Part shown: in pieces, positions 1 to 36,561 of the stretch
Layout of the letters: each line of letters begins with the position of its first letter
How positions within the stretch are numbered: the stretch's first letter is position 1
Source: Bacteroidales bacterium
GTDB taxonomy: Bacteria; Bacteroidota; Bacteroidia; Bacteroidales; UBA932
Direction: 5' to 3'
Assembly (NCBI GenBank): GCA_017561665.1
Contig: JAFZBQ010000013.1
Coordinates: 1 to 36,561 of the forward strand
Length of the DNA: 36,561 nt
The notes under the pieces: model-generated
Told to the model about the DNA's origin: nothing
The model's input: the letters and a program-made list of their open reading frames with translations, nothing else
Database searches by the model: none
Program-made: the position numbers and the translations under genes

Positions 1-500
1 TCCGCCACCGCTACGGTAAGGAGGAGTTCAACAAGGTCAGCCGGTTCGTAATGGAGATAGACCGCAAGTATCTTGACGGTGACGTGCCGCAGGCCTCGGC
101 CTTCGACGATTTCGGCGGCGGATTCGGCAGTTTCGGCGGCTATGGACGCACTTCCGGCAGCACATCCACCGGCAAATGGGCTCCCAACTACGGGCGGCCT
201 GCGGCGCCGGTTCAGCGTCCCCAGCGCAGCGAACCCGCCTTTCGTCAGCCCTCATCTCCGGTCACATCCGCCAGGCCCAAAGGGCCGACGGTGCGCCACA
301 CCCCTGCTGCCGATTTCAAGCCAGACAATCCTAATGACATCCGCGTCGGCATGCGGGTGGAACACAACATCTTCGGCTTCGGGACAATCCTCTCTCTGGA
401 GGGCAGCGGCGGCGACGCCAAGGCCGAATTCCAGACCGACGGCGGCGAAATCAAAAAACTTATCCTCAAATACGCCAAATTGAGGATTTGCAAGGATTAG
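1..500 (+). CDS. UvrD/PcrA-type ATP-dependent DNA helicase, C-terminal fragment
   Basis: This is the 3' end of a superfamily 1 helicase gene; the reading frame enters from the left window edge (codons from base 3) and stops with TAG at 498-500. About 165 residues are visible. They start with a basic helical stretch, continue into a Gly/Ser/Pro-rich low-complexity linker (around bases 105-290), and end in a small compact domain containing the VGMRVEHNIFGFGTI sequence. Family knowledge: UvrD/PcrA proteins end in a disordered linker followed by a Tudor-like fold of this type (V-x-H-x-x-F-G-x-G) that contacts RNA polymerase. The motor domains lie outside the window, so PcrA and UvrD cannot be told apart. 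The gene converges on yraN. The internal ATG at 51 is not a start, because the frame is open upstream of it. Confidence 0.85.
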   Translation, partial: RHRYGKEEFNKVSRFVMEIDRKYLDGDVPQASAFDDFGGGFGSFGGYGRTSGSTSTGKWAPNYGRPAAPVQRPQRSEPAFRQPSSPVTSARPKGPTVRHTPAADFKPDNPNDIRVGMRVEHNIFGFGTILSLEGSGGDAKAEFQTDGGEIKKLILKYAKLRICKD

Positions 501-563
501 TGGCACAACATTTGCAACCTTTTTACATTGAATTTTTCATAGTTTAGGTTATGGTTAAGGTAG

Positions 564-592
564 GAGGCCGGCATCCGAAAGGGGTCGGCCTC
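564..592. other. Hairpin between convergent helicase and yraN genes, possible bidirectional terminator
   Basis: GAGGCCG at 564-570 is the exact reverse complement of CGGCCTC at 586-592, with a 15-base loop. The loop holds a smaller CC-GAAA-GG hairpin. The position, in the 97-base gap between two converging genes, fits a terminator, but neither side has a clear T-run, so the terminator call is an inference. The rest of the gap (501-563) shows only AT-rich sequence with no recognised site. Confidence 0.4.
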
Positions 593-597
593 TGAGT

Positions 598-963
598 TTA
601 TCCAAGCGCATCGAAAGCGTCGGGCATATAGTTCACCTCCACCACTTCCCCGTCACAGACCAGGACAGTCACCACATCGAATTTTATCTCCTTGAAAGTA
701 GGATGCTGCACATAGAAGGCCCTGGCGGCCCGGATCAATTTGCGGCGTTTGTCGGCCGTGACATTCTCGCCAGGGTCGAATCCGTCGCCGGCATTCAGCG
801 TCTTGACCTCAACTATCCGCACGCTGGCGGCGTCTTCCATCACCAGGTCCACCTCCAAATGACCGCTGCGCCAGTTGCGCGAAATAAGATTCAGCCCGAT
901 TCCCCTCAGGTAATCGAGCGCGGCGGCTTCTCCCCTTCTTCCCAACTCACCTTTGCTGTTCAC
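598..963 (-). CDS. yraN: YraN (UPF0102) family nuclease-fold protein
   Basis: A 121-residue protein, the usual size for UPF0102. It opens with the family's G-x-x-G-E-x-x-A-A-x-x-Y-L helix (residues 5-19), followed by LEVDLV (around residue 36) and IVEVKT (around residue 49). These are the acidic and lysine positions of a PD-(D/E)XK nuclease-like core, here E-V-D and E-V-K. The family resembles Holliday-junction resolvases, but its cellular role is not established; an intact core suggests the fold is functional. It is the last gene of the tmk operon and starts only 2 bases after the stop of the DoxX-type gene, so it is probably expressed by read-through from the tmk promoter. Family assignment is secure; function is not. 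Confidence 0.88.
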   Translation of the reverse strand: MNSKGELGRRGEAAALDYLRGIGLNLISRNWRSGHLEVDLVMEDAASVRIVEVKTLNAGDGFDPGENVTADKRRKLIRAARAFYVQHPTFKEIKFDVVTVLVCDGEVVEVNYMPDAFDALG

Positions 964-965
964 GG

Positions 966-2168
966 CTATTCCTTTTTATTGTAGAAAACCAGAAACTTGA
1001 CGATGCAGAGCAATATGAACACCACCAGCAATATCTCAAGAGACATCCTGTTGTAGTTGAGGGTGAATATAGTCTCCTGCTCCGGGTTGCCGCTGCCTTT
1101 GTAGTCGGCATTTGGCTTGGATGCGGCTGGATATGCCCACTTCCGCACAATCAAACCGTCCTCCAGCCACGCCACACCACCGTTGGAGCGGTTGAATGTC
1201 ATCAGAAGCTTGACATCGGCCAGCGCCGTTTCACACTCTTCGGGCAGTCCTTCGATTTCGTAGGGTGACACAACCATAAAGTCCATCCCCTGACCCAGCG
1301 CCGATTCACGCATGGCAGCAATCTTCTCCACTCCGTGGCGGCGGATAAACTTGTCGGGATGATAGATAGTCATCAGCAGCAGGTTGCGGCGGCGCAGGAT
1401 ATCCTCGGCGATGTTGCGGCCGTCGGCGGTTTCTATCACGAAATCGGCGTCGGAGGCAGAAGCACCGCCGTCGGAGACCATCTCGGTAACGGTATCGACG
1501 TATGTCCAGGTGGAATCGGGCAGGTTTTCAAGAGAGAATGTCTGCTTGATGCCATCCTTCTCATAAATGAACTGCGTGTCGTATTCAGGTGCGGCTTCCG
1601 CCTTGGTTCCGGCGGTGATTTCGCCGCCCCCCTTGTATGGTGTGAATTCCTGAAGCGGCGCCACGCGGAAAGTACGAATCAGAATAAACGCCGCCAGGGC
1701 GGTGAACATCGCCACGAACACCCACTCCCAGAAGGGATAACTGTGCTCGGAGATCTTCTTGCGGAAGATGAAGATTATCAGCGCACACGGGAACAATATC
1801 AGATTCTTGAAGAAGGTCTGCCAGTTGGTCAGATGGACTGCCTCGCCAAAGCAGCCGCAGTCGGCTATCGGGTTGAAGATGGCCAGATAGAGCGTAAGCG
1901 GCGTGAAGACCGCCAGCAGCAGAAACGCCACCCAGGCAAACACGCGGATGCGGAGCCGCAGCAGCAGCGCCACGCCGGTAACGAATTCCAGCAGGGACAG
2001 AGTCACCCCTATCACCAGCGCAGCCGGGGACATGAATCCAAGATAGAAGGCCTCGAGATACTCCTTGATAATCAAAGAGGTACCCACCGGTGCCAGCAAC
2101 TTCACAAACCCGGAAAAGATGAACACCAGCCCTACTATCAAGCGGCACAGCCTCGTTAAGCCTTTCAT
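966..2168 (-). CDS. DoxX-type integral membrane protein (BT_3928-like family)
   Basis: A 400-residue membrane protein. Residues 1-170 hold several hydrophobic segments with the DoxX/MauE look (RLIVGLVFIFSGFVK at the N-terminus, then a GCFGEAVHLTNWQTF-type segment with an ND-like loop). Residues 200-355 form a soluble region, and a final membrane helix (about 372-395) ends in a lysine-rich tail. Bacteroidota genomes commonly carry such a protein, annotated as the BT_3928 family. DoxX/MauE relatives take part in quinone- or thiol-linked redox steps, but no catalytic motif lets me assign a reaction here. It overlaps the tmk stop by 4 bases (ATGA) and is followed by yraN after 2 bases, so the three genes form one transcription unit. 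Confidence 0.75.
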   Translation of the reverse strand: MKGLTRLCRLIVGLVFIFSGFVKLLAPVGTSLIIKEYLEAFYLGFMSPAALVIGVTLSLLEFVTGVALLLRLRIRVFAWVAFLLLAVFTPLTLYLAIFNPIADCGCFGEAVHLTNWQTFFKNLILFPCALIIFIFRKKISEHSYPFWEWVFVAMFTALAAFILIRTFRVAPLQEFTPYKGGGEITAGTKAEAAPEYDTQFIYEKDGIKQTFSLENLPDSTWTYVDTVTEMVSDGGASASDADFVIETADGRNIAEDILRRRNLLLMTIYHPDKFIRRHGVEKIAAMRESALGQGMDFMVVSPYEIEGLPEECETALADVKLLMTFNRSNGGVAWLEDGLIVRKWAYPAASKPNADYKGSGNPEQETIFTLNYNRMSLEILLVVFILLCIVKFLVFYNKKE

Positions 2169-2833
2169 AATTTCTTCTTGATTTTATCGAAGATATCCGC
2201 CGGCGCCATAATCCGGCCGGTTTCAGGATCGGCGCAGTCGATACGGATGAAATTGGGGTCGTTTGCGCAGCACTCGCGATAGACGTCACGCACCCTCTTC
2301 TGAAACTCGATGTCGGCCTCGTGGATGTCCTGCGCGCCGTCCAGATAGTCGCGGTCGCTGCCGCTGCGGGTATGCTGCAGTTCGCTCTCCACAAAATCGA
2401 TGGGAACGTCCAGGAACAGATTCAGGTCGGGCTGCGGAATCTTGAACACGTTGTATTCGAGGTCGAATATCCACTCGCGCAGCTTGAGGGCCTTCTCGCG
2501 GTCGGGCAGTTTGGCGGTCTGGAAAGCGATGTTGCTGTAGACATAACGGTCCAGCACCACCGTGCAACCTGCCTCCAGCCACTCGTTTATCTGGGCAGCG
2601 GCGGCGTGGCGGTCCTCAGCGAACAACAGTGCCACCAGCTGCGGATGCACGGCGTCGTTGGCGCCGTATTCCCCTTTCAGGAAGTTGGAAATGAGCTCGC
2701 CGAACACCGGCGCATCGTACCTCGGGAAATGGAGGTATTTGAGCTTCTTACCGCTCTCTTCCAGATAATTGCACAGCATCTTGAGCTGCGTGGACTTCCC
2801 CGCCCCATCGAGACCTTCCAGAACTATTAGCAT
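2165..2833 (-). CDS. tmk: Thymidylate kinase (dTMP kinase)
   Basis: A 222-residue protein of normal family length that phosphorylates dTMP to dTDP with ATP in the cytosol. The P-loop GLDGAGKST is at residues 7-15, the DRY(V)YSN substrate motif is near residue 92, and a Gly/Ser/Asp-rich LID-like segment (SGSDRDYLDG) lies around residues 158-168. It is the first gene of a three-gene operon (tmk, DoxX-type gene, yraN). A TATATTTG -7 box on the minus strand (2861-2868) lies 27 bases upstream of the ATG and abuts the oppositely oriented folP box. The second gene overlaps its stop by 4 bases, suggesting translational coupling. Confidence 0.95.
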   Translation of the reverse strand: MLIVLEGLDGAGKSTQLKMLCNYLEESGKKLKYLHFPRYDAPVFGELISNFLKGEYGANDAVHPQLVALLFAEDRHAAAAQINEWLEAGCTVVLDRYVYSNIAFQTAKLPDREKALKLREWIFDLEYNVFKIPQPDLNLFLDVPIDFVESELQHTRSGSDRDYLDGAQDIHEADIEFQKRVRDVYRECCANDPNFIRIDCADPETGRIMAPADIFDKIKKKL

Positions 2834-2852
2834 ATCCGTTTCGGTTTTTGTC

Positions 2853-2860
2853 TATCTTTG
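2853..2860 (+). promoter_or_regulatory. Bacteroidota -7 promoter box (TAnnTTTG) for folP
   Basis: TATCTTTG matches the Bacteroidota -7 consensus TAnnTTTG exactly and ends 26 bases before the chosen folP ATG. No clear TTTG -33 element is visible. It abuts the minus-strand box of tmk at base 2861. Confidence 0.65.
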
Positions 2861-2868
2861 CAAATATA
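2861..2868 (-). promoter_or_regulatory. Bacteroidota -7 promoter box (TAnnTTTG) for the tmk operon
   Basis: Read on the minus strand this is TATATTTG, an exact TAnnTTTG match ending 27 bases before the tmk ATG. Together with the folP box it makes the 16-base near-palindrome TATCTTTGCAAATATA. Confidence 0.65.
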
Positions 2869-2886
2869 ACTTTTTCTTCGGATAAA

Positions 2887-3684
2887 ATGGCACCGGGAAT
2901 CAAGATAATGGGAATCGTGAACATCAATTCCGATTCGTTTTTCTGTGGCAGCCGGGTGGCTGGCGAAAAGGAGTTCTGCGACCGCGTGGAGAAGCTTTTT
3001 GCCGACGGCGCGGACGTGGTGGACATCGGCGCCTGCTCTTCCCGGCCTGGGAGCGAGTATCCCGGAGTGGCGGAGGAATGGCTGCGGCTGGAGCCTATGC
3101 TGATGATTGTCCGCGAGCGGTTCGCCGGAAAACGCTTTTCGATCGACACCTTTTCCAGCGAGATTGTGCGCCGCGCTTTCTGCATAATCGGGCCATTTAT
3201 CGTGAATGACATCACATCCGGCCAGTCCGACCCTGATTTGCTGCCGCTGGTAGCCCGCCTGGATTTGCCGTACATCGCAATGCACAACCAGATACCGCCG
3301 GCCATCGAGGGGATTGAAATCCGCCGTATCGCCGACGGCGAAGGCGACATCGTGGCCCGCGTGGCGGGATTCTTCCGCAATTTTGAGGGGCGCGCGGCAG
3401 AGACCGGACTAAATGACTGGATCCTGGATCCCGGCTTCGGCTTCGGCAAGGATGTAGATGAGAATCTTGAGCTTCTGGACCGGCTTGACGAACTGAAAGT
3501 CTTTGGCCGCGAAATACTGGCGGGCATCTCCCGCAAGCGTATGACATACCAGCGCCAGGGCCATAAACCGGAAGACGACGAGACTCTCGCCGAGACACGT
3601 CGTCTTCAGAAAATTGCCGTATCAAAAGGTGCAACTTGGCTCAGAGCCCATGATGTGGAAGGACTCGCGACGGGCAGAAAATGA
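2887..3684 (+). CDS. folP: Dihydropteroate synthase
   Basis: A 265-residue enzyme that joins p-aminobenzoate to dihydropterin pyrophosphate in folate synthesis. Visible family motifs are MGIVN...DSF near the N-terminus (residues 8-18), DIGACSSRPGS, NDITS, DPGFGFGK, SRKR and LRAHDVEG near the C-terminus. I chose the ATG at 2887. The frame can be extended to a TTG at 2848, but that codon overlaps the -7 promoter box at 2853-2860, so it would lie upstream of the expected transcription start. The pterin loop reads NINSDSF where the usual sequence is NVTPDSF, and SRKR replaces the common SRKS. The gene is monocistronic, divergent from tmk and convergent with korB. Confidence 0.93.
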   Translation: MAPGIKIMGIVNINSDSFFCGSRVAGEKEFCDRVEKLFADGADVVDIGACSSRPGSEYPGVAEEWLRLEPMLMIVRERFAGKRFSIDTFSSEIVRRAFCIIGPFIVNDITSGQSDPDLLPLVARLDLPYIAMHNQIPPAIEGIEIRRIADGEGDIVARVAGFFRNFEGRAAETGLNDWILDPGFGFGKDVDENLELLDRLDELKVFGREILAGISRKRMTYQRQGHKPEDDETLAETRRLQKIAVSKGATWLRAHDVEGLATGRK

Positions 3685-3760
3685 CCGTAGCATAAAAGAA
3701 CTTGCGACCGGCGCTAACGGATGTGACAGGGAGCAAGTCTTTTATGCGAGGCTTCTGCCC
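3672..3760. other. Nested inverted repeat between folP and korB, likely bidirectional terminator or structured RNA
   Basis: Two sets of arms are nested. The inner arms are a 16-mer beginning GCATAAAAG (3690-3705) and a 15-mer ending CTTTTATGC (3733-3747), complementary except for one unpaired base. The outer arms are GGGCAGAA (3672-3679, inside the end of folP) and TTCTGCCC (3753-3760). The inner loop also contains CCG/CGG. The site sits exactly between two convergent stop codons, which fits a terminator, but the loop is long (27 bases) and no T-run follows the stem. Confidence 0.55.
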
Positions 3761-3766
3761 GGAGCG

Positions 3767-4780
3767 TTATTTCACCTCCCAGGTGGAACCGCTGTGGAGC
3801 AGTTCGTCCACTGAGTGAACCTTGGCTGCTGCGGTAACTTCCTGCAGCTGCTTCTCCACGTTCTCATCGTAGGTGGAATCCGCTACGTTGCGGATTACGC
3901 CCAGGGCTACCGGCAGGTCCTCCTTCATATCAATCAGCATGCTGTGCATGAAGGTGTCTTTGGTGTCGGCGTGGTGAACCAGGATGTCATCCATAGTGTA
4001 TCCGTCCTGGCCGATAGTGACGGCCTTCAACGCGCCGTTTTCCAGCACCAGACCCTTGTCGTTGTTTGCACCGAAAATCATCTTTTCTCCGTCGCGGAGG
4101 ATGATGGTCTTGTCGGCACGGACCTCACGGGCCGAGATGGCGGCGTGTGCGCCATCGTTGAAAATCATGCAGTTGGTGAGCATCTCACACACCGATGCGC
4201 CCTTGTGCAGCGCTGCGGCGAGGAATATCTCCTGATTGGTCTTCATATCTACGTCGAGGCCGCGGGCAAAGAAGGTGCCGCGGGCGCCGATTACAAGCTG
4301 GCCGGGGGTGAAGGGATTCTCCACTGTGCCGTAGGGCGATGTCTTGGTGATGGCGCCGAACTTGGATGTCGGGCTGTACTGTCCCTTGGTGAGGCCGTAG
4401 ATCTGGTTGTTGAATAGGATGATGTTCAGGTCGACATTACGTCTGATGGCGTGGATGAAGTGGTTGCCGCCGATTGCCAGCGCATCACCGTCACCGCAGG
4501 CCTGCCAAACGCTGAGTTCGGGGCGGGCCACCTTGAGGCCGGTGGAAAGCGCCGTGGCGCGACCGTGAATGCCGTGGAAACCGAAGGTATCCATATAGTA
4601 AGGCAGACGGCTGGAGCAGCCGATACCCGATACCACCACGAATTTCTCCTTGGGAAGGTCGAGCGATTCCGCCACTGCGGGCAGAGAGCGCTGGAGTGCT
4701 GCCAGAACGGCGTGATCGCCGCAGCCGGGGCACCAGCGTACCTCCTGGTTACTCTTGAAATCTTGTGCTGTATATTTCAT
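3767..4780 (-). CDS. korB: 2-oxoacid:ferredoxin oxidoreductase, beta subunit (probably 2-oxoglutarate)
   Basis: A 337-residue thiamine-pyrophosphate subunit. CPGCGDH with the two cysteines at residues 17 and 20 starts the domain. GDGDALAIGG followed by NNQIYGLTKGQYSPTS forms the TPP/Mg-binding signature. With KorA it converts 2-oxoglutarate and CoA to succinyl-CoA and CO2 while reducing ferredoxin, or runs in reverse under reducing conditions. It lies 13 bases downstream of korA. AGGGAGGA (minus strand, 4788-4795) overlaps the korA stop and sits 7 bases before the ATG. This is a strong Shine-Dalgarno sequence, uncommon in this phylum. Substrate choice between 2-oxoglutarate and other 2-oxoacids is inferred from the gamma-alpha fusion of its partner. 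Confidence 0.9.
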   Translation of the reverse strand: MKYTAQDFKSNQEVRWCPGCGDHAVLAALQRSLPAVAESLDLPKEKFVVVSGIGCSSRLPYYMDTFGFHGIHGRATALSTGLKVARPELSVWQACGDGDALAIGGNHFIHAIRRNVDLNIILFNNQIYGLTKGQYSPTSKFGAITKTSPYGTVENPFTPGQLVIGARGTFFARGLDVDMKTNQEIFLAAALHKGASVCEMLTNCMIFNDGAHAAISAREVRADKTIILRDGEKMIFGANNDKGLVLENGALKAVTIGQDGYTMDDILVHHADTKDTFMHSMLIDMKEDLPVALGVIRNVADSTYDENVEKQLQEVTAAAKVHSVDELLHSGSTWEVK

Positions 4781-4787
4781 GATATCG

Positions 4788-4795
4788 TCCTCCCT
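4788..4795 (-). promoter_or_regulatory. Strong Shine-Dalgarno site for korB
   Basis: AGGGAGGA on the minus strand lies 7 bases upstream of the korB ATG and overlaps the korA stop codon (4794-4796). It decides the korB start and suggests strong re-initiation after korA. Confidence 0.6.
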
Positions 4796-6629
4796 ATAAA
4801 ACTGCTTTAGCTGCCTCTACAATCTCGGTCACAATGAACGGCTGTCCCTGCACCTTGTTGTACTGCAGATACTTGAACTCCGGCAGGCGGGCGCGCAGAT
4901 AGTCGGCAAACTGACCGCTGTTGAGCTCGCAAACCATAATTTTCTTATAGCCCTTGAAGACCTCGGCGGTGTTCTTGGGCAGAGGGTTGATGTAGTCGAA
5001 GTGAGCCAGCGAAACACTCTTGCCTTCTGCCTGCAGCTGCTTTGCAGCGGTGTACAGGTGGCCGAAGGTACCGCCCCAGCCCACCAGCAGCAGGTCGCCC
5101 TTGGCCTCGCCGAATACTTCCAGGTCGGGAATGAAATCGGCCACGGCGGCAACCTTCCTGGCACGCTGTTCTACCATGAAGGCATGGTTTTCAGGATCGG
5201 AAGAGATGGTGCCGGCAGGGTTCTTTTCCAGACCGCCCACGCGGTGCTCCAGACCTGCCTTGCCGGGAATTGCCCAGGAACGGACAAAGGTCTTGGGATC
5301 GCGCTCGAACGGTTTGAAATTGCCTTCGCAGGATTCGATGATCGGCGGCTTGATGGCGGGATAGTCCTTCATTGAAGGAATCTTCCACGGCTCGCTGCCA
5401 TTGCCCAGGAAGCCCTCTGTGAGCAGGATGACGGGCATCATATGCTCCAGGGCCAGCTTGGCGGCGTTGAATGCTGCGTCAAAGCAGTTGGACGGCGAGT
5501 GGGCCGCCACGATGCAGATGGGGCATTCGCCGTTGCGGCCGTAAAGGGCCTGTGCCAGGTCGGTCTGCTCCGTCTTTGTGGGGATACCGGTGGAGGGGCC
5601 GCCGCGCTGCACGTCCACAATCACGAGCGGCAGCTCGGTAATCATCGCCAGGCCCATCGCCTCGCTCTTGAGGCTAAGGCCGGGGCCGGAGGTTGTGGTG
5701 GCAGCCAGGGCTCCGCCGTATGCGGCGCCTATTGCGGTGCAGATGCCGGCAATCTCGTCCTCAGCCTGCATCGTCTTCACGTTCAGGTTCTTATGAATCG
5801 CAAGCTCCTCCAGGATGGCGGTTGCGGGGGTTATGGGATAAGAGCCGCAGAAGAGCTGCAGGCCCGCCTTCTCGGCAGCAGCGATAAGGCCCCATGCCAC
5901 AGCCTGGTTGCCGTTGATGTTGCGGTAGGTGCCCTTGGGCAGATCTGCCGGCGCCACGGTATAGGTGTTGGCGATGGCCTGGATGTTGGCGGCGTAGTTG
6001 TAGCCGTCGAACAGGACCTTCTTGTTGGGTTCCACCAGCTGCGGTTTCTTCTTGCCGAACTTCTTCTCCAGATAGGCGTATGTGTACTCCAGTGGCCTGT
6101 TGAACAGGTAGAAGCACATACCCAGGGTGAACATGTTCTTGGAGCGGAGGATCGACTTGGGGTCAAGGCCGCTGTCGGCCAGACTCTCTTTCGTAAGGCT
6201 GGTGATGGGGGCCCAGATGATGTTGCGGTCCTCTATCTTGAGCTCGGCGACGGGATCGTCTGTCTTGAAGCCCGCCTTCTGGAGCAGCGCCTCGGTGAAT
6301 GAGTCCACGTCCACTATAATGGTAGCGGTGCTCTTGGCCCACTTTGCATTGGCCTTGAGGGCTGCGGGGTTCATGGCAACCAGCACGTCGCAGAAGTCGC
6401 CCGGGGTGTTGATACCCTCGCTGCCGAAGTGCACCTGAAATCCCGACACGCCGGAGACGGTTCCCTGCGGAGCCCGGATCTCTGCCGGATAGTCGGGGAA
6501 TGTAGAAATCTCGTTGCCGTAGAGGGCCGATGCATCTGCGAACAGTGTGCCCGTCAGCTGCATACCGTCGCCTGAGTCGCCGGCAAATCGGATTACAACA
6601 TCCTTTGCATCAATAACTTTGTGATTCAT
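4794..6629 (-). CDS. korA: 2-oxoacid:ferredoxin oxidoreductase, fused gamma-alpha subunit
   Basis: A 611-residue subunit. Residues 1-190 are the gamma domain (DVVIRFAGDSGDGMQLTG near the N-terminus). From about residue 215 the alpha pyrimidine-binding domain follows (NGNQAVAWGLIAAAEKAG, YPITPAT, QAEDEIAG, ATTTSGPG, RGGPSTGIPTKTEQ). A C-terminal Rossmann-like segment contains GWGGTFGHL. Fusion in the order gamma-alpha is typical of KorA-type enzymes in Bacteroidota. The protein pairs with KorB to make or cleave 2-oxoglutarate using ferredoxin, a step of anaerobic TCA metabolism. It is followed closely by korB. Upstream there is an 84-base gap with a hairpin and no clear TAnnTTTG box, so it may be partly expressed from the Skp/bamA transcript. 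Confidence 0.93.
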   Translation of the reverse strand: MNHKVIDAKDVVIRFAGDSGDGMQLTGTLFADASALYGNEISTFPDYPAEIRAPQGTVSGVSGFQVHFGSEGINTPGDFCDVLVAMNPAALKANAKWAKSTATIIVDVDSFTEALLQKAGFKTDDPVAELKIEDRNIIWAPITSLTKESLADSGLDPKSILRSKNMFTLGMCFYLFNRPLEYTYAYLEKKFGKKKPQLVEPNKKVLFDGYNYAANIQAIANTYTVAPADLPKGTYRNINGNQAVAWGLIAAAEKAGLQLFCGSYPITPATAILEELAIHKNLNVKTMQAEDEIAGICTAIGAAYGGALAATTTSGPGLSLKSEAMGLAMITELPLVIVDVQRGGPSTGIPTKTEQTDLAQALYGRNGECPICIVAAHSPSNCFDAAFNAAKLALEHMMPVILLTEGFLGNGSEPWKIPSMKDYPAIKPPIIESCEGNFKPFERDPKTFVRSWAIPGKAGLEHRVGGLEKNPAGTISSDPENHAFMVEQRARKVAAVADFIPDLEVFGEAKGDLLLVGWGGTFGHLYTAAKQLQAEGKSVSLAHFDYINPLPKNTAEVFKGYKKIMVCELNSGQFADYLRARLPEFKYLQYNKVQGQPFIVTEIVEAAKAVL

Positions 6630-6656
6630 AGTTTGGTTTTTGGCTTTTTACAGCAA

Positions 6657-6686
6657 GTGAGGGCAATCATACTTGATTCCCCTCAC
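6657..6686 (-). other. Hairpin in the korA leader
   Basis: GTGAGGG (6657-6663) pairs with CCCTCAC (6680-6686), and AATCA (6665-6669) pairs with TGATT (6674-6678). This makes a 12-pair stem with one C-C mismatch and a four-base loop TACT. It lies between the Skp gene stop and the korA start in the same transcription direction. No T-run follows it on the minus strand, so it may be an mRNA processing or stabilising hairpin rather than a full terminator. Confidence 0.5.
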
Positions 6687-6713
6687 CTGTAAGAATTATC
6701 TTATGGGTAAGAC

Positions 6714-7253
6714 TTACTGGATCTGAGTGGGAGCCACCTTTTCTGCCGGTACGCCCAGCGCAGCCTTTGCCAGCGGCAGAAGGTCTACACTCTGTGCTTC
6801 GTTGTAATATACCAGCGGATTGGCACCCATCTCAAATACGAACAGCAAACCTTTGTCTTTTGCTATCTTGGAGATGGTATTGCGTGCCTTCTCGAAGATG
6901 GGGGCGTAGAGAGTCTGCTCCAGCTGGCTCAGATCCTGCTGAGCGGTCTGCTGGAACTGCTGGATACGCTGAATCATCTCCTGAAGCTCAGCTTCCTTGG
7001 ACTCTTTGATTGCCTGGGTCCAGGTTGCCTGCTTCTGCATGTAGGTATTATATTTATTGTTGTACTCTACCTGCATAGACTCCATCTCGTCCATAAGCTC
7101 CTTCTGGTAGTTCTGAAGCTTTACGCGGGCCGAATCGGCATCGGCGGTAAGCATCACCAGTTCGGAGGTATTGATGTGTCCGAATTTGACATTCTGTGCA
7201 GACAGCGTAAACGCCATGCACGCCATCAAAAGGATTAGTGTGAGTTTTTTCAT
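6714..7253 (-). CDS. OmpH/Skp-family periplasmic chaperone, second copy
   Basis: A 179-residue secreted protein. It has a signal peptide (MKKLTLILLMACMAFTLSAQ, cleavage after SAQ at about residue 20), a long Gln/Glu/Lys-rich coiled coil (about residues 45-125), and the C-terminal strand FEKARNTISKIAKDKGLLFVFE typical of the family. Skp trimers hold unfolded outer-membrane proteins in the periplasm and pass them to the Bam complex. It lies 10 bases after the first Skp copy and downstream of bamA, the standard arrangement in this phylum. The C-terminal end beyond the core is short and carries no extra domain. Confidence 0.9.
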   Translation of the reverse strand: MKKLTLILLMACMAFTLSAQNVKFGHINTSELVMLTADADSARVKLQNYQKELMDEMESMQVEYNNKYNTYMQKQATWTQAIKESKEAELQEMIQRIQQFQQTAQQDLSQLEQTLYAPIFEKARNTISKIAKDKGLLFVFEMGANPLVYYNEAQSVDLLPLAKAALGVPAEKVAPTQIQ

Positions 7254-7263
7254 AATTACGTGG

Positions 7264-7770
7264 TTATCTTAAATAATCTATTACAGCGTTGGTGAGGTCG
7301 TACTTGGGATCCTTGTACACGATACCGGTGGTTACGGTAAGGTCAAGCACAAGGGAACACCCGCGGCTTGCCGCGACCTTCTGGATTGCAGTCTCAACGA
7401 CCTCCTGGATGGGAGAGATGAGCTTCTCGGAACGTTTGGTAAGAACGCCTTCCTCTCCGAAATACTTTTCTTCCTTCTCTTTCATAGCCTTTTCCTTGGC
7501 AATGATCTCATTTTCCTTTGCCTGCTGGGAAGCGGCAGAAAGAGACTGTTTGCGGCTCATATAGTCGCGATAGAGTGCGTCAATGGCGTCAGCATCCTTC
7601 TGGATGTCGGCTTTGTACTTTTCTGCAAGTGTATTGAGTTCATTCTGGGCATCCAGATATTCTTGTATGCAACTCAGAATCTTCTCTGTGTCAACATAGC
7701 CTACAGACTGGGCTGCGGCGGGCAGAACTGCCATAAAGCAGATTGCGAGAATAACAAATACCTTTTTCAT
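7264..7770 (-). CDS. OmpH/Skp-family periplasmic chaperone, first copy
   Basis: A 168-residue protein with a signal peptide (cleavage after AAAQ near residue 21) and a mature start SVGYVDTEKIL, which is the usual first strand of Skp. A Lys/Glu/Ala-rich coiled coil spans about residues 35-110, and a C-terminal AIQKVAASRGCSLVLD strand closes the body. It starts 12 bases after the bamA stop, so it should be made with BamA and act as its client carrier. It is a divergent paralogue of the gene immediately downstream; both follow the same layout with clearly different sequences. Confidence 0.9.
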   Translation of the reverse strand: MKKVFVILAICFMAVLPAAAQSVGYVDTEKILSCIQEYLDAQNELNTLAEKYKADIQKDADAIDALYRDYMSRKQSLSAASQQAKENEIIAKEKAMKEKEEKYFGEEGVLTKRSEKLISPIQEVVETAIQKVAASRGCSLVLDLTVTTGIVYKDPKYDLTNAVIDYLR

Positions 7771-7782
7771 ATCTTCTAAGTT

Positions 7783-10299
7783 TTAAAATTGTTGTCCTAT
7801 AGTAAAGTGGAACTGGCTTCTTTCATCGGCCGGTCCGTCAAATCCGTAACCCCAGTCAACACCAAGCATACCGACAACCGACAGGAACACGCGGAGGCCG
7901 ACACCGGCGCTGCGCTTGATCTGGAAGGGATTGAACTCCTTGATGTCGGACCAGCAGTTACCGCCCTCCAGGAAGGCCAGTGCGAATATGGTCGACTGCG
8001 GCTTGAGGATTATCGGGTATCGGAGTTCTACCGTAAACTTGTCGTATACGTTACCGGCATAGGCGCCGTTGATATACGGGGTCAGCGAGTAGTCTTCATA
8101 ACCGCGAAGCGAGATAACGTCGTTTCCGTAGGTATTGTAGCCCGACATACCGTCGCCGCCCACCAGGAAGCCCTCGAACGGAGAATAGCCCCACTTGCGG
8201 TTGTAGTAGCCAAGGTAGCCGAAATGCGCCGCCGTCATCAGCACCAGGTCCTTCCAAATCCTGACGTAGCTGCGTCCGGAGAAGGTCCATTTGTTGTATT
8301 CCAGCCAGCGGTAGTGGTCCTGGTCGCTCATCTTGCTGTAGTCCAGATCCTTGCTGCGCAGAAGCGAATAAGGGGGAGTCAGCTGCAGGCTGAATGTCAA
8401 ATCGGAACCGACGCGGGGATAAATCTGCTGGTCGATTGACTGGCGAGACAGGGTGATGGTATAATTGAGGTTGTTGTAATGTCCGTCTGTGAAGACATAA
8501 TAGCGGTACCAGTCTTTCAGGTCGTAGAACTGCCAGCCCAGTGAATTGTACAGGGTAAAGTAGTTGTCTGGCCATTTGAGACGCTTGCCGAGTCCTATCG
8601 AGAAGCCGCCCACGTTCATCGCCTTGTCATCGGAGTAATTGACGTAATACTGCGAGATGTAGGAGTTTGTCTGGCGGGTGAAATATGCCGATATGCTCAG
8701 CGAGGTAGGTTTCTTGCCGAACAGCCATGGCTCCACAAAGCTTGCAGAAAGGGCCTGATAGTAAGTACCGTTGGTCTGATAGCGGAAAGCCAGCGTCTGG
8801 TTGTCTCCCAGGGGTACCGGCCTCCAGGCCTCCTTGCGGAAAAAGTTACGGGTGGAGAAGTTGCTGAAGTTGATGCCGACGGTGCCGACGAAAGTGCGGG
8901 CACCCCAGCCGCCGGAGAGTTCCAGCTGGCTGTTGGACTTCTCTTCTACATTATAGGAAATGTCCACCGTATTGTTGAGGGGATCGGGAATCAGGTTCCA
9001 GCCTGTCCCCTGCTCCACTATCTTCTCAGCATCAAAGTTACTCATCGTACCCAGCTCGCGGATGGAGCGCTCGAAATCGCTCTGCGAATACAGGTAACCG
9101 GGACGGGTGTACACAGCACGGCGGATGACACGCTCGTTGGTGATGTTGTTGCCGCTGATGAGCACGTTGTTGAAGGTGGCCTGCTTGCCCTCCACCATAC
9201 GGATCTCGACATCCACGGAGTCTCCCACGATGTTGGTCTCCACGGGAGTAACGTTGAAGAAGAGGTAGCCGTAGTCGCGGTAGAGCGATGCCACCGACTG
9301 TTCTCCCTCCTTGCCGCCCTGCAGGCGCTGATTGAGGGTCACCAGGTCGTACACATCTCCCTTCTCTATGCGGAGCACCTTGTTGAGGGTCTCTGCAGGA
9401 TAGACGGAGTTGCCGGTCCAGGTGATGTTGCGGAAATAATATTTGCGGCCCTGGTCAATCCTGAAATTGATACCCAGACGGCCTTCTTCTATGGTATAGA
9501 TGGAATCCTTGACAATCTTGGCGTCGCGGTAGCCGTGCTCGTTGAAGGCGTCAATGAGCTTCTCCTTGTCGTTGGGATATTCATCTTCGTTGAATTTCTT
9601 GCTGTTGAAGAAGTTGTACCAGGAGCGGTCCTTTGTCTTCTTCATGGATTTGTCCAGCTTGTACTTGTCGATCTCCTCCACACCCTCATAGGTGATGGTG
9701 CGCACCTTTACTTTCTTACCCCGGTCGACGTCAAAGGTAACGCGGACAGCGTTGTTGATTACGCTATCCTCTTCTGTCAGGGCCTCTACCCTGGCGTTGT
9801 TGAAACCCTTCTCCTTGTAGTAGTTCTTGATAACACCAATGGAAGAGGAGATGACATATTCAGATAGTTCCCGGCCGCGCTTGAGGTTGAGCTTTTCCTT
9901 GAGGTCGTCCTGCTCGCTTTTCTTGACGCCCTTGTATAGCCAGGCCGATACGCGGGGACGCTCCTGGACATCGATGCGCAGCCATACGGTGTCGCGCGCC
10001 ACCGAAAGGGAATCGACATAGATGCCGACGTTGCGGAAATATTTCTGATTCATTATGGCCGACAGCCTTACGGCGACATCCTCGCTGGGAATGGTCACCT
10101 TGCTGCCAGGCTTGAAACCGGCGACTGATAGGATGCGGCCGTCGTCCAGAAACTGATTGCCGGAAACCCTTACTCCGCCGAGCGTATATGTCTGGGGCTT
10201 GCTGTAGTCAACCACATAATCTTCCTCGACGTCATTCTGGGCGTTGAGGGCCACCGATGTGATCAACGACATTATCAATATTGCAAGTCTTCTTCTCAT
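7783..10299 (-). CDS. bamA: Outer-membrane protein assembly factor BamA
   Basis: An 838-residue Omp85 protein, the central insertase for outer-membrane beta-barrels. It has a signal peptide ending in NAQ (about residue 21), a series of POTRA domains over roughly residues 35-430 (repeated patterns such as VRVSGNQFL, RTITYEGVEE, ITWTGNSVY and NVLISGNNIT), and a C-terminal barrel. The barrel carries ISLRGYED, matching the conserved VRGY/F element of strand 16, and the protein ends in phenylalanine (HFTIGQQF), the C-terminal signature of barrels. Its start overlaps the uppS stop by 4 bases. Two Skp-family genes follow directly, so the chaperones and the insertase are made together. Confidence 0.96.
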   Translation of the reverse strand: MRRRLAILIMSLITSVALNAQNDVEEDYVVDYSKPQTYTLGGVRVSGNQFLDDGRILSVAGFKPGSKVTIPSEDVAVRLSAIMNQKYFRNVGIYVDSLSVARDTVWLRIDVQERPRVSAWLYKGVKKSEQDDLKEKLNLKRGRELSEYVISSSIGVIKNYYKEKGFNNARVEALTEEDSVINNAVRVTFDVDRGKKVKVRTITYEGVEEIDKYKLDKSMKKTKDRSWYNFFNSKKFNEDEYPNDKEKLIDAFNEHGYRDAKIVKDSIYTIEEGRLGINFRIDQGRKYYFRNITWTGNSVYPAETLNKVLRIEKGDVYDLVTLNQRLQGGKEGEQSVASLYRDYGYLFFNVTPVETNIVGDSVDVEIRMVEGKQATFNNVLISGNNITNERVIRRAVYTRPGYLYSQSDFERSIRELGTMSNFDAEKIVEQGTGWNLIPDPLNNTVDISYNVEEKSNSQLELSGGWGARTFVGTVGINFSNFSTRNFFRKEAWRPVPLGDNQTLAFRYQTNGTYYQALSASFVEPWLFGKKPTSLSISAYFTRQTNSYISQYYVNYSDDKAMNVGGFSIGLGKRLKWPDNYFTLYNSLGWQFYDLKDWYRYYVFTDGHYNNLNYTITLSRQSIDQQIYPRVGSDLTFSLQLTPPYSLLRSKDLDYSKMSDQDHYRWLEYNKWTFSGRSYVRIWKDLVLMTAAHFGYLGYYNRKWGYSPFEGFLVGGDGMSGYNTYGNDVISLRGYEDYSLTPYINGAYAGNVYDKFTVELRYPIILKPQSTIFALAFLEGGNCWSDIKEFNPFQIKRSAGVGLRVFLSVVGMLGVDWGYGFDGPADERSQFHFTIGQQF

Positions 10300-10976
10300 T
10301 GCTTCACTTTTCCAAATCTTCTGTCACGGCCGCTGAAGCAGTCCAGGGCTTCATTGAAGTCATCTTCTCTAAAATCAGGCCAAAGTTTGTCGGTAAAATA
10401 AAATTCGGTGTAGGCGCACTGCCATAGCATATAATTGCTGATGCGCTGCTCTCCGCCGGTGCGGATAAGCAGGTCTGGGTCGGGGATGCCGGCAGTGGCC
10501 AGATAGCTCTCCAGCGGCTTGGCGTCGGGGGTGCCGTAGTCCTTCGCATAGCGCTCCGCAGCCTGCTCTATATCCCACTTGCCGCTGTAACTGAACATCA
10601 GTAGCAGGGTATGGTCGGTATATTGTGCGGTCTCTGCCTCGGCGGCCTCGATCTCATTGCGAAGACGGGGAGTCAGGCGGTCCATATCGCCGATGACCTT
10701 GAATCCGACCTTGTTCTCGTGAAATTCGGGCAGTTCCTTGCGGATATTGTAGGACATAAGGTCCATGATTGCGGCGACCTCCTTATCGGGCCTGTTCCAG
10801 TTCTCCTGTGAGAAAGTGTACAGACTCAGATATTTGACATCCCGCTTGACGGCCGCCCGCATGCAGGCCCTGACGCTCTCTGCGCCTGCGGCATGGCCGG
10901 CACTACGAGAAAGTCCCCTGGCGGTGGCCCAACGGCCGTTGCCGTCCATTATTATTGTCACGTGAGTAGGTTGCAT
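10296..10976 (-). CDS. uppS: Isoprenyl transferase (undecaprenyl diphosphate synthase)
   Basis: A 226-residue cis-prenyltransferase that extends farnesyl diphosphate with isopentenyl diphosphate to make the C55 lipid carrier for peptidoglycan and O-antigen. The catalytic MDGNGRWA motif is at residues 11-18. YTFSQENWNRP binds isopentenyl diphosphate. The C-terminal signature RTGGEQRISNYMLWQCAYTE is intact. Length is slightly below the common 240-250 residues. It lies 3 bases from nadK and overlaps bamA by 4 bases. In many Bacteroidota a DUF6089-type gene sits between nadK and uppS; none is present here. Confidence 0.95.
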   Translation of the reverse strand: MQPTHVTIIMDGNGRWATARGLSRSAGHAAGAESVRACMRAAVKRDVKYLSLYTFSQENWNRPDKEVAAIMDLMSYNIRKELPEFHENKVGFKVIGDMDRLTPRLRNEIEAAEAETAQYTDHTLLLMFSYSGKWDIEQAAERYAKDYGTPDAKPLESYLATAGIPDPDLLIRTGGEQRISNYMLWQCAYTEFYFTDKLWPDFREDDFNEALDCFSGRDRRFGKVKQ

Positions 10977-10979
10977 AAT

Positions 10980-11798
10980 CTAAAAGGCGTTTCTTTTGTC
11001 TTCCCCCCAGAGGAGTTTGTCCTTGAGGGCGTCTATGAATCCTGCGTTATGGAAGGTTATGCATTCTGCACAATGGGGTGCCTTGCGCAGCGTAAACTTG
11101 CTGCCCACAGGGACCTCGAACGCGGTATTGTCCAGAGTAACCACGCCAGTCTGGGAGGACTTTGAGGTGAACGTGATCTCCAACCGGGATTCCGCCGGGG
11201 CCACAATAGGCCTGATATTCAGGTTGTGGGGAGCTATGGGAGCGGTAATGAACACATCCGAATCGGGGGTGACAATGGGACCGCCCACGCTCAAGGAATA
11301 GGCCGTGCTGCCGGTGGGCGTTGAAACCACCACGCCGTCTGCCCAGTATGCGGGGAGATGCTCCCCACCCATGGCAACGTCTATGCGCAGCATTGAGGGA
11401 TTGTGGCGCTGGATGGAAAACTCGTTGAGTGCGTAAGGATAAATACCGTGCGGGATCGCTGCCGACTCCACCTGGATCAGGATGCGTTTCTGTATGGAAT
11501 AGTTACCCCCCAGAAGATCGTCGATCCAGGCATTCTCCCCCTCTTCCACTTTTGCCGATGTCAGGAAACCGAGCCGGCCAAAGTTGATGCCGGCGATTGG
11601 TATCTGCTTGCCGCCCAGCATTTTAATGGCGCGCAAGAAAGTGCCGTCACCGCCGAGTGCCAGCAAGATGTCGGTGCCGGGCTGCAGCTCTTTTGTGCAA
11701 AAGTAAGTTTGTGCCCCGCCAAGCGCCAGTCTGCGCAGCAGAAACCACACTTTCTCATCGTCCTTATCGATATTCCGTCCGTAAATCGCGATTGTCAT
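10980..11798 (-). CDS. nadK: NAD kinase
   Basis: A 272-residue enzyme that phosphorylates NAD to NADP. The GGDGTFL motif is near residue 70, NFGRLGFLT follows near residue 95, and ADGVVVSTPTGSTAYSLSVGGP forms the NAD-binding core near residue 170. I chose the ATG at 11798, which starts MTIAIYGR at the family's usual first strand; a GTG two codons upstream is possible but less likely. It is the first gene of the nadK-uppS-bamA-Skp-Skp run and diverges from pdxJ. Its promoter has an exact TAnnTTTG box and a TTTG -33 element. Confidence 0.94.
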   Translation of the reverse strand: MTIAIYGRNIDKDDEKVWFLLRRLALGGAQTYFCTKELQPGTDILLALGGDGTFLRAIKMLGGKQIPIAGINFGRLGFLTSAKVEEGENAWIDDLLGGNYSIQKRILIQVESAAIPHGIYPYALNEFSIQRHNPSMLRIDVAMGGEHLPAYWADGVVVSTPTGSTAYSLSVGGPIVTPDSDVFITAPIAPHNLNIRPIVAPAESRLEITFTSKSSQTGVVTLDNTAFEVPVGSKFTLRKAPHCAECITFHNAGFIDALKDKLLWGEDKRNAF

Positions 11799-11817
11799 CG
11801 GCACTTATTTTGAACCC

Positions 11818-11850
11818 CAAATTTAGTATTTTATATAGGTATTAACCAAA
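11818..11850 (-). promoter_or_regulatory. nadK operon promoter, -33 TTTG and -7 TAnnTTTG
   Basis: On the minus strand TTTG (11850-11847) is followed by a 21-base spacer and TAAATTTG (11825-11818), ending 19 bases before the nadK ATG. Both elements and the spacing fit the Bacteroidota primary promoter. Confidence 0.65.
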
Positions 11851-11856
11851 ATTATT

Positions 11857-11864
11857 TACATTTG
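11857..11864 (+). promoter_or_regulatory. pdxJ -7 promoter box (TAnnTTTG)
   Basis: TACATTTG matches the consensus and ends 12 bases before the pdxJ ATG at 11877, so the leader should be only a few bases long. No clear -33 TTTG is visible. Confidence 0.6.
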
Positions 11865-11876
11865 TATTCTGATATT

Positions 11877-12590
11877 ATGACAAAGCTAAGCGTTAACATA
11901 AACAAGATCGCCACTTTGCGCAATTCGCGCGGAGGGCATCAGCCCGATGTGCTCAAGGCCGCCCTGGACTGCGTCCGTTTCGGCGGTCAGGGCATCACCG
12001 TACACCCTCGTCCCGACGAGCGCCACATCCGCTATCTTGATGTCTATCAAATCAAGCCCCGGCTGGATGTAGAGCTCAACGTAGAGGGCAACCCGATTAA
12101 GAAATTCATGGATCTTGTACTCGAGGTGCACCCCGCCCAGGTAACCCTGGTGCCCGATGCCCGCGACGTGCTCACCTCCAACACAGGTTGGAACACCGTT
12201 GCCAATGCAGATTTTCTAAAGGACATCTGCCGCATCCTTCGCGAAGAGGGCATTCGCTCCTCCATTTTCGTGGATCCCGACGTAAAGATGGTACGCGGGG
12301 CAGCCGAAGCCGGTGCCGACCGCATCGAACTCTATACTTACCAGTACGCCCACAAATACATTTCAGGTCGCGAAAAGGCCATCCTGCCCTACTATGACGC
12401 CTGCAACGAGGCCATAAAATGCGGCCTTGGCGTCAATGCCGGCCACGACCTCAACCTGGACAATCTGCGCTATTTCAAGCAGACAATGCCCCGTCTGGAC
12501 GAGGTTTCGATTGGACACGCCCTGATTTGCGACGCCCTATACCTGGGTCTGGAAAAGACCATCGCGGCGTATTTGAAAGAATTGAAATAA
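11877..12590 (+). CDS. pdxJ: Pyridoxine 5'-phosphate synthase
   Basis: A 237-residue TIM-barrel enzyme that condenses 1-deoxyxylulose 5-phosphate with 3-amino-2-oxopropyl phosphate to form vitamin B6 phosphate. Recognisable elements are [18 protein letters not shown] at the N-terminus, [55 protein letters not shown] and EVSIGHAL near the end. I chose the ATG at 11877: an in-frame TTG at 11862 lies inside the -7 promoter box and cannot be translated from that promoter. It is the first gene of a plus-strand run of four genes and diverges from nadK. Confidence 0.95.
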
Positions 12591-12611
12591 TCATAAAAAT
12601 TAATCCATAAA

Positions 12612-13250
12612 ATGAAAAAGACACCCCTTATCCTCAGCATCATCGCTCTGGTAGTAGCGCTTGCCGCTGCAGTTCTGTCGGTAGTTAAACCTGATTTCAA
12701 GTCTAAAAAGGCCGTCGAGTCCGCTGATTCCCTCAGCACCGATGCCATCACCGCAGTTGCCGGCGACATCGTATACGTCCAGTTGGATTCACTGATTGCC
12801 AACTATGACATGTACAACGACCTTATGACTGCATTCCAGAGCAAGGTACAGGGCATTCAGGACGATCTTAACAAGCGCGGCCGCCGTCTGGAGAGCGATG
12901 CAAAGGCATTTGAGAACCAGGTTCAGAAGGGTCTTCTGACCCGCAGCGCAGCGGAAGAACAGCAAAACAAGCTGATGCAGCGCCAGCAGAACCTTCAGAA
13001 CGACATGGCAAAGAAGGATGCAGAGATACAGGAAGAGCAGGCTGTGCTCAACAACCAGGTGTACTATGCTGTCAAGGAGTTCATCGAGAAATACAACGAC
13101 GAACATCAGTTCTCACTGATTCTGACCACCAGCGGTGTTACCAACACAGTGCTTAACGTAAATCCCGGCCTGGACATCACCGCCGATGTTCTCAAGGGCC
13201 TCAACGAGGAATACATCAAGAACCGTAACGCAAAACCTGTAGCAGAGTAA
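12612..13250 (+). CDS. OmpH/Skp-family coiled-coil protein with probable N-terminal membrane anchor
   Basis: A 212-residue protein with a Skp-like body: DIVYVQLDSLI first strand (about residue 54), a long coiled coil rich in Lys, Gln and Glu (about residues 75-145), and the C-terminal strand HQFSLILTTSGVTNTVLNVN. Unlike the two copies near bamA, its N-terminus is a long uninterrupted hydrophobic helix (residues 5-24) that continues into KPDFKSKK with no clear signal-peptidase site. It may therefore stay tethered to the inner membrane facing the periplasm. It lies between pdxJ (21 bases) and purC (9 bases), away from the Bam genes. A client-holding role is inferred from the family. Confidence 0.82.
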   Translation: MKKTPLILSIIALVVALAAAVLSVVKPDFKSKKAVESADSLSTDAITAVAGDIVYVQLDSLIANYDMYNDLMTAFQSKVQGIQDDLNKRGRRLESDAKAFENQVQKGLLTRSAAEEQQNKLMQRQQNLQNDMAKKDAEIQEEQAVLNNQVYYAVKEFIEKYNDEHQFSLILTTSGVTNTVLNVNPGLDITADVLKGLNEEYIKNRNAKPVAE

Positions 13251-13259
13251 CAGGCAGAA

Positions 13260-14213
13260 ATGGGCGCAGTTACACATACCGAATTCGATTTCAGGGGCCA
13301 GAGCGGAAAGTACATAGGCAAGGTTCGTGACGTTTACACCATCGCCGACAAATACCTGGTGATGATTGCCACCGACCGCATCAGCGCCTTCGACGTGATC
13401 CTGCCCGAGGGTATCCCCTACAAGGGACAGGTGCTCAACCAGATAGCGTCATCATTCCTGGATCTGACAGAGGATATCGTTCCCAATTGGAAAATCGCCT
13501 CCCCAGACCCTATGGTCACAGTTGGCTACAAATGCGAAGGGCTTCCGGTTGAGATGATAGTACGCCGCTGTCTTACAGGCAGTTCGTGGCGATCTTACAA
13601 GGCGGGTGCCCGCGAGATCTGCGGAGTTCCAATTCCAGAAGGGATGCGCGAACACCAGCGTTTCGAAACCCCGATAATCACCCCTACAACCAAGGCTGAG
13701 ATCGGCGCCCACGACGAGGACATCAGCAAAGAAGAGATAATTGCGCGCGGCATTATGAGCCGTGAGGACTATGAAAAACTGGAGGATATCGCCCTCAAGC
13801 TTTTCCTGCGCGGAGAAGAGATTGCCGCCAGGCACAATCTGATGCTGGTGGACACCAAATATGAATTCGGTTATCTTAACGGCGAGTTGTGCCTGATGGA
13901 CGAGATCCACACTCCCGATTCTTCCCGCTACTTCTATGCCGACACCTATCAGGAACTGTTCGACAAGGGCCTGCCGCAGAAGCAACTCTCCAAGGAGTTT
14001 GTACGCGAATGGCTCATGGACAACGGATTCCAGGGCAAGGAGGGGCAGAAGGTACCCGAGATGGACACCGCGCGTGTAAACGCCATCAGCGACCGTTACG
14101 TGGAACTGTACGAAAAGATAACTGGCAAAGAGTTTGTAAAAGAGCCTTACGACAATATTTACGAGCGCATAGAGTGCAACGTAAAGAATATGCTCGCAAG
14201 ACTGGAATATTAA
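13260..14213 (+). CDS. purC: Phosphoribosylaminoimidazole-succinocarboxamide synthase (SAICAR synthase)
   Basis: A 317-residue ATP-dependent ligase of purine synthesis that couples aspartate to CAIR. Visible motifs are GKVRDVYTI (ATP-binding loop), [40 protein letters not shown], the [13 protein letters not shown] signature and [10 protein letters not shown]. The length matches the longer Bacteroidota form. It is preceded by the anchored Skp-like gene (9 bases) and followed by the LysM protein gene (12 bases), so it seems to be an internal gene of the pdxJ transcript. Confidence 0.95.
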
Positions 14214-14225
14214 CAGACACGTCCG

Positions 14226-15926
14226 ATGAAAAGAATCTGTGCCGCCATAGCCATCGCCGCCGCGCTGCTCACAATAGGTCCTGCTGCCGGTGCGCAGAAA
14301 TTCATACCTGCCCATGTGGAGGTCTCTAAAAGCACTGTTGACATAGAAGGCCGCACTTTCTATGTCCATACCGTGGAGGCAAGGCAGACTTTGTATTCAA
14401 TTTGCAAAGCCTACGATGCAGATTTGGACGAAGTCAAGGAAATAAATGCAGAACGGCTCACCGGTGGACTCAAGACCGGGTCGCTGCTGCTGATTCCGGC
14501 CGACAAGAAAGTTGCCGAGAGCAAAACAGAGCCCCGGACTGTGGCTGCCGAACCTGCCAGGCAGGTACAAGAAGCACCCGCAGAACAACCCCGGCAGGAG
14601 GTTAAATATATATACCACCGTGTCAAGTGGTACGACTCCCTGCTGATGCTCTCACTCAAGTACAAAGTTTCCCAGGAGGATATCGTGGAACTCAACAACC
14701 TCGACTCCAAGACTTTGGTTGTTGGCCAGATTCTGAAGATCCCCGTCAGGGGAGATGTCGATTCCGACATTATTGACGACAACACGATGGTAGAAGTCCC
14801 CGAAGAGGGCGATTTTGAAGAAGATGATGACACCGACACGGAAGTCACCATCATCGACCAGGAAGAGCCCGAACAGGACTGGAACTGGAAGCCCGTGTAT
14901 GTCCCTTTCAACGGTACCGCCAACATCGCCTTGATTATCCCTATCGGCAGCAAGACATCTTCTCCTTCCGGCAATTTCCTGGACTTTTACGGCGGAATGC
15001 TGATGGCTATAGAAGATGCCCGCAAGGATGGCACCAACGTCAATCTCAAGGTGATTGACATGACCGACTTCAGCAGCGCAGAGCAGTTGATGCAGGAGTC
15101 CCGTCTGGAGAATTTCGACTTCCTGATTGGCAACTTCTCCATGGAGAATATCGAGACACCCGCACACTGGTGCGACATCCATCACATCCCGCTGATCTCA
15201 CCTCTGGACCAGAAGGTCGAGGCGGCCACATACAACCATCCCTACCTGATCAACGTACAGCTGGCATCTTCTACCCAGACGATGCGTATGGCAGAATCGA
15301 TAGGTTTCCGTCCCGGCAAAGACAATGTTGTAGTGCTGGCAGACAGCGGCGAGAATCAGAGCAAATTCCACTCTGAGATAACCGCAAGTCTCGACTCGCT
15401 TCATATCCCCTACACCATTGCGAAGACCTCCTCCGGCCACATTCTGGAGAACCTGCGAAACACCTTGATCCAGGGCAAACGCAACCATGTGATTATTACC
15501 AGCGAAAGGGAATCCCTGGCAGGCGACGCCGTACGCACACTGGGCAATCTCTCACGCGCCGGTACATACGAGATCGTGGGCTACGCCAGCCACAAGATCC
15601 GCAAGTTTGAGTCAATAGAGGCCGATTCTTACCAGAAGATGAACGCCCACTTCTCCATGGGTCACTATGTGGATTACAGCGACGAGGACGCACGCGAGTT
15701 CGTACGCCGTTACAGGGCTCTCTACAACGCCGATCCCGGCAACTTCGGTTTCCAGGGATACGACGTAGGTGCCTATTTCATAGATGCACTCAAACGCTAT
15801 GGCAACGACATGATCAACGGTATCGGACGCTACTACCATGAGGGTATGCAGCTCAACTTCCGGTTCGACCGCCGCAACTCATTCGGCGGCATGTTCAACG
15901 AAGCCACCAAGAATCTGGTCTACTAA
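14226..15926 (+). CDS. Secreted LysM protein fused to a type I periplasmic-binding-protein fold
   Basis: A 566-residue exported protein. It has a signal peptide ending AGAQ (about residue 24), LysM repeat 1 at about residues 45-92, and a Glu/Pro/Ala linker. LysM repeat 2 lies at about 128-174, followed by a strongly acidic linker at about 178-218. From about 232 to the end is a domain that reads like a Leu/Ile/Val-type substrate-binding protein (NIALIIPIGSK...FLDFYGGMLMAIEDA, and near the end NFGFQGYDVGAYFIDALKRYG). LysM repeats bind peptidoglycan, so the binding domain is probably held at the cell wall. The ligand is not visible. Related LysM/ABC-binding-like fusions occur in Bacteroidota, possibly as wall-sensing proteins. 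It ends 2 bases before the convergent peptidase gene. Confidence 0.85.
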   Translation: MKRICAAIAIAAALLTIGPAAGAQKFIPAHVEVSKSTVDIEGRTFYVHTVEARQTLYSICKAYDADLDEVKEINAERLTGGLKTGSLLLIPADKKVAESKTEPRTVAAEPARQVQEAPAEQPRQEVKYIYHRVKWYDSLLMLSLKYKVSQEDIVELNNLDSKTLVVGQILKIPVRGDVDSDIIDDNTMVEVPEEGDFEEDDDTDTEVTIIDQEEPEQDWNWKPVYVPFNGTANIALIIPIGSKTSSPSGNFLDFYGGMLMAIEDARKDGTNVNLKVIDMTDFSSAEQLMQESRLENFDFLIGNFSMENIETPAHWCDIHHIPLISPLDQKVEAATYNHPYLINVQLASSTQTMRMAESIGFRPGKDNVVVLADSGENQSKFHSEITASLDSLHIPYTIAKTSSGHILENLRNTLIQGKRNHVIITSERESLAGDAVRTLGNLSRAGTYEIVGYASHKIRKFESIEADSYQKMNAHFSMGHYVDYSDEDAREFVRRYRALYNADPGNFGFQGYDVGAYFIDALKRYGNDMINGIGRYYHEGMQLNFRFDRRNSFGGMFNEATKNLVY

Positions 15927-15928
15927 TC

Positions 15929-17701
15929 TTAACCGATATAATTCAGGAGCCAGGCGCTTTCCGCGTCTGTAAGGTGATCTTTGAGCATTTCGTAAACCCG
16001 CTTGTTGTAGTCCTCCAACCACATACGCTCGTTCTCTGTGAGCAGTGAATAATCCACCGCCCGGCGGTCAATGGGGACCAGTGTCAGCGTCTCGAAATCA
16101 AAGAAAGTATTGAACTCCGTTTGGGAATGCTTCCTGACATGGATCACGTTCTCCGTACGGATGCCGTATCCACCCTCGACATACACAGCCGGCTCATCGG
16201 ACATTATCATCCCCTCCTGCAGCGTGATGGGGCTGTATTCCATACGGATCTGCGGAGACTCGTGCACGCACAGCCACTGCCCTATTCCGTGGGAGGTGCC
16301 GTGGAAGTACATCTTGCCGGTACGGTACATGGGGCCGCGGGCCAGGATATCCAGCTGACAGCCACGGGTACCGGCGGGGAAGATGGCCTGCGCAAGCGCA
16401 ATCATTCCCTTGAGCACAAGGGTATAATCTTCCTTCTGCTCCGTCGTGGGCTCCTTGTCACCAAGGAATATGGTACGGGTGGTATCGGTTGTTCCGTAGG
16501 GATAGTGGCTGCCGAGGTCCATCAGCAAAAAGCCGCCGCCGTTTACCCTGGCGCTGGAGGCCTCGTCGCTGAAACTGTAGTGGGCGCTGGCGGCATTGGC
16601 ATTCCAGGCCACTATCGGTTCGAAACTCTCACCCTGATAGTTTTCGCTGCCGCTCTTTATTTCCAGCAGCTTTTGGGTGATGCCGTATTCGTTCAGGGTG
16701 CCGCTGTCGTAATTGTCGTAGATATGCTTGAGCAAACGCACCCAGCAGACGCCGTCCTGCAGGAAGGCCTTGCGGAAACCTTGGGCCTGGACCGGGTTCT
16801 TGCAGGCGCGCAGCATGGCCACGGTGCCGCCGACAGTAGGATCGGGAATGACATGGCCACCGCGGCGGAAAATGCTGTATTTGTTTATAGAGCAGCAGTT
16901 GTTGCTGACGATGCGCGTGGCGCCCTCCGGCAGCGCAGCCAACGCCGCGTCTATTTCGCCGTAAGGCCGTACCTCAACCCCCTGCGAAGCCAGGTAGGCC
17001 GCCGCCTCTGCCGTAAGGTTTTCTTTCCGGCAGAAAAGGGTGATACCCTTATCGGTGAGCAGGCAGTACGACAGCGTGACCGCATTGTATTCGATGTCGC
17101 CGCCGCGAAGGTTCAGCAGCCACATTATCTCGTCGCAGGCGCTCAGAAAAAGGCAGAACGGGCCATCCACGGCCAATCTTGCCGTGACGTCGCGATACTT
17201 TTGCGCCACGCTGCGCCCGGCATATTCCTCTTTATGGAGTACGATTGGATTTTCGCCCAGCGACGGGCGTCCCTGCCACAACATGTCAAACGGGTCGGTG
17301 AAGGTACGGAGTTTAATCGGCTTTAATTCCGTCTCAAACGCGGCAAAATCGTCGTAACTGAACAGGTCGCCGTCCACTCCTACGGTAGCTGTCGGTTCAC
17401 ACTCCGAGGCAATCCACTGCGGGATAGCGGGGGTGCCGGGCATCTTGATTTTCATAAGACTGATGCCACTGCCGGCCAACTGACGCTCAGCCTGCAGAAA
17501 GTAGCGGGAATCGGTCCAGAGAGCAGCCTTGGCAGCGGTCACAACCAAGGTGCCGGCACTGCCGTCAAACCCGCTCAGAAATTCACGTACCTTGTATCTT
17601 GCCGGGACATATTCGTCAAAGTGACAATCATTCGACGGAATGATTGTCACTTGAAGACCCTCGGATGCCATCCAAGAGCGCAGGGACTCCAAAGGCTTCA
17701 T
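15929..17701 (-). CDS. M24-family Xaa-Pro aminopeptidase, three-domain form
   Basis: A 590-residue metallopeptidase that removes an N-terminal residue preceding proline. Two creatinase-like N-terminal domains (about residues 1-305) precede the pita-bread catalytic domain. All five metal ligands are present: Asp395, Asp406, His471 (second His of HGTSHGIG), Glu503 (DEPAVY) and Glu517 (RTENV). I start it at the ATG at 17701, which shares one base with the nagB stop (TAATG). The frame remains open a further 47 codons into nagB, but that stretch is Arg-rich shadow sequence. There is no signal peptide, so it should act in the cytosol. It probably depends on nagB translation for expression and converges on the LysM gene. 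Confidence 0.93.
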   Translation of the reverse strand: MKPLESLRSWMASEGLQVTIIPSNDCHFDEYVPARYKVREFLSGFDGSAGTLVVTAAKAALWTDSRYFLQAERQLAGSGISLMKIKMPGTPAIPQWIASECEPTATVGVDGDLFSYDDFAAFETELKPIKLRTFTDPFDMLWQGRPSLGENPIVLHKEEYAGRSVAQKYRDVTARLAVDGPFCLFLSACDEIMWLLNLRGGDIEYNAVTLSYCLLTDKGITLFCRKENLTAEAAAYLASQGVEVRPYGEIDAALAALPEGATRIVSNNCCSINKYSIFRRGGHVIPDPTVGGTVAMLRACKNPVQAQGFRKAFLQDGVCWVRLLKHIYDNYDSGTLNEYGITQKLLEIKSGSENYQGESFEPIVAWNANAASAHYSFSDEASSARVNGGGFLLMDLGSHYPYGTTDTTRTIFLGDKEPTTEQKEDYTLVLKGMIALAQAIFPAGTRGCQLDILARGPMYRTGKMYFHGTSHGIGQWLCVHESPQIRMEYSPITLQEGMIMSDEPAVYVEGGYGIRTENVIHVRKHSQTEFNTFFDFETLTLVPIDRRAVDYSLLTENERMWLEDYNKRVYEMLKDHLTDAESAWLLNYIG

Positions 17702-18510
17702 TATGCCAGATTCTCGGGGTCGAGATTCTCGCGCTCGATGTCCTTGTAGTAGTTTACTGTACCTACGCGGAGCTCTACGGTAGCGGCGTCGTCGCAAACG
17801 ATGATTCCGTGAGGATGAAGCTGCAGGATGGAGATGGTCCACATATGGTTGATGGACTCTTCAACTGCGTGGCGAAGGGCGCGGGCCTTGTTGTGGCCGT
17901 TTACCAGAATCAGCACCTCGTCCGCATCCATAACAGTGCCGACACCAACTGTAAGGGCCTTGTGGGGCACCTTGGTGGTGTCATAACCAAAGAAGCGGGA
18001 GTTTGCGATGATGGTATCGGTGGTGAGGTCCTTTACGCGGGTGCGGGAGTTCAATGAAGAACCGGGCTCGTTGAAAGCGATGTGGCCGTCTGGGCCGATA
18101 CCACCCATGAACAGGTTGATGCCGCCGTAGGATTTGATCTTCTCCTCGTACTTGTTGCACTCTGCAACCAGGTCCGGAGCATTGCCGTCAAGAATGTTCA
18201 CGTTCTCTTCGGGGATGTCGATGTGACTGAAGAAATTACTCCACATGAATGTGTAGTAACTCTCGTCATGGTCCTTGGGAAGGCCCACATACTCGTCCAT
18301 ATTGAATGTGACAACGTTCTGGAACGACACCTTGCCGATGGAGCAGAGATGGATCAGCTCTTTGTAGGTACCCAGGGGAGTGGAACCGGTGGGAAGGCCC
18401 AGCACGAACGGACGCTCTTTGGTAGGGCCGAACTTGTTGATGGCATTGGCGATGTAGACTGCTGCCCACTGCGACATTTTGCCATAAGAATCTTCGATGA
18501 TAAGTCTCAT
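17701..18510 (-). CDS. nagB: Glucosamine-6-phosphate deaminase
   Basis: A 269-residue enzyme converting glucosamine 6-phosphate to fructose 6-phosphate and ammonia. Visible motifs are [13 protein letters not shown] (phosphate loop), FNMDEYVGL, the catalytic region [23 protein letters not shown], and [25 protein letters not shown]. It shares one base with the downstream peptidase and follows recN after 21 bases. No TAnnTTTG box is seen in that gap, so it may be read from the trxB-bamD-recN transcript. No nagA or regulator gene is nearby. Confidence 0.95.
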
Positions 18511-18531
18511 AGTATTATAATTTTTAAAAAT

Positions 18532-20136
18532 TTAGTTCGATTCCTCCAAGAGTACCCTGGCCGCCGCCATCGCCTCCGGCGTAACGCTGCTGCCGCTTAT
18601 CATGCGGGCGATCTCGCCGACCCTCTCCTGCCCGGTCACCTGACGGATGCGGGATACCGCCCCCTGCTGCAGATACTCTTTATAAACCAGGTAATGGGCG
18701 TCGCCCTTGGCCGCAACCTGCGGCAGGTGGGTAATTGCCACAACCTGTATATTCTTGCTTATTTCAACAATCTTCCGCCCCATCTTGTCTGCCAGGCTGC
18801 CGCTGGTACCGGTGTCTATCTCGTCGAAGACAACTGTCGGCAGAGCCTTGTGCTGCGCCAGTAACGACTTTATGCACAGCATTATGCGGGATATTTCTCC
18901 ACCCGAAGCGTTCTGCGACAGATCGACCGGTTTTGCAGCTGCGGTAGAAGAGAACAAGAACTTGATGTTCTCTGCGCCCGAGCGGCCCCGCTGCTGCAAA
19001 GGTACAGTTTCCAATCGAAATTGCGCTTGTGGAATTTCCAATTCCCGGATAGCCTGCTGAAGATAGTCCGATAGCGGAGCCAAGGCCGCGCTGCGGATCT
19101 TTGTCAACTGAGCCGCCAAATCGGTGCACTCAGCGTCAGCTTTCTCGAAGTCGGCGGCAAGTGCCGCCTCCTGCTGGGACAGGTCGTCCGTAGAGCGGAG
19201 TTCCTGCCCGTAACCGTCGCGCTTGGCAATCAGTTCCTCTTCACTTCCGGCATCGTTGCGGTGCATCAGGTCGTAGAGCTGAGCTATCCTCTGCTCTGCC
19301 TGCAAAAGAGCCTCAGGTGAGGCGTCTATCCTATCCTGACTGTCTTCCAGCGTAGATGATACGTCCTTGAGCTCTATCCGGCAGGAATCTATCCTGCGGG
19401 AGAGTTCTTCCGCGGCGGGGAAATATGCCGCTATCTTCTGCAGCGACCGAGCCGCATCGCGTAGCGCCTGCTCCACCGACTGTTCGCCAGATGATATGGC
19501 GGCCGAGACCTGAAGCAGGGTTTCTTTTATCTGCCCTGCATTGGCCAGGGTCTTCTGCTTTTCTTCCAGTTCTTCCAGTTCACCCGCTTTCAGGGAAGCG
19601 GTGCAAAGCTGCTCATAGCGGAACTTTATATAGTCGCGCTCCCGTTCTTTGCTCTGCCGCAACCCGCGGATCTCCTGCAGGCGGCGCCTGAGATCGACAC
19701 AAGTGTCGTATGCTTTTCTGTATCGGGCCAGCAAATCGCCATCCCCGGCGTAACTGTCCACCACGGAGAGCCTGAAATCATCACTGGAGAGCAGCGTCTG
19801 GCTGTTCTGGGAGTGGATATCTATCTCGCGGGCAGCCAGCTCGCGGACCGCCTCCAAAGTGGCGGGTTCGTCGTCTATGAAAGAGCGTGAACGGCCGGCG
19901 GCATTCATCACACGGCGGATGATATGGTCGTCGAACTGCGCCTCGACAATGCAGTTACGGCTTTCGTCCTTGATTACCGACTTGTCAAACTTGCCGCCCA
20001 GTAGCAACTGAAGGGCACCCAGCATAATGGATTTGCCCGCGCCGCTGTCGCCGGTAATAATGACAAGATGCTCCGGAATATCTATATCCAGAACATCTAT
20101 CAATGCGTAATTGTTGATGGAAAGCCGCCTGAGCAT
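18532..20136 (-). CDS. recN: DNA repair protein RecN
   Basis: A 534-residue SMC-like ATPase that acts at DNA double-strand breaks. The Walker A loop is GDSGAGKS near residue 30 (most relatives have GETGAGKS). Two coiled-coil arms (about residues 145-220 and 275-345) flank a hinge. The C-terminal head carries the ABC signature region QNASGGEISRIMLCIK and Walker B VVFDEIDTGTSG, followed by VVAITHLPQVAAKGD. It starts 6 bases after the omega-like gene. Many Bacteroidota place coaBC and a DUF4835 gene between these two; here they are directly adjacent. Confidence 0.95.
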   Translation of the reverse strand: MLRRLSINNYALIDVLDIDIPEHLVIITGDSGAGKSIMLGALQLLLGGKFDKSVIKDESRNCIVEAQFDDHIIRRVMNAAGRSRSFIDDEPATLEAVRELAAREIDIHSQNSQTLLSSDDFRLSVVDSYAGDGDLLARYRKAYDTCVDLRRRLQEIRGLRQSKERERDYIKFRYEQLCTASLKAGELEELEEKQKTLANAGQIKETLLQVSAAISSGEQSVEQALRDAARSLQKIAAYFPAAEELSRRIDSCRIELKDVSSTLEDSQDRIDASPEALLQAEQRIAQLYDLMHRNDAGSEEELIAKRDGYGQELRSTDDLSQQEAALAADFEKADAECTDLAAQLTKIRSAALAPLSDYLQQAIRELEIPQAQFRLETVPLQQRGRSGAENIKFLFSSTAAAKPVDLSQNASGGEISRIMLCIKSLLAQHKALPTVVFDEIDTGTSGSLADKMGRKIVEISKNIQVVAITHLPQVAAKGDAHYLVYKEYLQQGAVSRIRQVTGQERVGEIARMISGSSVTPEAMAAARVLLEESN

Positions 20137-20142
20137 CCAGAA

Positions 20143-20454
20143 TTACTCTGCCTTGCGATAGAAAATCTTGCCTTCGCGGAATTCTTCTGTAGCCACCAGC
20201 GTGGGCTTGGGCAGCTTCTCGTAATACTGGGATATCTCTATCTGCTCGTGGTTCTCGGTAATCTCTTCCAGAGTGTCGGTGTAGCTGGAGAATTCCTCAA
20301 GACGCTTGCTGAGCTCCTGCTTGATGTCGGCACTGATCTGGTTGGCGCGCTTTGCGATAATCATCACCGACTCGTAGATGTTGCCGGTGGGTGCTGCCAG
20401 TTCGGAGAGATCCCTTGTGATTGTGTTGTTAGCGATGTTTTTACGTGTCTCCAT
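20143..20454 (-). CDS. rpoZ: RNA polymerase omega/Rpb6-like subunit
   Basis: A 103-residue protein. The region from about residue 25 reads NIYESVMIIAKRANQIS followed by IKQELSKRLEEFSS. This matches the omega/Rpb6 helix that clamps the beta-prime C-terminus and helps RNA polymerase assemble. The C-terminal half is charged and ends in a short basic tail. Position between bamD (12 bases) and recN (6 bases) matches the place of the omega-like gene in this phylum. The family call rests on the helix and the location. Confidence 0.85.
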   Translation of the reverse strand: METRKNIANNTITRDLSELAAPTGNIYESVMIIAKRANQISADIKQELSKRLEEFSSYTDTLEEITENHEQIEISQYYEKLPKPTLVATEEFREGKIFYRKAE

Positions 20455-20466
20455 GTTATAGTATAT

Positions 20467-21264
20467 TTAATTTTCTTTCTTGACTATTTTATTGACCCTC
20501 TTATAGATGCCGTCCAACTCCGATTTGTACTTGCTCTGCGGGTACTCGCTCACAAAGTTGAAATAGTCATCCATAAAGTTCATATACCTCTCGCGCTGCT
20601 TTTCCTCCACGCTGTTGAGGGCGTATTTGTAAGCCGCCATGGCGGTGTAGTAGAGGATATCCTCGCGATATTGGTTGTCGGCATCATCCTTGAGCACGTT
20701 CTTGAGTGCATGGTGTGCCGCAAGATAATCTTCCATATGGTAGTAAAGCCGCGCCCCTTCGAACGCCTTCTTGTCCAGCCTCTCCTCAAGGTCGTCTTTC
20801 ATCACCTGGCAGAACTTGGCGTAGTTGGTGCCGCGGTTTTCGATGATGTATTTGTCTATATACGCCAGGGCAAGCTCGGTGGGACGCTGGTCCAGCTCGT
20901 AGCGGTAGGTGCCGCGGTACATGCAGTCAATCATGCGGAATTCCGCCTCTTTGGCAAAGGGGCTTGAGGGGAAAGTCTGGACGAATTCAGAAAAGTTGCT
21001 CTGGGCTGTGGCAAAGTCCTTCATGTTGTAGTTGCTCATTCCCCAGTAGAAACGCACGGTGTCCTCCTGAGGTGTACCCTGGGCATTCATCGCCACATTC
21101 TCGAACAACTGTGCCGCCTTGCTGTACTTCTTGGCCTCGTAGAGCTGTAGCGCAGTACGGTATTTCTCACCGTAGTTGTAGCTGTTGAGCAGCTTCTCGA
21201 ACTTGGAGGAGCAGGAGGCCAGCGCAAGCGCTGCAATAACGAATATCAAGACTCTCTTGATCAT
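20467..21264 (-). CDS. bamD: Outer-membrane assembly lipoprotein BamD
   Basis: A 265-residue lipoprotein with lipobox LASC and lipidated Cys18. The mature part is a string of tetratricopeptide-like helices: EKYRTALQLYEAKKYSKAAQLFENV, then VRFYWGMSNYNMKDFATAQSNFSEFVQTFPSSPFAKEAEFRMIDC, and a C-terminal YPQSKYKSELDGIY. BamD sits on the periplasmic face of the outer membrane and is the essential lipoprotein partner of BamA. It overlaps the trxB stop by 4 bases. It is separated from bamA by about 11 kb. Confidence 0.93.
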   Translation of the reverse strand: MIKRVLIFVIAALALASCSSKFEKLLNSYNYGEKYRTALQLYEAKKYSKAAQLFENVAMNAQGTPQEDTVRFYWGMSNYNMKDFATAQSNFSEFVQTFPSSPFAKEAEFRMIDCMYRGTYRYELDQRPTELALAYIDKYIIENRGTNYAKFCQVMKDDLEERLDKKAFEGARLYYHMEDYLAAHHALKNVLKDDADNQYREDILYYTAMAAYKYALNSVEEKQRERYMNFMDDYFNFVSEYPQSKYKSELDGIYKRVNKIVKKEN

Positions 21265-22184
21265 AATTCCTTCAAATATTTCTCGGCATCCATAGCCGCC
21301 TTGCAGCCGCTGCCGGCCGCCACAACCGCCTGGCGGTAGCGGGGGTCGCAGACGTCGCCCGCCGCAAACACGCCGGGGCAGCTGGTCAGGCTGGTGCCGT
21401 CTTTAACAACGATATATCCGGCTTCGTCCCTCTCAACCCACTGGCCAAACACGTCGCTGTTGGGGTGATGGCCGATAGCCAGGAAAAAGCCGTCAATATC
21501 GATATCAAATATCTCGCCACTGGCCCTTACCAGGCGCGCGCCGGTGACTCCGTTTTCATCTCCCAGGACCTCCTGTGTCTGGCACTTCCAGAGAATCTCG
21601 ATGTTTTCGGTAGCCTTTACCTTTTGCTGCATAGCCTCGGTGGCGCGAAGCACGTCGCGGCGGACAATCATATAGACCTTGCGGCAGAGGCCCGCCAGAT
21701 AGGTTGCCTCTTCGCAGGCGGTGTCGCCGCCGCCCACAACTGCCACGACTTTCTTGCGGTAGAAGAAGCCGTCGCAGGTGGCGCAGGCGCTCACGCCCAT
21801 TCCGCGGAATTTGCGCTCGCTCTCAAGGCCGAGGTATTTGGCCGATGCGCCGGTGGCGATAATCACGCTGTCGGCCTCAATCTGCGCCGATTCGTCAATG
21901 GTAAGTTTCAGCGGTCTGGAAGAAAAGTCGACCTTGGTGACCGATCCGAAACGGATATCTGTGCCGAAACGTTCTGCCTGTGCGCGGAAGGAAGCCATCA
22001 TCTGATTGGCATCCACGCCATTCGGGAAACCGGGATAATTCTCGATCTCCGTGGTGGTGGTAAGCTGGCCGCCGGGCTGCAATCCTTCGTAGAGAACTGG
22101 GTTCAAACCCGCTCTGGCGGCGTAAATCGCTGCCGTGTAACCAGCCGGACCGCTGCCAACGATAAGGCATTTTATTTTATCCAT
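21261..22184 (-). CDS. trxB: Thioredoxin-disulfide reductase
   Basis: A 307-residue NADPH-dependent flavoenzyme that reduces thioredoxin. The FAD-binding GSGPAGYTAAIYAARAG is at residues 11-27. The redox-active pair is Cys134 and Cys137 in CATCDGFF. NADPH binding is shown by VVGGGDTACEEA, and the C-terminal FAD motif VFAAGDVCDPRYRQAVVAAGSGCKAA is intact. It heads the trxB-bamD-omega-recN-nagB run and diverges from priA. A TAACTTTG -7 box ends 26 bases upstream of the ATG. Confidence 0.96.
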   Translation of the reverse strand: MDKIKCLIVGSGPAGYTAAIYAARAGLNPVLYEGLQPGGQLTTTTEIENYPGFPNGVDANQMMASFRAQAERFGTDIRFGSVTKVDFSSRPLKLTIDESAQIEADSVIIATGASAKYLGLESERKFRGMGVSACATCDGFFYRKKVVAVVGGGDTACEEATYLAGLCRKVYMIVRRDVLRATEAMQQKVKATENIEILWKCQTQEVLGDENGVTGARLVRASGEIFDIDIDGFFLAIGHHPNSDVFGQWVERDEAGYIVVKDGTSLTSCPGVFAAGDVCDPRYRQAVVAAGSGCKAAMDAEKYLKEL

Positions 22185-22210
22185 CTTGTGCGCGCAGTAT
22201 TATAAGTGCG

Positions 22211-22218
22211 CAAAGTTA
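22211..22218 (-). promoter_or_regulatory. trxB -7 promoter box (TAnnTTTG)
   Basis: Minus-strand TAACTTTG matches the consensus exactly and ends 26 bases before the trxB ATG. No convincing -33 element at normal spacing was found. Confidence 0.55.
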
Positions 22219-22261
22219 GTATTTTTTCATTAACCAACGGTTTTTTTGTATTTTAGAAGCA

Positions 22262-22269
22262 GATTTTTG
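22262..22269 (+). promoter_or_regulatory. Candidate priA -7 box (one mismatch)
   Basis: GATTTTTG differs from TAnnTTTG at one position and ends 12 bases before the priA ATG. The upstream TTTG at 22245-22248 is only 13 bases away, shorter than usual, so the call is weak. Confidence 0.3.
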
Positions 22270-22281
22270 AACGATTCAGGG

Positions 22282-24297
22282 ATGGATGCCGGCAAAACGA
22301 GATACGTGGAGGTGATAGTACCGCTAAAATTCTGCGGCGGCATCATCCATTACTCCGTTCCGGGAGTCATAACGGAAGAAATTGCGACCGGCAGTTGGGT
22401 CGTGGTCACCGTGATGGGCCGGCGCTATCTTGCGGTGGTCCGCACCGCCGGCGGTCCGCTTCCCGAAGGTCTGTCTCCCCAGAAGGTTCTGCCGATAGAG
22501 AAGGTCGCCCCCCTGAAACCGCTCCCGCCGGTTCAGATTGAGCTCTGGCAGATGATTGCCGATTACTATATGTGCTCCATCGGCGAGGTCTTCAAGAGCG
22601 CCTACCCTTCTGCATTTTTCCGCCAGAGCGAGAAAAGACAGATTGCTTCAAAGGCACAGGGCACACCCGCCGTCCTCGAAGAAAAGACCCTGTCGGCAGA
22701 GCAGCAGCAGTCATTGGAGCAGATACAGGCTTTTTACGCATCCGGCAAACGGACGGTACTCCTTTCCGGCGTAACCTCCAGCGGAAAGACGGAGATTTAC
22801 ATCAAACTGGCGCAGAAATACCTCTCGCAGGGGCGCAGCGTCCTTTATCTGGTGCCGGAAATCGCCATGTCGCGCCAGCTGGAGCAGCGGCTGAAGAGCG
22901 CTTTAGCAGACAAGGTTCTGGTGTTCCACTCCAAGCAGACCTTCCCCACCCGCAAGAAAGTCTTCGACAAATTAATTGCCGGCGAGGGCAACTATCTGGT
23001 GCTGGGAACCCGCAGCGCCCTCTTTCTGCCGATAGTCAATCTCGGTTTCATTATCGTTGACGAAGAACACGACCAGTCATACAAGCAAACCGACCCGGCA
23101 CCCCGTTACAACGGTCGCGACGCCGCCCTGATGATGGCCGCCAGGCTGGGCGTCAACACCCTGCTTGGCAGCGCAACTCCTTCTATGGAATCACTCTACA
23201 ACGTGTCGGCGGGCAAATATGGGCTGGCACAACTGCTGCACAAATATTTCGGCGCAGAAGATGCCCCGGTCACCGTTATCGATATGGCAAAGGTCTATGC
23301 CATGCACAATGCCCGCGGCTCCTTCTCCATGCAGCTGGTCAACCTGATTGCCGCCCGCCTGAAAGCCGGCGAGCAGGTGATGGTATTCCGTTCCAGACGC
23401 TCCTACAGCTCGTTTTTGCAATGCGACAGCTGCGGCGAGACGCTCCGTTGCCCCCGCTGCAACGTGAGCCTGACTTTCCACAAATACAACAACAGCGTCT
23501 CGTGCCACTATTGCGGATGGCACGCCCCATTTGATCCAACCTGCCACAAATGCGGCAAGGGGACTTTCACCGCCAAGGGAGCCGGCACGGAAAGGCTGGC
23601 AGAAGAGCTTCAGGAACTCTTTCCCGAGGCCCGAATCGCCCGTTTTGACGCCGAAACCGCCGCGACCCGCACGGAGGAGAAAAAGATACTGGGCGACTTC
23701 GCCGCCGGTAACACAGACATCCTGGTCGGTACTCAGATGCTCTCCAAGGGCTTTGACTTTGAAAACCTCGCACTGGTGGCGGTTATCAGCGCCGACTCGA
23801 TACTTTCGCTTCAGGATTTCCGGGCCGACGAAAAGGCCCTGCACCTGCTCACCCAGCTCCGCGGCCGCGTCGGCAGGCGCTCCGGCACCGGGCAGATGGT
23901 AATTCAGGCCTTCGGGACCGACCATCCCGTGCTTGCCGCCCTCAAGGGCGACTGCAGCGACTACGGGCGCCAGATGTTGGAGCAGCGCAAACTGTTCGGC
24001 TTCCCGCCGTATGTCAGGATGATTCAGCTCACCGTCCGCAACGCCTCTGCCGAAGAGCTTCGGCACACTTGCAACCTGCTTTCCAGAGCCCTGAAGAATG
24101 CCGGATTGAAGGATATTTCCGACCCCATAGCGCCCGCTGTGGACCGTGTCGCCGGAATGTACATCCGCATCATCTGGATCAAGTTGCCGCGCACCGCGTC
24201 GGGCCAGTCAAAGAAGGCTGCGATTGCCGCCGCCGTAGAGCAGGTCCGCCTGTCAGCATCCTCCTCAGAAATCATAATCGACGTAGATCCGCTCTGA
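22282..24297 (+). CDS. priA: Primosomal protein N' (replication restart helicase PriA)
   Basis: A 671-residue superfamily 2 helicase that reloads the replisome at stalled forks. An N-terminal fork-binding domain (about residues 1-110) is followed by Walker A SGVTSSGKTEIYI, the DEEHDQSYKQ helicase motif, and the zinc-binding cysteines of CDSCGETLRCPRC and CHYCGW...CHKCG. Helicase motifs VGTQMLSKGFDFENL and QLRGRVGRRSG come later. I chose the ATG at 22282 (MDAGKTRYVEVIVPL), because an upstream TTG at 22246 lies in T-rich leader sequence. Bacteroidota PriA proteins are often longer, so this one is compact. Its stop shares one base with the activase start (TGATG). Confidence 0.94.
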   Translation: MDAGKTRYVEVIVPLKFCGGIIHYSVPGVITEEIATGSWVVVTVMGRRYLAVVRTAGGPLPEGLSPQKVLPIEKVAPLKPLPPVQIELWQMIADYYMCSIGEVFKSAYPSAFFRQSEKRQIASKAQGTPAVLEEKTLSAEQQQSLEQIQAFYASGKRTVLLSGVTSSGKTEIYIKLAQKYLSQGRSVLYLVPEIAMSRQLEQRLKSALADKVLVFHSKQTFPTRKKVFDKLIAGEGNYLVLGTRSALFLPIVNLGFIIVDEEHDQSYKQTDPAPRYNGRDAALMMAARLGVNTLLGSATPSMESLYNVSAGKYGLAQLLHKYFGAEDAPVTVIDMAKVYAMHNARGSFSMQLVNLIAARLKAGEQVMVFRSRRSYSSFLQCDSCGETLRCPRCNVSLTFHKYNNSVSCHYCGWHAPFDPTCHKCGKGTFTAKGAGTERLAEELQELFPEARIARFDAETAATRTEEKKILGDFAAGNTDILVGTQMLSKGFDFENLALVAVISADSILSLQDFRADEKALHLLTQLRGRVGRRSGTGQMVIQAFGTDHPVLAALKGDCSDYGRQMLEQRKLFGFPPYVRMIQLTVRNASAEELRHTCNLLSRALKNAGLKDISDPIAPAVDRVAGMYIRIIWIKLPRTASGQSKKAAIAAAVEQVRLSASSSEIIIDVDPL

Positions 24298-25157
24298 TGA
24301 CAGGCACAATCTTCGACATACAGCATTTCTGTACCGGAGACGGGCCGGGAATCAGGACAACGGTGTTCCTGAAAGGCTGCACCCTGCACTGCCCCTGGTG
24401 CCACAATCCCGAATCGCAATCTTTCCGGCCGGAGATTCTGCTCAATTCCAGCCTCTGCATAAGCTGCGGCTCCTGCGACGGCGTATGCCCTGCCGGAGAT
24501 GCCAAGACCACGCTGTCCACGGCTGAATCGCGTGCTGCCTGCGGCTCCTGCACCGCCTGCACCGATGTCTGCCCTTCCGGCTGCCTGGAGATAGCCGGTA
24601 AAAGGTATGATGTTGAAGAGGTGATGGCCGAAATGCTTCAGGACGAAGCTTATTACCGCCATTCCGGCGGCGGGATGACCCTTTCCGGAGGGGAACCGAT
24701 GGCACAGCCGGCGTTCTCGAAAGCGCTTTTGGAGGCCGCGAAGGCCGCCGGACTGCACACTGCGATAGAGACCTCCGGCGACGGACGGAAAGAAGACTTT
24801 CTTGCAGCGGCGCCGTATGCCGACCTGTGGCTCTGGGATATAAAGATGATGGACTCCGGGCTCTACCGTGAACTGACCGGCGGCGACCTGGACAAAATGC
24901 TGGCAAATCTGGCGGCGGTTGCAGAAGCTGGCGCCAATATACGTTTCAGAGTTTTGTACGTGCCCGATTTTCACGACCGTGATGGCATTGCAGAAGCCAC
25001 CGCAGCCCTGCTCAAATCATATCCTCAATACGAATCGGAGGTTATCCCCTATCACCTTTTGGGGAACGCCAAACGCGAAAAACTCGGCCTGCCTGAAATG
25101 CGGTTCCGCGAGCCGGCCACAGAAGAAATCAGCAGATTTGCTGCGTTCTTTGGATAA
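24297..25157 (+). CDS. Glycyl-radical enzyme activating enzyme (radical SAM, PflA-type)
   Basis: A 286-residue radical SAM enzyme. CxxxCxxC is at Cys28, Cys32 and Cys35, for the SAM-binding cluster. Two further four-cysteine ferredoxin clusters follow at Cys54/57/60/64 and Cys82/85/88/92, an insert typical of activases for non-PFL glycyl radical enzymes. GGGMTLSGGEP binds SAM, and DIKMMD and YHLLGNAK are the usual later motifs. It abstracts a hydrogen from a glycine in a partner enzyme using SAM and reduced ferredoxin. The obvious partner is the convergent gene at 25129-27396, whose 3' end it overlaps by 29 bases. I start it at the ATG at 24297; the frame is open upstream only as shadow of priA. 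It shares one base with priA, so translation is probably coupled. Confidence 0.93.
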   Translation: MTGTIFDIQHFCTGDGPGIRTTVFLKGCTLHCPWCHNPESQSFRPEILLNSSLCISCGSCDGVCPAGDAKTTLSTAESRAACGSCTACTDVCPSGCLEIAGKRYDVEEVMAEMLQDEAYYRHSGGGMTLSGGEPMAQPAFSKALLEAAKAAGLHTAIETSGDGRKEDFLAAAPYADLWLWDIKMMDSGLYRELTGGDLDKMLANLAAVAEAGANIRFRVLYVPDFHDRDGIAEATAALLKSYPQYESEVIPYHLLGNAKREKLGLPEMRFREPATEEISRFAAFFG

Positions 25158-27396
25158 TCATATCCTGCCACTCCTTGCACAATGTGTGGAAGCGGGCGGA
25201 CCAGCCTGAGACACGCACCGGCAGGTTGGGGTACTTCTCCGGATGACGCTGAGCATCTATCAGGGTGGCGGTATCTACCACATCCACATGCATATAGAAT
25301 CCGCGCTTCTCGCGGAATGTCTTCATAAGGCCCACCAGAGCCTTGATTCCGTTCTCGCCTTTGACCGAAGAGGGCAATATCTTCAATTCCAGGGTGGCGC
25401 CGCTTGGAGAATTGATGAAATCCAGCTTGCAGTATGAATTGAGCGCCGCTGTCGGCCCCTTGCGGTCGCTGCCGGGAGTCGGCGAGCAGTTGGTGGCCAG
25501 GATGTCGCCGATGCGGCTTCCCTCCGGCGTTGCGCGGCGCATCAGACGCCAGTCAACCTCGCGGCCGAAAGTGGAAATGCCGCACGGACGCTTAACGCCG
25601 TCGCGCTCCTTGACCTCGCCGACGATGGCGGTGTAATCGTCAAAGACGCGGCACATCAACTCATCGGCCTCGGTGCTGTCGTTACCGTAGAACTCGAAGC
25701 GGTTCTGAATAGTGCGGCGCAAGCCTTCGGAACCTTCCCAGTTACTGCGGAGTATGCCCAGAAACTCGTCCAGGCTAAGGAACTTGTCCTCATAGACCAG
25801 TTTCTTGAGCACCAGCAAGCTGTTGGCAGTATCGGAAACGCCACCGTAGTGGATGCCCTGCATAGTGTACTTGGGGCCGCGGTTCCAGTAGTTGCGCCCC
25901 TTCTCCAGACAGCCCTCCGCAAAGATGCAAGCCATTGTGTTGGGGAGCCAGTCGGGATCTTTCAGTTCTCTGTCGAATGCAGCCTGAAGGCCGTCAATAT
26001 CTTTATGCAGATTGCTCTTGAAGGCGGCGTAGAGCGACTCGAAGTCGGGATAATCGACATTAGGGTCCTGTCCGTCGTATAGATGCAGCGTGCGGCCCAA
26101 AACCTCAACCATATCGGTCGGGTGATAGGTAAAGAAGGTCTTTCCGGGGATGATGGCCTCCCAGCAGCCGTCGTTGGTGAACTCTCGCGCCTCGTCCAGC
26201 GGATAGCCGAATTTAACGAGAGCATCTATAACGACATTTTCACTGTAAACAGACACTATGCCGCCGCCGAAACGCTGAACCTCGGCTACGCGGCGGAACA
26301 ACTTCTCCGGAGTCTTGTCGCCCAGGCGCACCGCCACCGGCCAGTCGCTTATGTGCAGTTCCTCCACTATGTCCAGCACGAGATACGTCACCTCGTTGGT
26401 CACCTCGCGGCCATTCTTGTCGATGCCGCCGAGAATTATGTTCTGATAGAACTGCGCATCGCCGCTGGAGATGTGATAACCGATCCATTCGGTGCCCTTG
26501 ATCCAGAAATGGGCAAGGATTTCGCGGGCTTCGTCAAGTGTCAGGATGCCCTTGCGAAGATCTTCCTTCAAGTAAGGTCCCAGCATCTTGTCTATACGTC
26601 CTACGCCGGACCAGTTGCCCATCAGGCGGTTGAAGCAATACATACTCCAAAGCGACTGCACCGCCTCGCGGAAAGAACGCGGAGCGCGGTCGGGAACCTG
26701 CTCCAGAGTATCTATAATATCCTGATAGAACTTCTTGTCTTCTTTGTCGACAGCGTCGTTTTTCATCTGCTTCAGCAGCTCGATATTGCGTTTCTGCCAG
26801 ATATCGGCGGCATCCAGGGTAATGAGCGCAGCCTCATTGATATCTCGACCTCTATCGTCCAGAGTACCGGAGGTGAGCCGCTCACGAATCTCTTTGCGGA
26901 TGCCGTCGTAGCCGATTTTGAGGATGCGGTCGAACTGGAAGGTGGTGTGATTGACGCCCCATTCGTTCAGGACTGGAACCCTGGATTCGGCCCCCTCTAT
27001 CAATGTTGCCGAGCCGACAATCAATTCACCCGGAAGGATGCGGAGCGGAACGTTTTTGGCCACACTCATTGCCGCAGCGGCGAACCGTCTTTGCGGAGTG
27101 AGGTCTGGATCCAGTTCGCAAGGCCAGTCGACACGGCCCATAGTCTTGCCAATTTCGCCCGAAAGGCCCATCCAGGCCAGTTCGTGCGTACGATCGCACA
27201 GTCGGCGCGGAATTTCCGGCTGCCACGGGCTGTGCCAGCTCTCGTAAAGGTTGCGCTTATCCTCCTTTGGCAGGGACGATGCCTCCGCAGCGCCGGCCGC
27301 TGTCGGTTTCAAACCAAGCATCAAGCCTCCCAGCCCAAGGGAAGAGACTTTCAGGAAGTCCTTGCGGGACATTTTTGCCGAAGATTTTCCGCTCAT
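25129..27396 (-). CDS. Glycyl radical enzyme with Tat-like N-terminal signal (PFL/dehydratase superfamily)
   Basis: A 755-residue glycyl radical enzyme. The radical site is Gly731 in VRVSGWSARF, 24 residues from the end. The thiyl cysteine is Cys411 in NDGCWE, with Glu413 two residues later. C-x-E is seen in dehydratases, C-N lyases and arylacetate decarboxylases, whereas pyruvate formate-lyase has Cys-Cys, so this is probably not a PFL. The substrate is not readable from the sequence. The first 40 residues look like an export signal: SRKDFLK at residues 10-16, a Gly/Leu-rich hydrophobic stretch (about 18-29), and AGAAEA. This resembles a Tat signal but has RK in place of RR. The activase is encoded convergently, overlapping the last 29 bases. 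Upstream is thrC, with its own promoter box in between. Confidence 0.9.
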   Translation of the reverse strand: MSGKSSAKMSRKDFLKVSSLGLGGLMLGLKPTAAGAAEASSLPKEDKRNLYESWHSPWQPEIPRRLCDRTHELAWMGLSGEIGKTMGRVDWPCELDPDLTPQRRFAAAAMSVAKNVPLRILPGELIVGSATLIEGAESRVPVLNEWGVNHTTFQFDRILKIGYDGIRKEIRERLTSGTLDDRGRDINEAALITLDAADIWQKRNIELLKQMKNDAVDKEDKKFYQDIIDTLEQVPDRAPRSFREAVQSLWSMYCFNRLMGNWSGVGRIDKMLGPYLKEDLRKGILTLDEAREILAHFWIKGTEWIGYHISSGDAQFYQNIILGGIDKNGREVTNEVTYLVLDIVEELHISDWPVAVRLGDKTPEKLFRRVAEVQRFGGGIVSVYSENVVIDALVKFGYPLDEAREFTNDGCWEAIIPGKTFFTYHPTDMVEVLGRTLHLYDGQDPNVDYPDFESLYAAFKSNLHKDIDGLQAAFDRELKDPDWLPNTMACIFAEGCLEKGRNYWNRGPKYTMQGIHYGGVSDTANSLLVLKKLVYEDKFLSLDEFLGILRSNWEGSEGLRRTIQNRFEFYGNDSTEADELMCRVFDDYTAIVGEVKERDGVKRPCGISTFGREVDWRLMRRATPEGSRIGDILATNCSPTPGSDRKGPTAALNSYCKLDFINSPSGATLELKILPSSVKGENGIKALVGLMKTFREKRGFYMHVDVVDTATLIDAQRHPEKYPNLPVRVSGWSARFHTLCKEWQDMIIQRTQQIC

Positions 27397-27418
27397 AATA
27401 TCAGGGTGTTACAACCTT

Positions 27419-27426
27419 CAAATATA
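27419..27426 (-). promoter_or_regulatory. -7 promoter box (TAnnTTTG) for the glycyl radical enzyme
   Basis: Minus-strand TATATTTG lies in the 60-base gap after thrC and ends 22 bases before the ATG. It suggests the enzyme gene can be transcribed separately from thrB-thrC. No clear -33 TTTG was found. Confidence 0.55.
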
Positions 27427-27456
27427 GCAAATAAAAATGAAAAACGCCAGCGGAGA

Positions 27457-28737
27457 TTACAGCGAGAGCAAGTAATCCTTAAGGTCTGCATCGGAAACGT
27501 CCATCATGGAGTAGACGCGCTCGCAATCGAGGCGCTGCTGCAGGGCGGCGGGAATTTCCGGCCAGTGGCCTACAGCCTTCTCTATTACCTCGCCGAACTT
27601 GGCCGGACTGGCGGTAGAAAGCCAGTAACCTTCTATATCATAGTGCTTTGCAGCGAGATAGCCGACGGCGCTGTGAGGATCGCTCACGTAACCGTACTTA
27701 TCCTCGATTTCACGGATGGCATCCAGAATCTCGGCATCTGTAGCAGAGCAGCCCACCACCTGACGGCGAAGGGTATCCACATCGCCATAGAGCCACATCA
27801 TCCGCTCGAAATTACTGGGGGCTCCCACGTCCATAGCGTTGGCCACGGTACGGACCGATGCGCGAGGCTTGTATTCGCCGGTAATCAGGAACTCCGGCAC
27901 CACGTCGTTGGCGTTGGAAGCCGCCACGAAACGGCGCACGGGCATACCCATCCTGGAGGCCAGCATACCGGCGGTGATGTTGCCGTAGTTGCCGCTGGGC
28001 ACCACGATGTCTGCGGCGGAACCGCCCGTGAAGGCGCTCCAGAGGCAGTGCGCGTAGAAATAGTAGAAACTCTGCGGAATCCAGCGCAGCAGGTTGATGG
28101 AATTGGCCGATGTGATGCGCTTGCGGGATCGCAGGTCGGTGTCGCCAAACATCGCCTTTACCAGCCGCTGGCAGTCGTCAAAATTGCCGCGGACGCGCAG
28201 AGGGTGGATATTGCCGCCAAGGGTGGTCATCTGCGCCTCCTGCAGCGGGCTCACCTTCCCATCGGGATAAAGTATCACGACATCCACGCCGGGAACATTG
28301 TAGAAACCGCCCGCCACCGCGCTGCCGGTATCGCCGCTGGTCGCGGTAAGAATCGTCAGGTTGTCGGTGGTGTTGAGCCGACCTGTCATCTGCCCCATAA
28401 AGCGGGCGCCGAAATCCTTGAAGGCGAAGGTCGGGCCGTGGAAAAGTTCCAGCGCCCCCTTCTTCATATCGAAGAAATGCAGGTTGATGTCAAAGTTGTA
28501 TGCCTTGGCAACGACGTCGGCTATCACGCCGGAAGGGACATCGTCGAAGATGACGCCGGCCAGATAGCCCGCCATATCGGCATAGGAGACCTCCGCAAGG
28601 CGCTGCACCTCGGCCATATCCACCTGAGGGATGCGCTCGGGCACGAACAAACCGCCGTCGGGCGCCAGGCCAAGGAAGGCGGCGTCGGCAAGCGAAAACA
28701 GCTTATGCGAAGAATCCCGTGTGCTGTAGAACTTCAT
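27457..28737 (-). CDS. thrC: Threonine synthase
   Basis: A 426-residue PLP enzyme that converts O-phosphohomoserine to threonine. The PLP lysine is Lys107 in FAFKDFGARF. TATSGDTGSAVAGGF binds phosphate, and VVPSGNYGNITAGMLA follows. The N-terminus MKFYSTRDSS is the usual start for the family. Its ATG shares one base with the thrB stop (TGATG), so the two are probably translationally coupled. The bifunctional aspartokinase/homoserine dehydrogenase gene that often precedes thrB is not in the window. Confidence 0.95.
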   Translation of the reverse strand: MKFYSTRDSSHKLFSLADAAFLGLAPDGGLFVPERIPQVDMAEVQRLAEVSYADMAGYLAGVIFDDVPSGVIADVVAKAYNFDINLHFFDMKKGALELFHGPTFAFKDFGARFMGQMTGRLNTTDNLTILTATSGDTGSAVAGGFYNVPGVDVVILYPDGKVSPLQEAQMTTLGGNIHPLRVRGNFDDCQRLVKAMFGDTDLRSRKRITSANSINLLRWIPQSFYYFYAHCLWSAFTGGSAADIVVPSGNYGNITAGMLASRMGMPVRRFVAASNANDVVPEFLITGEYKPRASVRTVANAMDVGAPSNFERMMWLYGDVDTLRRQVVGCSATDAEILDAIREIEDKYGYVSDPHSAVGYLAAKHYDIEGYWLSTASPAKFGEVIEKAVGHWPEIPAALQQRLDCERVYSMMDVSDADLKDYLLSL

Positions 28738-29681
28738 CAGTCAGCAAAATTGTAGTCCACGAGCGTACGGGCGCCACGGTTGGATATCTTGGAAACGTAG
28801 ATATTGGACTCTATGTTGTACTGGAGGAAGTGGGCCTTCATAACATCTCCGGCCCTGTCTGCCAGGGTCATGCTTTCGCAAAGGGCAAATACCGACGGGC
28901 CGGCTCCGGAGATATTCATTGCCAGTGCGCCGACCTCAAGAACCTTCTTGCGGAGTTCGTCGAACCCGGGGATGAAATGCTTGCGGTAGGGCTCCACCAC
29001 GACATCCTGCATAGAGCGGCCGATGAGGGCCACGTCGCCCTCTGCCAGGCCGGCCACCAGACCGGCCACGTTGCCCCACTGTTTAACCGCCAGTCTTAAC
29101 GGAATATCTTTGGGAAGCACCTCGCGGGCCTCGCGGGTCGATACCATGATTGCGGGATGGGCCACGGCGCAGCAGAAACGGCCGGGGACCGGGAGGCGAA
29201 CCACGTCCAGGGGATCGTAGCCTCGAAGCAGCACCACGCCGCCCAGGATGGACGGGCCGACGTTGTCGGCGTGAGGAGTGCCGCCGCTGATGAGTTTCTC
29301 ACCTTCCATGGCAAATTCGACAAGCTTCTCATCGGTAAAAGGATGGTCGAGAAGCTCGTTAAGGGCATATACAGCCGCAGAAGAAGAGGCTGCGCTGGAA
29401 CCGATGCCGCTGCCGGGAGCAATCTTGTGCTCTACGGTCACCGTAACGGCCATAGGGCATCCGTATGCCGCCAGAAAGGCGCGCACAGCGGGTGTAATCA
29501 CGTTCTGCTCTATGTTCTCGGGCAGTTTCTGCTTGCTCTTGTTGATGATTGTCAGACTGTCGCCTTCGCCGATTTCTACCGAGAGAACATCGCCGACGGC
29601 GTCCAGCGTCATACCCATTATATCGAAGCCGCAGCCCATATTGGCCACGGTTGCGGGTGCGAAAACTCTGATCTTTCTCAT
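28737..29681 (-). CDS. thrB: Homoserine kinase
   Basis: A 314-residue GHMP kinase that phosphorylates homoserine. RVFAPATVANMGCGFDIMG is the N-terminal signature and PGSGIGSSAASSSAAVYALN is the ATP-binding loop. The C-terminal region includes NISGAGPSVFAL. I chose the ATG at 29681; the frame extends 12 codons upstream, but that stretch contains the TACTTTTG promoter box at 29687-29694. Only 5 bases separate the box from the ATG, so the mRNA is probably leaderless or nearly so. It diverges from purU and is followed by thrC. Confidence 0.94.
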   Translation of the reverse strand: MRKIRVFAPATVANMGCGFDIMGMTLDAVGDVLSVEIGEGDSLTIINKSKQKLPENIEQNVITPAVRAFLAAYGCPMAVTVTVEHKIAPGSGIGSSAASSSAAVYALNELLDHPFTDEKLVEFAMEGEKLISGGTPHADNVGPSILGGVVLLRGYDPLDVVRLPVPGRFCCAVAHPAIMVSTREAREVLPKDIPLRLAVKQWGNVAGLVAGLAEGDVALIGRSMQDVVVEPYRKHFIPGFDELRKKVLEVGALAMNISGAGPSVFALCESMTLADRAGDVMKAHFLQYNIESNIYVSKISNRGARTLVDYNFAD

Positions 29682-29686
29682 AGGGG

Positions 29687-29694
29687 CAAAAGTA
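29687..29694 (-). promoter_or_regulatory. thrB -7 promoter box (TAnnTTTG)
   Basis: Minus-strand TACTTTTG ends 5 bases before the thrB ATG. A CTTG element (29718-29715) lies 20 bases upstream as a possible -33 site. Confidence 0.6.
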
Positions 29695-29725
29695 GATTTA
29701 TTTTTCATCAAATTCAAGAATATTA

Positions 29726-29733
29726 TACTTTTG
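29726..29733 (+). promoter_or_regulatory. purU -7 promoter box (TAnnTTTG)
   Basis: TACTTTTG, the same octamer as the thrB box, ends 4 bases before the purU ATG at 29738, implying a leaderless or near-leaderless transcript. Confidence 0.6.
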
Positions 29734-29737
29734 CGGT

Positions 29738-30595
29738 ATGAAAAATACCGCCATACTGCTGATACACTGCCCCGACGTGCCGGGCATCATTGCAGAAATC
29801 TCGAATTTCATTACCGTCAACAAGGGTAATATCATATATCTGGACCAGTACGTAGACCACGCCAACAACGCCTTTTTCATGCGCGTGGAATGGGATATCA
29901 CCTCCTTCCTTATTCCCAAGGAACGCATCGGCGAATACTTCGGCACCCTTTACGGCCAGAAATACGACATGCAGTTCCGCCTCTATTTTGCGGAGCAGAG
30001 ACCGCGGATGGCGATATTCGTGAGCAAGATGTCCCACTGTCTCTACGATATGCTGGCGCGCTGGAGCGCCGACGAGTGGAACGTGGACATTCCTCTGATT
30101 ATCAGCAATCACGAAGACCTGAGGCCGATTGCAGAGAAGTTCGGCATCGCCTACCACGTCTTCCCCATCACCAAAGAGAACAAGGCCCAGCAGGAGGCTG
30201 CAGAGCTGGAACTGCTCAAGAAGAACGGGGTCACATTCATCGTGCTGGCCCGCTACATGCAGGTCATCAGCGACGAGATGATAAAGGCCTATCCGGAGCG
30301 CATCATCAACATCCACCACTCCTTCCTCCCCGCTTTCGTGGGAGCCAAGCCCTATCACCAGGCCTTTGACCGCGGCGTGAAAATAATAGGGGCGACCAGC
30401 CACTATGTTACAAGCGAACTGGACGCCGGTCCTATCATCGAGCAGGATGTCGCCCGCATCACCCACAAGGATTCGGTTGAATCCATCATCAGCAAGGGCA
30501 AGGATCTGGAAAAGATCGTACTCTCGCGGGCGGTCGTGAAGCACATTGACCGCAAGGTGATGGTCTACAAGAACAAGACTGTCGTCTTCGAATAA
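29738..30595 (+). CDS. purU: Formyltetrahydrofolate deformylase
   Basis: A 285-residue enzyme hydrolysing 10-formyltetrahydrofolate to formate and tetrahydrofolate, balancing one-carbon pools. Residues 1-80 form an ACT regulatory domain (AILLIHCPDVPGIIAEISNFI). Residues 85-285 are a formyltransferase fold with LARYMQVIS, the catalytic INIHHSFLPAFVGAKPYHQA, and GATSHYVTSELDAGPIIEQD carrying the catalytic Asp. The ATG is only 4 bases from the -7 box. The gene stands alone, divergent from thrB; its TAA stop directly abuts the stop of the GH31 gene with no spacer. Confidence 0.95.
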   Translation: MKNTAILLIHCPDVPGIIAEISNFITVNKGNIIYLDQYVDHANNAFFMRVEWDITSFLIPKERIGEYFGTLYGQKYDMQFRLYFAEQRPRMAIFVSKMSHCLYDMLARWSADEWNVDIPLIISNHEDLRPIAEKFGIAYHVFPITKENKAQQEAAELELLKKNGVTFIVLARYMQVISDEMIKAYPERIINIHHSFLPAFVGAKPYHQAFDRGVKIIGATSHYVTSELDAGPIIEQDVARITHKDSVESIISKGKDLEKIVLSRAVVKHIDRKVMVYKNKTVVFE

Positions 30596-32962
30596 TTACA
30601 GCTTGACTTTTATTTCCAAGCTCTGTGCGGTATCGGGATGCTCCGCGCAGAAGGTCGCTATTTTACGTTCCTTGTCCCAGACTACATCCTTCACCCTCTT
30701 GCCGGCCACCTTCACGCGGCGCGGCTTGCGGTCCAGGGTCATCTTGACCTCGTAGGTACGGCGCTCGTGCATTCCTTCGAACTGACCCTCCACAGCATCG
30801 ACGTTCAGAACCAGTTTGCGGCGGTTCTTCTCGTAGCTGAAGCGGGTCTTGGCAATTGCGCCGTTCTCGTGTTCGTAGGTCGTTCCGTCATCTTCCCAGA
30901 AAGTGTACTCGCCCTTATCTGCTGGCCAGATATTGAGCACCAGGGTATCCAGAGGCCGCTCGCAGGCGTGGCGGGCCACGTGCTGGAACGGGATAATCGC
31001 GCCGTCCTTCACGTAAACGGGGCCGCCGTACTGGCTATGGTCAAACTCGGCGGGAATGCTTTCGCCGGCACTGGTCACCTTCTTGTTGGTCCAGAAGTCA
31101 TACCAGGTGCCTTCCGGCAGATAGACCTCATCTGTAAAGACCGTTATCAGCAGGCCCTCGCCATACATATATTCGTGGGCCAGGTCGTCGCAATTACGGT
31201 CGTCGGGAAAGGCCAGCGGCATCGGCATCATCACCGGATCGCCGTCCACGGAACCCTTGAGGGCGCCGCTGTAGGTGTAAGGCACCATCTGGTTGCGCAG
31301 CTGCAGATAGTTGCGATATACCACCTGTGCCTCCAGAGGCTGATACCACGGCTCCTTGAAGCTGTACCAGCTATTGATCTGCATCCAGGGAAGGAAGATG
31401 CCCATATGGAGGCCGTCGGTGCTGGCGCCAACGTCGCAGCTGGTGTTGTTGTAGCCGCTCATCTGCAGGTTGAGCTGGTCGTAGAGCACAGCCACTCCGC
31501 CGCCGCTGTCACCGGTAGTGGCAGCCGTATAGTGCTGTGTACCGGCAAAGCCGCCGCAGTAATGGTGGAAAGATCGTATCGGGCGGAAGTCGCGGTTCAT
31601 TGCCAAAAACTGCTTGGGCAGCAGTACCTGGTTGACCTCGTGCATCTCGGCGTCGGTGAGGCCGTTATAGTACTTGCGGTTCGGGTGGCGGTCCACCGTC
31701 TGGCCGGGATCCAGCTTGAAGCCGTCCACGCCGTTGCTGATGAACTTGCGCAGGTGGTCGAACCAGTTTATCTGGCCGGAGAGTTTGCCGCCGTTTTCGC
31801 GGGCCAGCCGGTCCTCTTCCATCACACTGAGGTCGGTGTCGATGTTCAGCCAGAGGCATATCTTGTATCCGAGCGCATGCATACGTGAGATGAAGCTGCC
31901 GCCGTGCTCGCCGTTTTCAGTTTCATTGGAATACCAGTAGGGCTGGCCGGGGAACTTCTTGTAGTCCCATTTTTTGTTCACAGTCCAGTCGTAGTAGGTT
32001 TCCATCCACTGCGGCTCCACCCACATCATATCCATCGGATAGCCCTGCTCCATAAACTTGACCGCCTCGTTCATAAACACGAATCCGTCGCTGTTCAGGT
32101 GGGGACCGAAGCAGCATCCGTATGCCCAGCGCGGCAGCAGGTAGTTGTTACCTGCGATGTCGTGGTACCGGCGCAGGATCTCCATCATGTCGCCGCCCAT
32201 CATAAGGTAGAAGTCGGCGCTCTTTACGGTGTTGTAGGCCAGCAGTTTGTCGGCCTCGCTCACGCCGCAGTCAAAGAAGCTGATGTTGCTGGTGTTGTTC
32301 AGAACGCCCCAGCCGCCGGTATCCATCATGAACGGGTTGACATTCTCCGTATTGGCGTAGGTAGTGAAGATGCGGAGTATCTCGCCGCGGTGCTGGAGGT
32401 GCTTGCGGCTGACACTGCCGCCGCCATAGAGGCGCTCACCATCCTTAAGGGAGAACCTCAACGCCGATGTGCGGCTCTTGTCGGTGATATCCACGCCGGC
32501 GTCCACATTCTGCTCCCAGTGGTCGCTACCGATTATATTGACATGCTCGTTGAGATAGCGGAACTGGGCGTTGTACTTGTCGGCCAGCTCTGCCAGAAGC
32601 GGATCCTTGGCCGTCAGATATTCTATCGATTCGATGACGACATTGCCTTCGGCATCGGCCAGAGATGCTTTTCCGGTGCCCTTATCCACCGTTAAGGCGT
32701 ATTTGACGGTCTTGATAACCGCCTTGTCTGCGCCATCATCGATAGTTGCGCCGACACTCTCCCACCCGTCGCGGAAGATGCCGTAGCGGAGCATTATCGA
32801 CTCAGGGAAGTCTTTCTCTTCTGTTATCTGGATTCGGAAAATATCGTCCTTGCAAGCTTCCACGCGCATTTTGGCGCCGAAGGCCAGGGTTATGTCAAAC
32901 GACTGTGCAAATGCTGATGCCGCCGCTAGCAGCGCCACCGCAAAAAGGATTATTCTTTTCAT
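30596..32962 (-). CDS. Glycoside hydrolase family 31 enzyme, secreted
   Basis: A 788-residue enzyme with a signal peptide (cleavage after AFAQ, about residue 20). An N-terminal beta-sandwich (about 20-260) precedes the catalytic barrel, which includes PRWAYGCCFGPHLNSDGF and MDMMWVEPQWME. The likely nucleophile is Asp418 in GFKLDPGQ, and the likely acid/base is Asp485 in TGDSGGG. C-terminal beta-domains follow. GH31 members cleave alpha-glucosides or alpha-xylosides, or act on sulfoquinovosides; specificity cannot be read here. Gln421 occupies the place where the classic WIDMNE or DFGE motif has Glu. The gene is downstream of a lipoprotein gene (24 bases), with no SusC/SusD pair, regulator or second glycosidase nearby. 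Confidence 0.88.
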   Translation of the reverse strand: MKRIILFAVALLAAASAFAQSFDITLAFGAKMRVEACKDDIFRIQITEEKDFPESIMLRYGIFRDGWESVGATIDDGADKAVIKTVKYALTVDKGTGKASLADAEGNVVIESIEYLTAKDPLLAELADKYNAQFRYLNEHVNIIGSDHWEQNVDAGVDITDKSRTSALRFSLKDGERLYGGGSVSRKHLQHRGEILRIFTTYANTENVNPFMMDTGGWGVLNNTSNISFFDCGVSEADKLLAYNTVKSADFYLMMGGDMMEILRRYHDIAGNNYLLPRWAYGCCFGPHLNSDGFVFMNEAVKFMEQGYPMDMMWVEPQWMETYYDWTVNKKWDYKKFPGQPYWYSNETENGEHGGSFISRMHALGYKICLWLNIDTDLSVMEEDRLARENGGKLSGQINWFDHLRKFISNGVDGFKLDPGQTVDRHPNRKYYNGLTDAEMHEVNQVLLPKQFLAMNRDFRPIRSFHHYCGGFAGTQHYTAATTGDSGGGVAVLYDQLNLQMSGYNNTSCDVGASTDGLHMGIFLPWMQINSWYSFKEPWYQPLEAQVVYRNYLQLRNQMVPYTYSGALKGSVDGDPVMMPMPLAFPDDRNCDDLAHEYMYGEGLLITVFTDEVYLPEGTWYDFWTNKKVTSAGESIPAEFDHSQYGGPVYVKDGAIIPFQHVARHACERPLDTLVLNIWPADKGEYTFWEDDGTTYEHENGAIAKTRFSYEKNRRKLVLNVDAVEGQFEGMHERRTYEVKMTLDRKPRRVKVAGKRVKDVVWDKERKIATFCAEHPDTAQSLEIKVKL

Positions 32963-32986
32963 AATAATTTACCTCGTTAATTATGG

Positions 32987-34369
32987 TTACCTCTCCTTTA
33001 CAGCAAAAGAAGGTAAGTCTGCGTTATCAAAGGGCTGGTAGCGAATCAGTTGATCATTCTTGGAAATACAAATCCCGCTGCCGACCGTGTAGATTGTGTA
33101 GAGATCGCCACTGGGGGTTATGCTAAAATCAATGTATTCACCGATGTAACCCTCTTTCTTGCTCTTTGCCGCGGTTAAATACAGTCTGCCATTCTTGTAA
33201 ATGTCAACTTCATATTTGAAATCTGACACTTCATCACATAAAGCAAACCATATATCACTGCCCCTTACTATCATTTCGAGCCCGTGTGATCTGGCAATTC
33301 CGTTTGGCCTTGATGAAGACTCGCCCAATTTGTACAAATACTTTCCTTCATGCCGGTAGATATTAAAGAAATCATTGTCTATCTTACCAGCCTTCCACAC
33401 CTGCTTGTCGGCCAAGTAGTAAACATTATCGTCCATATCCAAGGCTCCGTCGGAAAAAGGCCCCATATACCAATCTTTTGCTTCATCATAATAATCGCAA
33501 TAATGGCAACGGATATTACCGGCAATATCAATATGCCAAATACGTGATAATAGTGGGGCATACCAGTGGTCACCTTGTGTTATACCGCCCCATATAAGGA
33601 TATTACCATCACTGTCTTCATCGACAAAGCTGACGCTGCCGGCAGGAGATCCATAGCTGGACAAATCAAGGTCTATGTCGCGCCAATCGCCCGCTGCAGA
33701 CACAATGTAACAGTGCGCACTGACTCCTGGATGCAGGAATTCTTCCCATTCATTGGTTAACAGGTATGCTTTACCCCCCTTAGCCACGAACTTTGCAATA
33801 TCACCGAGTACCGGCTTGCCCTTGGCTACTTCCACCCCATTACGTTTGAGGTTAAGCTTTCCGTCGGCCAAGTATCCCTGATAGATATTTCCCGACTCGT
33901 CGGTTTTAAGTATATTACAATCTTCGTCCTGCAAGACTCCGTCTATAAAGAAATAATCCCTCCAATATGCAGTCTGGTTCTCATCATCATATGCCACTCC
34001 TCGAAAGAAGTAATATAAGCTTGCATGCTCCACGACCGGAATCCTGACATTGAATGAGATTGTCGTATCCTCGTGGCTCATAGTAATCTTTGCCTCACCT
34101 CCGTGGAGAGCTTCCACAGTGCCGTAAGAGTGGACCAGAGCCACCGTCTCGTCGCTGGACGACCACTTATAATCCTGAGCACGCTCTTCCCCGCAATAAG
34201 TTATTACAGAAAACGATTCTCCTACCTCCATATCGATAGTCTGCCCTTGCTCCAACGGGGTTGCGTCATCTATCAATAAAGAAAAAGTCTTCTCTGACTC
34301 TTTATCACATCCTAATAAAGCCAGCGCTGCTATCAGCACGGCACACAGAGCCCTAAAAAGGTTTTTCAT
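32987..34369 (-). CDS. Lipoprotein with Ig-like (BIG2-type) domain and unknown C-terminal region
   Basis: A 460-residue lipoprotein with signal sequence and lipobox LALLGC (Cys21), so it is membrane-anchored and, in this phylum, often surface-exposed. Residues about 30-110 look like a bacterial Ig-like domain (SWSSSDETVALV-type pattern: YKWSSSDETVALVHSYGTVEAL). The rest (about 115-460) is rich in aromatic residues, Asp and Gly, with loosely repeated segments such as DESGNIYQG, DEDSDGNILIWGG and DMDDNVYYLADKQVW. These recall beta-propeller blades, but I cannot name the fold. The gene is visibly AT-richer than its neighbours: two 60-base lines I counted gave 35% and 47% GC, against 57% for one line in GH31. 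Acquisition by transfer is plausible. A role with the downstream GH31 enzyme is only inferred from adjacency. Confidence 0.75.
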   Translation of the reverse strand: MKNLFRALCAVLIAALALLGCDKESEKTFSLLIDDATPLEQGQTIDMEVGESFSVITYCGEERAQDYKWSSSDETVALVHSYGTVEALHGGEAKITMSHEDTTISFNVRIPVVEHASLYYFFRGVAYDDENQTAYWRDYFFIDGVLQDEDCNILKTDESGNIYQGYLADGKLNLKRNGVEVAKGKPVLGDIAKFVAKGGKAYLLTNEWEEFLHPGVSAHCYIVSAAGDWRDIDLDLSSYGSPAGSVSFVDEDSDGNILIWGGITQGDHWYAPLLSRIWHIDIAGNIRCHYCDYYDEAKDWYMGPFSDGALDMDDNVYYLADKQVWKAGKIDNDFFNIYRHEGKYLYKLGESSSRPNGIARSHGLEMIVRGSDIWFALCDEVSDFKYEVDIYKNGRLYLTAAKSKKEGYIGEYIDFSITPSGDLYTIYTVGSGICISKNDQLIRYQPFDNADLPSFAVKER

Positions 34370-34376
34370 AGTAGGA

Positions 34377-34820
34377 TTATGAGAGAAGTTTGCGAACCAG
34401 TGCGCTGATCACCTTGCCGTCGGCCTGGCCTGCCAGAGCCTTGGTGGCAGTGCCCATCACCTTGCCCATGTCGGCCATGGACGATGCTCCGACCTGCGCG
34501 ATTATCTCCTTGAGTTTCTCTTCAACTTCTGCCTCGGAAAGCTGTTTGGGCAGATAGCGCTCCATCACGGCCGCCTCCGCCAGCTCGTTTTCTGCCAGTT
34601 CGGGACGGTTCTGCTGGGTGTATATCTCGGCGCTCTCTTTGCGCTGCTTGACCAGCTTCTGGATGATCTTAACTATTTCCGCATCGTCTACCGGCTTGCC
34701 GCCTTCAGCGGTCTTGGCCAGCAGAATCGCAGCCTTGATGCCGCGCACCGACGCCAGCGCCACGCTGTCCTTGGCCAGCATCGCCGCTTTGATGTCCTGT
34801 TGTATGATTTCTTCTAACAT
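34377..34820 (-). CDS. YqeY/GatB-like domain protein
   Basis: A 147-residue helical protein of the GatB/YqeY family, normal length. It shows the family pattern LEEIIQQDIKAAMLAKDSVALASVRGIKAAI at the N-terminus, AAVMERYLPKQLSEAEVEE mid-protein, and ADMGKVMGTATKALAGQADGKVISALVRKLL at the end. The domain is related to the tRNA-binding tail of GatB amidotransferase, but its free-standing function is unsettled. It is separated from the CPBP gene by 40 bases (AT-rich, with a weak TATAG/CTATA hairpin) and from the lipoprotein gene by 7 bases. Confidence 0.9.
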   Translation of the reverse strand: MLEEIIQQDIKAAMLAKDSVALASVRGIKAAILLAKTAEGGKPVDDAEIVKIIQKLVKQRKESAEIYTQQNRPELAENELAEAAVMERYLPKQLSEAEVEEKLKEIIAQVGASSMADMGKVMGTATKALAGQADGKVISALVRKLLS

Positions 34821-34860
34821 AGTTGTATAGTTTTGGTCCTATAAAGGTAAGAAAATTCTC

Positions 34861-35505
34861 CTAAATGGGCAGCAGGACAAAAACCAGCAGGTCCCAGAGG
34901 GCGTGGCTCACTATCAGGGCCGGGAGGGCTTTGGGACAGAGGCGGTAGACCAGGCCCCATACGAGGCCGGCCACCAGCGCCGCCATTATCAGCATAAAGT
35001 TGAACGACCAGATGTGCACCAGGGCGTAAAGGGCGGCGGTGGCCACGAAGGCACAGTCGGCCGCGCGCCTGCCGCCGAATATCTTGGAAAGGTTCTTCTG
35101 GACATATCCGCGCCAGAAGTATTCCTCGGCAGGGCCTATCATCACCAAAAGCAGCAAGCCGATCAGCCACACCGGCAGGCCGGTTTTCATGGAATAAACC
35201 GCATCGACCTCCGGGCGGGCAAAGTCGAATAGCCACTGCGAAGCCTTGTCCCCTATCCAGAAGATGCCCCACAGGGCAAAGGCGAGCGCGATGCCGCCCA
35301 GCAGCTGAAGCCACGGCTTCTCTATGGACAGACGGCGCTCTGCCTTAGGGGTGAAACTTACCGCCAGATTGGCGAGGGTCACCGCGGCGAACATCATCAC
35401 CACCCAGAAATTTGGCCATCCTTTGGTCCAGGGGCTGAACATCCAGAACCACAGCACGGCCGCGGTCAGGATGGCGATAATCAGATTGCGGCGGCGCTTT
35501 ACCAT
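34861..35505 (-). CDS. CPBP-family intramembrane metalloprotease-like protein
   Basis: A 214-residue membrane protein with about six hydrophobic segments. The CPBP/ABI motifs are intact: EEYFWR (Glu127, Glu128, Arg132), LVHIWSFN with His164, and HALWDLL (His201, Asp205). Family members include CAAX-type proteases and proteins for bacteriocin self-immunity; the substrate here is unknown. It starts inside the last codons of menA (7-base overlap) and therefore probably shares its transcript. Confidence 0.9.
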   Translation of the reverse strand: MVKRRRNLIIAILTAAVLWFWMFSPWTKGWPNFWVVMMFAAVTLANLAVSFTPKAERRLSIEKPWLQLLGGIALAFALWGIFWIGDKASQWLFDFARPEVDAVYSMKTGLPVWLIGLLLLVMIGPAEEYFWRGYVQKNLSKIFGGRRAADCAFVATAALYALVHIWSFNFMLIMAALVAGLVWGLVYRLCPKALPALIVSHALWDLLVFVLLPI

Positions 35506-36401
35506 ATCAGGCCGGCTAATATCAAGCCTACGGAGAGCAGCAGGGAGAAGGCCATCTGCAGTTTGGCAGAACCCTGGTCCAGGCCAGCCATAGCCTCCAG
35601 GCCGTTCTGTTTATACGTAGCCGCCTTCTTGAGATTCTTGAAGGCGGGTATCGCAGCCAGAAGGCAAAGCAGCGCCATCGGGTGCATCAGCCCGGCAATG
35701 ACGTAGGCGATGATGCAGGCGAACGGAATCACCATATATATGCAGTAAAGTATCGCCGCCGGCTTGAGGCCTATCAGCATCCCGAAGGTTTTGATGCCGG
35801 CTGCGCGGTCACTTTCTGTATCGTAGGTATTGTTGGCATGCAGCACCGATACGGTGATGATGCCCACCGGAATTGCCAGTATCAAGGCATCCGGACGGAA
35901 TGATCCGGTAAAGGCGTAGGCGGCACCCAGCACGGTCAGTACACCGAAAATGATGAAGATGTCCAGATCGCCCAGCGCGTGATATTTGAAGAATGAATAG
36001 AGCATTGTGAGCAGCACGGCCACGGCGCCGATAATCAGCAGGCCGGTGCCGCTGAGCAGGGTGACTGCCACGCCGGCGGCAATGCCCAGAATAAAGAGTA
36101 AAATACTGAACCGTAAATACTCCTTTGGTTCGAACTTTTTGAATACCAGATTGGGAACGGCAAACGCGTTCTCGTTGTCCACGCCGCTCTTATAATCGAA
36201 ATAGTCGCTGAGCACATTGCCGGCGGCGTGCAGAAGCATCACTCCCAGCAGCGAGAGTATCAATATCAGATACGGTTTGAATTCGCACGGTATCTCGCCG
36301 CGGCTGAAGAGCCAGGCAAACGTAACGATTACGGGCATTGTAGAGACGGGGAACGACCAGTACCTGGTCACCGCAAACCATTCTTTGAAGCTGTGTTTCA
36401 T
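35499..36401 (-). CDS. menA: UbiA-family prenyltransferase, probably 1,4-dihydroxy-2-naphthoate polyprenyltransferase
   Basis: A 300-residue integral membrane protein with about nine hydrophobic helices. The two Asp-rich prenyl-diphosphate motifs are GNVLSDYFDYKSGVD (Asp66, Asp69, Asp75) and NNTYDTESDRAAG (Asp193, Asp197). In Bacteroidota such a protein attaches the polyprenyl tail to dihydroxynaphthoate in menaquinone synthesis, the main respiratory quinone; no other men genes are in view, so the substrate is inferred. I chose the ATG at 36401; the frame extends upstream through the tRNA terminator and into the tRNA gene, which is shadow. A TATATTTG box ends 21 bases before the ATG. Confidence 0.85.
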   Translation of the reverse strand: MKHSFKEWFAVTRYWSFPVSTMPVIVTFAWLFSRGEIPCEFKPYLILILSLLGVMLLHAAGNVLSDYFDYKSGVDNENAFAVPNLVFKKFEPKEYLRFSILLFILGIAAGVAVTLLSGTGLLIIGAVAVLLTMLYSFFKYHALGDLDIFIIFGVLTVLGAAYAFTGSFRPDALILAIPVGIITVSVLHANNTYDTESDRAAGIKTFGMLIGLKPAAILYCIYMVIPFACIIAYVIAGLMHPMALLCLLAAIPAFKNLKKAATYKQNGLEAMAGLDQGSAKLQMAFSLLLSVGLILAGLIW

Positions 36402-36422
36402 ATTTTTGCGTACTTTGGTGTG

Positions 36423-36455
36423 CAAATATAAGAAAAGGCGCCCTCTGGGCACAAA
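36423..36455 (-). promoter_or_regulatory. menA promoter, -33 TTTG and -7 TAnnTTTG
   Basis: Minus-strand TTTG (36455-36452), a 21-base spacer and TATATTTG (36430-36423) form a promoter matching the nadK one in spacing. The -33 element lies inside the downstream arm of the tRNA-Leu terminator. Confidence 0.6.
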
Positions 36456-36490
36456 AAAACCAGCGATTTCTCGCTGGTTTTTTTGTGCCC
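36447..36490 (-). terminator. Terminator hairpin of tRNA-Leu, 20-base-pair perfect inverted repeat
   Basis: The 20 bases at 36447-36466 are the exact reverse complement of 36471-36490, with a TTTC loop (36467-36470). The core is CCAGCGA/TCGCTGG flanked by a run of seven A and seven T, so it works as an intrinsic terminator in either direction. The outer GGGCAC/GTGCCC pairs include the 3' acceptor end of the tRNA gene. Confidence 0.8.
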
Positions 36491-36561
36491 AGGACAAGAT
36501 TTGAACTTGCACGCCCTAAATCAGGCACTACCCCCTCAAAGTAGCGTGTCTACCAATTTCA
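36486..36561 (-). tRNA. tRNA-Leu (anticodon GAG), 5' end beyond the window
   Basis: Read on the minus strand from the window edge. The D-arm region TTGGTAGACACGC is followed by an anticodon stem CTACT/GGTAG with loop TTGAGGG (anticodon GAG, reading CUC/CUU). A long variable arm typical of leucine tRNAs, a T-arm with TTCAAAT loop (GCAAG/CTTGT stem), acceptor strand CCTGGGC and discriminator A come next. CCA is not encoded. The matching 5' acceptor strand (expected GCCCAGG) and a few following bases lie outside the window. An intrinsic terminator follows at once. Confidence 0.92.

What the first reader, a model, noticed from the sequence alone, without database searches (positions are those of the whole stretch)
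25129..27396. Glycyl radical enzyme that begins with a Tat-like export signal
Seen: an intact glycyl radical enzyme (Cys411, Glu413, Gly731 in VRVSGW) starts with SRKDFLK, a Gly/Leu hydrophobic stretch and AGAAEA, in all respects like a Tat signal except RK for RR. Known: glycyl radical enzymes are oxygen-sensitive and are activated in the cytosol by a SAM enzyme, and Tat carries already folded proteins. Inference: either an activated radical enzyme is exported to the periplasm of an anaerobe, or the segment is a decayed or non-functional signal. A periplasmic radical enzyme would be a new arrangement.
Basis: partly seen in the sequence, partly recalled or inferred. Interest (0 to 1): 0.72.

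Follow-up and report, generated by a model that had tools for sequence, protein, structure and literature searches.

The report
Glycyl radical enzyme with export leader
A rare gut-bacterial enzyme that depends on an oxygen-sensitive protein radical carries a conserved export tag, suggesting it is switched on inside the cell and then moved across the inner membrane, an arrangement I found no report of for this kind of enzyme.

Summary
The 755-aa minus-strand gene encodes an intact glycyl radical enzyme (GRE; Cys411, Glu413, Gly731) that begins with SRKDFLK, a Gly/Leu-rich core and A-x-A sites. The leader is not decayed: it is present in all 23 readable members of one clade (22 Bacteroidota, 1 Armatimonadota), and its motif and core evolve under constraint comparable to the catalytic body. 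It is absent from 22 more distant relatives and from 23 paralogous GREs. The oddity is the second arginine: R in 2 of 23, but K, A, S, G or E in 21, while the first Arg and the Phe never change. The genome has tatA, tatC and nine ordinary RR leaders, several on cofactor enzymes. The neighbouring activase has no leader and is found in all 23 related genomes searched. Microcompartment targeting is unlikely (0 of 24 genomes have BMC-domain shell proteins). Best reading: a GRE charged with its radical in the cytosol, then exported by Tat through a weakened, single-arginine signal. That would be an extracytoplasmic GRE and a family-wide natural departure from the RR rule. Export is inferred, not shown; membrane tethering or partial retention remains possible. 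My literature searches found no paper linking GREs with Tat.

The parts
25129..27396 (-). Glycyl radical enzyme gene, 755 aa (stop codon included in coordinates)
   Evidence: Translation; Pfam PFL-like and Gly_radical; relatives
27280..27396 (-). Leader, residues 1-39
   Evidence: Alignment of 23 leaders; no later in-frame start before codon 76
27349..27369 (-). SRKDFLK, Tat-like motif with Lys in place of the second Arg
27310..27348 (-). Hydrophobic core, residues 17-29 (VSSLGLGGLMLGL), followed by a Lys and A-x-A triplets
27419..27426 (-). TATATTTG, promoter-like -7 box
   Evidence: Sequence; consensus TAnnTTTG is recalled
26158..26166 (-). Cys411-Trp412-Glu413, catalytic thiyl site and acid/base Glu
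   Evidence: Invariant C and E in 35 aligned sequences
25204..25206 (-). Gly731, radical-bearing glycine
   Evidence: roles of the residues recalled
24297..25157 (+). GRE activase (radical SAM, two further 4Fe-4S motifs), no leader; ATG overlaps the stop codon of the upstream priA-like gene
   Evidence: TIGR02494 above cut-off; translation
25129..25157 (.). 29-nt tail-to-tail overlap of GRE and activase genes
   Evidence: Coordinates

Best explanation
A glycyl radical enzyme that is folded and given its glycyl radical in the cytosol by the neighbouring leaderless activase, and is then carried folded across the inner membrane by TatAC, through a signal in which only the first arginine of the pair is kept; signal peptidase would cut at an A-x-A site. 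In the anoxic periplasm it would keep working without more S-adenosylmethionine, because the radical is regenerated at each turnover, probably on a sugar-derived small molecule beside exported glycan enzymes. Shown here: intact GRE, conserved leader, tat genes, leaderless activase, constraint on leader and active site. Inferred: export, the order activation-then-export, cleavage, and the substrate class.
For: Leader in 23 of 23 readable clade members, under constraint, one fork of the tree at 99/94. The outermost member, Armatimonadota L019, has the canonical SRREFLK, and L018 has TRRDFFK, so the leader looks Tat-derived. A-x-A-type sites after the core in all 23. tatA and tatC adjacent in this genome; tatC in 18 of 23 leader-bearing related genomes, mostly incomplete MAGs. 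Nine RR leaders in this genome, several on cofactor-dependent enzymes, so folded-protein export is in use. Active-site motifs are the same in leader-bearing and leaderless members. Activase in 23 of 23 leader genomes; none of 22 readable activase N-termini shows a leader. Exported-looking partners next to the activase or GRE in L011, L013 and two Alistipes. A single Arg can suffice for Tat in E. coli when the core is more hydrophobic (PMC5539426).
Against: No localisation data. The twin Arg is missing in 21 of 23, and in E. coli SufI changing the second Arg to D, E, H, N or Q stopped export in the assay used (PMC5539426). The expected compensation, a more hydrophobic core, was not found (mean 1.66, n=21, against 1.50 for 7 RR leaders here and 1.63 for 7 in relatives; p=0.18). 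Neither Tat HMM picks out this leader. tatC was not found in 5 of 23 leader genomes, and tatC is just as common in leaderless ones (16 of 21). In three Rikenellaceae loci the GRE neighbours an alcohol dehydrogenase without a leader, which fits a cytosolic product.
Confidence: 0.5

Rival explanations
1. The leader engages Tat or the inner membrane, but the weakened motif keeps most of the enzyme on the cytosolic side: a membrane tether or a slow, dual-location signal that places the GRE beside a transporter or membrane partner.
For: The second Arg is lost while the first Arg, the Phe and the core are kept; the third motif position changed at least seven times, as if full Tat strength were not needed. 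A leaderless alcohol dehydrogenase adjoins the GRE in L022, L023 and L027.
Against: A-x-A-type cleavage sites are present in all 23 leaders although the surrounding c-region sequence drifts; a pure anchor would not need them.
Confidence: 0.25
2. A relic: the enzyme is cytosolic and the leader is a decaying Tat signal without present function.
For: Loss of the second Arg in 21 of 23.
Against: Constraint on motif and core like that on the enzyme body, with freely drifting flanks; 23 of 23 members keep it.
Confidence: 0.08
3. The leader works in the cytosol in another way, for example as an activase docking segment.
For: The leader is conserved and the activase is always present in the 23 genomes.
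Against: Leaderless members of the same family also have activases nearby (L028, L034, L035, L036, L038, L039, L041, L048); the segment has the layout of a signal peptide, and L018 and L019 carry canonical Tat motifs.
Confidence: 0.09
4. Export by Sec in unfolded form.
For: Signal layout is shared by Sec and Tat; the core is leucine-rich.
Against: Outside the cell there is no leaderless activase or S-adenosylmethionine to charge it, yet its active site is conserved; Lys in the c-region of many leaders disfavours Sec (effect described in PMC5539426); Tat-derived motif.
Confidence: 0.05
5. The leader is an encapsulation peptide for a bacterial microcompartment, as in choline and propanediol GREs (recalled).
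For: A conserved segment followed by a variable linker is also how encapsulation peptides look (recalled).
Against: 0 of 24 genomes (this one and 23 related) have a BMC-domain shell protein, while the control search found it in E. coli and Synechococcus. The core is not amphipathic (mean moment 0.12 in 9 GRE leaders, 0.08 in 8 RR Tat leaders). Other shell families and encapsulins were not searched.
Confidence: 0.02

Closest known systems
PFL2 / glycerol dehydratase-type glycyl radical enzymes (1r8w, 5i2a, HypD 6vxc)
   Same: Same domains, Cys-x-Glu and Gly loops, same kind of activase
   Different: Export-type leader; GCWE instead of GCVE; residues aligned with GHS and WHD of 1r8w differ; no NCBIfam equivalog reached
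Tat-exported cofactor enzymes (here Gfo/Idh/MocA and aldo/keto reductase proteins of the same genome)
   Same: N-terminal motif, core and A-x-A layout; folded in the cytosol with a cofactor first (inferred)
   Different: Those nine have RR; this family mostly lacks the second Arg, and its 'cofactor' would be a backbone radical
TtrB of tetrathionate reductase
   Same: Native Tat cargo without RR; called the only known one with a KR motif in a 2019 review (PMC6708511, one passage)
   Different: TtrB lacks the first Arg; here the first is invariant and the second varies (K, A, S, G, E)
Sulfatases matured by radical SAM enzymes (recalled, not tested)
   Same: A radical SAM enzyme modifies the protein in the cytosol before export
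   Different: The product is a stable formylglycine, not a radical

Membership tests
Glycyl radical enzymes | PFL-like barrel domain and Gly_radical domain | tested here: met
   Pfam E 1e-89 and 2.9e-24
Glycyl radical enzymes | Catalytic Cys and radical Gly at aligned places | tested here: met
   C411 invariant, G731 nearly invariant in 35 sequences
Glycyl radical enzymes | Dedicated radical SAM activase | tested here: met
   Adjacent, TIGR02494 296.7 bits against cut-off 174.35
Glycyl radical enzymes | Glycyl radical formed and enzyme active | not testable with these tools
   Needs EPR or an assay
GRE diol/glycerol dehydratases | Substrate-binding residues (GHS, WHD in 1r8w numbering region; roles recalled) | tested here: not met
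   phmmer alignment to 1r8w puts W-S-G and Y-H-P there; sequence alignment only
Tat substrates | Consecutive twin arginine | tested here: not met
   RK here; RR in 2 of 23 family members
Tat substrates | Rest of S-R-R-x-F-L-K, moderate core, A-x-A site, c-region charge | tested here: met
   SR-x-DFLK, core hydropathy 1.68, Lys30, AGA/AEA
Tat substrates | Scores with Tat signal models | tested here: not met
   Not among the PF10518 or TIGR01409 hits of this genome up to E 10
Tat substrates | tatA and tatC in the genome | tested here: met
   Both adjacent on contig C92
Tat substrates | Tat-dependent presence outside the cytosol | not testable with these tools
   Needs fractionation and a tatC mutant
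Microcompartment GREs | BMC-domain shell proteins in the genome | tested here: not met
   0 of 24 genomes

The most novel reading that the evidence does not exclude
A clade of glycyl radical enzymes works outside the cytoplasm: charged inside with a backbone radical, shipped folded through Tat with the radical in place, and doing radical chemistry on glycan-derived compounds in the periplasm of gut anaerobes. Its signals have shed the second arginine, so that export is slow enough to wait for activation.
Probability: 0.3. Interest if true: 0.9.

Novelty: new variant of a known kind. Interest (0 to 1): 0.7.

Why it matters
Glycyl radical enzymes are treated as cytosolic because their radical is installed by an S-adenosylmethionine enzyme and is destroyed by oxygen (recalled). 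A conserved export leader on one clade would extend radical chemistry to the periplasm of anaerobes and show that Tat can move a protein carrying a live radical. It would also give a family in which 21 natural signals keep only one arginine, a natural test of how far the twin-arginine rule is needed. Each step can be tested in a cultured Alistipes that carries the gene.

Tried and rejected
Searching 393 genomes of the order and 395 of the phylum at E 1e-100 found only the window's own copy, so the family is rare; the working set is the 50 loci, which came from six short peptide patterns and may miss members. Hydrophobic compensation for the lost Arg was tested and not supported (it used 7 of the 9 RR leaders of this genome plus 7 from relatives, two of which are the RR-type GREs). 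A link with TatC Glu15 was looked at: the aligned residue is D, A, V or E in the 18 TatCs of this genome and leader-bearing relatives, without a clear match to leader type, while the Glu103 equivalent stays; I draw nothing from it. tatC presence does not separate leader from leaderless genomes. Microcompartment targeting was rejected. Diol dehydratase function was not accepted, because aligned substrate-binding residues differ, despite GH106, GH95 and Fe-ADH genes near some relatives. Other non-RR leaders were looked for in the 23 related genomes: ten remaining hits were all read and none is an N-terminal leader. From the tree I left out L037, L044 and L046 and the loci without an N-terminus, and the program left out two of four outgroup rows. 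My first reading of TatC loci and of two minus-strand Tat hits used the wrong frame and was redone.

Full report
What is there. The window is contig C12 of a 2.2-Mb genome, 89.9% complete; its nearest named relatives are Bacteroidales MAGs, many from rumen samples. On the minus strand, 27396 to 25129, lies a 755-codon glycyl radical enzyme (GRE) gene. Pfam finds PFL-like and Gly_radical domains. It matches 36 distinct PDB sequences, best E 1.8e-79, but reaches no NCBIfam cut-off (best 328.5 bits against 678.2). Tail to tail with it, overlapping by 29 nt, is an activase (24297-25157, plus strand), a radical SAM protein with two further 4Fe-4S motifs that passes TIGR02494.

The leader. Residues 1-39 are MSGKSSAKMSRKDFLKVSSLGLGGLMLGLKPTAAGAAEA. 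There is no in-frame start codon between codons 29 and 76, while the conserved body starts at residue 65, so the leader is translated. A TATATTTG box lies 23-30 nt before the ATG.

Conservation. One pattern-based scan of 84,980 species genomes gave 50 loci. Of these, 22 have a readable leader; L027 has it in another frame, with a frame break just after it; 5 lack the N-terminus; and 22 are readable without a leader (a script found no [ST]Rx[DE]FLK-like motif in any of the 22). With the window this makes 23 leaders. The third motif position is A in 12, K in 6, R in 2 (L018, L019), and S, G and E in one each; the preceding Arg and the Phe do not vary. The leaderless relatives match the window protein only from residue 27-95 on, mostly from 56-70, and are mainly Lentisphaerota, with Verrucomicrobiota, Poribacteria, Fibrobacterota and Clostridia. 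As a control, 0 of 23 paralogous GREs from the same taxonomic family (31-34% identical, the best 23 for which loci were returned) showed a Tat-like R[RKAS]x[FLM][LIMF] motif in the first 120 residues of their longest open frame; a few of these frames are cut at the N-terminus.

Selection. Pairwise Nei-Gojobori counts in four groups give dN/dS 0.02-0.16 for the motif, 0.03-0.19 for the core and 0.06-0.12 for the enzyme body. Amino-acid identity is 88-94% in the motif, 76-93% in the core, 33-70% in the c-region/linker and 41-72% in the n-region, against 74-91% in the body. Synonymous change is near saturation in several cells, so the ratios are rough; the identity contrast is the safer evidence.

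Tree. Among 44 sequences the 22 leader-bearing rows form one fork (99/94), with the Armatimonadota member (canonical SRREFLK) outermost and the leaderless Poribacteria sequence next outside. The leader label needs one change and the third motif residue at least seven. Most simply, a Tat leader was gained once, and the second arginine was then lost, probably more than once.

Tat in this genome. tatA and tatC lie together. PF10518 and TIGR01409 point to nine N-terminal RR leaders. Seven were put to Pfam: three Gfo/Idh/MocA oxidoreductases, an aldo/keto reductase with a 4Fe-4S domain, an enolase-superfamily enzyme, a xylose isomerase-like TIM barrel and a metallophosphoesterase. These models favour RR, so they do not count non-RR leaders. 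In the 23 leader-bearing related genomes a DNA pattern gave 84 hits, 67 of them [ST]R-type: 26 RR (including the two RR-type GREs), 19 non-RR GREs, 12 [ST]REEFLK and 10 others. The ten others were read and none is an N-terminal leader. Of the twelve [ST]REEFLK I read one, which is internal; seven of the rest lie within about 4 kb of tatC, where this genome has valS. So RR is normal in these genomes, and under this pattern the non-RR leader is found only on the GRE.

Could it be exported charged? The activase was found in 23 of 23 leader genomes. In 22 its N-terminus could be read and none shows a leader; in the L014 genome it was in pieces. Radical installation must therefore happen in the cytosol. 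The motifs around GNWSGxGR[IF]D, SGDAQxYQN, NDGCWE and VR[VI]xGWSARF are shared, with small variations, by leader-bearing and leaderless members, so the leader-bearing enzyme is not a dead copy. From general GRE chemistry (recalled), the radical is restored each turnover, so S-adenosylmethionine is not needed afterwards.

Can a signal with one arginine work? In E. coli, changing the second Arg of SufI to D, E, H, N or Q stopped export in a growth assay, and a more hydrophobic core restored it (PMC5539426, passages read). A 2019 review says a single Arg-to-Lys change only slows transport in most bacteria and names TtrB as the only known native cargo with a KR motif (PMC6708511, one passage). 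I did not find a more hydrophobic core in the GRE leaders, which counts against the simplest compensation.

Surroundings and function. Near leaderless members, several of the ten neighbours scanned were glycoside hydrolases or AraC/LacI regulators. Near leader-bearing members: an iron alcohol dehydrogenase without a leader in L022, L023 and L027 (the L022 copy is YqhD-like, below cut-off); GH106 pieces in L012 and L027 and GH95 in L027; in L011 and L013 a weakly GH42-like protein with a Sec- or lipoprotein-type start, between GRE and activase. In two Alistipes genomes the activase is far from the GRE, between a protein of about 950 aa with a Sec-type start and one of 563-601 aa, neither known to Pfam where scanned. 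Other neighbours scanned were unrelated housekeeping genes. In the window the neighbours are housekeeping genes (threonine synthase by Pfam; priA and homoserine kinase by eye). A glycan-linked substrate is a fair guess, no more.

Literature. Searches for GRE with twin-arginine, Tat signal, periplasm plus signal peptide, and five phrases such as 'periplasmic glycyl radical' found no paper that I could see joining the two. I read passages of PMC7028382 and PMC5606693 and only the listings of the rest. The library lacks most subscription journals.

Verdict. Export of the charged enzyme is the best single reading (0.5); membrane tethering or partial retention is the main rival (0.25).

Noticed in passing
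window 25129-25157: GRE and activase genes converge and overlap by 29 nt; the activase follows a priA-like gene with overlapping stop and start.
   Followed up: partly
L198 (G992) and L200/L201 (G982): In two Alistipes genomes the activase sits between a ~950-aa protein with a Sec-type start and a 563-601-aa protein, with no Pfam or NCBIfam match for the copies scanned.
   Followed up: partly
L027:3900-4010: The GRE frame is broken just after an intact leader, relative to L022; may be a sequencing error.
   Followed up: no
L001, L108-L126 (TatC loci): The TatC residue aligned with E. coli Glu15 is D, A, V or E in this group, with no clear tie to the leader type.
   Followed up: partly
L025-L052: A leaderless branch of the same GCWE-type GRE family in Lentisphaerota and others, often beside glycoside hydrolase or AraC/LacI genes; substrate unknown.
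   Followed up: partly
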